DNA from: Pseudomonadota bacterium
GTDB lineage: Bacteria; Pseudomonadota; Alphaproteobacteria; SP197
Length of the DNA stretch: 47,780 nucleotides
Direction: 5' to 3'
Assembly (NCBI GenBank): GCA_027592745.1
Contig: JAQCLG010000010.1
Location: 1-47,780, forward strand
Shown: positions 1 through 47,780 of the stretch, in pieces
How positions within the stretch are numbered: position 1 is the first letter of the stretch
Layout: every line of letters starts with the position of its first letter
Position numbers and translations under genes: made by a program
The notes under the pieces: model-generated
Database searches by the model: none
Seen by the model: the letters and a program-made list of their open reading frames with translations, nothing else
What the model was told of the DNA's origin: nothing

Positions 1-13
1 GCTTCATCGCCAT
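1..13 (-). CDS. Start of an unidentified gene cut by the window edge
   Basis: On the minus strand, 38 bases after the stop of the repeat protein, an ATG at 13 follows a strong ribosome binding site (AAGGAGGG at about 20-27) at good spacing. Only four codons (M-A-M-K) lie in the window, so nothing can be said about function. It probably shares an operon with the repeat protein upstream. Confidence 0.45.
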
Positions 14-50
14 TTCTGGCCCTCCTTCCAAAACTTCAGGATGGACCAAT

Positions 51-1622
51 TCAGTGGGGGAGGATCACGTCGTTGCCCTCTCCGCCGTCCAGGCTGTCAT
101 TGCCGTCACCACCGGTGAGACCATCATCGCCTTCACCGCCCGTCAGCACATCGTCATCGACACCGCCTTCAAGATAGTCGTCGCCAGCGCCACCATCGAG
201 GGTGTCGGCGCCGTCGTGGCCGGCAAGGGCGTCATCGCCTTCACCGCCCGACAGGATGTCGTCACCAGCGCCCCCGAACAGGTCGTCGTCGCCGGCATCG
301 CCGTTCATGTGGTCGTTGCCTTCCAGGCCATAGGCCACGTCGCGGCCCTGGCCGCCCGAAACCAGGTCGTCGCCGGCGCCGGCGTTGATCACGTCATCGC
401 CATCGCCACCATCCAGGACATCGTTGCCATCGCCGCCAGCGAGGCCGTCGTTGCCGGCATCGCCCCGCAGAAGGTCATGGCCCTGGCCGCCGATGATGAA
501 GTCGTCACCGTCACCGCCCGAGAGATCGTCGTCATCCTCGCCGCCGTCGATGTTGTCGTTGCCGGTGCCGCCCATGGCCGTATCGTTGCCCGTCCCGCCG
601 ACGATGTAGTCGTTGCCGGCGCCGCCAAGCAACGTGTCGTCGCCGGTCATGCCGACCACGTTGTCGTCGTCGCCGCCTTCGCCATAGATCGTGTCGTTGC
701 CTTCGTTGCCGTGCAGGCAGTCACCGGCGCCGCCGGCAACGATGGTGTCGTCACCCGTGCCGCCCGCGATGTAGTCGAACTCGCCGCCGCCGGTCAGTAC
801 GTCATCGCCGGCCTCACCCAGGATCAGGTTGGAGCCCTCGCCGCCGTCGATGGTGTCATCGCCGTCGCCGCCATTGATCTGGTCACCGCCGTCGCCGCCC
901 GCGATCGTGTCGTTGCCGGCCTCGCCCAGAAGCAGATCGGGGCCTGCACCGCCTTCGAGCACATCATCGCCGTCGCCGCCGTTGATCGCATCCTGGCCGT
1001 CACCGCCCGACAGGCGGTCGGCACCCTGGCCGCCGAGCAGCAGGTCGTGCCCCTCGCCGCCGTCGATGGTGTCGTCACCGTCGCCGCCGTTCATGGCGTC
1101 GTCGCCTTCGTCACCCGAAAGTGTGTCGTTCCCGGCTTCGCCGAGCAACAGGTCTGCGCCTGCACCGCCTAGTAGCGTGTCGTCGCCATCGCCGCCATTC
1201 ATGGCATCATCGCCGATGCCGCCGATCAGGGTGTCGTCGCCCTGCTGGCCGAACAGCACATCGTTGCCGGCGCCACCGTCCAGATAGTCGTCGAACGTGA
1301 TCGATGCGGTGCCGCCACCCTCGCTGGCGCTGCCCGAGCCGTCCGAAGCGCCCGAGCCGGCCGAAGAACCTGATCCGGAACCCGATCCCTCGTCCTTGGA
1401 GCCCTTGTCCTTGGAACCCTCGTCCTTGGATCCCTTGTCCTTGGAACCCTCGTCCTTGGAACCCTTGCTTCCGGATCCAGCGTTGTCCTCCTCGCCATCC
1501 GTGTCTTCATCGATCGAGTCGTCGATCCAGGCGTCACCGAACAGGGCATCATCGCCATCGCCGCCGAGCAGGCTGTCGTCGCCGACGCCCCCATTGAGCC
1601 GATCTGCGCCCTCGCCCCCCAC
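51..1622 (-). CDS. RTX-type glycine/aspartate nonapeptide-repeat calcium-binding protein
   Basis: Almost the whole protein is tandem GGxGxDxLx nonapeptides (for example GGEGADRLN and GGDGDDTIDG), the signature of RTX calcium-binding parallel beta-rolls. Such proteins are usually exported by type I secretion. Near residues 45-90 a low-complexity Gly-Ser-Lys-Asp linker splits the repeats. The 523-residue length uses the first GTG (1622), but the repeat-coding frame stays open to 1811, with residues such as NDRLVGSAGSD upstream, and has no ATG, GTG or TTG there. The true N-terminus is therefore unclear and may be frameshifted. The protein ends inside the repeats (GGEGNDVILPH), without the usual non-repeat secretion tail of about 50 residues. 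No hydrolase or other catalytic domain is visible. The family call is secure; export route and role are inference. Confidence 0.85.
   Translation of the reverse strand: MGGEGADRLNGGVGDDSLLGGDGDDALFGDAWIDDSIDEDTDGEEDNAGSGSKGSKDEGSKDKGSKDEGSKDKGSKDEGSGSGSGSSAGSGASDGSGSASEGGGTASITFDDYLDGGAGNDVLFGQQGDDTLIGGIGDDAMNGGDGDDTLLGGAGADLLLGEAGNDTLSGDEGDDAMNGGDGDDTIDGGEGHDLLLGGQGADRLSGGDGQDAINGGDGDDVLEGGAGPDLLLGEAGNDTIAGGDGGDQINGGDGDDTIDGGEGSNLILGEAGDDVLTGGGEFDYIAGGTGDDTIVAGGAGDCLHGNEGNDTIYGEGGDDDNVVGMTGDDTLLGGAGNDYIVGGTGNDTAMGGTGNDNIDGGEDDDDLSGGDGDDFIIGGQGHDLLRGDAGNDGLAGGDGNDVLDGGDGDDVINAGAGDDLVSGGQGRDVAYGLEGNDHMNGDAGDDDLFGGAGDDILSGGEGDDALAGHDGADTLDGGAGDDYLEGGVDDDVLTGGEGDDGLTGGDGNDSLDGGEGNDVILPH
1387..1461 (-). 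repeat. Five tandem 15-bp units encoding a GSKD(E/K) linker
   Basis: Five consecutive 15-bp units, alternating between two variants (ccctcgtccttgga and cccttgtccttgga plus one base), encode on the minus strand a repeat of Gly-Ser-Lys-Asp followed by alternating Glu or Lys. A partial sixth unit follows. The linker lies between an acidic stretch and a Gly/Ser-rich stretch of the RTX protein. Units this similar could change in copy number by slippage. Confidence 0.85.
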
Positions 1623-2136
1623 AAGAACATCGGCTCCGTCACCGCCATCAAGGGTGTCGGGGCCCTGGGCGCCGCTCAGGACATCGCCCGCGCCGAGGCC
1701 GATGATGGTGTCGTCACCCTGAAGGCCGTCGATCGTGTCGCTGCCGGCCGAGCCGACGAGTCGATCGTTGTTGGCGGTGGCGGTGATGTTCTTTTCCTTG
1801 TGCGCATCGAATCAGTTGTTGAACCGGGCCCCGCAATGAGCGGGCCAAAGTGACGTGATCGCCATCACCTCCGGAAACGGAGTTGCCGACGTCACGGCGA
1901 CATCCGCCCTGAACATGGCGAAAGCCGCGGTGTTCCGCCGCTTCTCCTGACATTGGGAGTGCTCATTGCGGAAGCTGACCGGTCACCGGCTGCTCCGTGC
2001 AGGCAGCACGCCATGTCTGGGCATCGCGCAGCGGAGGCGTGCTGCGGCGGGCATTGCCCCGGGCAGTGCCTCGTTGATCGGGGCGGGGAAAAATGCGTAC
2101 CATTTCAGGACAGCCCGGCCATGCCAGGCGGAGAAC
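1623..2136. other. Upstream region of the RTX gene
   Basis: The part from 1623 to 1811 continues the RTX reading frame on the minus strand up to an in-frame TGA at 1812-1814. An ATG at 1805-1807 lies one frame away. From about 1815 to 2136 I see no convincing gene; the open frames there have the arginine-rich composition typical of non-coding frames in GC-rich DNA. The promoter of the RTX gene should lie here, but no clear -35/-10 pair was found. Confidence 0.5.
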
Positions 2137-2165
2137 GAAAAAGGGCGGCCCGACCGGCCGCCCTT
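2137..2165 (-). terminator. Intrinsic terminator after the small acidic protein gene
   Basis: A perfect 10-bp GC-rich stem (2141-2150 pairing with 2156-2165) with a 5-base loop is followed, on the minus strand, by a run of five T. It lies about 70 bases downstream of the acidic protein gene and separates it from the RTX gene. Confidence 0.85.
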
Positions 2166-2237
2166 GTATTGGGTGGTTGTGAACCGTGCTCCCCGACGGC
2201 GACTGGGGTCGCGCCTGACGGGGCCGGTTCGTCGTGA

Positions 2238-2555
2238 TCAGGCCGCGATATCGAGCTCCCAGACGTCGCCTTCGATGGCGTCGACGTCATCGGCCTCGAA
2301 ACGGTCGTCGGCGACGTCGAAGACGATGTCGCTGTCGGCACTGGTCGAAAGCACGTCGCGCTCCTCGCCGGCCGGCAGGGCGTCTTCGATCTCGATCGGG
2401 TGGTCGATGCTGCCGCCCCAGGCCAAGACATCGCTCTCGGCGCCCGCGAAGGTGCCCTCGGCGCCGAACATGGCTTCGTCCTCGCCGATCAGAACCAGCG
2501 TGTCGCTGTCGACGGCGCCGATGAAGAGGTCGCTGGTGGCGGTGTTGATGGTCAT
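2238..2555 (-). CDS. Small acidic hypothetical protein next to the RTX gene
   Basis: I do not recognise this 105-residue protein. It is strongly acidic, with repeated D/E-rich segments (SDTLVLIGEDE, ADSDIVFDVADD), almost no basic residues and no cysteine. It has no cleavable signal peptide. It ends in an acidic-hydrophobic tail (GDVWELDIAA), a composition also seen in C-terminal signals of type I secretion substrates. The ATG at 2555 was chosen because the protein's character starts there, while the 32 codons upstream look like non-coding frame. The gene is followed by its own terminator. Its neighbourhood suggests a secreted or calcium-binding companion of the RTX protein, but that is inference. 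Confidence 0.6.
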   Translation of the reverse strand: MTINTATSDLFIGAVDSDTLVLIGEDEAMFGAEGTFAGAESDVLAWGGSIDHPIEIEDALPAGEERDVLSTSADSDIVFDVADDRFEADDVDAIEGDVWELDIAA

Positions 2556-3132
2556 GTCGAAGTCCCCAGATCCGTTGCGTTGCTCGGTGCCCCTGCCTGC
2601 GGGGCTGCTCTTGATGAGGAGAAGATGGCCCCATGCCCGGGAACGGGCCACTCACGCCAACATCCGCGTCAGTCAGGGCGACAATGCCGTTTCAGCCGTG
2701 ACAATCGGACTTCTCATTTCGTAACGAAGAGCCATTCATGATTGTATTGAGGATATCATTGCGCATTTCTGAGTTGTTTATCCCGGCCTCGGCGGAGCGG
2801 TATCCAAGGACCCTTCCGATGGCAGGCCATGGCCGCGATGAGCCCATCGAACCGCCTCCAACCTTATGCAATTGCTGGCTTTTTTCGATCCCATGGAAAC
2901 CGCGTCCGTCAGGCCGGGACGATCGACAAGGCCGCACAGCGCAAGTCCTGCCTCCATTCCAAAGCCCGGGCGCGCGCCCTGCGGCCTTGCCGAAGGTCCG
3001 GCACCGGGCACGGCGCGGCCAAGGACGCCAGGAATGGACTGCGCACGGCGATCTGAGCGGTGCGCAGGGCGGTCGATTTGTCGATCTGGTGACAAGGGGC
3101 CCCGCAAACCGCCCCCCGGCGGCCGCAAGGGC
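2556..3132. other. Gene-free stretch with an AT-rich pocket
   Basis: No convincing gene lies in these 577 bases. Positions about 2690-2790 are distinctly AT-rich for this genome and contain an interrupted palindrome, TTCGT-A-ACGAA, at 2718-2728. This is the likely control region for the acidic protein gene reading left. The rest (2790-3132) is GC-rich without a clear hairpin followed by T residues. Confidence 0.5.
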
Positions 3133-4122
3133 CTACATGCGCGGGCGCAACTGGCGGCCGCTCACCAGGGGCCGGCCCCGCACCGCCTCGCGGCGCAGGA
3201 CATAAAGACCGGCGCCGACGATCACCGCGATGCCGGCCCAGGTCGGCACGCCGGGCACTTCCTGCCAGAAGGTGAAACCCCAGACGATGCCCCAGATCAT
3301 GCCGGTGTATTCGAAGGGCGCGACGACACTGGTCGGCGCCAGGCGGTAGGCCTGGGTCAGGCCGAAGAATCCGGCTGCGGCGATCAGGCCGCAGGCGGCC
3401 ATCAGGCCAAGGTCGAACATCGTGGGCATCACCCAGGGCCGCAGCAGGAAGGCGATAGCCGGATAAGCGTCCGGGGCGACCTCGAAACCCTGCATGGTCA
3501 GGCCGGCCAGCCCGGAGAGCAGCAGGTAGACCATGGTCTGGGTCGTGACCATGCTGACGCCCGAATCGACCTTGCCCAGGCGCCGCGCGATGATCATGGA
3601 AAGGGCATAAAAGACCGCAGAGACGACCGCGATTAGGGCGCCGGGCGCAAAGGCGATGCCATTGGCCGGCTGCAGGATCAGCAGGACGCCGCCGAATCCG
3701 ACCAGAACCGCCGCCCAGCGCCGGATGCCCACGGATTCCCGCAGGATCAGCGCCGAAAACGCGGTCAGGATGAGCGGGGCGGAGAAGAAGATCGCGACCA
3801 CGGTGGCGAGCGGGGCCGAGGCGACCGCCAGGAAATAGGTCGTGTACGCCGCCAGCATGAGGATGCCGCGCAATAGGTGCAGCCAGGGCCGGCGCACCCG
3901 CAGGGCGGGCAGGCCGCCGTCGATCACGGCCAGCGCCAACACGGGCAGGACCGAGAAGACGCTGCGGATGAAGACGAACTCCAGCACCGGATATGTGCCC
4001 GAGACCGTGCGCACGATGACGTCCTGGATCGAGAAGATGAAGATGCCGCCGACCAGCAGCAGGATTCCCCGCCCGGTCCGGTCGGTACCGGCCGCACCCG
4101 CCGCCGGATCGCCCACTGTCAT
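3133..4122 (-). CDS. DMT-superfamily (EamA) transporter
   Basis: This 329-residue inner-membrane protein has two EamA repeats of about five membrane helices each, roughly residues 20-150 and 165-310. The family exports small metabolites such as amino acids, nucleosides or drugs; the substrate cannot be read from sequence. The start at 4122 has a GGAGA ribosome binding site seven bases upstream, while a frame extension to 4158 lacks one. The C-terminus is a short basic cytoplasmic tail. It is transcribed divergently from the gpt gene, 187 bases away, and has no obvious operon partner. Confidence 0.88.
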
Positions 4123-4309
4123 GCCGCATCTCCATGGCACCGCCGCAGCGGCGGGCAACGGCGCAATCTTTCATGGCGGCGCAGCGGAGCAAAGCGGATT
4201 TGCGCAAGATTGGGCTAGCAAATCGCGGCGGGAACGGCATCCTTGCGCCAGCCGCATCCGGGAGCTGGCCGACAGGCGTCCGGAACCATCCCCTGCCCCG
4301 GAGAGCGCC

Positions 4310-4792
4310 GTGGCCGAACCCGCCGAAAAGAACTTCCTGGTCTCCTGGGACCAGCTCCATCGCGACACGCGGGCCCTGGCCTGGCGCCTGGCCGACCACG
4401 GCCCATGGCAGCGGGTCGTGGCGATCGCGCGGGGTGGCCTGGTGCCCGCCGCCATCGTCGCCCGCGAGCTCGACATCCGCCTGATCGACACGGTCTGCAT
4501 CGCCTCCTACGACCACCAGACCCAGGGTCGGGTGACGGTGCTGAAGGAGGTGCTGGGCGACGGCGCCGACACCCTGATCGTCGACGACCTGGTCGATACC
4601 GGCCGCACGGCACGCGCGGTGCGCGACATGCTGCCCAGCGCGGCCTTCGCCACGGTCTATGCCAAGCCCGAGGGGCGCGAACTGGTCGACCACTTCCTGA
4701 CCGAGGTCAGCCAGGACACCTGGATCCACTTCCCCTGGGACACCGAACTGCACTACGCCCAACCCCTGAAGGAAAGAATCTCACGGCCATGA
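4310..4792 (+). CDS. gpt: Xanthine-guanine phosphoribosyltransferase
   Basis: This cytosolic purine-salvage enzyme joins xanthine or guanine to PRPP to form XMP or GMP. The 160-residue sequence follows the enterobacterial Gpt pattern throughout: the [11 protein letters not shown] start, [28 protein letters not shown], and the PRPP-binding loop [12 protein letters not shown] near residues 90-102, then DTWIHFPWD close to the end. The start is a GTG at 4310 preceded by CGGAGAG; the frame is open much further upstream, but only this start matches the family length. Its stop overlaps the ATG of the purine nucleoside phosphorylase gene (ATGA), which points to translational coupling in a salvage operon. 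Confidence 0.93.
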
Positions 4793-5694
4793 ACGCCCTC
4801 CAGACCATCGCCCGCCGCGCCCCGGGCTTCCGGCCCGATACCGGCATCATCCTGGGTTCGGGGCTGGGCGGCCTGGCCAGCGCCATCTCGGCCATCGCGA
4901 CCATCCCCTATGCCGAGATCCCGGGTTTTCCCGTTCCCTCGGCCGGCGGCCACAAGGGCCGCCTGGTGCTGGGCTGGCTGGGCGGACGCCGCGTGGCCTG
5001 CATGCAGGGCCGCGTCCACCTCTACGAAGGTGCAGAGGCGCGCGATCTCGCCGCCCCGGTGCGCACCCTGAAGGCCCTGGGCTGCGCCGAGCTGATCGTC
5101 ACCAATGCCGCAGGTTCCCTGCGCATGACGCGCCGGCCCGGCGCCATCATGGCGATCAGCGACCACATCAACATGATGGGCGCCAATCCGCTGATCGGCG
5201 GGCGCGGGCTGCGCGAGGGTCCCCGTTTCGTGCCGATGAACGATGCCTACGATCCGCGCCTGCGCGCGATCGCCGCGCGTGCCGACGCCGATGCCGGGAT
5301 CGCGCTGTCCGAGGGCGTCTATCTGGCGGTGTCGGGCCCCAGCTTCGAGACCCCGGCGGAGATCCGCGCCTTCCGCGGCCTGGGCGCCGATGCCGTGGGC
5401 ATGTCGACCGTGCCGGAGGTCATCGTGGCCCGCCAGGCCGGCCTGGCCGTGCTCGGCCTGTCGCTGATGACCAACTTCGCGGCCGGCATGGTGCGTCGGC
5501 CGCCTTCGGCCGCCGAAGTCGAGGAGACCGCCGCCGGGGCCGCCGAGGATATGCGTCACCTGATCACCGGCGTGCTGGAACGGCTGGCCCGCCAGCCGCT
5601 GCGTGCGCCTCAGGCCAGGCTGCAGCGCAGCTCCCAGGCGCCGTCGAGCGCGTTGAAGAAACGTTCGCTGACGATAAAGCCGAAGGTTTCGTAA
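4789..5694 (+). CDS. Purine nucleoside phosphorylase (trimeric type)
   Basis: This enzyme cleaves purine nucleosides with phosphate to the free base and (deoxy)ribose-1-phosphate, supplying bases for the coupled Gpt. Family motifs are in order: GSGLGGL near residue 21, [49 protein letters not shown] and [12 protein letters not shown], then TNFAAGM with the base-contacting Asn. The start at 4789 overlaps the gpt stop. The reading frame runs to 301 residues, longer than the roughly 270 usual. Its last 28 codons lie antisense over the end of the GNAT gene and look like read-through composition ([16 protein letters not shown]), so an ancestral stop may have been lost. Confidence 0.92.
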
Positions 5695-6026
5695 AGCCGG
5701 CGCGCCGGCGCGTTCTCCTCGAAGACCTCCAGGGTCACCGGGCGGATGCCGCGGTCGAGCTGGCCCTGCAGCAGGGTCCGCCCGATGCCGCGGCGATGGA
5801 ACGCCGGATCGACGAAGAGGTCGTCGAGCAGGCCGCCGGCCGCGCCCAGGTAGCCGACCACCCGCCCGTTGCAGGTGGCGACGCGGGCATGGTCCCAGCC
5901 CGGGAACTTGCCGGCATACCAGGCCTCGATCTCGGGAAGGGCATGATCCCAGGCCATGAAGCGGTAGGCAACAAGGCAGGCCGCGCGATGCACCGCGGCG
6001 ATCGCGGCCATGTCGCGCGGCGTCAT
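5610..6026 (-). CDS. GNAT-family N-acetyltransferase
   Basis: This 138-residue protein has the GNAT fold: the acetyl-CoA pyrophosphate loop HRRGIGRTLL near residues 78-87, a preceding LLDDLFVDPAF strand, and [13 protein letters not shown] near residues 105-117. The substrate is unknown. ATG 6026 is used, although family-like residues (ILYRA) precede it without a normal start codon, so the real N-terminus could be up to about ten codons longer using CTG. It follows the quinone oxidoreductase gene by 26 bases on the same strand, probably in one operon with it and the MFS gene. Its 3' end overlaps the 3' end of the purine nucleoside phosphorylase gene by 85 bases. Confidence 0.85.
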   Translation of the reverse strand: MTPRDMAAIAAVHRAACLVAYRFMAWDHALPEIEAWYAGKFPGWDHARVATCNGRVVGYLGAAGGLLDDLFVDPAFHRRGIGRTLLQGQLDRGIRPVTLEVFEENAPARRLYETFGFIVSERFFNALDGAWELRCSLA

Positions 6027-6052
6027 CGCGCGGTAGAGGATCGCGCCGCCGC

Positions 6053-7027
6053 TCAGGGCGTGACCACCAGCTTGCCGGTGGCGCGCCGGGCAGCGATGTC
6101 CTCCAGCGCCTGGACGGCCTCGTCCAGGGTATAGGTCTTCGAGACCAGCGGCCGGAGCGCGCCCTCGGCGAGCCAGTCCATCAGGGTGGCGATCGAGCGG
6201 GTCACCACCTCCGGATTCTTGTCGTGGTAGGCGCCCCAGAAGACGCCCATGGCGGCGAAGTTCTTGACCAGCAGCAGGTTGGCGGGGAGCTGGGGGATGC
6301 GCCCGCCGGCAAAACCCACGACCAGCAGGCGGCCCTCCCAGGCGATGCAGCGCACCGACTGGTCGAAGACGTCGCCGCCCACCGGATCGAAGATGACGTC
6401 GGCGCCGCGCCCGCCGGTGAGTTCCTTGACCTTCTCGCGGAACTCGCCCTCCTCGTAGTTGATCAGGTGGTCGGCGCCGTGTTCGACCGCCACCTTCAGC
6501 TTGTCCGCGCTCGAGGCGGTAGCGATGACCGTGGCGCCCATGCGCTTGCCGACCTCGACCGCAGCCAGGCCGACGCCGCCCGAGGCGCCGTGGACCAGCA
6601 GCGTCTCGCCCGGCTGCAGCCGGGCGCGCTGGTGCAGACCCAGATGGGCAGTGCCGTAGGCCACGGGAATCGCCGCGGCGATGACGCCGTCGATGCCCTC
6701 GGGGCGCGGCTTGGCGCGCCTGGCCTCGAGCACAACGCGCTCGGCGTAACCGCCGGTGCCGCACATGCCGATCACAGGCTGGCCGACCGAGAACCCCGTG
6801 ACGCCCTCGCCCAGGGCGGCGACACGGCCGGCGACCTCCATGCCGGGCGAGAAGGGCAGTTCGGGTTTCACCTGGTACTTGCCCTGGATGATCAGGGTGT
6901 CGGCGAAGTTGACGCCGCAGCCCTCGACATCGATGGCGATCTCGCCGGGGCCGGGAACCGGGGCCTCGATCTCGGCGACCTCGAGGGTTTCGGGGCCGCC
7001 CAGGGAGCGGCAGAGCAGAGCCTTCAT
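6053..7027 (-). CDS. NADPH:quinone oxidoreductase family protein (zinc-free MDR)
   Basis: This 324-residue medium-chain dehydrogenase/reductase is of the quinone-oxidoreductase type. It has an N-terminal GroES-like domain (about 1-125, with GVNFADTLIIQGKY and PFSPGMEVAGRV) and a Rossmann domain with LVHGASGGVGLAAVEVGK near residues 143-160 for NADPH. The structural and catalytic zinc cysteines of alcohol dehydrogenases are absent. The family reduces quinones, enones or acyl-CoA-like substrates; the actual substrate is unknown. The start at 7027 has AAAGGA upstream. It lies 34 bases after the MFS gene and before the GNAT gene on the same strand. Confidence 0.92.
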   Translation of the reverse strand: MKALLCRSLGGPETLEVAEIEAPVPGPGEIAIDVEGCGVNFADTLIIQGKYQVKPELPFSPGMEVAGRVAALGEGVTGFSVGQPVIGMCGTGGYAERVVLEARRAKPRPEGIDGVIAAAIPVAYGTAHLGLHQRARLQPGETLLVHGASGGVGLAAVEVGKRMGATVIATASSADKLKVAVEHGADHLINYEEGEFREKVKELTGGRGADVIFDPVGGDVFDQSVRCIAWEGRLLVVGFAGGRIPQLPANLLLVKNFAAMGVFWGAYHDKNPEVVTRSIATLMDWLAEGALRPLVSKTYTLDEAVQALEDIAARRATGKLVVTP

Positions 7028-7061
7028 GATCGTCCTTTCTTGGAATCGGCCGGGAGTCTAG

Positions 7062-8285
7062 TCAGCGCTTCATGCCGTGCAAATGGCTGAGCCAGGCAAA
7101 GACCGCGCCGGCCAGCATCATGACGACGACGGGCATGGCGCTGTCGGAAAGGGTGTGACCGACGATGGTCATCAGGATCGCGCCGATGCCCATCTGCAGC
7201 GACCCGGCCAGGCCCGAGGCCGTGCCGGCGCGGGTGGGATCGACGCTGACCGCACCGGCAAAGCCGTTGGGCATGGAAAAGCCGTTGCCGACCGAGATGA
7301 CACCCGAGATCAGGAAGAAGCCGTGGAGGTCGAGTTGGCCGGCTAGGGTCACCCCGAGCAGCACGAAGCCGCCGATCATCGAAAGCACGGTGCCGATCAT
7401 GATCATGCGGTCCGACCCGACACGCCCGCCGATCCGCCCGGAAATGAAGTTGCCGGCCATGTAGGAGCCCGAGATCATGACGAACCACCAGCCGTAACCC
7501 GAGGCCGTGCGGCCCATGATCTCCTGGGCGACGAAGGGCGCACCGCCGAGGAAACTGTAGAAGCTGGCGGTGGTGAAGGCGACCTGCAGGGAATAGCCGC
7601 GGAAGCGGCGCATGCGCAGCAGCACGCCGAAACCGCCAAAGAGATCGGCCATGGTCGTGGTCGGGCCGCGGTCGTGGTGGGTTTCGTGCAGCAGCAGGGC
7701 GCAGGCCGCCGTGGTGAAGACGCCGAAGGCGAGCACGAACCAGAAGATCGCCTGCCAGCCGTACCATTCGTAGAGGTAGCCGCCGATCACCGGGCCGGCC
7801 ATGGGGGCAACGACCATGCCGGCGGTGATGTAGGCGATCATCTGCGCGGCCTTCTCGCGCTCGTAGATGTCGCGCACGATGGCGCGGCTGAGCACGATGC
7901 CCGAACAGCCGCCGAAGGCCTGCAGCGCCCGGCCCATCAGCAGCGCGCCGATGTCCCAGGCAAAGACGCAGCAGACCGTGCCGACCAGGAAGAGGCCGAA
8001 GCCGGCGAGCAGCACGGGGCGCCGCCCGAAGCGGTCCGACAGCGGGCCGTAGACGAGCTGCCCCACCGTCAGGCCGATCAGGTAGACCGTGAGCGAGGCC
8101 TGCACCGTGCCGTAGTCGACGCCGAAGACATGGACCAGGCCCGGCATGGCCGGAACCAGCACCTGGAGCGCGAAGGAGGACAGCGCCGTCGCGACGATCA
8201 GGACCCAGAGCGGCGGAATCCGGCGGATGCGCGCATGCGTTGCATCCTCCATGGCTTCTGCGGGATGATGGCGCGGGACGTGCAT
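7062..8285 (-). CDS. MFS multidrug transporter, Bcr/CflA type
   Basis: This 407-residue inner-membrane exporter has 12 predicted helices. The MFS signature GPLSDRFGRRPVLL sits between helices 2 and 3 (about residues 78-91), and SRAIVRDIYEREKAAQ is typical of the Bcr/CflA drug:H+ antiporter branch. The start at 8285 is favoured by AAGG at good spacing; an internal ATG at 8252 is an alternative that removes 11 residues. The gene leads a minus-strand run with the quinone oxidoreductase and GNAT genes and is divergent, by about 40 bases, from the interrupted histidine kinase gene. The transported compound is not evident. Confidence 0.92.
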   Translation of the reverse strand: MHVPRHHPAEAMEDATHARIRRIPPLWVLIVATALSSFALQVLVPAMPGLVHVFGVDYGTVQASLTVYLIGLTVGQLVYGPLSDRFGRRPVLLAGFGLFLVGTVCCVFAWDIGALLMGRALQAFGGCSGIVLSRAIVRDIYEREKAAQMIAYITAGMVVAPMAGPVIGGYLYEWYGWQAIFWFVLAFGVFTTAACALLLHETHHDRGPTTTMADLFGGFGVLLRMRRFRGYSLQVAFTTASFYSFLGGAPFVAQEIMGRTASGYGWWFVMISGSYMAGNFISGRIGGRVGSDRMIMIGTVLSMIGGFVLLGVTLAGQLDLHGFFLISGVISVGNGFSMPNGFAGAVSVDPTRAGTASGLAGSLQMGIGAILMTIVGHTLSDSAMPVVVMMLAGAVFAWLSHLHGMKR

Positions 8286-8325
8286 GAAACCTTCTTCGTC
8301 ACGTGGAACACGGGCGCCACAGGAC

Positions 8326-9645
8326 ATGACGCTGCAAGGGCCTTCTCCGGGCGCGAAGGGACCGGGCAAGCTGGACGACTGGCACACTCGGCTCGATCGC
8401 GTGTTTGCCACCAGCGCCGATCTTTACCGCGATCTGTTCCGCCTGTCTCCGGCGCCCATCACGCTGGAGGACTGGAGCAGGACGAAGCTGCTGATCGAGG
8501 AGATCAGGGCGGCAGCCCCGGGCTCGGCCGAGGCCCATGTCCTTGCCCATCCCGAACTGGCCGAACGTTTCGTGCTGAGCCAGGACTACATCGTCGCCAA
8601 CCCGGCGATGCTGGAGCTCAACCGCGCCGACCGCGAGGAGGGTTACGCCGACTACCTGGTCGCCTTCGAACCCCGCATGGTGCCGCCCATCGCCCGCCTG
8701 ATCGCCGACCTGGTGGCGGGCAACACCGACGTCGTCTGGCCCGAGATGGCCTGCAAGGCCTACGACGGATCCGAGATCGTGCTGCGCGGCCGGGTCTTCA
8801 TCCCGCCCGACCTTCTCGACACCTGGTCGCTGGCGGTCTCGACCTTCGAGGACATCACCGCCGAGCGCGAGGACGAACGCCAGCTGCGCGAGGCGCGCGA
8901 CAACTACGAGCGGGCCAATGCCGCCAAGGCCGAGTTCGTCGCCAACATGAGCCACGAGTTCCGCACGCCGCTCAACGCCATCATCGGCTTTGCCCAGGTC
9001 CTGCGCGACGAGATGTTCGGCCCCCTGGGCAGTCCGCGCTACAGCGGCTGCATCGCCGACATCCTGGAGAGCGGCGAACACCTGCTCGACCTGGTCAACG
9101 ACATCCTGGACCTCGCCAAGGCCGACGCCGGCCGGCTGGAGCTCGAGGAATCGGTGGTCGATGTCGCCGTGCTGGTCGAGCAGTCGATGCGCTTCGTGCG
9201 CGACCGCGCCGCCCGCGAGCGCATCACCATGGAGACAAGGCTGGACCGCGACATGCCCCGGCTGCTGGGCGACAACCGGCGGCTGCGCTAGCTGCTGCTC
9301 AACCTGCTGACCAATTCGGTGAAGTTCACGCAGAGCGGCGGCACCATTGTCACCAGTGCGGGCTCGGGGGAGGAAGGCGGCTTCGCCATCACCATCGCCG
9401 ACACCGGGATCGGCATGAGCCCCGAGGAACTGCTGATCGCCATGGAACCCTTCGGCCAGATCCAGCGCCGCAGGCGTGGCCGCCTGGAGGGCACGGGCCT
9501 AGGCCTGCCGATCGCCCGGCGCATCGCCGAGATGCACGGCGGCGCCCTGGAGATCGAGAGCACACCGGGCAAGGGCACCACCGCCCGCCTGCTGCTGCCG
9601 GCCGGCCGCATCGCCCCTGCCCGGGAACGGCTGTCGGGGGACTGA
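8326..9645 (+). pseudogene. PAS-histidine kinase interrupted by an in-frame amber codon
   Basis: The frame encodes a soluble sensor kinase of about 439 residues: a PAS-like segment (about 60-185), a HisKA domain with FVANMSHEFRTPLNAIIGF (the His phospho-acceptor), and a complete ATPase domain with the N-box LLTNSVKFT, ADTGIGM, FGQI and GTGLGLPIARRIAEMHGG. A TAG at 9289-9291 replaces the codon where relatives have Gln (LGDNRRLR then LLLNLLTNSV), consistent with CAG to TAG. No other lesion is visible and the downstream frame is intact, so this is a recent mutation, a sequence error or a suppressed stop. Without read-through the product lacks the kinase core. ATG 8326 was preferred to 8284, which would overlap the divergent MFS start. 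No response regulator gene lies nearby. Confidence 0.85.
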
Positions 9646-9653
9646 AGCCCTCT

Positions 9654-9670
9654 CCGCTCTTGCCGAGCGG
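9654..9670 (+). other. Hairpin between the kinase and dehydrogenase genes
   Basis: A 6-bp stem (CCGCTC with GAGCGG) around a 5-base loop lies just after the kinase stop. A second, weaker one (GCAAC with GTTGC) follows at about 9678-9692. There is no T run, so a terminator is not supported; the pair may be leader structure of the dehydrogenase mRNA. Confidence 0.3.
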
Positions 9671-9722
9671 CACGGGGCAACGCAGTGTTGCGCTCCAGTT
9701 CGTCCCCCGGAGGTTTGCCTAC

Positions 9723-12140
9723 ATGAAGACCCATGCCCGTGTCGTCGTCATCGGCGGCGGCGTCCTTGGCTGTTCCATCGCCTATCACCTGACCAAGGCG
9801 GGCTGCGCCGACGTGCTGCTTCTGGAGCGGGCCGAACTGACCTCCGGCTCGACCTGGCATGCCGCGGCCAACATCCACGCCATGCACGGCAATGCGAGCC
9901 TCGCCCGTCTGCAGGACTACACGATCAAGATCTACGACCGGCTTGAGGAGGAAACCGGGCAGTCGGTCGGCCTGCACCGCTGCGGCGGCCTCTATCTCGC
10001 CACCAGCCAGGAGCGCTTCGACGAGCTGAAGATCCAGCGCGCGCGGGCCCGGTACCTCGGCCAGGAGTTCGAGATCGTCGGCCCCGAGGAGATCAGGAAG
10101 CTCAATCCTCTCGTGAAGATGGACCGCGTGCTGGGCGGCATGTGGGGGGCGAGCGACGGCCATGTCGATCCCTCCGGCGTCACCCAGGCCTTCGCCAAGG
10201 GTGCGCGCATGGGCGGCGCCACGATCGAGCGCGAATGCCCCGTCACCGCGCTGACCCAGCGCAGCGACGGTGGCTGGGACGTCACCACGCCCAAGGGCAA
10301 CGTGGTCGCCGAGACCGTGATCAACGTCGCCGGCCTGTGGGCGCGCGAGGTTGCCGCGCTGGCGGGCTATCACCTGCCCCTGATGCCCATGGAGCACCAG
10401 TACGTCGTCACCGAGAACGTCCCCGAGATCGAGGCCCTGGGCAAGGAGATGCCCCTGACGCGCGACCAGGACGGCGAGTTCTACATGCGCCAGGAGGGCA
10501 AGGGCCTGCTGCTGGGCTGCTACGAGCGCCACGGCGTCCACTGGGCGATCGACGGTACGCCGCTCGACTTCGGCATGCAGCTTTTCCCCGACGCCATCGA
10601 GCGCATGGAAAAGAACATGGAGGCCGCGATGACGATCATCCCGGCCTTCGGCAACGCCGGGCTCAAGCGCGTCGTCAACGGCCCGATGATCTGGTCGCCC
10701 GACGCCGCCGCCCTGGTCGGCCCCATCCCGGGCCTGAAGAACCATTTCTGCGCGGCCGGCATGATCCCCGGCTTCAGCCAGAGCGCCGGTGTCGGCTGGG
10801 CGCTGGCCGCCTGGGTGCTCGAGGGCGAGCCGCCGCTCGACATGATGCCGCTCGACGTCTCGCGCTTCGGCGACTGGGCGGGCCAGGGTTACGTGCTGGC
10901 GCGCACCGCCGAGAACTACGGCAAGCGTTTCGCCATCTCCTACCCCGGCGAGGAACGCCTGGCCGGGCGCCCGCTCAAGACCTCGCCGGTCTACGACCTG
11001 ATGAAGGACAAGGGCGCGGTGATGGGCGCGAGCTACGGCTTCGAGCGCCCGCTGTGGTTCGCAGGCAAGGGCGAGGAGCCCCGCGACATCCTGACCTTCC
11101 GCCGGCCCAACTGGTTCGACGCCGTCAAGCGCGAGTGCAAGGGCCTGCGCGAGGGTGTCGGCATGATCGAGATCTCGGGCTTCTCGAAGTTCGAGGTCGA
11201 GGGACCGAAGGCCGAGGCTTTCCTCGACCAGGTGCTGGCCTGCCGCTTGCCCCAGAAGATTGGCCGCACGGTGCTTGCCCCCATGCTCAACCGCAAGGGC
11301 GGCATCATCGGCGACTTCACGGTCACGCGCCTTGGCGACCAGCTCTTCTACATCGTCGGCGCCGGTGCCGCCGAACGCTTCCACATGCGCTGGTTCGCCG
11401 ACCACATGCCGGCCTCGGGTGTGGCCATCCGCCCGGTGACCCTGCAGCGCGCCGGCTTTGCCATCTCCGGCCCCAACGCCCGCACGCTGCTCGGCCGCCT
11501 GACCCGCGCCGACCTCTCCAACGCCGCCTTCCCGTTCCTGTCCACCCGCGAGATCGAGGTCGCCATGACCCCGGTGCGCGCCATGCGCATCGCCTTCACC
11601 GGCGATCTCGGCTACGAACTCCACGTCCCGGCCGAATACCAGCGCGCGCTCTACCACGGCCTGATGGAAGCCGGCGCCGACCTCGGCCTGACGCTCGCCG
11701 GCAGCCGCGCCCTCGACAGCCTGCGCCTGGAAAAGAGCTACGGCCGCTGGGGCACCGAATACACCGCCGACACCACGCCGATGGAAGCCGGCCTCGACCG
11801 CTTCGTGAAACTCGACAAGGGGAGTTTCATCGGCAAGCAGGCCCTGGAGCGCGCCGGCAACGAAGGCCCGCGCTACAAGCTGGCGACCATCACGGTCGAT
11901 GCCGACAAGGCCGATTGCTGGGGCAGCGAGCCGGTGCTGCAGGACGGCAAGGTGGTGGGCGTGGTCAGCTCGGGCGGCTACGGCCACCACGTCGACCGCT
12001 CCATCGCCATGGTCTACGTCAACCCCGACCTCGCCGACGACGCCGGGGGGCTGGAGGTCGAGATCCTTGGCGAGATGCGCAAGGCCAGGCTGGAGCCGCA
12101 GGCGCTGTTCGATCCGGGCAACGAGCGGCTGCGGGGGTAG
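9723..12140 (+). CDS. FAD-dependent dimethylglycine/sarcosine dehydrogenase-like protein with C-terminal GcvT domain
   Basis: This 805-residue two-part enzyme has a DAO-type FAD domain (about 1-370) with VVVIGGGVLGCSIAYHL, and the segment TSGSTWHAAAN, whose His matches the covalent FAD-linked His of dimethylglycine and sarcosine dehydrogenases. It then has an FAO linker and a GcvT-like folate-binding part (about 430-795, with KGGIIGDFTVTR, GDLGYELHVP, SLRLEKSYGRWGTEYT). Known relatives oxidatively demethylate N-methyl glycines and pass formaldehyde to tetrahydrofolate. The exact substrate (sarcosine, dimethylglycine or another N-methyl amine) cannot be fixed. The start at 9723 follows GGAGG. 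It appears monocistronic, and its stop is TAG, showing that amber is a normal terminator here. Confidence 0.92.
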   Translation: MKTHARVVVIGGGVLGCSIAYHLTKAGCADVLLLERAELTSGSTWHAAANIHAMHGNASLARLQDYTIKIYDRLEEETGQSVGLHRCGGLYLATSQERFDELKIQRARARYLGQEFEIVGPEEIRKLNPLVKMDRVLGGMWGASDGHVDPSGVTQAFAKGARMGGATIERECPVTALTQRSDGGWDVTTPKGNVVAETVINVAGLWAREVAALAGYHLPLMPMEHQYVVTENVPEIEALGKEMPLTRDQDGEFYMRQEGKGLLLGCYERHGVHWAIDGTPLDFGMQLFPDAIERMEKNMEAAMTIIPAFGNAGLKRVVNGPMIWSPDAAALVGPIPGLKNHFCAAGMIPGFSQSAGVGWALAAWVLEGEPPLDMMPLDVSRFGDWAGQGYVLARTAENYGKRFAISYPGEERLAGRPLKTSPVYDLMKDKGAVMGASYGFERPLWFAGKGEEPRDILTFRRPNWFDAVKRECKGLREGVGMIEISGFSKFEVEGPKAEAFLDQVLACRLPQKIGRTVLAPMLNRKGGIIGDFTVTRLGDQLFYIVGAGAAERFHMRWFADHMPASGVAIRPVTLQRAGFAISGPNARTLLGRLTRADLSNAAFPFLSTREIEVAMTPVRAMRIAFTGDLGYELHVPAEYQRALYHGLMEAGADLGLTLAGSRALDSLRLEKSYGRWGTEYTADTTPMEAGLDRFVKLDKGSFIGKQALERAGNEGPRYKLATITVDADKADCWGSEPVLQDGKVVGVVSSGGYGHHVDRSIAMVYVNPDLADDAGGLEVEILGEMRKARLEPQALFDPGNERLRG

Positions 12141-12395
12141 GTGTTCGCGGGATCGCATCCCAGGGCATGCTCTGGTTCATTGCTCATTCGGATGCTGGAC
12201 TGAAGGCATGTTGCAATTAGGGGGAAGTTTACTTAGTTCCTGCTTGATGACGGCTACCGCTTCCCCAGAGTTAGCCAAGCCTATTGAGTAAACTGCAACC
12301 GTAATAGTCACCGAAATCCTGGCATTCAGTTGCCAGCAAGAACGGGCCCGGTACACTGATGTGACGATCCATCATGCCATAGGGAGGAGCGGGGC
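12141..12395. other. Intergenic region with one copy of a degenerate repeat
   Basis: No gene is seen. The stretch is more AT-rich than its surroundings. It carries, at about 12215-12243, an AATTA...GTTTACTTAGTTCC element that recurs in similar form after the next gene. A short 5-bp hairpin just after the dehydrogenase stop (GGGAT with ATCCC) lacks a T run. Confidence 0.45.
12215..12243 (+). repeat. Degenerate intergenic repeat, copy A
   Basis: It shares AATTA and, one base out of register, GTTTAC(T/C)TA(G/C)TTCC with copy B at 12782-12810, in the same orientation. Together they bracket the NTF2-like gene. Origin unknown; they resemble decayed element ends, but no transposase is nearby. Confidence 0.4.
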
Positions 12396-12767
12396 ATGTC
12401 CCACGAAGCGACGGACGAGGCGGCGGTGCGCGCGCTGGCGCAGGACTATTACGACACCATGGTCGCGGCCGACGAGGCGGGCATCCGCCGCGTCTTCGAT
12501 TCCCGCGCTCCCGTGGTGGGCCATTTCCAAGGCCAGCTCCTGTGGCAGGACCTCGACGCCTTCATTGCCGAAACCTGCGACTTTGTCGGCAAGCACGGCA
12601 AGGAGGAGTCCCGCATCGAGCGCGTGGAACTCCACGGTGACACGGCCTACGCGGTCGTCGGCGGTCGCTACGCCGAACTCTGGTTTGAGGACCAGCTTGC
12701 CATGGTGAAAATCGACGGCAACTGGCGCGTTGTAGCGAAGACGTTCTGGGTGAAGCCGATGACGTGA
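12396..12767 (+). CDS. NTF2-like (SnoaL/DUF4440-type) protein
   Basis: This 123-residue single-domain protein has the cone-shaped NTF2-like pattern: an N-terminal helix (VRALAQDYYDTMVAADEAGI), a middle segment VVGHFQGQLLWQDLDAFI, then beta strands RIERVELHGDTAYAVV and a final KIDGNWRVVAKTFW. Members are enzymes, binding proteins or simple scaffolds, so no reaction can be assigned. A strong GGGAGGAG site precedes the ATG. It stands alone between two copies of a degenerate intergenic repeat and converges on the GFA-type gene, with a short GC hairpin (12808-12824) in between. Confidence 0.85.
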   Translation: MSHEATDEAAVRALAQDYYDTMVAADEAGIRRVFDSRAPVVGHFQGQLLWQDLDAFIAETCDFVGKHGKEESRIERVELHGDTAYAVVGGRYAELWFEDQLAMVKIDGNWRVVAKTFWVKPMT

Positions 12768-12781
12768 ATCATACAGTCCAG

Positions 12782-12810
12782 AATTACAGCGACAGTTTAC
12801 CTACTTCCGC
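12782..12810 (+). repeat. Degenerate intergenic repeat, copy B
   Basis: It contains ACAGCGACAGT followed by TTACCTACTTCCGC. The first 11 bases recur exactly in copy C at about 13992-14002, and the second half resembles copy A. All three copies point the same way and lie between small accessory modules. Confidence 0.4.
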
Positions 12811-12824
12811 GCCCTTCCGGCGCG
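12808..12824. terminator. Possible shared hairpin between convergent genes
   Basis: A 6-bp stem CGCGCC/GGCGCG with a 5-base loop lies between the convergent NTF2-like and GFA-type genes. A T run is missing on both strands, so termination activity is uncertain. Confidence 0.3.
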
Positions 12825-12827
12825 CCC

Positions 12828-13226
12828 TCACACCTCCGGCCCCCAGTCGTCATAGGCCGGCAGGCCGTCCTCCAGCTTGAGCCAGTCGAGGTGGGTATCG
12901 GCGAAGATGTGGTAGCCGGGCGTCACGTCGGCTGCGCGGTCCAGGCTGCCGACGGTGATGTCGAGTTCCCTGGCGCCGTCGATCTCGAAAACCAAGTGGG
13001 TGCCGCAGGCTGCACAGAAGAAGCGGGAAGCCGGAGGCGTCGATTTCAGCCGCGCCGGGTTTCCCTTCGTCCAGGCGAGGCGGTCGACGGGAAAGGTTAT
13101 CCAGGTGACCACCGGGGCCGCGCTGACGCGGAGGCAGATCGTGCAGTGGCAGTGCATGACACGCAGCGGATCGCCCTCCGCCCGGTAGCGGACCTCACCG
13201 CAGAAACAGCCGCCCTCCCAGACCAT
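12828..13226 (-). CDS. GFA-family (CENP-V/GFA) zinc-binding protein
   Basis: This 132-residue protein has the family's zinc cysteines: GGCFCGEVRY near residues 5-14, HCHCTICLR near 25-33, and FCAACGTHL near 70-78. Founding members were linked to glutathione-formaldehyde adduct formation, but most relatives have no proven reaction. The start at 13226 is preceded by GGAGGAAT at ideal spacing; the longer frame upstream is not family-like. A second, broken member of the same family lies 0.9 kb away on the other strand. The dehydrogenase upstream could release formaldehyde, so a detoxification link is conceivable but only inferred. Confidence 0.9.
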   Translation of the reverse strand: MVWEGGCFCGEVRYRAEGDPLRVMHCHCTICLRVSAAPVVTWITFPVDRLAWTKGNPARLKSTPPASRFFCAACGTHLVFEIDGARELDITVGSLDRAADVTPGYHIFADTHLDWLKLEDGLPAYDDWGPEV

Positions 13227-13416
13227 GTCATTCCTCCCCCTATGCCCGTTGGCATGGTGCCACGTTCGGGGCGCGGCTGCATCTTCGGCGCTACCGGCTC
13301 GGTGATAGTTCAGCAAACCGGCCTGCCTGGCTGGCAAGAGACGGCCCTGCCCACTCGTCAGGCGAGCCATGACGCACCAAATTCGCATCGCATTTGCTGC
13401 GTACGGGATGCTCGCC

Positions 13417-13692
13417 ATGGATATCACCAAGGACATTCGCCCCCTGACGGAGTTCAAGCGCGATACCGCGCGCTTCGTCGATCATCTGCGTGAAAGCGGC
13501 CGGCCCTCTGTGCTGACCGTGAACGGCAAACCTTCGCTGGTGGTGATGGACGCGGCGGCCTGGCAGGCGATGCAGGATCGCATGGATCATGCCGAGGCGG
13601 TCGCCGGTATCCGCGAGGGTCTCCAGCAGGCAAGGCGCGGCGAAGGCGCCGATGCGGCTGCCGTCTTCGATCGGCTCGCCGCCAAGGCATGA
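13417..13692 (+). CDS. Phd/YefM-family antitoxin
   Basis: This 91-residue protein opens with DITKDIRPLTEFKRDTARF, the DNA-binding part of Phd/YefM antitoxins. It is followed by RPSVLTVNGKPSLVVMDAAAW and a charged C-terminal tail that would wrap the toxin. Two other ATGs (13369 and 13408) are in frame; 13417 fits family starts best. The stop overlaps the ATG of the toxin gene (ATGA), the usual antitoxin-first operon order. Such antitoxins normally repress their own promoter, but no clear operator palindrome was found upstream. Confidence 0.88.
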   Translation: MDITKDIRPLTEFKRDTARFVDHLRESGRPSVLTVNGKPSLVVMDAAAWQAMQDRMDHAEAVAGIREGLQQARRGEGADAAAVFDRLAAKA

Positions 13693-13937
13693 CGGCTGCC
13701 TGGCGGGTCGTCGTCACGCCGCGCGCGGCGGCCGACCCCGCCGATGCCCACGCATGGCTACAGGCTCGCAATCCGCGCGCGGCGGCTGACTGGCTCGCCA
13801 GCATGCGCGAGACGATCCTGGGCCTTGCGGCAATGCCGCAGGCGCATCCGCGCGCACCGGAAAGCCATGCCTTCGATGTCGAGGTGCGACGGGCAGTCAT
13901 ACGTCATGGCAGACCCTGGGACGGCGACGTCATGTAA
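13689..13937 (+). CDS. ParE/RelE-like toxin, apparently internally shortened
   Basis: The first 65 residues read like a ParE-type toxin (a VVVTPRAAADPADAHAW helix, then MPQAHPRAPESHAFDVEVR). Family members then continue through two beta strands of the type GRYRVLF...V.VLHVRHG before the end. Here EVRRA runs directly into VIRHGRPWDGDVM, as though about 25 residues of the core sheet were removed in frame. At 82 residues it is shorter than the usual 95-105. The lost part is the section that forms the hydrophobic core, so the product is probably inactive. Translation is coupled to the antitoxin by a 4-base overlap. Confidence 0.7.
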   Translation: MTAAWRVVVTPRAAADPADAHAWLQARNPRAAADWLASMRETILGLAAMPQAHPRAPESHAFDVEVRRAVIRHGRPWDGDVM

Positions 13938-13990
13938 GGAGGCGGCCTGGGTGAACGGCACGGCCCTGCCGCAGTGACTGCCTGGGAAAT

Positions 13991-14017
13991 GACAGCGACA
14001 GTCTGCTCAGTATTGCC
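13991..14017 (+). repeat. Degenerate intergenic repeat, copy C
   Basis: It shares an exact ACAGCGACAGT with copy B, then a diverged CTGCTCAGTATTGCCGC. It lies between the toxin gene and the broken GFA-type gene. Confidence 0.35.
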
Positions 14018-14137
14018 GCTTGGCGGCGGCTGCCGGGGCCAGACAGAATGTAGTGGCCGTCAAGGTGAAGCGCCGCTTCGCCGCACCGGACGAAACCGCC
14101 AGCCGCACCGAACTCGAACCGTCAACAGGAGGCATCC

Positions 14138-14539
14138 ATGCTCACCGGCACCTGCCACTGCGGCGCGACCCACTGGACGCTGGAGGGCGACCCCGGCCCG
14201 GCGACGGCGTGCAACTGCACGCTCTGCGTCCGCTACGGCACGCTCTGGGCCTACGACTACGAGAACGAGCGCATCCGCGTGCATGGGCCGCACGCCTCCT
14301 ACACCCGCGCCGACACGGCCGAGCCGTCGCTGGAAATCCTGTTCTGCCCGACCTGCGCCTGCGTCCTCTCCTAGCGCGGCCTCAAGCCCGACGCGCAGGG
14401 CCGCCGCCGCATCGCCGTCAACCTGCGCCTGGCCCCGGCCGAGGCGGTCGCCGAACTGCCCATCGACCACTTCGACGGCCTGGACAGCTTCGACGACCTG
14501 CCACGGGACGGAAGGTGCGTGCGGGACCTGTGGTTCTAG
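14138..14539 (+). pseudogene. GFA-family zinc-binding protein interrupted by an amber codon
   Basis: The frame encodes a 133-residue GFA-type protein with all zinc cysteines (TGTCHCGATHW, ACNCTLCVRYG, FCPTCACV). A TAG at 14372-14374 interrupts it right after residue 78. The downstream frame is intact and family-like (RGLKPDAQGRRRIAVNLRL, then IDHFDGLDSFDDLPRDG) and ends in DLWF before a natural TAG. Relatives have Trp at the interrupted position, so TGG to TAG is the simplest explanation. The AGGAGG site upstream of the ATG is excellent, suggesting recent inactivation, a sequence error or read-through. The truncated product keeps the metal sites but loses the C-terminal half. Confidence 0.85.
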
Positions 14540-14801
14540 GGCAGCGCTGCAGCCCGCAGCCATGCGGCACCTGTTCCATGAACCGCGAATCCAGCGGCGC
14601 ACAGGCGCTCTCGCACCGGCGCATGAGCCTGGCCCGGCACCCTGACGGACCACCCCGGAGGTAACTGCCCCCGGCACCTTCGGGCGCGGCCGGCCGTCCG
14701 GTTTTCGTGGTCAGCGGTGCCCGCCGTTCCCATATCCAGAGAAGGATCGAACGACCAGCTCGCAGGCATCCAGGCAAGCCGATGGACGAGGGGATGGGGA
14801 C

Positions 14802-16529
14802 ATGGAGGTGCTATCGGAGTGGGTGCGCGGCTCCGTGTTCAACGAGGTGGCGACTCTGCTGGCGCTGGCCGCTGCGATCGGATTCCTGGGCCTGCTGCTG
14901 CGCCAGCCGCTGATCGTCAGCTTCATCGCGGTGGGCATCGTCGCCGGCCCCTCCGTGCTCGACATCGTCCACTCCGCCGAGCCGATCGACCTTCTGGCCG
15001 AACTGGGCGTGGCCGTGCTGCTGTTCCTGGTCGGCATCAAGCTCGACGTGCAGCTGATCCGCTCGCTGGGCCTGGTCTCGCTGGCCACGGGCCTGGGCCA
15101 GGTGATCTTTACCGCCGCGGTCGGCCTCGCGATCTGCCTGGCACTGGGCATGGACCCGGTGACGGGACTCTACGTCTCGGTCGCCCTGACCTTCTCGAGC
15201 ACTATCATCATCGTCAAGCTGCTCTCGGACAAACGCGAGATCGATTCCCTGCACGGGCGGATCGCCCTGGGTTTCCTGATCGTGCAGGACCTTGTCGTGG
15301 TGCTGGCGATGATCGTGCTCTCGGCCCTGGGCATCGGTCTCGACCCCGAGGCCGGTCTCGGCGCGATCCTCTGGGTGCTGGGCGCCGGCCTTGCCATGGT
15401 CGTGGTCGTCGTCCTGTTCATCCGCTACGTCGCCGACCCGCTGACGGCGCGCCTCGCCCATGCGCCGGAGCTGCTGATCGGCTTTTCCGTCGGCCTCGCG
15501 GCGGCCTTCGCCGCGGCGGGCGACGAGCTGGGCCTGGGCAAGGAACTGGGCGGCCTGATGGCCGGTGTCGCACTTGCCTCCACACCGTTCCGCGACGCCA
15601 TCTCGGCCCGTCTGGCGCCCCTGCGCGACTTCCTGCTGCTGTTCTTCTTCGTGGCGCTGGGCGCACGCCTCGACCTCGGCGCGCTGGGGCCCGACGCGCT
15701 GGAAGCCGCCGTGCTGTCGGCCTTCGTGCTGATCGGCAACCCGATCATCGTCCTCATCATCATGCAGGTGCTGGGCTACCGGCGCCGGACCGGCTTCCTG
15801 GCCGGCCTGACGGTGGCCCAGATCAGCGAGTTCTCGCTGATCTTCATCGCCATGGGCGTGACCCTGGGCCATGTCGGCAACGACACCCTGGGGCTGGTCA
15901 CCCTGATCGGCCTGATCACGATCGCGACCTCGACCTACATGATCACCTATTCCCACGAACTCTACCGGTTCTGCGAGCCGCTGCTGGGCTGGTCCGACCG
16001 CCTGGGCCGCGCGCAGCCGGTCGACGAGGACGCGGCAGGTGCCGCGGGCCACGATATCGTCATCTTCGGCCTGGGGCGCTACGGCGGGGCGCTGGGCCTG
16101 CGGCTGTCGCGCCGCGGCTGGCGCGTCCTGGGCATCGACTTCAGCCCGGCGGCGGTGCGCCACGGCCGCAGCGGACAGATCGACACGATCTACGGCGATG
16201 TCACCGACCCGGAGTTCCTGGCGACCCTGCCGCTGTCCACGGTCCGCTGGGTGGTCTCGACCATCCGCGAGCACCACGGCGGCGTGCACCAGGCCGACGC
16301 CCATCGCGTCTTCATCCAGGCCCTGCGGGAGCAGGGCTACCGCGCGCGCATCGCCGTCACCGCGGCGCGGGACGCCGACCGCGCCTCGTTCCTGGGCGCC
16401 GGCGCCGACCTGGTGCTGGAACCGTTCCAGGACGCCGCGGACCGCGCCGTCGAACTGCTCGAATCCGATGGCCGACCGGTCCGCCTGGAAGACAGCGCGC
16501 CGGAAGGTCAGCGGGGCATTGACGATTGA
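14802..16529 (+). CDS. CPA2-family monovalent cation:proton antiporter with RCK/TrkA-N domain
   Basis: This 575-residue inner-membrane protein is of the KefB/RosB type. About 12 helices (residues 15-400) carry the unwound-helix regions typical of Na+/H+ exchangers (FSSTIIIVKLLSD, GFLIVQDLVVVLAM, with an Asp in the membrane). A cytoplasmic TrkA-N Rossmann domain begins at HDIVIFGLGRYGGALGLRL near residue 424 and probably senses a nucleotide. The family exports K+ or Na+ in exchange for H+ during pH, osmotic or electrophile stress. It is followed 37 bases later by a universal stress protein gene in the same direction, which suggests a co-regulated stress unit. Confidence 0.92.
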   Translation: MEVLSEWVRGSVFNEVATLLALAAAIGFLGLLLRQPLIVSFIAVGIVAGPSVLDIVHSAEPIDLLAELGVAVLLFLVGIKLDVQLIRSLGLVSLATGLGQVIFTAAVGLAICLALGMDPVTGLYVSVALTFSSTIIIVKLLSDKREIDSLHGRIALGFLIVQDLVVVLAMIVLSALGIGLDPEAGLGAILWVLGAGLAMVVVVVLFIRYVADPLTARLAHAPELLIGFSVGLAAAFAAAGDELGLGKELGGLMAGVALASTPFRDAISARLAPLRDFLLLFFFVALGARLDLGALGPDALEAAVLSAFVLIGNPIIVLIIMQVLGYRRRTGFLAGLTVAQISEFSLIFIAMGVTLGHVGNDTLGLVTLIGLITIATSTYMITYSHELYRFCEPLLGWSDRLGRAQPVDEDAAGAAGHDIVIFGLGRYGGALGLRLSRRGWRVLGIDFSPAAVRHGRSGQIDTIYGDVTDPEFLATLPLSTVRWVVSTIREHHGGVHQADAHRVFIQALREQGYRARIAVTAARDADRASFLGAGADLVLEPFQDAADRAVELLESDGRPVRLEDSAPEGQRGIDD

Positions 16530-16566
16530 TCCAGCACCCCACCCAGCACTCAAGGGAGAACCGACG

Positions 16567-17415
16567 ATGAAGCACATCCTGGTGGCCACCGACCTGACTG
16601 CCCGCTCCGACAGGGCGATCGAACGGGCCTTTTCCCTGGCCCGGGAGACGGGCGCCGAACTGACCATCCTGCACGCGGTCGACGACGAACTGCCTGCCTC
16701 GGTCGCCGACCAGATCAAGGCGGAGGCAGAAGCTTCCATCGAACGCCTCTGCCAGGGTCCGGCGGGCCAGGGCCTGCGCGCGGTGCACCGGCGCGTCGGC
16801 TTCGGCCGTGGTTTAGAGCTGGTGCTGCGGCACGCCGAGGAGGTCGCCGCCGACCTTCTGGTGCTCGGCGTCCACCGCAATGCGTCCGGGCGCGGCCTCT
16901 TCGTGGGCACCACCGTGGAACGCATCATACGCCACGGCGAGACGCCGGTGCTGGTGGTCAGGGACCGGGTCGAGGGGCCCTACCGCAAGGTCCTCGTGGC
17001 GGTCGATTTCTCGCCCTACTCGCGGCGCGCCGCGGAATTCGCCCTGAGCGAACTGCCGATGGCGGAAGTTGTCCTGGTGCATGCCTACGACGTGCCCTTC
17101 AAGGGCTTCATCACCGGGCGCTCGGCCCGCGAAGAGGTCAGCAAGCGCCACCAGGAGCAGTTCGACGCCATGGTCGAGGGCGAGATGAAGGCCCTCGTCG
17201 ACTCGCTGCCCGAAAACGGCAACCGCATCGAACGGGTGATGCGCGAAGGCACCGTGCGCGAGGTCATCATTAACCAGGTCAAGCAGCGCAAGCCCGAACT
17301 GCTGGTGATCGGTACCCACGGGCGCAACGGCGTCGCCCACGCCCTGCTCGGCAGCGTTGCCGAGGACCTGCTGAACGCACCGCCCTGCGACGTGCTGGCG
17401 GTCAAGGCATGGTGA
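16567..17415 (+). CDS. Universal stress protein with two tandem USP domains
   Basis: This 282-residue cytosolic protein is built from two UspA domains, about 1-140 (starting KHILVATDLTARSDRAI) and 143-282 (starting RKVLVAVDFSPYSRRAAEF). The second has a good ATP-binding motif (GTHGRNGVAHALLGSVAEDLL near residues 250-270). The first has a diverged form (GVHRN...GRGLFVGTTVERI). Tandem-domain USPs often accompany ion transporters; here the gene follows the CPA2 antiporter and may bind or modulate it. The ATG at 16567 has AGGGAGAA upstream. Confidence 0.93.
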   Translation: MKHILVATDLTARSDRAIERAFSLARETGAELTILHAVDDELPASVADQIKAEAEASIERLCQGPAGQGLRAVHRRVGFGRGLELVLRHAEEVAADLLVLGVHRNASGRGLFVGTTVERIIRHGETPVLVVRDRVEGPYRKVLVAVDFSPYSRRAAEFALSELPMAEVVLVHAYDVPFKGFITGRSAREEVSKRHQEQFDAMVEGEMKALVDSLPENGNRIERVMREGTVREVIINQVKQRKPELLVIGTHGRNGVAHALLGSVAEDLLNAPPCDVLAVKAW

Positions 17416-17540
17416 CCGCGCGACCGTGACACCGCGGGCAATGACCCTGGCCCGGCCCCGGCTCCGTTCCCGCACTTGCCCCGGCGGGACAAGTGTGGCT
17501 CAAGTTGTCCGGGATGACGACAAGCGGCGGAGGACAGCCC

Positions 17541-18470
17541 ATGGAGATCGAAGCACTGCACTCGGACACGAACCGGGCCACCGTTGCGCGGGATGTCGAG
17601 GCCGCACTGCTCGAGGACGGCCACCTTGTCCTGACCGGCCCGCGGCTGGCCTGCGTCGGTGCGGCGCTGGCAGCCTGGAGCGGTTTTGCGGCGCTGCCGC
17701 TGGAGCTGCGCCAGAGGTACCACCAGTCCGTGCGCGCGGGCGAGGCAAGGGGCGGCTGGTCGCTGATGCGCGAACATCCCGTCTACACCAGCCACATGGG
17801 CGCGGGTGAACTCGAAAGCGCCGAACCCAAGCAGGAATACGGCTTCAGCGTGGAGACCGGGCGCACCCTGTGGCCCGACGAGCAGGTCGCGCCGGGGTTT
17901 GCCGCCGGCGCCAGGGCTGCCGCGGAACTGCTCGACGCGACATCCCGCGCGCTGCTCGCCGCGTTCGAGCGTGTCCTGGGCGAGGCCCCGGGTTTCCTGC
18001 GCCATGCCCCGGCCTACATGGCGCTCAAGCACTGTCCCGCCCGGCCTTCCGGCGCGGCCGACGGGACCGGGCTGCACGAACATTCCGATGCCGTCGTCTT
18101 CACGATGCTGGCCCAGAGCATGGCATCGCTCCAGATCCGGGGGCGCGACGGGGACTGGCTCACCGCGCCGGCCGACCCGGCGGGGGCCCTGGTCGTGATC
18201 CCCGGCGACTGGATGGAGCTCTTCACCAACGGGCGCATTCCCGCGGTGCGCCACCGCGTGCTGGATACAGTCCAGCCACGCACCAGCCTTGCCTTCTTCC
18301 AGAACCTGGCGCCCATGCCGGTCGGCCCGCTGGCGCGTTTCGTCGGCGAGGGGCAGCCGGCCCGTTACCCCACGGTCGCCAGCGACATCGACTATGTCGG
18401 GGGAGAAAGCGGCGTGCCGCGCTGGCAAACCGCGCAGGCCGCCGCATCGGCGGGTGTACCGGCAGGCTGA
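17541..18470 (+). CDS. Fe(II)/2-oxoglutarate oxygenase, isopenicillin-N-synthase-like
   Basis: This 309-residue cytosolic oxygenase has the double-stranded beta-helix core near residues 150-290. Iron ligands are visible as GLHEHSDAVVF (His, Asp) and VRHRVLD (distal His), with a 2-oxoglutarate-binding RTSLAFFQN. The N-terminus has the family-type DGHLVLTGPRL and a helical segment. Relatives hydroxylate or desaturate small molecules; the substrate is unknown. The start at 17541 follows GGAGGA at 7 bases. It is followed 44 bases later by a PhyH-family oxygenase, suggesting a small tailoring or catabolic pathway. Confidence 0.88.
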   Translation: MEIEALHSDTNRATVARDVEAALLEDGHLVLTGPRLACVGAALAAWSGFAALPLELRQRYHQSVRAGEARGGWSLMREHPVYTSHMGAGELESAEPKQEYGFSVETGRTLWPDEQVAPGFAAGARAAAELLDATSRALLAAFERVLGEAPGFLRHAPAYMALKHCPARPSGAADGTGLHEHSDAVVFTMLAQSMASLQIRGRDGDWLTAPADPAGALVVIPGDWMELFTNGRIPAVRHRVLDTVQPRTSLAFFQNLAPMPVGPLARFVGEGQPARYPTVASDIDYVGGESGVPRWQTAQAAASAGVPAG

Positions 18471-18514
18471 CCGTCCCACCCCGACCCGTTTCCGCCCCGA
18501 GGAAAACCCTGCCG

Positions 18515-19414
18515 ATGGCGACCTGGAATGCCGACGACCTGCCCCGCGCCAGCCGCGATCCCGCGGTGCTGGTGGCCGACCTGGAGCGCTGGGGTTACTG
18601 CCTGGCGGACGGCTTGCTCGATCGCGCGGCGCTGGCGCGCACGGTCGCGGCGGTGCGCGCGACGGAGGCCCGGCGTGCCGGCCCCGATGCGCCCACGACC
18701 TATGACGGGCGCGAGGGCGACCAGTGGCTCCTGCTGCTGGCCGGCGAGGACGGCTTCGAGGACCTGATCACCAACGCCACCGCGCTCGCCCTGGTGCGCC
18801 ATGTCCTGGGGCAGCACGTCAATCTTTCCGGTTTCTCCTGCCACATCGTCCATCCCGGCAACGACGTCATGGGCCTGCACACCGACCAGTGGTGGCTGCC
18901 CCCGCCCGTGGTGCCCGGCGCGGCGGCGGTGCGGCCCGGCGACATCACGCGCGGCCGGCAGCCCTACGGGGCGCCGGAGATCGCCACCGGGCCGATCAGC
19001 CCGGCGGTGGTGGTCAACGTCATGTGGGCACTCTCGGACTTCAGCGAGAACAGCGGGGCGACACGTTTCGTGCCCGGCAGCCACCTGTCGGGCCACCATC
19101 CCGACCCCGCGATCGACTGGCCGACGGTGAGCGCGGAGCTGCCGGCCGGCGGCGCGGTGATCTGGGATGCGCGCTGCTGGCACGCCTCGGGCGCCAACCG
19201 GGGCAACGGCGCGCGGATGGGCATCACGGCGACCTTCATGGGGCCGCAGTTCCGCCAGCAGCAGAACTTTCCCTATGCCCTGCGCCCCTCGGCCCAGGCA
19301 GCACTTTCCGACGAGTTGCGCAGCCTGCTCGGCTTTCGCGTCTGGAACGACTACGGCGCCAGCGACGATTTCGCGGCGGAATTCGCGCGACCGGGCTACG
19401 CACGCGGCGACTGA
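18515..19414 (+). CDS. Phytanoyl-CoA dioxygenase (PhyH) family protein, first copy
   Basis: This 299-residue Fe(II)/2-oxoglutarate dioxygenase carries the HxD iron motif in GLHTDQWWLPPP near residue 130, the distal His in RCWHASGANRG near residue 224, and GATRFVPGSHLSG in between. The N-terminus reads DDLPRASRDPAVLVADLERWGYCL, which aligns with the region just upstream of the second copy's only usable start. The family hydroxylates a wide range of carboxylic acids and other small molecules; the substrate is not evident. It follows the IPNS-like oxygenase and is paralogous to the gene starting at 19726. Confidence 0.9.
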   Translation: MATWNADDLPRASRDPAVLVADLERWGYCLADGLLDRAALARTVAAVRATEARRAGPDAPTTYDGREGDQWLLLLAGEDGFEDLITNATALALVRHVLGQHVNLSGFSCHIVHPGNDVMGLHTDQWWLPPPVVPGAAAVRPGDITRGRQPYGAPEIATGPISPAVVVNVMWALSDFSENSGATRFVPGSHLSGHHPDPAIDWPTVSAELPAGGAVIWDARCWHASGANRGNGARMGITATFMGPQFRQQQNFPYALRPSAQAALSDELRSLLGFRVWNDYGASDDFAAEFARPGYARGD

Positions 19415-19432
19415 GTTCCCGGCATGACCCGG

Positions 19433-19693
19433 TCAGGGTTCGTAGCCGTAGGCCTGAAGATAGGGGCCGAAGGCCTGCTGCAGCCGTGCGGCGAAGTCGG
19501 GTGAGAGTTCCCGGCGCCAGCGTCCCACGATGCCGCCGTGAAGATGGCTGACATGGAGATTGGTGACGGGGTCGAAGTGGTCGACACCGGGCGGCGTCTC
19601 GGTTTCCAGCCGCGCGACCACGGTGGCGGCGCGTTCGGTTCCCGTCGCCGCGTCGATCGCCGCGATGCCGGCCTGGGTGACCTGCGTGTGCAT
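19433..19693 (-). pseudogene. C-terminal fragment resembling a sulfotransferase
   Basis: This 86-codon frame ends in SHLHGGIVGRWRRELSPDFA and a helix closing with LQAYGYEP. That resembles the very C-terminus of PAPS-dependent sulfotransferases, where a G.WR..L.P motif precedes the last helix. The PAPS-binding N-terminal two thirds are missing; the frame closes at a stop at about 19736-19738, inside the beginning of the next oxygenase gene. No ribosome binding site is visible. It is probably a relic truncated at the same place where the oxygenase gene lost its start. The family assignment is by eye and tentative. Confidence 0.45.
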
Positions 19694-19725
19694 GTAGCCG
19701 GGACCTGCCGCGCCCGACGCGCGAC

Positions 19726-20613
19726 GTGGCGCAGCTCAGGGCGGACATGGATGCCTGGGGCTACTGCCTGCTCGCCGAGGCGCTGCCGGCCGACCGGCTG
19801 GCTCAGATCCGCCTGCGCCTGGAGGAACAGGCCGAGGCGGAGGTCCGCCGCGGCGCGCTGGAGATTCCCGACAAGGTCAACGGCCCGGGCAGCACCAACC
19901 AGTGGCTGCTGATGCTGATCAACAAGGGCAGGGTCTTCCAGGACGTGCTGGACCATCCGGTGGTCGACCAGGTGCTCGAGCATGTCCTGGGGCCCGACTA
20001 CCTGCTGAGCGAGAGTTCGGCCCACCTTACCCGGCCGGGCAACCCGGCCATGGCGCTGCATACCGACCAGTGGTGGATGCCTCCGCCGGTGATGCCCGGT
20101 GCGCCCCGCGTCGCGGCGGGGCGCATCACCCGCGAGAGCGCCGTCCAGGGGCCGCTGCGCCGCGCCGATCACCCCATCGCGGCACCCATGGTGGTGCAGA
20201 CCATGCTGATGGTGAACGACTTCACGGAGGCCAACGGGGCGACCCGCCTGGTGCCGGGCAGCCACATGACCGGCGTCCAGCCCGACCAGTCGGTGCCCCA
20301 TGTCGTGCCCAGCATCGCCGCGGAGGGACCGGCCGGCACGATCGCCATGTGGGAGGGCCGCACCTGGCATTCGGCAGGGCCCAACACCTCCAACGAGATC
20401 CGCTACGGCATGCCGACACTCTATGCCGCGCCGCAGATGCGAACGCTGATGAACTTCACGCTGGGAACAAGGCCCGAGGTGCTGGCCGATGCCTCGCCCC
20501 GGATGCGCCGCCTGCTCGGCTTCAAGGTCTGGTCTGGCTACGGCTCGACCGGCGAGATGGGCGGCGAATGGGCAAGGCCGGGCGCCGAACTGATCGGCGA
20601 ACTCGAACCTTGA
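19726..20613 (+). CDS. Phytanoyl-CoA dioxygenase (PhyH) family protein, second copy with altered 5' end
   Basis: This 295-residue PhyH dioxygenase has all ligands: MALHTDQWWMPPP (HxD), TWHSAGPNTSNE (distal His) and GATRLVPGSHMTG. The only normal start in frame is GTG 19726, with no clear ribosome binding site. Homology to the first copy continues upstream of it: RDLPRPTRD before the GTG matches DDLPRASRD there. The frame closes at a TGA at 19678-19680 without any ATG, GTG or TTG in between. The original start therefore seems to have been cut off at about 19690-19702. The protein may still be made from the GTG, missing only about 15-20 N-terminal residues. Confidence 0.85.
   Translation: MAQLRADMDAWGYCLLAEALPADRLAQIRLRLEEQAEAEVRRGALEIPDKVNGPGSTNQWLLMLINKGRVFQDVLDHPVVDQVLEHVLGPDYLLSESSAHLTRPGNPAMALHTDQWWMPPPVMPGAPRVAAGRITRESAVQGPLRRADHPIAAPMVVQTMLMVNDFTEANGATRLVPGSHMTGVQPDQSVPHVVPSIAAEGPAGTIAMWEGRTWHSAGPNTSNEIRYGMPTLYAAPQMRTLMNFTLGTRPEVLADASPRMRRLLGFKVWSGYGSTGEMGGEWARPGAELIGELEP
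20482..20611 (+). repeat. Direct repeat, left copy (3' end of second PhyH gene)
   Basis: About 130 bases that recur at 21265-21394, offset by 783 bases in the same orientation, with roughly 14-15 mismatches counted by eye. This copy encodes the functional C-terminus of the second PhyH protein. Confidence 0.85.
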
Positions 20614-20637
20614 GGCGTCAGGGTGCAAGGGGGGCGA

Positions 20638-21258
20638 ATGCAGCTATCGGGTCTGCAATGGCGCCGACACCTTCGGGTGCTGGCCGTGTTTGCCGTGTCG
20701 GCTTTGGGAGCCTGCCAGTGCAACACCTCGGCCCCGCGGGTTGAATTCTCGGTATTCCTGCAGGTCGATGCAATCCTGGACGGCAGTCAGGTCCGGGGGA
20801 TCGTGGTGCGCACCGATGGAACGGACCCACCGCCGGTCGGCACGATCGCGGTCATGGCCTTCCGCGCGATCGACGTGCCCCCGGCGCAGCAGGGGGGTGC
20901 CATCGACCTGATCCGCACCATGATCGAGGAAGCGGCCCCTGTCGGCTATCATCTCTCGTGCAACGTCGTGGCACCGAGGGGCGCGACGGTCCTGGCGGGC
21001 CGATGCCAGTTCGCCCTTCCCGCCAAGCCACGGGATTCCGGCAATTGCGAAGAGTGGCTGGGCCACACCGACAAGGATGGCGTCTACCATCCCGATATCA
21101 GCGCCATGCTGCTGCGGTGGGGGCTGGCGCTCATGGACCCCGAGAAAATGGAACGCTGGCGGCGGGAAGATCCCCAAGCTGCGGGTCGTGCCGCTCAGTT
21201 CGTCGGGTGGATGAACCAAGCCGAGCAATGGCACTGCGGCTTGTGGCAGGCCGCCTGA
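20638..21258 (+). CDS. Lipoprotein with an SNase-like C-terminal part
   Basis: This 206-residue protein has a lipoprotein signal: a basic N-terminus, a hydrophobic stretch and the lipobox VSALGAC at about residues 22-28, so it should be anchored in the cell envelope. The C-terminal half (DKDGVYHPDISAMLLRWGLAL, then FVGWMNQAEQWHCGLWQA) resembles the final part of staphylococcal-nuclease-like domains, where a helix pair ends in GLW. The Arg/Asp/Glu catalytic set of true thermonucleases is not evident, so nuclease activity is unlikely. ATG 20638 has AGGGGGG upstream; GTG 20623 is an alternative. It lies between two copies of the PhyH 3' end and has somewhat lower GC than its neighbours, suggesting later insertion. 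Confidence 0.7.
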   Translation: MQLSGLQWRRHLRVLAVFAVSALGACQCNTSAPRVEFSVFLQVDAILDGSQVRGIVVRTDGTDPPPVGTIAVMAFRAIDVPPAQQGGAIDLIRTMIEEAAPVGYHLSCNVVAPRGATVLAGRCQFALPAKPRDSGNCEEWLGHTDKDGVYHPDISAMLLRWGLALMDPEKMERWRREDPQAAGRAAQFVGWMNQAEQWHCGLWQAA

Positions 21259-21264
21259 CCCCTT

Positions 21265-21400
21265 CTGGCCGATGCCTCGCACCCGATGCGCCGTCTGCCG
21301 GGCTTCAAGGCCTGGTCGAGCTTCGCCTTGACCGGCGAGATGGGCGGGAAATGGGCAAGGCCGGGCGCCGAACTGATCGGCGAACTTGAACCCTCAAGCC
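21265..21400 (+). pseudogene. Remnant of a PhyH gene 3' end (right copy of direct repeat)
   Basis: Translation gives LADASHPMRRLPGFKAW and, further on, TGEMGGKWARPGAELIGELEP, nearly the C-terminus of the second PhyH protein. There is no upstream PhyH sequence and the natural stop is changed. It starts only six bases after the lipoprotein stop and ends about 47 bases before the 3' end of the tRNA-Arg gene. It is either a leftover of a third tandem PhyH gene or a target duplication made when the lipoprotein gene arrived. Confidence 0.85.
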
Positions 21401-21446
21401 GCAGCAACGGCGGCGGTCAGGCAGGGACGTCAGGATCGGGAGAAAA

Positions 21447-21523
21447 TGGCGCACCCCGGAGGACTCGAACCTCCAACCTCTTGATTCGTAGTCAAGTGCT
21501 CTATCCAATTGAGCTAGGGGTGC
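21447..21523 (-). tRNA. tRNA-Arg(ACG)
   Basis: The 77-nt minus-strand sequence folds as a complete cloverleaf: acceptor GCACCCC/GGGGTGC, D arm GCTC/GAGC, anticodon stem CTTGA/TCAAG with loop CTACGAA (anticodon ACG, wobble A34 likely edited to inosine), T arm GGAGG-TTCGAGT-CCTCC, and an encoded CCA end. It reads CGU, CGC and CGA arginine codons. Its 3' end faces the oxygenase/lipoprotein region. Confidence 0.97.
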
Positions 21524-21570
21524 GCAGCCAAGTCGTGTCCCGGCTGGCCGGGACCCGGCGAAGGCGTGGA

Positions 21571-21599
21571 ACCTAATCGAAGCCACGCCCGGCTGCAAG
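21571..21599 (-). promoter_or_regulatory. Possible promoter of tRNA-Arg
   Basis: On the minus strand, CTTGCA (21594-21599) and TTAGGT (21571-21576) are 17 bases apart and about 50 bases upstream of the tRNA. The match to consensus is weak. Confidence 0.3.
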
Positions 21600-21777
21600 C
21601 CCTTGCAAAGGCCTTGAAAAGGCTGGGATTTGAGCCTTGTGACGCCCAATTGGGTCGCGTACTATCCGGCCCGTCGACGTTCCGGTCAGGGGGCGGCAAT
21701 TGCTCGGCGTTGGGGGCACCTCCACCATGATCACGTTCGACGTTTTCATCTCCGCCGCAGGGCGATAGGTTTCCCGC

Positions 21778-22908
21778 ATGACCGTTGCTTCACGCACTTT
21801 CGTCCTCGTCAGCGCTCTCGCCCTGCTCGCAGCCTGCGAGACGGCCGACGAGACGCTCTTTCCCAGCCTGACCGGCGAGGACCCCGCGGGCGCTGCGCCC
21901 CAGAGCGAGATGATCGCGATCGGCGGCGACGACAGCGTCGCGGTCGAGCAGCTCGGCCCTCTGGGCGTCGACCAGCCCGTCGTCGTTGCCGGCAACTACG
22001 GCAACACCGGCACGGTGGTGAGCCAGAAGGTGCGCGACATCGCGGGCGAGCTGGAGACCCTGCAGCGCGCGGTCAACCAGAACCGCCACGCCTTCAACAA
22101 CCAGATCGCCACGACCGAACAGAACGCCCAGCGCTACTACGCCACGATCGCGGCCATCATGGCCCGCCTGCAGATCGGCACGACGCCGGGCAACCCGGTC
22201 CTGGTGAGCCAGTTCGACGTTGCCCAGACCCAGCTCGAACAGCTGGTCAACGACGTCGCCGCCTTCAACACCCTGGGTTCTGCCGTGGCCTCGAACGCGG
22301 CGACGAGTTCCTATCTCTCGAACGCCATCGACGGCACCCTGCGCCTGTCGGGCGCGGTCGAGGAGGACCACCGCCAGCTCCAGGACCTCGACGATCTCAA
22401 CGACCGGGCGATCGTCAGCGTCGAGCGCACCATGGGCAACCTCAATGCCGTGGTCAAACGCCAGACCAACTACGTCAACACCGAACGCACCCGTCTTGCC
22501 CAGCTTGCCCTGGCGATCAGCAACGGCCGCCTCTACGGTCCCGCGCTCGCCGACATGGGCACCCAGCAGGCCCCGGCGATCTACAGCGGCGAGGGCGCCC
22601 TGGCCGGCCGCCAGGCCCTGGTGGTGATCCGCTTCGACCGTCCCAACGTCGCCTACCAGGAGCCGCTCTACCAGGCCGTCAGCGCCGCCCTGGAGCGCAA
22701 GCCCAGCGCCGTCTTCGACCTGGTCGCGGTGGCACCGGCCGGCGGCAGCGCCGGCGACGTCGCGCTGGCCGGCAACCAGGTCAAGCGCAGCGCCGAGGAC
22801 GTTCTGCGCACGCTGACCGAGATGGGCCTGCCGAGCGACCGTGTGTCGATCTCGGCAACGACCAGCTTCGACGCCCAGGCCAACGAGGTCCGCATCTTCG
22901 TGCGCTGA
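21778..22908 (+). CDS. Lipoprotein of unknown function with a long helical middle part
   Basis: I do not recognise this 376-residue protein. It has a lipoprotein signal (LVSALALLAAC, Cys at residue 20). A long helical, Gln/Asn/Ala-rich region (about 75-250) with heptad-like spacing follows (RDIAGELETLQRAVNQN, then RAIVSVERTMGNLNAVVKRQ). A folded C-terminal part (about 280-376) resembles an alpha/beta periplasmic domain (QALVVIRFDRPNVAYQEPLYQAV, ending NEVRIFVR). The latter recalls the C-terminal domain of OmpA/OmpP-like or BON-like proteins only in general shape. It is probably an envelope-anchored structural protein. A DUF4864 gene follows 67 bases later in the same direction. Confidence 0.8.
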   Translation: MTVASRTFVLVSALALLAACETADETLFPSLTGEDPAGAAPQSEMIAIGGDDSVAVEQLGPLGVDQPVVVAGNYGNTGTVVSQKVRDIAGELETLQRAVNQNRHAFNNQIATTEQNAQRYYATIAAIMARLQIGTTPGNPVLVSQFDVAQTQLEQLVNDVAAFNTLGSAVASNAATSSYLSNAIDGTLRLSGAVEEDHRQLQDLDDLNDRAIVSVERTMGNLNAVVKRQTNYVNTERTRLAQLALAISNGRLYGPALADMGTQQAPAIYSGEGALAGRQALVVIRFDRPNVAYQEPLYQAVSAALERKPSAVFDLVAVAPAGGSAGDVALAGNQVKRSAEDVLRTLTEMGLPSDRVSISATTSFDAQANEVRIFVR

Positions 22909-22975
22909 TCCGGCGCGCCTGCGGGCGCGTAGGAGGAGGCACGAGCCGCGATTGCCCTGCTGACGGGAGGTCCCG

Positions 22976-23398
22976 ATGCGTCGCCTTGCCCTGACGGCCC
23001 TGTTTGTCCTCACCATCCTGCCCGCCTGGGCCCAGTCGGCAGCCGAAAGCGCCGATGCCCTGGCCGTGCGCAGCGTCATCACCGAGCAGCTTGCCGCCTT
23101 CAACCGCGACGACGGCAACACCGCCTGGGGCTTTGCCGCACCCAACATCCAGGCCCGCTTCCAGACCGTGGAGACCTTCATGGCCATGGTGCGCGGCGCC
23201 TATGCCCCGGTCTACCGCTCGGCGTCGGCCGCCTTCGGGCCGCTGACCGGCAGCGGCGACCATCTGCTCCAGGAAGTCGTGGTGACCGGCCAGGACGGCC
23301 TGCAGGTGCTGGCGCGCTACGCCATGGCGCGCCAGGTGGACGGCAGCTGGAAGATCGAGGGTGTCGCCATCGAGGAACTGCCCCAGCTCAACGTCTGA
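22976..23398 (+). CDS. DUF4864 domain protein, exported
   Basis: This 140-residue protein has a cleavable signal peptide (LALTALFVLTILPAWA, cut near residue 19). An NTF2-like DUF4864 domain follows, with VITEQLAAFNRDDGNTAW, FAAPNIQARFQTVETFMAMV and RGAYAPVYRS. Family function is unknown and action in the periplasm is expected. The ATG follows GGGAGG at seven bases. It probably forms an operon with the lipoprotein upstream and converges with the SDR pair, only six bases separating the stops. Confidence 0.88.
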   Translation: MRRLALTALFVLTILPAWAQSAAESADALAVRSVITEQLAAFNRDDGNTAWGFAAPNIQARFQTVETFMAMVRGAYAPVYRSASAAFGPLTGSGDHLLQEVVVTGQDGLQVLARYAMARQVDGSWKIEGVAIEELPQLNV

Positions 23399-23404
23399 AC
23401 CCGC

Positions 23405-24094
23405 TCACCAGGGCAGCGGGCGGCCGTCGTAGTTGGTGAAGCTGCCGCTCCTGTCCAGCGTTGCGCCGGCGATCACCCGGCGCAGGCCCTGCGCGCTCTC
23501 GCGCGGCGTGACCGGTGCATCGGCACCGCCCATGTCGGTGCGCACCCAGCCGGGATGCAGCGCCAGCACCGTGATCGCCTGCCCGGCCAGTTCGCGCGCC
23601 AGGTTGACCGAGACCATGTTGAGCGCCGTCTTGCTCGACCGGTAGATGTAGTCGCCGCCCGAACCGTTGTCGGCGATCGAACCCATCAGGCTGGAGACGT
23701 TGGCGATGACGCGCCGCTCGCTCGCCCCGACCAGGTCGGCCAGCGCCTCGCTCACCCGGTAGGGACCAAGGACGTTGGTGCGGAGGGTGCGTTCCCAGGC
23801 CTCGTAGTCGACGGCGCCGAAATCCTGGCGCTCGCCGCCGATGACACCGGCGTTGTTGATGAGCACGTCGATCGCCTCGTTGTCGAGCGCCTCGCGCAGC
23901 GCCGCGATGGCCGCGCCGTCGGTGACGTCGAGGGCATGGACCAGGCCGTCGTGCCCCTTCAGGGCGGCCACCAGGTCGCTCGCCTCGGCCGGCCTGCGGC
24001 AGCAGGCGTGGACACGCCAGCCCTCCGCGGCGTACTGGCGCGCCAGTTCCAGGCCGATGCCGCGGTTGGCGCCGGTGATCAGGACAACAGCCAT
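23405..24094 (-). CDS. Short-chain dehydrogenase/reductase (second of a tandem pair)
   Basis: This 229-residue classical-type SDR has TGANRGIGLELARQYA for cofactor binding, NNAGVIGG, NVSSLMGS with the catalytic Ser, and YRSSKTALN with the YxxxK pair. The Arg in the dinucleotide loop suggests NADP(H). The substrate is unknown; close relatives include C-factor-like and carbonyl-reducing SDRs. The start at 24094 follows GGGAGA. It is a diverged tandem paralog of the gene just upstream, 19 bases away, and both end in the same way (a Pro-Trp C-terminus), so they likely arose by local duplication. Confidence 0.9.
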   Translation of the reverse strand: MAVVLITGANRGIGLELARQYAAEGWRVHACCRRPAEASDLVAALKGHDGLVHALDVTDGAAIAALREALDNEAIDVLINNAGVIGGERQDFGAVDYEAWERTLRTNVLGPYRVSEALADLVGASERRVIANVSSLMGSIADNGSGGDYIYRSSKTALNMVSVNLARELAGQAITVLALHPGWVRTDMGGADAPVTPRESAQGLRRVIAGATLDRSGSFTNYDGRPLPW

Positions 24095-24113
24095 CGTCAC
24101 GTCTCCCGCCGCG

Positions 24114-24800
24114 TCACCACGGCACGCTCGCACCGTTGTGGCGCAGGAAGGTGCCGCTGTGCCGCGGCCCCAGGGTATCGATCAGGGCGCGCATGTCGGA
24201 CACGCTCTCCTCGGGCGTCAGGTCGGCAACGGGCCCCGACATGTCGGTGGCGACGAAACCGGGCGTGAAACAGACCGCGACGATGCCGCGCGGCGCCAGG
24301 TCGATGGCCATGGAGCGGGTGATCATGTTCAGCGCCGCCTTGCTCGTGTTGTAGGGAAAGTCGCTGCCGTTGTCGGCCCAACCTAGGCTGCCGTTGCCGC
24401 TGGAGATCTGCACGATGCGCCTGTCCCGGCTGGCGGCGACATGATCGACGAAGGCCTCGCACATCGCCATGGTGCCCATGACGTGGACATGGAATTCCTC
24501 CATCCACTGGGCATCCGAGAAACGGCCGTAGCCCTCCTCAGGGCCGAGCCACATGCCGGCATTGTTGATCAGCAGGTCGATGGGCTGGCCGGCGAGCTTG
24601 TCTGCCAGCGCGGCGATGCCGCCACGGTCGGCGACGTCGAGGCGATGGATGTGAAGGTAGGGACCGGACAGCGCCTGCAGCAGGGCGGCGCCATCGGGAT
24701 CGCGCGCGCCGGCATGCACGGTCCAGCCCGCCGCCAGGTACTGGCGTGCGAATTCCAGTCCGATGCCCCGGCTGGCGCCGGTGATGAGGGTGGTGGGCAT
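24114..24800 (-). CDS. Short-chain dehydrogenase/reductase (first of a tandem pair)
   Basis: This 228-residue classical SDR has TGASRGIGLEFARQYL, LINNAGMWLGPEE, QISSGNGSLG (catalytic Ser) and YNTSKAALNMI (Tyr/Lys). After the catalytic region come TPGFVATDMSGP, similar to HPGWVRTDMGG in the paralog, and a shared C-terminal SGTFLRHNGASVPW pattern. The substrate is unknown. It precedes its paralog in one transcription unit and follows the P1 peptidase gene on the same strand by 27 bases, so a four-gene run (channel, peptidase, two SDRs) is possible. Confidence 0.9.
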   Translation of the reverse strand: MPTTLITGASRGIGLEFARQYLAAGWTVHAGARDPDGAALLQALSGPYLHIHRLDVADRGGIAALADKLAGQPIDLLINNAGMWLGPEEGYGRFSDAQWMEEFHVHVMGTMAMCEAFVDHVAASRDRRIVQISSGNGSLGWADNGSDFPYNTSKAALNMITRSMAIDLAPRGIVAVCFTPGFVATDMSGPVADLTPEESVSDMRALIDTLGPRHSGTFLRHNGASVPW

Positions 24801-24827
24801 GGTCGCTCCCGCTTGCCTGCGGCGACC

Positions 24828-25835
24828 TTAACGCGCCGCGGCCCAGGCGCGATAGCCGGTCATGCCGAGCAGGCTCCCGGCTTCCCAGATGCCGCGCCCG
24901 ATGGCTCGGGCCATGCAGTCGGCCGCCAGCGCGCCGATGCGGGCGAGTTCGCCGGCCTCGACGATACCCTCCCGCGTGCCGCTCGCCAGGCAGAAGATCG
25001 TGTCGCCGTCGAAGGGTGTGTGCACCGGGCGCAGGGCGCGGGCGTAACCGTCGTGCGCCATGATGGCAACGCGGCGGGCCTGCGCCTTGTCGAGGCGGGC
25101 GTTGGTCGCGACCACGCCGATCGTCGTGTTTTCGCCCGGCATGGCGCCTTCGGCACCGGCCTGGGCATCGATGTCGACGCGTTGCGGCGCAACCTGTCCG
25201 CCCATCTCGCCGTCGCGCTCGAAGGGCCAGGCCCACAGGGTGGTGCTGCCGGGCATGACCGGCGAACCCACGGCATTGACCGCGACCAGGGCGCCGACCT
25301 GCAGCCCGTCGCCGCAGACCAGGGAGGCGCTGCCCAGCCCGCCCTTGAGCCCGCCGCCGAGCACGCCGGCCTGGGCGCCGTAGCCGGCCCCGGCGTTGCC
25401 CAGCGCGAAGCTTTCGCCGGCGGCGGCGACCGCCTGCCGCCCCAGATCCCGGTAGGGCGGGTTCTCGCCCCAGGCCTTGTCGCCGCCGTTGAGCAGGTCG
25501 AAGAGGATCGCGGCCGGCACGATCGGCACGACGACGTCGCGGATGGCAAAACCCCGCCCCCGAGCGGCGAGCCAGGCCATCACGCCGCCGGCAGCATCCA
25601 GGCCGAAGGCCGAACCGCCCGAGAGCACCACGGCATCGACGGCATCGACCAGGCAGGTCGGGTCGAGCGCCTCGATGTCGCGCGTACCCGGCGCGCCGCC
25701 GCGCACGTCGACGCCGGCGCTGCTGCGCGTCCGGGGCAGCACCACGGTGACGCCGCTGGCGGCATCGTGGTCGTGCGCATTGCCCACGAGGATGCCCTCG
25801 ACATCGGTGATCAGGTTACGCGGCCCCGCCTGCAT
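24828..25835 (-). CDS. P1-family (DmpA/BapA-type) aminopeptidase
   Basis: This 335-residue protein belongs to the self-cleaving P1 peptidases, which act on N-terminal L- or D-amino acids, amides, or beta-peptides. Family marks are GVDVRGGAPGTRDIEAL near residues 41-57, VLSGGSAFGLDAAGG near 70-84, and the processing region GENTTIGVVATNARLDKAQ, where Thr would be the new N-terminal nucleophile. No signal peptide, so probably cytosolic. The start at 25835 lies five bases after the ion channel stop; the open frame further upstream overlaps that gene and is not used. Confidence 0.9.
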   Translation of the reverse strand: MQAGPRNLITDVEGILVGNAHDHDAASGVTVVLPRTRSSAGVDVRGGAPGTRDIEALDPTCLVDAVDAVVLSGGSAFGLDAAGGVMAWLAARGRGFAIRDVVVPIVPAAILFDLLNGGDKAWGENPPYRDLGRQAVAAAGESFALGNAGAGYGAQAGVLGGGLKGGLGSASLVCGDGLQVGALVAVNAVGSPVMPGSTTLWAWPFERDGEMGGQVAPQRVDIDAQAGAEGAMPGENTTIGVVATNARLDKAQARRVAIMAHDGYARALRPVHTPFDGDTIFCLASGTREGIVEAGELARIGALAADCMARAIGRGIWEAGSLLGMTGYRAWAAAR

Positions 25836-25840
25836 CGTCG

Positions 25841-26278
25841 TCAGTCCCTGCGCCAGTAGCGTTCCATCATCAGGTAGGTGACCGAGGCGGTCCACGCGAT
25901 CAGCACCAGGCCGTTCAGGGCCTCGGTGCCGGCAAGCAGGCGCAGCGGTCCCAGGGGCACGATGTCGCCGTAGCCCAGCGAGGTGTAGGTTGCCGCCGAG
26001 AAATAGACATAGTCGGCGATGTGGCCTTCGAAATTGCCCTCGCTGAAGCCCGAAAAGCCGGCCGCGGGGACCAGCCAGTCGAGCACGACATAGGCAACGG
26101 CATAGACATAGACCTCGATGGTATGCGCCAGAAAGGCGCCCAGCAGCATGACGACGATGCGCAGACGCGGACGCAGACGCGAATGTTCCGTCATGGTCTG
26201 GGCCCGTCGCAGGAACTCGTAATGGACCAGGATCGTCGTGCAGACGAGGACGACCGAGGCCAGCGTACCGATCAGCAT
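25841..26278 (-). CDS. Two-helix potassium-type ion channel protein
   Basis: This 145-residue membrane protein has an N-terminal helix (LASVVLVCTTILVHYEF), a second hydrophobic segment, then the pore loop TYTSLGYGDIVPL near residues 97-109 with the K+ selectivity signature (GYGD), and a final helix (NGLVLIAWTASVTYLMM). It has three to four helices and no regulatory RCK or cyclic-nucleotide domain. It should form a tetrameric cation channel in the inner membrane. The peptidase gene follows within five bases, but a shared function is not obvious. Confidence 0.88.
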   Translation of the reverse strand: MLIGTLASVVLVCTTILVHYEFLRRAQTMTEHSRLRPRLRIVVMLLGAFLAHTIEVYVYAVAYVVLDWLVPAAGFSGFSEGNFEGHIADYVYFSAATYTSLGYGDIVPLGPLRLLAGTEALNGLVLIAWTASVTYLMMERYWRRD

Positions 26279-26365
26279 GAGGAACCCGTTGCTTGCCGCC
26301 TTGCCTTGCGCTTGCGCACGCCGAACAATAGCCCGCCCGGCACCTTATGCCATGACAGGAAAACG

Positions 26366-28084
26366 ATGACCGTCCTTCGCAGCGCCCGCCACCTCTGGGC
26401 CCTCCTCATTCTCGCGACGGGCCTTGCGGGTCTGGCGCTGCCGGCAACGGCGGCCAACCCGCCCGCGGTCTCCGAGCGCTTCATGGTCTCGACAGCCAAT
26501 CCGCTGGCGACCATGGCGGCCCGCGACATCATCCTGCAGGGCGGCAGCGCGGTCGACGCCGCGATCGCGGCCCAGCTCGTGCTGACCCTGACCGAGCCGC
26601 AATCCTCCGGCCTGGGCGGCGGCGCCTTCCTGCTGACCTTCGATGCCGCAAGCGGTGCGGTCGCCAGCTACGACGGCCGCGAGACCGCGCCCGCCGCGGC
26701 CACGCCAGACCTTTTCCTGCGCCCGGACGGCAGCGTGATGGACTGGACCGAAGCGGCCGAGGGCGGCATTTCGGTCGGCGTGCCGGGAGTGCTGGCCATG
26801 CTGGAGATGGCCCATGGCGAACATGGGCGCCTGCCCTGGGCCGATCTCTTCGGGCCGGCCATCGCGCTGGCGCAGAACGGCTTCATCCTCTCGCCCCGGC
26901 TCCACGAGGTGCTCGACTGGGTCGAGGGTCCCGAACGGTTCCCGGCCTTCTACCACCAGTTCTATGCGCTGGACGGCACGCGCAAGCCGGTCGGCACGCG
27001 GCTGACCAACCCGGCGCTGGCGCAGACCCTGCGCGTCCTGGCCCGCGACGGGTCCGACGCCTTCTACCGGGGCGCCATCGCAGAGGAGATCGTGGCCGCG
27101 GTCGGGGACACGCAGGTCAACCCCGGCGCCATGACGCTGGCCGACCTGGCGGGTTACCAGGCCGTGCGGCGCGATCCGGTCTGCACGCCCTACCGCACCT
27201 GGACGGTCTGCGGCATGGGGCCGCCGAGCAGCGGCGGCATCGCGGTCGCCCAGATCCTGGGCCTGCTCGAGCGTTTCGACATGGCCGCGGTGCAGCCCGG
27301 CAGCCTGGAGGCCGTGCACCTGATCGCCGAGGCCGAACGGCTGGCCTATGCCGAACGCGACATGTTCGTGGCCGACAACGATTTCGTCGCCGTGCCGCTC
27401 GAGGCCCTGCTCGACCCCGCCTATCTGGCCGGACGCTCCGCCCTGATCGACCCTGCCGCGAGCATGGGCATCGCGCAGCCCGGCCTTGCGCCCGGCGACC
27501 GTGCCGCCTTCGACGACGAGACCAACCTGGGGCTTTCGACCAGCCACATCAGCATCGTCGACCAGGAGGGCAATGCCGTCTCCATGACGACCAGCATCGA
27601 GCGCGGATTCGGCAGCCGCCTGATGGCCGGCGGCTTCTTGCTCAACAACGAACTCACCGACTTCGCCTTCGAGGCGCAGGTCGACGGCCTGCCGGTGGCC
27701 AACCGCGTCGAGGCAGGCAAGCGGCCGCGCTCCTCGATGGCGCCGACCCTGGTGCTCGATCAGGACGGCGGCGTGGTCATGGCGATCGGCACGGTCGGCG
27801 GCTCGCGCATCATCTGCTACGTCGCCAAGACCCTGATCGCCCGGCTCGACTGGGGCCTCGACATCCAGGCCGCGATCGAGTTGCCCCACTTCCTTAACCG
27901 CAACGGCACAACCGAACTGGAGGAGGGCACCGACCTCGTGGCACTGGTCCCGGCGCTGGAAGCCATGGGCCACGAGGTCACGCTGGGCACTATGGATACC
28001 GGTCTTGCCGGCTTCTTCATCGAGGGCGGCACGATCACCGGCGGGGCCGATCCGCGGCGCGAGGGCACTGCCCTGGGCCGCTGA
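26366..28084 (+). CDS. ggt: Gamma-glutamyltransferase
   Basis: This 572-residue exported enzyme has a signal peptide (residues 1-29, ending ATAA). The proenzyme should cleave itself before the nucleophile Thr in STSHISIVDQEGNAVSMT near residue 393 into large and small subunits. Other marks are SSGLGGGAFLLT, YDGRETAP (substrate-binding Arg), GMGPPSSGGIAVAQ, RGFGSRLMAGGFLLNNEL and GKRPRSSMAPTLV. It removes or transfers the gamma-glutamyl group of glutathione and related peptides in the periplasm. ATG 26366 follows AGGAAAA. It is divergent from the ion channel gene by 87 bases. Confidence 0.94.
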   Translation: MTVLRSARHLWALLILATGLAGLALPATAANPPAVSERFMVSTANPLATMAARDIILQGGSAVDAAIAAQLVLTLTEPQSSGLGGGAFLLTFDAASGAVASYDGRETAPAAATPDLFLRPDGSVMDWTEAAEGGISVGVPGVLAMLEMAHGEHGRLPWADLFGPAIALAQNGFILSPRLHEVLDWVEGPERFPAFYHQFYALDGTRKPVGTRLTNPALAQTLRVLARDGSDAFYRGAIAEEIVAAVGDTQVNPGAMTLADLAGYQAVRRDPVCTPYRTWTVCGMGPPSSGGIAVAQILGLLERFDMAAVQPGSLEAVHLIAEAERLAYAERDMFVADNDFVAVPLEALLDPAYLAGRSALIDPAASMGIAQPGLAPGDRAAFDDETNLGLSTSHISIVDQEGNAVSMTTSIERGFGSRLMAGGFLLNNELTDFAFEAQVDGLPVANRVEAGKRPRSSMAPTLVLDQDGGVVMAIGTVGGSRIICYVAKTLIARLDWGLDIQAAIELPHFLNRNGTTELEEGTDLVALVPALEAMGHEVTLGTMDTGLAGFFIEGGTITGGADPRREGTALGR

Positions 28085-28151
28085 AAGAGGTGTCGCCCAG
28101 GGCGTCACGCTGGTATGTGGGGCGCTCCGACGCCAGCCCGAGGAAACGCCC

Positions 28152-29351
28152 GTGACCGAGAACCTTCCGGTCGTGTCCCTGAATCAGGGCGCGGCAAAAC
28201 GTGCCGAGCAGGGCCATCCCTGGGTCTTTTCCAACGAGATTCGCATGGATCCGGCCGCCAAGGCCCTGCCGCCGGGCACGATGGTCCGCATCGTCAGCGA
28301 CAACAGCGCGCCCTTGGGCGTGGCGATGTTCAACCCCCATTCGCTGATCGCCGCGCGCTTCGTTTCGCGCGATCCCGAGGCGGTGATCGACGGCGCCTTC
28401 CTGGAGGGCCGCATCGCCAGTGCGCTGGCCCTGCGCGAGAAGCTCTACGACACGCCCTGCTACCGCCTGGTGCACGCCGAGGCCGACGGCCTGCCCGGCG
28501 TGGCGATCGACCGCTACGGCGACATCGTGGTCGCCCAGATCAACAGCGCCGGCATCGACCGGCTGGCCGACGCCCTGGCAGAAGCGCTGATCGCGGTGCT
28601 GGGCGTCAAGACCGTGGTGCTGCGCGGCGACAGCCCGATCCGCAAGCTGGAAGGCCTGGAGGAAAACGTCCGCGTCGTCGGCGCGCTCCTGCCCGACAAG
28701 GTCGAGGTGCACGAAAACGGCATCTCCTACCGCGCCGACCTGGCGCTGGGCCAGAAGACCGGCTGGTACTTCGACCAGCGCGACAACCGCGCCTTCATGG
28801 CCCGCCTGGCCGGGGGCGCGCGCGTGCTCGACGTCTACAGCCACGGTGGCGGCTTCGGCCTGGCCTGCGCCACCGCGGGCGCGACCGACGTCACCCTGGT
28901 CGACCGCTCCGAACCGGCGCTCGCCCTGGCATCGCTAGCGGCACAGGCCAACGGCGTCGATGACAAGGTGCGCATCCACGTCGCCGAGGCCTTCGAGGAC
29001 CTGGCCAAGCGGCGCGACCGGGGCGATCTCTACGATGTCGTGATCTGCGATCCCCCCGCCTTCGTGAAGTCCAAGAAGGATGTCGCGGTCGGCGTGAAGG
29101 GTTACCGCAAGCTCGCCCGCCTGGCCGCACGCCTGGTTGCGCCGGGCGGCTACCTGGGCATCGCGAGCTGCTCGCACCACGTCGAATCCGACGCCTTCCT
29201 CTTCCAGGTCGGCCGCGGCGTGCACGATACCGGGCGCGAGTCCGCCGTGCTGCGGCGCGCCGGTGCCGGGCCGGACCATCCGGTCCATCCCCAGCTTCCC
29301 GAATCGGCCTACCTCAAGTTCCTCGCGTTGCGTCTCGATCCGGGAGCGTGA
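28152..29351 (+). CDS. Class I SAM-dependent RNA methyltransferase, RlmI-like
   Basis: This 399-residue cytosolic protein has an N-terminal PUA domain (about 1-80, with GHPWVFSNEIRMD), a middle EEHEA-like domain, and a Rossmann methyltransferase domain (from about 205). The latter has RVLDVYSHGGGFGLACA for SAM binding, ICDPPAFVKSKKD for the catalytic region and ASCSHHV near the end. Family members methylate C5 of a cytosine in 23S rRNA. The GTG start at 28152 follows GAGGAAA. Its last 38 bases overlap the 3' end of the convergent sensor kinase gene. Confidence 0.9.
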   Translation: MTENLPVVSLNQGAAKRAEQGHPWVFSNEIRMDPAAKALPPGTMVRIVSDNSAPLGVAMFNPHSLIAARFVSRDPEAVIDGAFLEGRIASALALREKLYDTPCYRLVHAEADGLPGVAIDRYGDIVVAQINSAGIDRLADALAEALIAVLGVKTVVLRGDSPIRKLEGLEENVRVVGALLPDKVEVHENGISYRADLALGQKTGWYFDQRDNRAFMARLAGGARVLDVYSHGGGFGLACATAGATDVTLVDRSEPALALASLAAQANGVDDKVRIHVAEAFEDLAKRRDRGDLYDVVICDPPAFVKSKKDVAVGVKGYRKLARLAARLVAPGGYLGIASCSHHVESDAFLFQVGRGVHDTGRESAVLRRAGAGPDHPVHPQLPESAYLKFLALRLDPGA

Positions 29352-30723
29352 CGGCAAAACGGGTTCCCTGGGGGCCCGTCTCCACCAGCACCAGGTCGCC
29401 GCCGTGGGCGCGCATGAGTTCGCGCGCGATCGCCAGGCCCAGGCCCGTGCCGCGCGATCCCTCCGAGAACGCCTCGAACAGGTGCTCCTGCACCCGCGCC
29501 GCCACGCCCGGCCCGGTGTCGGCGATCTCCACGATCGTGGCGCCCTCGCCGCGCGAGGCGGCAAAGCGCAGTTCGCCGCCGCTTTGCGCCATCGCCTCGA
29601 GCGCATTGCGCGCCAGGTTGAGCAGCACGCGAAACATCTGGTCGCGGTCGGCACGCACGACTACCGCGGCATCGACGCCGTTGCGCCAGACGATCTCGGC
29701 GGGCAGGCCGTCGGCCAGCGCCTCGCCCACCTCGTCGACCAGGGGCGCGAGCTCGAAGCGCGAGAAACGCAGCTCGGGCTCCTCGGCGCGGGCAAAGCGC
29801 AGGGTGTCCTGGCACAGCTTCACGGCACGGTCGATGGCGGCCAGCACGACCGGAGCCTGACGGCGCACCTGGGGATCGTCCGACATGCTCAGGCGGTCCG
29901 AGACCAGGGCGGCGGTGGAAAGGATGTTGCGTAGGTCGTGGCTGATCTTGCTCACCGCGGCGCCGACCGCAGCCAGGCGGATGCGCTGGCGCAGCGCCTC
30001 GCGCAGGCCATGTTCCATCTGTGCCAGTTCGCGCTGGGCGATGCCGATCTCGTCGCTGCGCCCGGTGACCTCGATGCCGCGGGTGACGTCCTCCGGATTC
30101 TCGCGGAAGGCGATGAGGTTCTCGGTCATGCGCTGCACCGGGCGGACCATCAGGCGCTGCAGCGCCAGGAACACCAGTGCCGCGGTGAAGAACGAGATGA
30201 TCAGCGAGAGCAGCAGGATGCGCCCGGAGTAATCGATCATGGCGTCGCGCAGCGGCGTTTCCTCGAGCGTCAGGTCGACGATGGTATCGCCCTCGCCCTG
30301 GGGCATGCCGCTGATGCGGATGACGCGGCCCTCGGGCGCACCCAGGGTGGCGAAGGCATCGGCGATCAGCCCCAGCACGGTCTCACCGGAGAAGTCGAAG
30401 CTGGCATCGACGCCGGGATCGGGCGCCCCCAGCATCAGCGCCGAGACGTTCTCCATCTTCAGGCCGATCGAGCGCACCCCGACATAGTCGAGCAGCTCAA
30501 GGGCCAGTTCGGGTGCGACATTGCCGTCGGGCGCGGCCTGCACCACCAGGGTTGCCTGGTAGGCGGCATCGATCTTCTGTTCGAGATAGTCGAGGCGGAA
30601 GCGGGAGATCGAGGGGACATAGATCAGCACCTCCGCGATCATGACGAAGGTGATGGTGAGCACGACCAGACGCGCCGAAAGGCCGCGCCAGAAGCCGGGC
30701 ATCTCGATCCGGGACCCAGCCAT
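29314..30723 (-). CDS. Membrane sensor histidine kinase with HAMP domain
   Basis: This 469-residue two-helix membrane protein has TM1 at about 15-37, a periplasmic sensor loop of about 130 residues, TM2 at about 168-190 (ILLLSLIISFFTAALVFLAL), then HAMP, and a HisKA region with the phospho-acceptor in KISHDLRNILSTA. The ATPase core follows: NLARNALEAM (N box), IADTGPGV (G1), then FEAFSEGSRGTGLGLAIAREL (F and G2). No response regulator is adjacent, so it is an orphan by location. ATG 30723 is preferred to TTG 30759, though neither has a clear ribosome binding site. Confidence 0.9.
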   Translation of the reverse strand: MAGSRIEMPGFWRGLSARLVVLTITFVMIAEVLIYVPSISRFRLDYLEQKIDAAYQATLVVQAAPDGNVAPELALELLDYVGVRSIGLKMENVSALMLGAPDPGVDASFDFSGETVLGLIADAFATLGAPEGRVIRISGMPQGEGDTIVDLTLEETPLRDAMIDYSGRILLLSLIISFFTAALVFLALQRLMVRPVQRMTENLIAFRENPEDVTRGIEVTGRSDEIGIAQRELAQMEHGLREALRQRIRLAAVGAAVSKISHDLRNILSTAALVSDRLSMSDDPQVRRQAPVVLAAIDRAVKLCQDTLRFARAEEPELRFSRFELAPLVDEVGEALADGLPAEIVWRNGVDAAVVVRADRDQMFRVLLNLARNALEAMAQSGGELRFAASRGEGATIVEIADTGPGVAARVQEHLFEAFSEGSRGTGLGLAIARELMRAHGGDLVLVETGPQGTRFAVTLPDRDATRGT

Positions 30724-30818
30724 GGCAGCTAATGTAGGGACGCGAGAGCCGCGGGCCAATCACACAAACTGCCGGGAAGGCGAAATCTGGTCGCAAACGG
30801 GGTTCCTGCGGCCCAATC

Positions 30819-32240
30819 CTAGCCAAACAGCGCCAGAAAGCGCACCAGGCGCCTCATGCCCGCGCCGAACAGCCTGGAGCTGAAGTAGGACCCGGCGGCG
30901 CGCTTGCCGATCTCGACGAAGCTGGGATAGGGCGACACCGCGCCCGCCATGGCCCCGATCTTGAGGCCCCGGGAGATCGCCAGCGTCCACGGCTGCAGCA
31001 GGTCGCCGGCGCGTGGGCCCACGATCGCCGCTCCCAGGATCCTGCCCCGCTTCGTCGTCACGACCTTGATCAGGCCCCGGGTGTCGCGCTCGGCGATGGC
31101 GCGGTCGACCTCGGCGAAGGGGAACCGCAGGACCGTGACCTCGCCATGCTGCCGGCGCGCCTGCTCCTCCGTCAGACCGACGTTGGCGAGTTCGGGATGG
31201 GTGTAGGTGACCCAGGGGAAGGCCTTGAGATCGACCCTGGCGGGCAGCTTCAGCAGCATGTTCCGGATGACGATGCCGGCGTGGTAACTCGCCAGGTGGG
31301 TGAACTGGTAGGGTCCCGCGCAATCGCCCACGGCATAGACCTTGCGGTTGGTCGTGCGCAGGTGGGCATCGACCCTGATGCCGGAGCGGTCGTGTTCGAT
31401 GCCGGCGGCATCCAGGCCCAGGTCGTCGATCGCCGCACGCCTGCCGGTCGCGACCAGCAGGTGGCTGCCTGTGACCGTGCGGGCCTGCCCATGCTCCTCG
31501 TAGGCGATCGTGATCGCCCCGGCCGTGCCGGAGACCGACTGCACCGCGACCTTCTCGAGCAGCACGACCCCCTCGTCGAGCAGGCGCGCGCGCACGATGC
31601 CGGCCAGTTCGGGATCGTCCTTGGGCAGGATCGGCCCCATGTCGAGCACGGTCACCCTGCAGCCGAGCTGGCGATGGGCCTGGGCCATCTCGCAGCCGAT
31701 CGGGCCGCCGCCGATGATCAGCAGGTGGCCGGGCCGTTCGGTGAGTTCGAACAGGGTTTCGTTGGTCATCGCCGGCACGTCGGCCAGGCCGGGGATCGGC
31801 GGCAGCACCGCGCGGCTGCCGGTGGCGACGACAAATCGCCGGGCGCGGATCGTGCGCCCGGCGGCCTCGACCGTGGCCGGGCCGGTGAAGCGAGCATGAC
31901 CCATGATCACGTCGACGCCGAAGCCTTCGTAGCGGGCGGCCGAATCATGGGGCTCGATGGCCGCGATGACGCCGCGGACATGGGCGTTGACCGCGGCGAA
32001 GTCGACCTGGGGTTCCACGGGAGCGATACCGAAGCGCCCGGCATCGCGCATCGCCTGGGCGGCGTGCCCGGCCGCCAGCAGCGCCTTGGACGGCACGCAG
32101 CCGAAGTTGAGGCAGTCGCCACCCATCCTGTGGCCCTCGATCAGGGCGACCTTCTGGCCCATGTGGCTGGCCGCATAGGCGACCGAGAGGCCGCCCGAGC
32201 CGGCGCCGATCACGCAAATGTCGAAGTCGTCGCCCGCCAT
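30819..32240 (-). CDS. MerA/lipoamide-dehydrogenase-like FAD-NAD(P) oxidoreductase
   Basis: This 473-residue pyridine nucleotide-disulfide oxidoreductase has an FAD site CVIGAGSGGLSVAYAA, the redox-active pair GGDCLNFGCVPSK near residues 40-52, an NAD(P) site LLIIGGGPIGCEMAQAH, and KVYAVGDCAG for the flavin. In the C-terminal interface domain the usual His-x-Pro-Thr..Glu active-site stretch reads SPYPSFVEIGK, so the acid-base His of true lipoamide dehydrogenase is replaced, as in several MerA-like reductases. No N-terminal heavy-metal domain and no C-terminal Cys pair are present. It ends the operon with the cupredoxin-like and TVP38 genes. The electron acceptor is unknown. Confidence 0.9.
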   Translation of the reverse strand: MAGDDFDICVIGAGSGGLSVAYAASHMGQKVALIEGHRMGGDCLNFGCVPSKALLAAGHAAQAMRDAGRFGIAPVEPQVDFAAVNAHVRGVIAAIEPHDSAARYEGFGVDVIMGHARFTGPATVEAAGRTIRARRFVVATGSRAVLPPIPGLADVPAMTNETLFELTERPGHLLIIGGGPIGCEMAQAHRQLGCRVTVLDMGPILPKDDPELAGIVRARLLDEGVVLLEKVAVQSVSGTAGAITIAYEEHGQARTVTGSHLLVATGRRAAIDDLGLDAAGIEHDRSGIRVDAHLRTTNRKVYAVGDCAGPYQFTHLASYHAGIVIRNMLLKLPARVDLKAFPWVTYTHPELANVGLTEEQARRQHGEVTVLRFPFAEVDRAIAERDTRGLIKVVTTKRGRILGAAIVGPRAGDLLQPWTLAISRGLKIGAMAGAVSPYPSFVEIGKRAAGSYFSSRLFGAGMRRLVRFLALFG

Positions 32241-32271
32241 GGCCGTTGTTCCCCGTTCCAGATGCGCCACC

Positions 32272-32733
32272 CTACTCGACGATCAGGCGATAGTCGGGCG
32301 TCGTGTTGAGCGGGCAGGAATAAACGTATTCGCCGGGCTCCAGCGTGATCGCGTAGTCCTGGGTGACACCCTGGTGCAGGCCGCCGCCGGAAACCGAAGG
32401 CAGCAGCGCCTTGTCGATCAGGCCGGACCCGCGCAGGTAAAAGCCCAGCATGTAGGGCACGTCCTGGTTGGTGACGCGGAAGATGTACTCGCCCGGCGCA
32501 AGGTGCATCGGCGCGTGGGCGGCAAGGCGTTCGTCGGCGGTCTGCGCATTGATCGCCTCGCAATCGGCCTTGGCCGCCGGCTGGTAACCCAGATCCTGGC
32601 CGTCCTCGGATTCGAGGAACTGGCAGCCGGTCTGGGTCAGGTCGATCACGGTGGCCTCCTGCGCGAAGGCCGGGGACAGGAAGGCCGCGGCGGTCAGCCC
32701 CGCGGCCAGCAGAACGGAACGGGTCGTGGACAT
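32272..32733 (-). CDS. Exported cupredoxin-like protein
   Basis: This 153-residue protein has a signal peptide (VLLAAGLTAAAFLSPAFA, cut near residue 25). A beta-rich domain of cupredoxin type follows, with MHLAPGEYIFRVTNQDVP and LEPGEYVYSCPLNTTPDYRLIV. The C-terminal Cys sits where the copper Cys lies in plastocyanins, but the normal His and Met ligands around it are missing. Two further Cys (TGCQFLE, ADCEAIN) could pair as a disulfide. Copper binding is therefore possible but unproven. It is 31 bases from the flavoprotein gene and three bases from the TVP38 gene, clearly one operon. Confidence 0.75.
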   Translation of the reverse strand: MSTTRSVLLAAGLTAAAFLSPAFAQEATVIDLTQTGCQFLESEDGQDLGYQPAAKADCEAINAQTADERLAAHAPMHLAPGEYIFRVTNQDVPYMLGFYLRGSGLIDKALLPSVSGGGLHQGVTQDYAITLEPGEYVYSCPLNTTPDYRLIVE

Positions 32734-32736
32734 GAT

Positions 32737-33507
32737 TCAGTCTCCCTTGAGGCGTGAAACGGGTTGGCGGGATGTCGGGGAATGCCGGCCCCTGCAATGG
32801 CGCAGCACGGCCGGCGCCAGCGCCAGCAGTGCCAGGCCGGCAAGGCCGATGACGATCTCGGGCGTCACGACGGAAGACAGCGTGAAGGCCTCGCCGCTGT
32901 CGAAGATCGAACCCAGGCCCGCGCCCACGATGTTGAAGACCGCGGTGCCGGGGATGATGCCGATGAAGGTGGTGACGACATAGATGCGGGTCTTCACGCC
33001 CAGGAAGGCCGGCACGATGTTGACGGCAAAGAACGGGAAGATCGGCATCAGGCGCAGGAAGAGCATGTAGCTCCAGGCATTGCGCGCAAAACCCTCCTCC
33101 ATGCGGCCGATGTAGGGCCGGGCGCGCAGCCGCAGGGCATCGCCGAAGGCCGTGCGCGCGATCAGGAAGACCACCGTGGCCCCTGCCGTGGCGCCGACCA
33201 CGGTGAGGGCGGCGCCAGCGACCGCTCCAAACAGGAAGCCGCCGACCAGGGTGACCAGGGTCGCGATCGGCAGCGAGGCCGCCGTCAGCACGGCGTAGCC
33301 CATGACATAGAGCAGGATCGCCAGCACCAGGTTGCGCGCGACGAAGGCCTGCAGTTCGACCCGGTGGGACTTCAGGGACTCGAAGGTGAAGTAGCGGTCC
33401 AGGCCGAAGGCGAAAAACGCGATCAGCAGGGCCAGCAGCACCGCGACGGGCGCCAGACGGCGGAGCCATCCCGGCCGTTTGCCGTCCTCCAGGCTGGTCT
33501 TGTCCAT
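32737..33507 (-). CDS. TVP38/TMEM64-family membrane protein (VTT domain)
   Basis: This 256-residue inner-membrane protein has an N-terminal helix (APVAVLLALLIAFFAFGLD) followed by a VTT/SNARE-associated (DedA-superfamily) domain at about 70-225. That domain includes GGFLFGAVAGAALTVVGATAGA, FLRLMPIFPFFAVN and TFIGIIPGTAVFNIVGAGLG with its re-entrant loop signatures. The family is thought to move lipids between leaflets or support membrane homeostasis. The start at 33507 follows GGGAGA. It leads the three-gene operon with the cupredoxin-like protein and the MerA-like flavoprotein, a combination seen in other proteobacteria as far as I recall. Confidence 0.9.
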   Translation of the reverse strand: MDKTSLEDGKRPGWLRRLAPVAVLLALLIAFFAFGLDRYFTFESLKSHRVELQAFVARNLVLAILLYVMGYAVLTAASLPIATLVTLVGGFLFGAVAGAALTVVGATAGATVVFLIARTAFGDALRLRARPYIGRMEEGFARNAWSYMLFLRLMPIFPFFAVNIVPAFLGVKTRIYVVTTFIGIIPGTAVFNIVGAGLGSIFDSGEAFTLSSVVTPEIVIGLAGLALLALAPAVLRHCRGRHSPTSRQPVSRLKGD

Positions 33508-33677
33508 GCTTGCCGTCTCCCGTGCCCCGGCCGGGACACTCGGGATCGCCTGATGCGCCTCCCTCGTCCCGCCCTTGACACTATGGGCGGTCGCCAACGG
33601 CGCAAAAAGGGCGCATAACCCCCTTGTGATGACTGATGACGCGCTCGTGCCCGCCACGTGATCGGTGGCGCGTGGCG

Positions 33678-33706
33678 TTGACTCCTCCCCATGGCTTGCC
33701 TATACA
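33678..33706 (+). promoter_or_regulatory. Strong sigma-70-type promoter of rpmH
   Basis: TTGACT (33678-33683) and TATACA (33701-33706) with an ideal 17-base spacer lie about 55 bases before the rpmH start. It is the best promoter match seen in the window and should drive rpmH-rnpA-yidD-yidC. Confidence 0.85.
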
Positions 33707-33760
33707 GCCGCCCGCCCGCTCCGCCCCGTCGGTGCGGACATTTTCTTTGGAGTAAGAACG

Positions 33761-33895
33761 GTGAAGCGCACTTTCCAGCCCAGCCGGCTCGTCCGGAAAC
33801 GTCGCCACGGGTTTCGTTCCCGCATGAGCACGGTCGGCGGTCGCCTTGTTCTCGCGCGTCGGCGCGCGAAGGGTCGCAAACGCCTCTCTGCCTGA
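33761..33895 (+). CDS. rpmH: 50S ribosomal protein L34
   Basis: This 44-residue, highly basic ribosomal protein reads [20 protein letters not shown], then [19 protein letters not shown], as expected for L34 of the large subunit. The start is GTG at 33761 with GGAG ten bases upstream, fixed by the invariant KRTFQPS. It is followed after five bases by rnpA, the universal neighbour. Confidence 0.97.
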
Positions 33896-33900
33896 CGTTC

Positions 33901-34272
33901 ATGTCCGATCCGGTCGCACGTCTGAAGCGGAGGCGAGAGTTTCTCCGCGTGGCGGCGGCCCGGGTCAAGGCCGTGTCTCCGGGCATGGTCGTTCAGGCAC
34001 TGGCGCGCGATGACGACGATTCGCAGATTCGCGTCGGCTTCACGGCCAGCCGAAAGGTCGGCAACGCCGTGGTGCGCAACCGTGCCCGGCGGCGTCTGAA
34101 GGCCCTCGTCCAGGAACTGCTGCCCGGGCGGGGCCGGCCGTCGACCGATTACGTGCTGATCGCGCGTGGCGACACCGCGACCCGCCCCTACGAGGCGCTG
34201 CGCAGCGACCTGCTGCAGGCCCTTTCCCGGCTCGAGCGCGATGCGCGAGGCCGCACGGAGGCAAAGACATGA
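33901..34272 (+). CDS. rnpA: Ribonuclease P protein component
   Basis: This 123-residue RNase P protein subunit helps the catalytic RNA mature tRNA 5' ends. Family features are [39 protein letters not shown] (the RNR motif that contacts the RNA) and [10 protein letters not shown] near the end. It starts five bases after rpmH, and its stop overlaps the yidD start (ATGA). Confidence 0.95.
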
Positions 34273-34526
34273 GACGCCTCGCGGGTTTGCTCCTGCTCCT
34301 GCCGATCCGGTTCTACCAGTACGCCATCTCGCCGTTCACACCGGTGTCGTGCCGCTACCTGCCGACCTGTTCGGACTACGCGGCACAGGCGCTGCAACAA
34401 CACGGGCCCCTGCGGGGCGGCTGGCTGGCCCTGCGCCGGCTGGCGCGCTGCCATCCGCTGGGCGGCCACGGCTACGATCCGGTGCCGCCGTGCCCCGGAC
34501 ATCAGGGACATCATCATGCAGGGTGA
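34269..34526 (+). CDS. yidD: Membrane protein insertion efficiency factor YidD
   Basis: This 85-residue small inner-membrane-associated protein assists YidC-dependent insertion. It has an amphipathic N-terminus ([16 protein letters not shown]), [16 protein letters not shown] with conserved Cys, and [14 protein letters not shown]. Translation is coupled on both sides: it overlaps rnpA by four bases and yidC by eleven. Confidence 0.95.
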
Positions 34527-36357
34527 ACAGAAGAACGTCTGGATCGCGATGGCGATCATCGTGGTCATGTTCTTCGGCTGGCAGGTCTTCTACGAACTGC
34601 CCAAGGTGCGCGAGCAGCAGGAGCGCGAGGTCTCCCAGGCCGATATCGCGGCCCAGCAGCAGGAACAGGCAGCCGATGCCGTGCTGCCCAGCACCGACGG
34701 CACGGTGCCCGAGGTCGCGACTGTTCAGGAGGTCCAGGCCGGCAGCATGACGCGCGAGCAGGCGCTGCAAGGCAGCCCCCGCATCCGCATCTCCACGCCC
34801 GCCCTGCACGGCTCGATCGCGCTCAACGGCGCCCGCCTCGATGACCTCACACTGGTGCGCTACCACACCACCGTGGAGGAGAATTCGCCCGAGGTCGTGC
34901 TGCTTTCGCCGCCCGGCGCCCAATACGCCTATTTCGTCGACTTCGGCCTGCTTGCCCAGGACGAAGCCGTTGCCGTGCCCGGCGCCGATGCGCTCTGGGA
35001 GGTCACCGGCGGTTCGAACCTGGCGGCGGGCCAGCCCGTGACGCTGACCTGGGACAACGGCGCCGGCCTCGTCTTCCACCGCACCATCGCGGTCGACGAG
35101 AACTACATGTTCACGGTGACCCAGACGGTGGCCAACACGACCGGCCAGGACGTCACGCTGCTGCCCTACGGCCTGGTCGGGCGCCACGGCGTGCCGCCGC
35201 ACCAGGGCCAGACCTTCACCCTCAACGAGGGTCCCATCGGCGTCTTCAGCGACACCATCGACAGTGCCACGCCGGCCGACATCGACTACCGCCTCAAGGA
35301 ACTGGACTACGCCGACCTGCTCGACGAACCCGATCCAGAGGACACCGGCGGCATGAGCCAGGGCGGCTGGCTGGGCTTCACTGACAAGTTCTGGCTGACC
35401 GCGCTGATCCCCGAGCAGAACGAGACCTACAAGTGGTCGTTCTTCGCCAAGGACCGCGGCACCCAGGCCGCGCTCTACCAGGCCGACTACCTGCGCCCCG
35501 CGATCACCGTGCCGGCCGGCGGCGAGGCCAGCGTCACCGACCGCCTGTTTGCCGGCGCCCAGGTCGTGAGCCTGCTTGAGAACTACGAGGACGACGGCGG
35601 CGTGCCGTTCTTCGGCCGCCTGGTCTTCTCGCGCGCCGACTACATCGGCGGCTTCTACTTCATCACCGAGCCGATGTTCCAGGCGCTGGAGTTCTTCAAG
35701 AACCTGCTCGGCAACTTCGGCCTGGCGATCCTGGCGCTGACCCTGTGCATCAAGCTGCTGTTCTTCCCGCTCGCCAACAAGTCCTACAAGGCGATGAGCA
35801 AGATGCGCAACCTGGCGCCCGAGATGCAGAAGATGCGCGAGCGCTACAAGGACGACAAGGCCAAGCAGCAGCAGGAGCTGATGGCGCTCTACCGCAAGGA
35901 AAAGGTCAACCCGGCGGCCGGCTGCCTGCCGATCCTGGTCCAGATCCCGGTCTTCATCGCGCTCTACCAGGTCCTGATCTCGACCATCGAGATGCGCCAC
36001 GCGCCGTTCTACGGCTGGATCGAGGACCTTTCGGTGCCCGACCCGACCAGCATCTGGAACCTCTTCGGCCTGCTGCCCTTCTCGACCGATGCCCTGCCCG
36101 CGATGATGGCCACCGGCTTCCTGGCGATCGGCATCTGGCCGATCCTGATGGCCGGCACCATGTTCCTGCAGCAGCGCATCAGCCCGCAGCCGCCCGATCC
36201 GATCCAGGCCAAGGTCTTCATGTTCATGCCGCTGATCTTCCTGTTCCTGTTCGCCACCTTCCCGGCGGGCCTGGTGATCTACTGGACCTGGAACAACCTG
36301 CTCTCGATCAGCCAGCAGTGGTTCATCATGAAGCGCACCGAAAAGAAGAAGACGTAG
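34516..36357 (+). CDS. yidC: Membrane protein insertase YidC
   Basis: This 613-residue insertase places proteins in the inner membrane, alone or with Sec. It has an N-terminal anchor ([20 protein letters not shown]), a large periplasmic domain (about 30-375), and the conserved insertase core near 390-595. The core has [23 protein letters not shown] followed by a cytoplasmic coiled hairpin ([19 protein letters not shown]), then [20 protein letters not shown] and three further helices. The length is normal for Gram-negative YidC. The stop is TAG. engB follows after 15 bases. Confidence 0.97.
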
Positions 36358-36372
36358 GGCGGCGGAGCGACC

Positions 36373-37020
36373 ATGGCCGCCGACCAGGACCAGACCGAGC
36401 ATCCCGGACGGCGGCTGTTTGCGATGCCATGCGAATTCGTCGCCTCGGCACCAAGACCCGAGGCGCTGCCCGCAGCGGGCCTGCCGGAGGTCGCCTTTGC
36501 CGGACGCTCCAATGCGGGCAAGTCGTCGCTGATCAACGCGCTGGTCCACCGGCGCAACCTGGCGCGCACCTCGCAGACGCCGGGACGCACCCAGGCGGTC
36601 AACCTGTTCGAGCTGGGCGGGCGATTGCGGTTGATCGACCTGCCGGGCTACGGCTACGCCAAGGTCGGCCGCCTGGAGGTCGCCCGCTGGACCGCCACGG
36701 TCGATGCCTACCTGGGCGGTCGCCTGACCCTGCGCCGCGTCTGCCTGCTGATGGATGCCCGGCGCGGCCCCACGGCCAACGACCGCGAGGCGCTCGACCA
36801 CATGGACCTGATCGGCGTGCCCTACCAGATCGTGCTGACCAAGGCCGACAAGCTGAAGAAGGCCGAACATGCCGCCGTGATGGAGGCGACCCATGGCGAG
36901 ATCGCCAGGCGCCCGGCAGCCCACCCCCAGGTGATCGCGACCAGCGCGCGCACCGGACTGGGCATGGACGAGCTGCGCGACACGCTGGCGGCACTGGCCG
37001 TCGAACAACCCCTCGCTTAA
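36373..37020 (+). CDS. engB: Ribosome biogenesis GTP-binding protein EngB/YihA
   Basis: This 215-residue essential-type GTPase is needed for 50S assembly. The motifs are complete: G1 GRSNAGKSSLINAL near residues 44-57, G2 SQTPGRTQ, G3 DLPGYGYA, G4 TKADK and G5 TSARTG. The spacing to argB is eleven bases, a linkage typical of Alphaproteobacteria. Confidence 0.96.
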   Translation: MAADQDQTEHPGRRLFAMPCEFVASAPRPEALPAAGLPEVAFAGRSNAGKSSLINALVHRRNLARTSQTPGRTQAVNLFELGGRLRLIDLPGYGYAKVGRLEVARWTATVDAYLGGRLTLRRVCLLMDARRGPTANDREALDHMDLIGVPYQIVLTKADKLKKAEHAAVMEATHGEIARRPAAHPQVIATSARTGLGMDELRDTLAALAVEQPLA

Positions 37021-37031
37021 GGTAGCGACCC

Positions 37032-37952
37032 ATGAAGATGCGCGTGATCGGCGACCGCAACATCGGCGAAACCAAGCAGTGGCTGCGCACCGCCTCGACC
37101 CTGGTCGAGGCGCTGCCCTACCTGCGCCGTTTCTCCGGCCACACCTTCGTCATCAAGTACGGCGGCCACGCCATGGGCGACGATACGCTGAGCCGCGATT
37201 TCGCGCGCGATGTCGTGCTGTTGAAGCAGGTCGGCATCAACCCGATCGTGGTCCACGGCGGCGGTCCCCAGATCGGCGAGATGTTGAAGCGCATGAACAT
37301 CCAGTCGGAGTTCGTCGACGGCCTGCGCGTCACCGACCGCGCCTCGGTCGACATCGTCGAGATGGTCCTGGCCGGCTCGATCAACAAGCAGATCGTCACC
37401 GCCATCAACAACGAAGGCGGCATGGCGATCGGCATCTCGGGCAAGGACGGCAAGCTGATCGAGGCGCGCAAGCTGCGCCGGACCAAGCGCGACCCCGATT
37501 CCAACATCGAGAAGATCCTCGACCTGGGCTTCGTCGGCGAACCGCGCCATGTCAACGCCGACATCTTCCGCATGTTCGAGGCTTCCGACGCGATCCCCGT
37601 GATCGCGCCCATCGGCGTCGGCGCCGACGGCGAGACCTACAACATCAACGCCGACACCGCCGCCGGCGCCATCGCCGAGGCGGTGGGCGCCTCCAAGCTG
37701 CTGATGCTGACCGACATCGCCGGCGTGCTCGACGAGAAGGGCCTGCTGATCTCGGAGGTGACGCGCGCCGAGGCCAAGGATCTGTTCAAGACCGGTGCGA
37801 TCTCGGGCGGCATGATCCCCAAGCTGGAGACCTGCCTGAAGGCGCTCGACAACGGCGTCGATGCCGCCCACATCCTCGACGGCCGGGTGCCGCACGTCCT
37901 TCTTCTCGAGCTCTTCACCGAAGAAGGCACCGGCACGAAGATCACGGCGTGA
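37032..37952 (+). CDS. argB: Acetylglutamate kinase
   Basis: This 306-residue enzyme is the second in arginine synthesis and phosphorylates N-acetylglutamate. It shows [12 protein letters not shown] with the catalytic Lys near residue 37, [29 protein letters not shown] and [12 protein letters not shown]. The N-terminal helix ([19 protein letters not shown]) is the hexamer-forming extension of arginine-sensitive kinases, so feedback inhibition by arginine is likely. Its stop overlaps the GTG of the next gene (GTGA). Confidence 0.97.
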
Positions 37953-38635
37953 GCGGGCCCGGCGATCCGCTCGGGCGCGTCGACACCTGGGTCTTCGACC
38001 TCGACAACACGCTTTATGCCGCGCGCCACAGCCTGTTCGACCAGGTCGAGCGGCGCATCACCGACTACGTCTGCGAACACCTGAAGCTCGACCGCATGAA
38101 GGCGCGGGAGATCCAGAAGCGCTACTTCATGGAACACGGCACGACGCTGAACGGCCTGGTGCGGCTCCACGCCTGCGACCCCGCGCACTACCTGGCCTAT
38201 GTCCACGACATCGACTACAGCCACATCCCGCCCGACCCCGATCTCGAAGGCGCCCTGACCCGCCTGCCGGGACGCAAGATCGTCTTCACCAACGGCGACG
38301 TGCCCCATGCCGAACGCGCCATGGAACGCCTGGGCATCGCCCACCATTTCGACGCGGTCTTCGACATCGTCGAATCGGACTACATCCCCAAGCCCGAGCC
38401 TTCGGTCTATGACGTCTTCCTGGCGCGCCACGCCATCGAGGGACCGCGCGCGGCCATGTTCGAGGACATCGCGCGCAACCTCAAACCCGCCAAGGAGCGC
38501 GGCATGACCACGGTCTGGATCGAGGGCGACAGCCCCTATGCCGCCAGCGGCGCCGACGAGGGCCACATCGATCACAGGACGCCGGAGCTCACGCCCTGGC
38601 TGGTCGCGCTGGCCGACAGGCTGACACCCGGTTGA
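37949..38635 (+). CDS. HAD-family pyrimidine 5'-nucleotidase-like phosphatase
   Basis: This 228-residue HAD hydrolase of the SDT1/pyrimidine-nucleotidase type has [17 protein letters not shown] with the two catalytic Asp near residues 16-18, [21 protein letters not shown] (Thr motif), [10 protein letters not shown] (Lys) and [17 protein letters not shown] (acidic motif). It should dephosphorylate nucleotides or similar phosphates in the cytosol. The GTG start overlaps the argB stop. The argB-HAD-dapD order is common in related bacteria. Confidence 0.9.
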
Positions 38636-38692
38636 CACCCCGCCCCCGGCGTTTATCAGTGCGCGCCGCATCTGGTTGAGAGAGGAATTGCC

Positions 38693-39523
38693 ATGTCGGA
38701 CGCCTTGCAGAGCGCCATCGACTGCGCCTGGGAAGAACGCACCACGATCGGTCCCGACACGAAGGGCGAGATTCGCGATGCCGTGTTCGAATCCCTCGAC
38801 CTGCTCGATGCCGGCAAGCGCCGCGTCGCCGAACCGGGCGAGAGCGGCTGGACCGTCAACGAATGGCTCAAGAAGGCGGTGCTGCTGTCCTTCCGCCTGT
38901 CGCCCAACAAGATCATCCGCGGCGCTCCGGGCGAGGCCGCAAGCTGGTGGGACAAGGTCGACAACAAGTTCGAGGGCTGGGATGCCGAGCGTTTCCAGTC
39001 CGCCGGCTTCCGCGCCGTGCCCCATGCCATTGTGCGCCACGCCGCCCATATCGCGCCCGACGTCGTGCTGATGCCCTGTTTCGTCAACATCGGCGCCTAT
39101 GTCGACAGCGGCACCATGGTCGACACCTGGGCGACGGTGGGAAGCTGCGCCCAGGTCGGAAAGAACTGCCACATCTCCGGCGGCGCCGGCCTTGGCGGCG
39201 TGCTCGAACCGCTGCAGGCCGCCCCGGTGATCATCGAGGACAACTGCTTCGTGGGTGCGCGCAGCGAGGTCGTCGAGGGGGTCATCGTCGAGACCGGCTC
39301 GGTGCTCTCCATGGGCGTCTTCATCGGCGCCTCGACCAAGATCGTCGACCGCACCACGGGCGAGGTCTTCATGGGCCGGGTGCCGGCCTATTCGGTCGTC
39401 GTGCCCGGCAGCCTGCCAGCCAAGGAGCAGGGCGCGCCCTCGCTCTACTGCGCCGTCATCATCAAGCGGGTCGACGAGAAGACCCGCGCCAAGACCTCGA
39501 TCAACGAACTGCTGCGCACCTGA
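38693..39523 (+). CDS. dapD: Tetrahydrodipicolinate N-succinyltransferase
   Basis: This 276-residue trimeric left-handed beta-helix enzyme adds succinyl to tetrahydrodipicolinate in the lysine/diaminopimelate pathway. Its N-terminal helical part includes [17 protein letters not shown]. The hexapeptide-repeat coil includes [20 protein letters not shown], then [20 protein letters not shown] and LGGVLEP. Its stop overlaps the dapE ATG (TGATG), coupling two consecutive pathway branches. Confidence 0.97.
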
Positions 39524-40671
39524 TGACCATCGATCCCGTCAGCCTTGCCGCCGACCTGATCCGCCGGCCCAGCGTCACGCCGGCCGATGCCGGTGCGCTC
39601 GACGTCCTCCAGCAGGCCCTGGAAGGGCTGGGTTTTGCCTGCACCCGCCTGCCCTTCGAGCAGGAAGGCACCGACCGCATCGACAACCTCTATGCCCGCC
39701 GCGGCAGCGCCAACGCGCGCAACTTCTGCTTTGCCGGCCATACCGACGTCGTACCGCCGGGACCGACCGCGGACTGGTCGGTCGACCCCTTCGAGGCGGC
39801 ACTCAAGGACGGCGTGCTGATCGGGCGCGGTGCCTGCGACATGAAGGGCGCCATCGCCGCCTTCGTTGCGGCCGCGGAAGGGTTCTTTGCCCGTCACGGC
39901 GAGGACGATGCCGCGGTCAGCCTGCTGATCACCGGCGACGAGGAAGGCCCCGCGATCAACGGCACGACCAAGGTGCTGGGCTGGCTGGCCGACAGGGGCG
40001 AACGCCTGGACGCCTGCCTGGTCGGCGAACCGACCAACCCGACGCAGCTGGGCGAGATGATCAAGGTCGGCCGGCGCGGCTCGCTCAACGCCCGCATCAC
40101 GGTGCGCGGCACCCAGGGCCACAGCGCCTATCCCCATCTGGCCGACAACCCCATCGACCGCCTGGTCGCCATCCTGCACCGCCTGACGACGACGCCCCTG
40201 GACAAGGGCAGCGAACACTTCCAGGCCTCGACCCTGGCCGTGACCACCGTCGATGTCGGCAACCCCGCGACCAACGTCATCCCCGGCAGCGCCACCGCGG
40301 GCCTCAACATCCGCTTCAACGACCACCACAGCGGCGCCTCGCTGACGCGCCACCTGCAGCAGGTCTGCGACGAGGCGGGCGGCAACGTCACGCTGGAAGC
40401 CACCGCCTCGGGCGAATCCTTCCTGCGCGAACCCGGCGAGTTCGCCGTGATCGTGGCCGACGCCGCCGAACAGGTGCTCGGCCGGCGGCCCGAATACAGC
40501 ACCACGGGGGGCACCTCGGACGCCCGCTTCATCAAGGACTTCTGCCCGGTCGCCGAGTTCGGCCTGATCGGCCAGACCATGCACAAGGTCGACGAACGCG
40601 TCGCCGTCGCCGACATCCGGGCGCTGGCAGAGGTCTATGAAGCCGTGCTCGAACGGTTCTTTGCGGCGTGA
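39523..40671 (+). CDS. dapE: Succinyl-diaminopimelate desuccinylase
   Basis: This 382-residue M20 metallohydrolase releases diaminopimelate for lysine and peptidoglycan. Zinc and catalytic residues are visible: [11 protein letters not shown] (His), GRGACDMKG (Asp), [12 protein letters not shown] (Glu-Glu) and [10 protein letters not shown] (His near the end), plus the dimerisation-domain segment [15 protein letters not shown]. It is in one operon with dapD and the following membrane protein gene, whose GTG overlaps its stop. Confidence 0.96.
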
Positions 40672-41228
40672 TCCCTCCGGCCCAGGAAATCGCCTCTTCC
40701 CTGCGGGCCGCCTGGCGCCTGCTGCTTCTCGATGCCGGAGCGATGGCCGGCTTCAACCTCAGCCTTGCGGGCTTCTGGCGTTCGTTCTTCGCCGCAGTGC
40801 TCGCCCTGCCCTATTACGTCGTCATGCTCTGGCAGCCCCACGCCGAGGGCCTGATCGGCCTGGATGCCGCGGTCGCGGCCTATCTGCTGGGTTGGCTGCT
40901 GTTTCCGCTGGTTGCGGCCGTGCTGGCCCACATCCTGCGGCTGGGAAGCAACTACTTCGCCTACATCATCGCCTTCAACTGGGCCGGGGCACTGGTTCCC
41001 CAGCCCTTCCTGCTGCTTGCCCTGCTGCACCAGGGCGGCGTGATCGACGAAGGCATCTACAACACGATGTCGATGGTCCTGTTCTTCGTCACGCTCTGGT
41101 ACGGCTGGGCGATCGCCCGCATCGGCCTGGGTGCCGGCATCGTCACGGCCTGCGGCTTCGTCATCCTCTTGACACTGCTCGAAGTCCTGGTCAATGCCCT
41201 GCTGCTGATGCCGGGCCAGGCCAGCTGA
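40668..41228 (+). CDS. Conserved membrane protein of unknown function
   Basis: I do not recognise a named family for this 186-residue protein. It has about five hydrophobic segments: [75 protein letters not shown] and a final one near 160-180. A polar N-terminal helix precedes them. No catalytic motif is visible. The GTG start overlaps the dapE stop by four bases, so it is translated with the dap genes; a role connected to cell-envelope precursors is only a guess from position. Confidence 0.8.
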
Positions 41229-41298
41229 ACCGCAGCCGTTGCCAAACCGGCCACCGGGTCGTTACCGTAGGGCAACCCTGCATCCTGGAGCAGCCGTC

Positions 41299-42063
41299 AT
41301 GGCCGTCAGCAGCCTCGCCGATCACCGCAAGCGCAACATCGACCATTGGGAGGAGCGCACCAACCTTGCCTGCGCCTTCCGCTGGGCCGCGCGCCTGAAC
41401 ATGCACGAGGCGGTCGCCAACCATTTCAGCCTGGCGGTCAACGACGACGGCACGCAGTTCCTGGTCAATCCCAACGGCCGCCATTTCTCGCGCATCAAGG
41501 CGAGCGAACTGATCCTGGTCGATGCCAACGATCCGGCGACCATGGACCGCCCCGACGCGCCCGACCCGACCGCCAACGCCCTGCACGGCGGCATCCACCG
41601 CAAGGTGCCCGGGGCGCGCTGCCTGCTCCACGTCCATTCCAAGTACGCCACAGCCCTGGCCTGCCTGGAGGATTCCCTGCTGCCTCCGATCGACCAGAAC
41701 ACCATGCGCTTCTACGGCCGCATGGCGGTCGACGACGGCTTCGACGGCATGGGCCTGGGCGACGAGGCCGAACGCGTCGCCGCGACCGTGACCGCCGACA
41801 AGCCGATCCTGGTGATGGGCAACCACGGCGTCATGGTGATCGGCACGACGGTGGCCGATGCCTTCGACGAGCTCTACTATTTCGAGCGCGCCTGCGAGAC
41901 CTACATCACCGCGCTGCAGACCGGAAAGCCGCTGCGCGTGGCCAGCCACGAGGTCGCCGCCAAGACCGCCCGCCAGTGGGTCGAGTACCCCGGCCTGGCC
42001 GCCAACCACTTCCGCGCGCTCAAGGACATCCTCGACGAGGAAGAACCCGCCTACCGGGACTGA
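41299..42063 (+). CDS. Class II aldolase/adducin family protein
   Basis: This 254-residue protein has the class II aldolase fold: [20 protein letters not shown] near residues 39-58, [22 protein letters not shown] with the HxH metal ligands near residues 96-117, and [17 protein letters not shown] with the third His. Enzymes of this group split or epimerise sugar phosphates with Zn2+; many bacterial homologs annotated this way have no proven substrate. ATG 41299 follows GGAG. Its 3' end overlaps the convergent truA gene by 13 bases. Confidence 0.9.
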
Positions 42064-42809
42064 TCCTCGCCGGGATACCGCACCGCCGTCAGGTAGAGCC
42101 CGCAGGCCGGCGCCACCACGCCGCAGGCCTTGCGGTCGGCGGCGTCCAGGGCGGCCTTGAGGTCGGCGGCCTTCCAGCGGCCTTCGCCGACGTGGGAGAG
42201 CGAACCGACCATGCTGCGCACCTGGCGGTGCAGGAAGGAACGCGCGCGGACCCGGAAGCAGACGAGATCCTCCTGGCGCGTCACCGCGAAGGCATCGAGC
42301 GACTTCACGGGCGAGGCCGCCTGGCACTGGGCGTCGCGGAAGGTCGAGAAGTCGTGGTGGCCGACCAGGACCTGGGCGGCCTCGTGCATGGCGTCGGCGT
42401 CGAGCGGGCGGTTGACGTGCCAGGCGCGGTCGACGTCCAGGGTCGGCGGGCTGCGCCGGTTGAGGATGCGGTAGAGATAGCTGCGTTCGATCGCATCGAA
42501 GCGGGCGCTGAAGCCGTCGGCGACCCGTTCGGCCCGCAGCACGGCGATCGGCTCGGGCCGCAGGTGGCTGTTGATCGCGTCGCGCACGGTATCGGCCGGC
42601 CAGTCGCGGTCGAGATCGCCGTGGGCGACCTGGCCCAGGGCATGGACCCCCGCGTCGGTGCGGCCGGCGCCCTGCAGGGTGACGGTCTCGCCGCAGAAGG
42701 CATGGATCGCGCGCTCCAGGGCGCCCTGGATCGAGGGGCCGTTGTCCTGGCGCTGCCAGCCGACATAGGCCGTGCCGTCGTATTCGATGGTGAGCCTGTA
42801 GCGCGCCAT
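42051..42809 (-). CDS. truA: tRNA pseudouridine(38-40) synthase TruA
   Basis: This 252-residue enzyme turns U38-U40 in the tRNA anticodon arm into pseudouridine. It has [18 protein letters not shown], the catalytic Asp in [17 protein letters not shown] near residue 52, [10 protein letters not shown], and [15 protein letters not shown] in the C-terminal half. It is the last gene of a minus-strand def-fmt-truA unit, two bases after fmt. Confidence 0.96.
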
Positions 42810-42811
42810 GG

Positions 42812-43735
42812 TCAGGCCAGGACCGCGCCGGGTTCCAGGCGCAGGCCGCGCAGGAAGGCGGCGCCGTCCGTCGCGGGTTTGCCCGCGCGCTGGACCTCGA
42901 CCAGGCGCAGGGCGCCCTCGCCACAGGCCACCGTCATCCCCCGGTCGAGCAGCGTGCCCGGCGCACCGCTGCCCGCGACCGGCTCGGCCGCCAGCACCTT
43001 CACCGTCGTCCCACCCAGATCGAAGAAGGCGCCGGGCCAGGGTGAAAGCGCGCGCACGACACGGTCGAGTGCATCGGCCGGACGAGCCCAGTCGAGCCGG
43101 CCGTGGTCCTTGGCGAACTTGGAGGCGTAGGTCGCGCCCGTCTCACCCTGGGGACGCGGCTGTGCCCTTCCCTCGTCGACGGCATCGAGGACCTCCAGCA
43201 GCATGGCGGCACCCAGCACCGCGAGATCGGCCTCCAGGCTTGCGGTGGTCGCGCGCGGCGGCATCGGCACGCGCCGCTGGGCCAGGATCGGCCCGGTATC
43301 GAGGCCAGCGTCCATGGCGATGATCGTCATGCCGGTTTCGCCGTCGCCCGCCAGGATGGCGTGGGCAGCCGGTGCGGCGCCGCGCCAGCGCGGCAGCAGC
43401 GAGGGGTGCAGGTTGATGCAGCCCAGGCGCGGCGCGGCCAGGACCGGCGGCGGCAGCAGCAGGCCATAGGCCGCGACCACGGCGGCATCGAGGCGCAGCG
43501 CGGCGAAGGTCTCCTGTTCGGCCACACCCTTCAGGCTGGCCGGCGTGGCGACGGGAAGACCCAGTTCGGCGGCGCGCGCATGGACCGGGGTCGGCCGCTC
43601 CTTGCGTCCGCGCCCTGCAGGGCGGGGCGGCTGGCTGTAGACGGCGGCGATCTCGTGGCCGGAGGCCGCAAGCGCATCGAGCGCGGGAACGGCAAAGGCG
43701 GCCGCCCCCATGAAGGCAAGGCGGAGCCGGGCCAC
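42812..43735 (-). CDS. fmt: Methionyl-tRNA formyltransferase
   Basis: This 307-residue enzyme formylates initiator Met-tRNA with 10-formyltetrahydrofolate. It shows [48 protein letters not shown] (catalytic Asn/His and SLLP loop), and [17 protein letters not shown] with the catalytic Asp. A C-terminal OB-type domain begins near residue 205. It is between def and truA, the usual initiation-processing operon. Confidence 0.96.
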
Positions 43736-43743
43736 CTGCGGCC

Positions 43744-44268
43744 TCAGGCGCTTTCGCCGAGCTTCGACTTCTTCAGCTTGGCGAGCTTGCGCAGGATGAT
43801 GCTGCGGCGGACCGAGGAGAGATGGTCGACGAAGAGGATGCCGTCGAGATGGTCGAGTTCATGCTGCAGGCAGCGCGAGAGGATGCCATCGGTTTCCAGT
43901 TCCTGGCTCTTGCCGTGCTCGTCGAGATAACGCATGCGGATGGCCTCGGGCCGCTCGACCTCGGCATAGTGGTCGGGCAGCGACAGGCAGCCCTCCTCCC
44001 AGCCGACGATGGTGTCGGATTCCCAGACGATCTCCGGGTTGACGAAGCGCATCGGCCGGGGCGCCTCGCCCTCGCGCGCGACATCGACGACGACGACACG
44101 CTTGGGCACGCCGACCTGGATCGCCGAGAGGCCGATGCCGGGTTCGCCGTACATCGTCGCCAGCATGTCCTCCATGAGGGCATGAATGCTCTCGTCGATT
44201 CTCTCCACGGGGGTCGAGACGACCTTGAGGCGCGGGTCCGGGGCCCAGATGATCGGCAGGATGGCCAT
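43744..44268 (-). CDS. def: Peptide deformylase
   Basis: This 174-residue metalloenzyme removes the formyl group from nascent proteins. The three motifs are GIGLSAIQVG (residues about 45-54; Ser replaces the more usual Ala), EGCLSLP (Cys metal ligand) and CLQHELDHLDG (two His ligands and catalytic Glu). ATG 44268 is chosen because AILPIIWAPDPRLK is the family start; no strong ribosome binding site precedes it. The operon def-fmt-truA runs leftward from here and is divergent from rmuC. Confidence 0.95.
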   Translation of the reverse strand: MAILPIIWAPDPRLKVVSTPVERIDESIHALMEDMLATMYGEPGIGLSAIQVGVPKRVVVVDVAREGEAPRPMRFVNPEIVWESDTIVGWEEGCLSLPDHYAEVERPEAIRMRYLDEHGKSQELETDGILSRCLQHELDHLDGILFVDHLSSVRRSIILRKLAKLKKSKLGESA

Positions 44269-44390
44269 GAAGTTCTGATTCTGTTCTTCGCGTGAGGGGG
44301 GCGCCGCCCTTATACTGGCGAACGGTGTTCTAGGTAAGGGCACCGGCGCGTCCTTGCAACCCGTCGGGACATCCAGGAAAGGGACAATTC

Positions 44391-45878
44391 ATGGAGATTC
44401 TGGCCATCGGCGCCCTGGTTTTCGCCGTTCTCGTCGCCGCAGCCTGCGTCTTCCTGGTGCAACGCGCCGCCAGGGCGCCCCAGGACGACGGCACCCTGGC
44501 GCGCCTGCGCGAGGAACTGGCGCTGGCCCAGCGCGAACGCGGCGAGGCCTCCGAGGCCCGCGCACGCGCCGAGACCCGCATGGAATCGAGCGAGCAGCAG
44601 CTGGCCCAGGCCATCGCCGAACGCAATGGCGCCCTGGCCCAGCGCGAGGCCGCCCTGGCGCGCGTCAACGAATCCCAGGAGCAGGCCGCGCTGATGCGCC
44701 AGCGCATCGAGGACATGGCAAAACGCATGGCCGACTGGGAGCAGGCCAAGAAGGAGAGCATCGAGGCGGCCAAGGCCGGCGCCCTGGCATCGGCCCGCGA
44801 GCTTTCGGCCCAGCTCCTGGAAGGCCACAAGCGCGAAAGCGAGGCGGCCCGGAAGGAGAACGAGGAACGCGTCCAGAAGGTCACCGGCGAGCTGCACCAG
44901 ACCTTCCAGAACGTCGTCCAGAGCGTGCACAGCCTGTCGCGCAACGTCGAGGCCAACCGCGGCACGATGGAAACCGTGATGCGCTCGCTGACCAATCCCG
45001 GGGGTGCCGGCCAGTTCGCCGAGATCGGGCTGGAGAACACGCTGAAGGCCTTCGGCCTGCAGGTCGGCCGCGACTTTCTCATGCAGCATTCCACGACCGG
45101 CGAGGACGGCGCGCGCCTGCGCCCCGACGCCGTGGTCTTCCTGCCCGGCGATGCCGCCCTGGTGATCGACAGCAAGGCCTCGAAGTTCTTCATGGACCTT
45201 GCCGCCGCCGAAGGCAGCGATGCCGAGGACGAAGCCTACCGTGGCGTTGCCCGCACCATGCAGGGCCACCTCAAGGCCCTGGCCGACAAGGATTATGCCA
45301 CCGCGATCCGCGACATGTACGTGGCGGCAGGCCGCGGCGGCGAGTTCCGCCAGGTCATCACCGCCATGTACCTGCCCAGCGAAGCCGCCGTGGAACGGCT
45401 CGACCGCGCCGATGCCGAGTTCCGCAAGCGCGCCACGCACCACCAGATCATCCCGATCGGCCCCTCGGGTCTTGCCGGGCTGATCGGGCTGGCCAGCGTG
45501 CGCATCGACATGGGACGCCAGGCCGAGAACCAGGAGCAGATCGTCGAGGCCACGCGCCTGCTGCTCGACAGCGTGATCGTCGCCCTGGGGCATGCCGAAA
45601 AGGTCGGCTCGGGCCTGGAGAGCGCCGCCCGGCACTTCGCCAACTTCACCAAATCGGTCAATTCCCGCCTGCTGCCCCGTTCCCGTTCGCTGGTCGGGCT
45701 GGGCGTGCGGCCCCAGAAACACCGCGGCCAGATCAAGAACCTGGCCGCCTTCGAGATCACCAAGTTCGACAACCAGACCTTCCTCGAAGGCGAGGCGGCC
45801 GAGGACGACAATACCGAGGCACCCGACGAGAACGGCTTACACCGGCCCCGACTTGTGAAACACTCCAGCGAGGATTGA
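44391..45878 (+). CDS. rmuC: DNA recombination protein RmuC
   Basis: This 495-residue protein has an N-terminal membrane anchor (LAIGALVFAVLVAAACVFLV), a long coiled coil (about 35-160, rich in Arg/Glu/Ala/Gln), and the RmuC domain from about 185 to 440. In the domain, GGAGQFAEIGLENTLKAFGL and VIDSKASKFFMDLAAAE fit its nuclease-like fold. RmuC limits recombination between inverted repeats. The divergent def operon starts 122 bases away. Confidence 0.92.
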   Translation: MEILAIGALVFAVLVAAACVFLVQRAARAPQDDGTLARLREELALAQRERGEASEARARAETRMESSEQQLAQAIAERNGALAQREAALARVNESQEQAALMRQRIEDMAKRMADWEQAKKESIEAAKAGALASARELSAQLLEGHKRESEAARKENEERVQKVTGELHQTFQNVVQSVHSLSRNVEANRGTMETVMRSLTNPGGAGQFAEIGLENTLKAFGLQVGRDFLMQHSTTGEDGARLRPDAVVFLPGDAALVIDSKASKFFMDLAAAEGSDAEDEAYRGVARTMQGHLKALADKDYATAIRDMYVAAGRGGEFRQVITAMYLPSEAAVERLDRADAEFRKRATHHQIIPIGPSGLAGLIGLASVRIDMGRQAENQEQIVEATRLLLDSVIVALGHAEKVGSGLESAARHFANFTKSVNSRLLPRSRSLVGLGVRPQKHRGQIKNLAAFEITKFDNQTFLEGEAAEDDNTEAPDENGLHRPRLVKHSSED

Positions 45879-45897
45879 CGGGGACGGGGGGCAAGGC

Positions 45898-46815
45898 ATG
45901 GGCGGCGAGGCAATCTTCGTCATCGTGCTGGCGGTACTGGCGCTGATCGTCGTCTACATGGCGGTGATCACGGTGCCGCAGGGTTACGAATACACACTGG
46001 TCCGCTTCGGGCGCTACACGCGCACCATGGCGCCGGGCCTGACCGTGATCGTGCCCCTGATCGACCGGGTCGGTCGCCGCATCAACATGATGGAAAACGT
46101 GCTCGACGTGCCCGAGCAGGAGATCATCACCCGCGACAACGCCATGGTGACGGTCGACGGCGTGCTGTTCTTCCAGGTCCTGCAGGCGGCCAAGGCGGCC
46201 TATGAGGTCAACAACCTGCAGGGTGCCATCCTGAACCTGGCCATGACCAACATCCGCACGGTCATGGGTTCGATGGATCTCGACGAGCTGCTCTCCCACC
46301 GCGACCGCATCAACGCCCAGCTCCTCCATGTCGTCGACGAGGCGACCTCGGCCTGGGGCGTCAAGGTGACGCGCATCGAGATCCTGAAGATCCAGCCGCC
46401 GGCCGACCTCGTCATGTCGATGGCGCGCCAGATGAAGGCCGAACGCGAGAAACGCGCCCAGATCCTTGACTCCGAGGGTATCCGCCAGGCCGAGATCCTG
46501 CGCGCCGAGGGCGAGAAGCAGGCCGCGATCCTGGAGGCCGAGGGCAAGCGCGAGGCCGCCTTCCGCGACGCCGAGGCGCGCGAACGGCTCGCCGAAGCCG
46601 AGGCCTTCGCGACCAACGAGGTCAGCCGGGCGATCGCCGACGGCTCGATCAAGGCGATCAACTACTTCGTCGCCCAGCGCTACATCGCCGCACTCACCGC
46701 CTATGCCTCGGCACCCGGCGAGAAGGTTCTTTTCATGCCGCTGGAGGCGACCAAGGTGATCGAGACCGTCAACGGCATCCAGGACCTGGCGCGCGGCGCC
46801 CGCGGGGAGGGCTAG
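45898..46815 (+). CDS. SPFH/Band 7 (stomatin-like, QmcA-type) membrane protein, first of tandem pair
   Basis: This 305-residue protein has an N-terminal membrane helix (AIFVIVLAVLALIVVYMAVI), then an SPFH domain (about 25-180) with VPQGYEYTLVRFGRYTRTM and DNAMVTVDGVLFFQV. A charged helical region follows (about 185-250, EREKRAQILDSEGIRQAEIL) that packs in oligomeric rings or cages. Such proteins organise membrane microdomains and chaperone membrane proteases. It starts 19 bases after rmuC and four bases before its paralog. No NfeD-type partner gene is in view; one may lie beyond the window end. Confidence 0.9.
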   Translation: MGGEAIFVIVLAVLALIVVYMAVITVPQGYEYTLVRFGRYTRTMAPGLTVIVPLIDRVGRRINMMENVLDVPEQEIITRDNAMVTVDGVLFFQVLQAAKAAYEVNNLQGAILNLAMTNIRTVMGSMDLDELLSHRDRINAQLLHVVDEATSAWGVKVTRIEILKIQPPADLVMSMARQMKAEREKRAQILDSEGIRQAEILRAEGEKQAAILEAEGKREAAFRDAEARERLAEAEAFATNEVSRAIADGSIKAINYFVAQRYIAALTAYASAPGEKVLFMPLEATKVIETVNGIQDLARGARGEG

Positions 46816-46819
46816 GGCC

Positions 46820-47780
46820 ATGCCCGGGATCGGCTATGTCGTCGGCGCGCTCGTTTTCTTCGCCTTCATCCTCGTCATCAAGGCGATCAAGACGGTGCCC
46901 CAGGGCAACGAATACACGGTCGAGCGCTTCGGCCGCTTCACGCGCTCGCTGGGGCCGGGCCTGCACATTATCACGCCCTTCATCGACCGCATAGGTGCGC
47001 GCATCAACATGATGGAGACCGTGCTGGGGGTGCCGCGCCAGGACGTCATCACCAAGGACAACGCCATGGTCTCGGTCGACGGCGTCGTCTTCTTCCAGGT
47101 CCTGGAGGCGCCCAGCGCGGCCTACGAGGTGACCGACCTGCACGGCGCCATCCAGTACCTGACCATGACCAACATCCGCACCGTCATGGGTTCGATGGAC
47201 CTCGACGAGCTGCTCTCCCAGCGCGACCGCATCAACGGCGCCATCCTGGCCGTGGTCGACGAGGCGACCTCGGCCTGGGGCATCAAGGTCACCCGCGTCG
47301 AGATCAAGGACATCGAGCCGCCGCGCGACCTCGTCGATTCCATGGCGCGCCAGATGAAGGCCGAACGCGACAAGCGCGCCACGATCCTGGATGCCGAGGG
47401 CGACAAGCAGTCCGACATCCTGAAAGCCGAGGGCAACAAGCAGTCGGCGATCCTGGCCGCCGAGGGCCGCCGCGAGGCCGCCTACCGCGAGGCCGAGGCG
47501 CGCGAACGCCAGGCCCAGGCCGAGGCCAAGGCGACGCGCGACGTCTCGGTGGCGATCAGTGGCGGCGACATGCAGGCGATCAACTATTTCATCGCCCAGA
47601 AGTACATCGACGCCCTGCGGGCGCTGGCCGACGCGCCCAACCAGAAGATTCTGTTCATGCCGGTGGAGGCCGCCGGCACGATCGGCGCCCTGGGCGGCGT
47701 CGCCGAGATCGTGCGCGAGGCCTTCGGCGGCGGCGGCAACGCCGCACGTCCGGCGGCACCGCCGGCGGCTGCGCGCCCGG
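46820..47780 (+). CDS. SPFH/Band 7 membrane protein, second of tandem pair (3' end outside window)
   Basis: The frame stays open to the window edge (320 codons seen). A membrane helix (VVGALVFFAFILVIKAI) precedes an SPFH domain with VPQGNEYTVERFGRFTRSL, DNAMVSVDGVVFFQVLEAP and NIRTVMGSMDLDELLSQRD. A charged helical stretch with AEGDKQSDILKAEGNKQSA comes next, then AINYFIAQKYIDAL and an Ala/Pro/Gly-rich tail. It is clearly a duplicate of the preceding gene (many identical blocks, such as the NIRTVMGSMDLDELLS segment). GGAGG lies upstream of the ATG. The two probably form a hetero-oligomer, by analogy with HflK/HflC; this is inference. Confidence 0.9.
   Translation, partial: MPGIGYVVGALVFFAFILVIKAIKTVPQGNEYTVERFGRFTRSLGPGLHIITPFIDRIGARINMMETVLGVPRQDVITKDNAMVSVDGVVFFQVLEAPSAAYEVTDLHGAIQYLTMTNIRTVMGSMDLDELLSQRDRINGAILAVVDEATSAWGIKVTRVEIKDIEPPRDLVDSMARQMKAERDKRATILDAEGDKQSDILKAEGNKQSAILAAEGRREAAYREAEARERQAQAEAKATRDVSVAISGGDMQAINYFIAQKYIDALRALADAPNQKILFMPVEAAGTIGALGGVAEIVREAFGGGGNAARPAAPPAAARP

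What the first reader, a model, noticed from the sequence alone, without database searches (positions are those of the whole stretch)
9289..9291. Histidine kinase split by a single amber codon at a conserved Gln
Both halves of the PAS-HisKA-ATPase protein are intact, in the same frame, and keep all catalytic motifs. Only TAG 9289-9291 separates the phosphotransfer domain from the ATPase domain (LGDNRRLR | LLLNLLTNSV). Relatives usually have Gln (CAG) there. A decayed gene would be expected to carry more lesions, so this is very recent, a sequencing error, or a stop that is read through.
Basis: partly seen in the sequence, partly recalled or inferred. Interest (0 to 1): 0.6.

Follow-up and report, generated by a model that had tools for sequence, protein, structure and literature searches.

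The report
Recent nonsense mutation in histidine kinase
A sensor-kinase gene in an uncultured alphaproteobacterium is cut by one stop codon, but it is only one of dozens of similar single-stop breaks found in this genome at many different amino acids, so it is most likely an ordinary, recently inactivated gene (possibly an assembly error) rather than a stop codon that the cell reads through.

Summary
TAG 9289-9291 is the only stop in an otherwise intact HisKA-HATPase frame (8284/8326-9645). The syntenic ortholog in the only other genome held of the same genus has CAG (Gln) there, and other aligned homologues have Gln. The stop lies inside the first HATPase helix, just before the N-box. No PAS domain was found.

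The site is not special in this genome. In about 0.97 Mb of this 3.85 Mb metagenome-assembled genome (MAG), 36 mid-gene stops are supported by the sister genome: 24 TAG, 9 TAA, 3 TGA, replacing Q, W, Y, E, K and others. Terminator use is 80% TGA, but the internal mix is close to single-base nonsense changes from this genome's codon usage. No suppressor tRNA was found, no structure follows the stop, and no usable restart keeps the N-box.

Five genes carry two stops (P=0.0025). Intact genes lack the radical changes expected of a uniform error rate. Real, recent gene inactivation is favoured over assembly error, though error at this site cannot be excluded without reads. The RF1 gene falls in a contig gap, so a weakened-RF1 reading stays open but unlikely.

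The parts
8284..9645 (+). interrupted histidine kinase gene (HisKA + HATPase_c), start ATG 8284 or ATG 8326, unresolved
   Evidence: ortholog and synteny
8923..9132 (+). HisKA dimerisation/phosphoacceptor domain with H-box MSHEFRTPLNAI
   Evidence: Pfam PF00512, residues 214-283 of the 8284 frame
9268..9603 (+). HATPase_c domain (N, G1, F, G2 boxes)
   Evidence: Pfam PF02518, residues 329-440 of the 8284 frame read with TAG as Gln
9289..9291 (+). in-frame amber stop TAG where the sister genome and other homologues have Gln (CAG/CAA); followed by C
9319..9645 (+). longest restart frame after the stop (GTG, 108 aa); it begins after the N-box Asn residues, so it could not give a complete ATPase domain

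Best explanation
A single C-to-T change turned a conserved Gln codon (CAG) into TAG in this lineage. Translation should stop after the phosphoacceptor domain, giving a kinase fragment without its ATPase: a recent loss-of-function allele. It is one of many single-nonsense losses in non-essential genes of this genome (roughly 50-60 per Mb of coding sequence in the sample). Shown: the stop, the Gln in relatives, the intact flanks, the genome-wide excess and its spectrum. Inferred: that the base is real, and that the protein is truncated in the cell.
For: Single stop, intact frame, Gln in relatives. The syntenic ortholog (87% nucleotide identity) is open. 36 sister-supported mid-gene stops in ~0.97 Mb, at Q, W, Y, E, K and other residues. 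Under equal-rate models the stop types match one-step nonsense from codon usage (24/9/3 observed, 23.9/6.9/5.2 expected). Five genes have two stops, P=0.0025 against random placement, and one has a stop plus a frameshift. Annotated hit genes are dispensable kinds: TauD, PutA, phytochelatin synthase, ABC permease, hydantoinase, DUF1254, response regulator. The same-genus and same-family samples give fewer candidates. The 3' part has not decayed yet.
Against: Frameshift-like breaks are fewer than nonsense breaks (2 against 45 raw candidates, with detection 41% and 74%; the unbiased ortholog comparison narrows this to about 6 nonsense and 3-5 frameshifts). Low-coverage assemblies also give excess internal stops over frameshifts (PMC11017572), so error is a live rival. 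dN in the 3' part is higher than in the 5' part (0.192 against 0.093), but the excess falls on the sister lineage. The control genomes G009 and G012 have weaker codon bias, so the codon scan has less power there.
Confidence: 0.68

Rival explanations
1. The TAG is a base error of the metagenome assembly (low depth or mixed strains), as would be many of the other internal stops; the living cell has CAG.
For: The genome is a 263-contig draft, apparently a MAG. Low-quality or low-coverage short-read assemblies make spurious internal stops more than frameshifts, and an inflated count marks poor assemblies (PMC11017572). Nonsense outnumbers frameshifts here. At conserved columns of intact genes this genome has somewhat more unique changes than its sister (282 against 231).
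Against: A uniform error rate able to make these stops would be about 2e-3 per base. That predicts about 12 extra radical one-base changes in intact genes; 13 were seen in each genome (p about 0.007 if the sister count is taken as the baseline, weaker otherwise). The 1.2-fold excess of unique changes is equal for one-, two- and three-base codon differences, as for a faster lineage, not for errors. Two stops in each of five genes and two W(TGG) sites now TAA fit decay better. RpoB shows the fewest unique changes of 11 genomes, 2 with none radical.
Confidence: 0.25
2. Stop tolerance: UAG (and UAA) are partly read through genome-wide, for example through a weak or missing RF1 or an unseen suppressor tRNA, so the full kinase is still made.
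For: 33 of 36 supported internal stops are TAG or TAA, the RF1 codons, while 80% of ordinary terminators are TGA. Only RF2 is found in the assembly; the sister genome has both. The sequence past the stop is still intact.
Against: The TAG excess is what codon usage predicts for random nonsense changes; the TGA shortage has P 0.04-0.22 depending on the model. RF1 is absent because contigs C128 and C194 both end inside its neighbours, leaving a ~1.5 kb gap where prfA should be. TAG (60 of 343) and TAA (10) are still used as ordinary terminators at rates not far from the sister's. About 38 tRNAs were found, none with anticodon CUA, UUA or UCA. The replaced residues are mixed, so no single reassignment fits.
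Confidence: 0.04
3. The gene is now two proteins, phosphoacceptor and ATPase, that work in trans, as in split CheA3/CheA4 of Rhodobacter sphaeroides (that precedent from general knowledge).
For: Both domains are intact.
Against: The first usable start after the stop is GTG 9319, past the N-box Asn residues, without a visible ribosome-binding site, so the second piece would lack a catalytic motif.
Confidence: 0.02

Closest known systems
Nonsense pseudogenes of bacteria in early gene loss
   Same: Single in-frame stop, otherwise intact frame, intact ortholog in a close relative; stops arise from codons one base away (Trp, Gln, Tyr), as noted for pseudogenes in PMC8629427.
   Different: Frameshifts seem fewer than usual; no host-restricted lifestyle was shown for this organism.
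Spurious pseudogenes from low-coverage assembly (Cooley and Wright 2024, PMC11017572)
   Same: Elevated count of internal stops relative to relatives; draft assembly.
   Different: Stops pair up in some genes, and intact genes do not show the matching excess of radical one-base changes.
Stop-codon reassignment (for example TAG=Gln in some phages)
   Same: TAG at a Gln site.
   Different: TAG, TAA and TGA all occur at Q, W, Y, E and K sites, TAG is still an ordinary terminator, and no suppressor tRNA was found.

Membership tests
HisKA/HATPase_c sensor histidine kinase | HisKA and HATPase_c domains in one frame | tested here: met
   PF00512 1.7e-20, PF02518 2.4e-26 when read through
HisKA/HATPase_c sensor histidine kinase | unbroken coding sequence | tested here: not met
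   TAG 9289
   no Pfam match in the N-terminal 210 residues at E<=0.01
nonsense pseudogene | stop present where orthologs are open | tested here: met
   sister ortholog open, CAG
nonsense pseudogene | relaxed selection after the stop | tested here: not met
   4 lineage changes against 10 in the sister 3' of the stop: no acceleration, so recent at most
nonsense pseudogene | stop present in the living population | not testable with these tools
   reads not held
stop-codon reassignment / suppression | cognate suppressor tRNA | tested here: inconclusive
   none among about 38 tRNAs, but Phe, Asn, Ile, Ala(tgc), Leu(cag) and Thr(tgt) tRNAs are also missing, so the set is incomplete
stop-codon reassignment / suppression | one amino acid at the reassigned codon | tested here: not met
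   Q, W, Y, E, K and others at TAG/TAA
stop-codon reassignment / suppression | loss of RF1 | tested here: inconclusive
   prfA lies in a contig gap
programmed stop read-through | TAG conserved in relatives and/or stimulatory structure | tested here: not met
   Gln codon in relatives; downstream fold weaker than shuffles, z +1.54

The most novel reading that the evidence does not exclude
The lineage has a weakened or lost RF1 (its gene is the one that falls in the contig gap), so UAG and UAA are leaky, and nonsense changes to these two codons accumulate in genes that are still made in part, this kinase among them.
Probability: 0.03. Interest if true: 0.8.

Novelty: already known. Interest (0 to 1): 0.15.

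Why it matters
Mostly as a caution. A clean single amber codon at a conserved Gln looks like recoding until the rest of the genome is counted: here such stops are common, fall on many residues and follow codon usage. If real, the genome is a useful case of early, mostly single-hit gene loss; if not, its internal stops flag an assembly to be treated with care.

Tried and rejected
A first codon model trained on the longest open frames was contaminated by antisense frames and gave misleading stop counts; replaced by a GC-by-position seed with retraining. Early signs that other kinases of this genome carry internal TGA were gene ends: the HATPase domains there are open. An apparent loss of RF1 was traced to a contig gap. 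Apparent TGA stops in the ortholog scan (L096, L078, L103) and one TAG (L110 9652) lay in upstream antisense extensions, not in genes. A TAG/TAA-only pattern looked like suppression, but codon usage explains most of it. RpoB alone was too short to exclude a 0.2% error rate.

Full report
Observation. The frame from ATG 8284 (or 8326) to TGA 9643 holds one stop, TAG 9289-9291. Read through, it gives HisKA (8923-9132) and HATPase_c (9268-9603); each half also scores alone. The stop replaces a Gln eight residues into the HATPase domain, in the helix LRxLLLNLLTNSVKF that carries the N-box, so any product is an H-box fragment without ATP binding. Pfam gives no PAS domain.

Relatives. The only other genome held of the genus (G001, 82% aa) has CAG at the site and an open frame; the locus is syntenic over 9 kb at 87% nucleotide identity. 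Correctly aligned homologues from the family and class have CAG or CAA. No genome examined shares the TAG.

Is it special? The window is one contig of a 3.85 Mb, 263-contig draft, apparently a MAG. I scanned about 0.97 Mb of it with a codon-usage Viterbi model that lets stops pass and asked the sister genome for the aligned codon. Thirty-six mid-gene stops are supported: 24 TAG, 9 TAA, 3 TGA. The sister residues are mainly Gln, Trp and Tyr, with Glu, Lys, Arg, Phe, Gly and Ala. With a detection rate of 74% this is roughly 50-60 per Mb of coding sequence. At first thresholds the same scan gave 94 raw candidates per Mb here, 36 in G001, 6 and 22 in two family members; raw counts include ordinary same-frame gene ends, and the last two have weaker codon bias.

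Recoding? Ordinary terminators are 273 TGA, 60 TAG and 10 TAA, so the internal mix is very different. But TAG is the stop nearest to this genome's common codons. One-step nonsense changes predict 66-68% TAG, 12-19% TAA and 14-22% TGA, against 67, 25 and 8% seen (chi-square P 0.015 to 0.46 by model). Mixed residues exclude a single reassignment. No CUA, UUA or UCA tRNA was found among about 38, though the set lacks several ordinary tRNAs. Only RF2 is in the assembly (named from its sequence and its neighbour shared with the sister's second copy), but hemA runs to the end of contig C128 and prmC to the end of C194, so prfA lies in a gap. There is no downstream structure.

Error or decay? A published study shows that low coverage inflates internal stops more than frameshifts (PMC11017572), so this must be taken seriously. 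Against it: five genes hold two stops (P=0.0025) and one a stop plus a frameshift; two Trp codons of the sister are TAA here, two bases away; the annotated hit genes are dispensable kinds; and at conserved columns of intact genes the radical one-base changes number 13 in each genome, where a uniform error rate would add about 12 here. The modest excess of all unique changes (282 against 231) is spread evenly over one-, two- and three-base codon differences, which suits a faster lineage. These tests speak about the genome as a whole; a local error at 9289 stays possible.

Age. On this lineage the part after the stop has 4 polarised changes against 10 on the sister lineage, so no decay has yet set in. 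The stop is recent, if real.

Verdict. A recent nonsense allele, ordinary in kind; assembly error second; read-through unlikely.

Noticed in passing
window 14138-14539, stop 14372-14374: A second broken gene in the same window: a GFA-family (PF04828) small protein with one in-frame TAG after FCPTCACVLS, where a Trp would be expected from memory of the family; no sister ortholog was found.
   Followed up: partly
G000 contigs C128 (end 32000) and C194 (end 21667): The assembly gap between hemA and prmC removes exactly the RF1 gene prfA, which the sister genome has in between.
   Followed up: partly
L081 7230-9987, L083 6430-7892, L225 3912-4245, L232 7758-8343, L235 18458-18791: Five genes (PutA, an unknown protein, di-haem oxidoreductase, ABC permease, DUF1254 protein) each carry two in-frame stops.
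   Followed up: partly
L094 1-8001 (contig C255): A second histidine kinase of this genome is also interrupted by TAG (Trp in the sister at L094:6154), and the HATPase family search reports a TAG within its HATPase match.
   Followed up: partly
L219 10248-10320 (contig C7): An acetoacetate decarboxylase-like gene has both an in-frame TGA (Trp in the sister) and a frameshift.
   Followed up: partly
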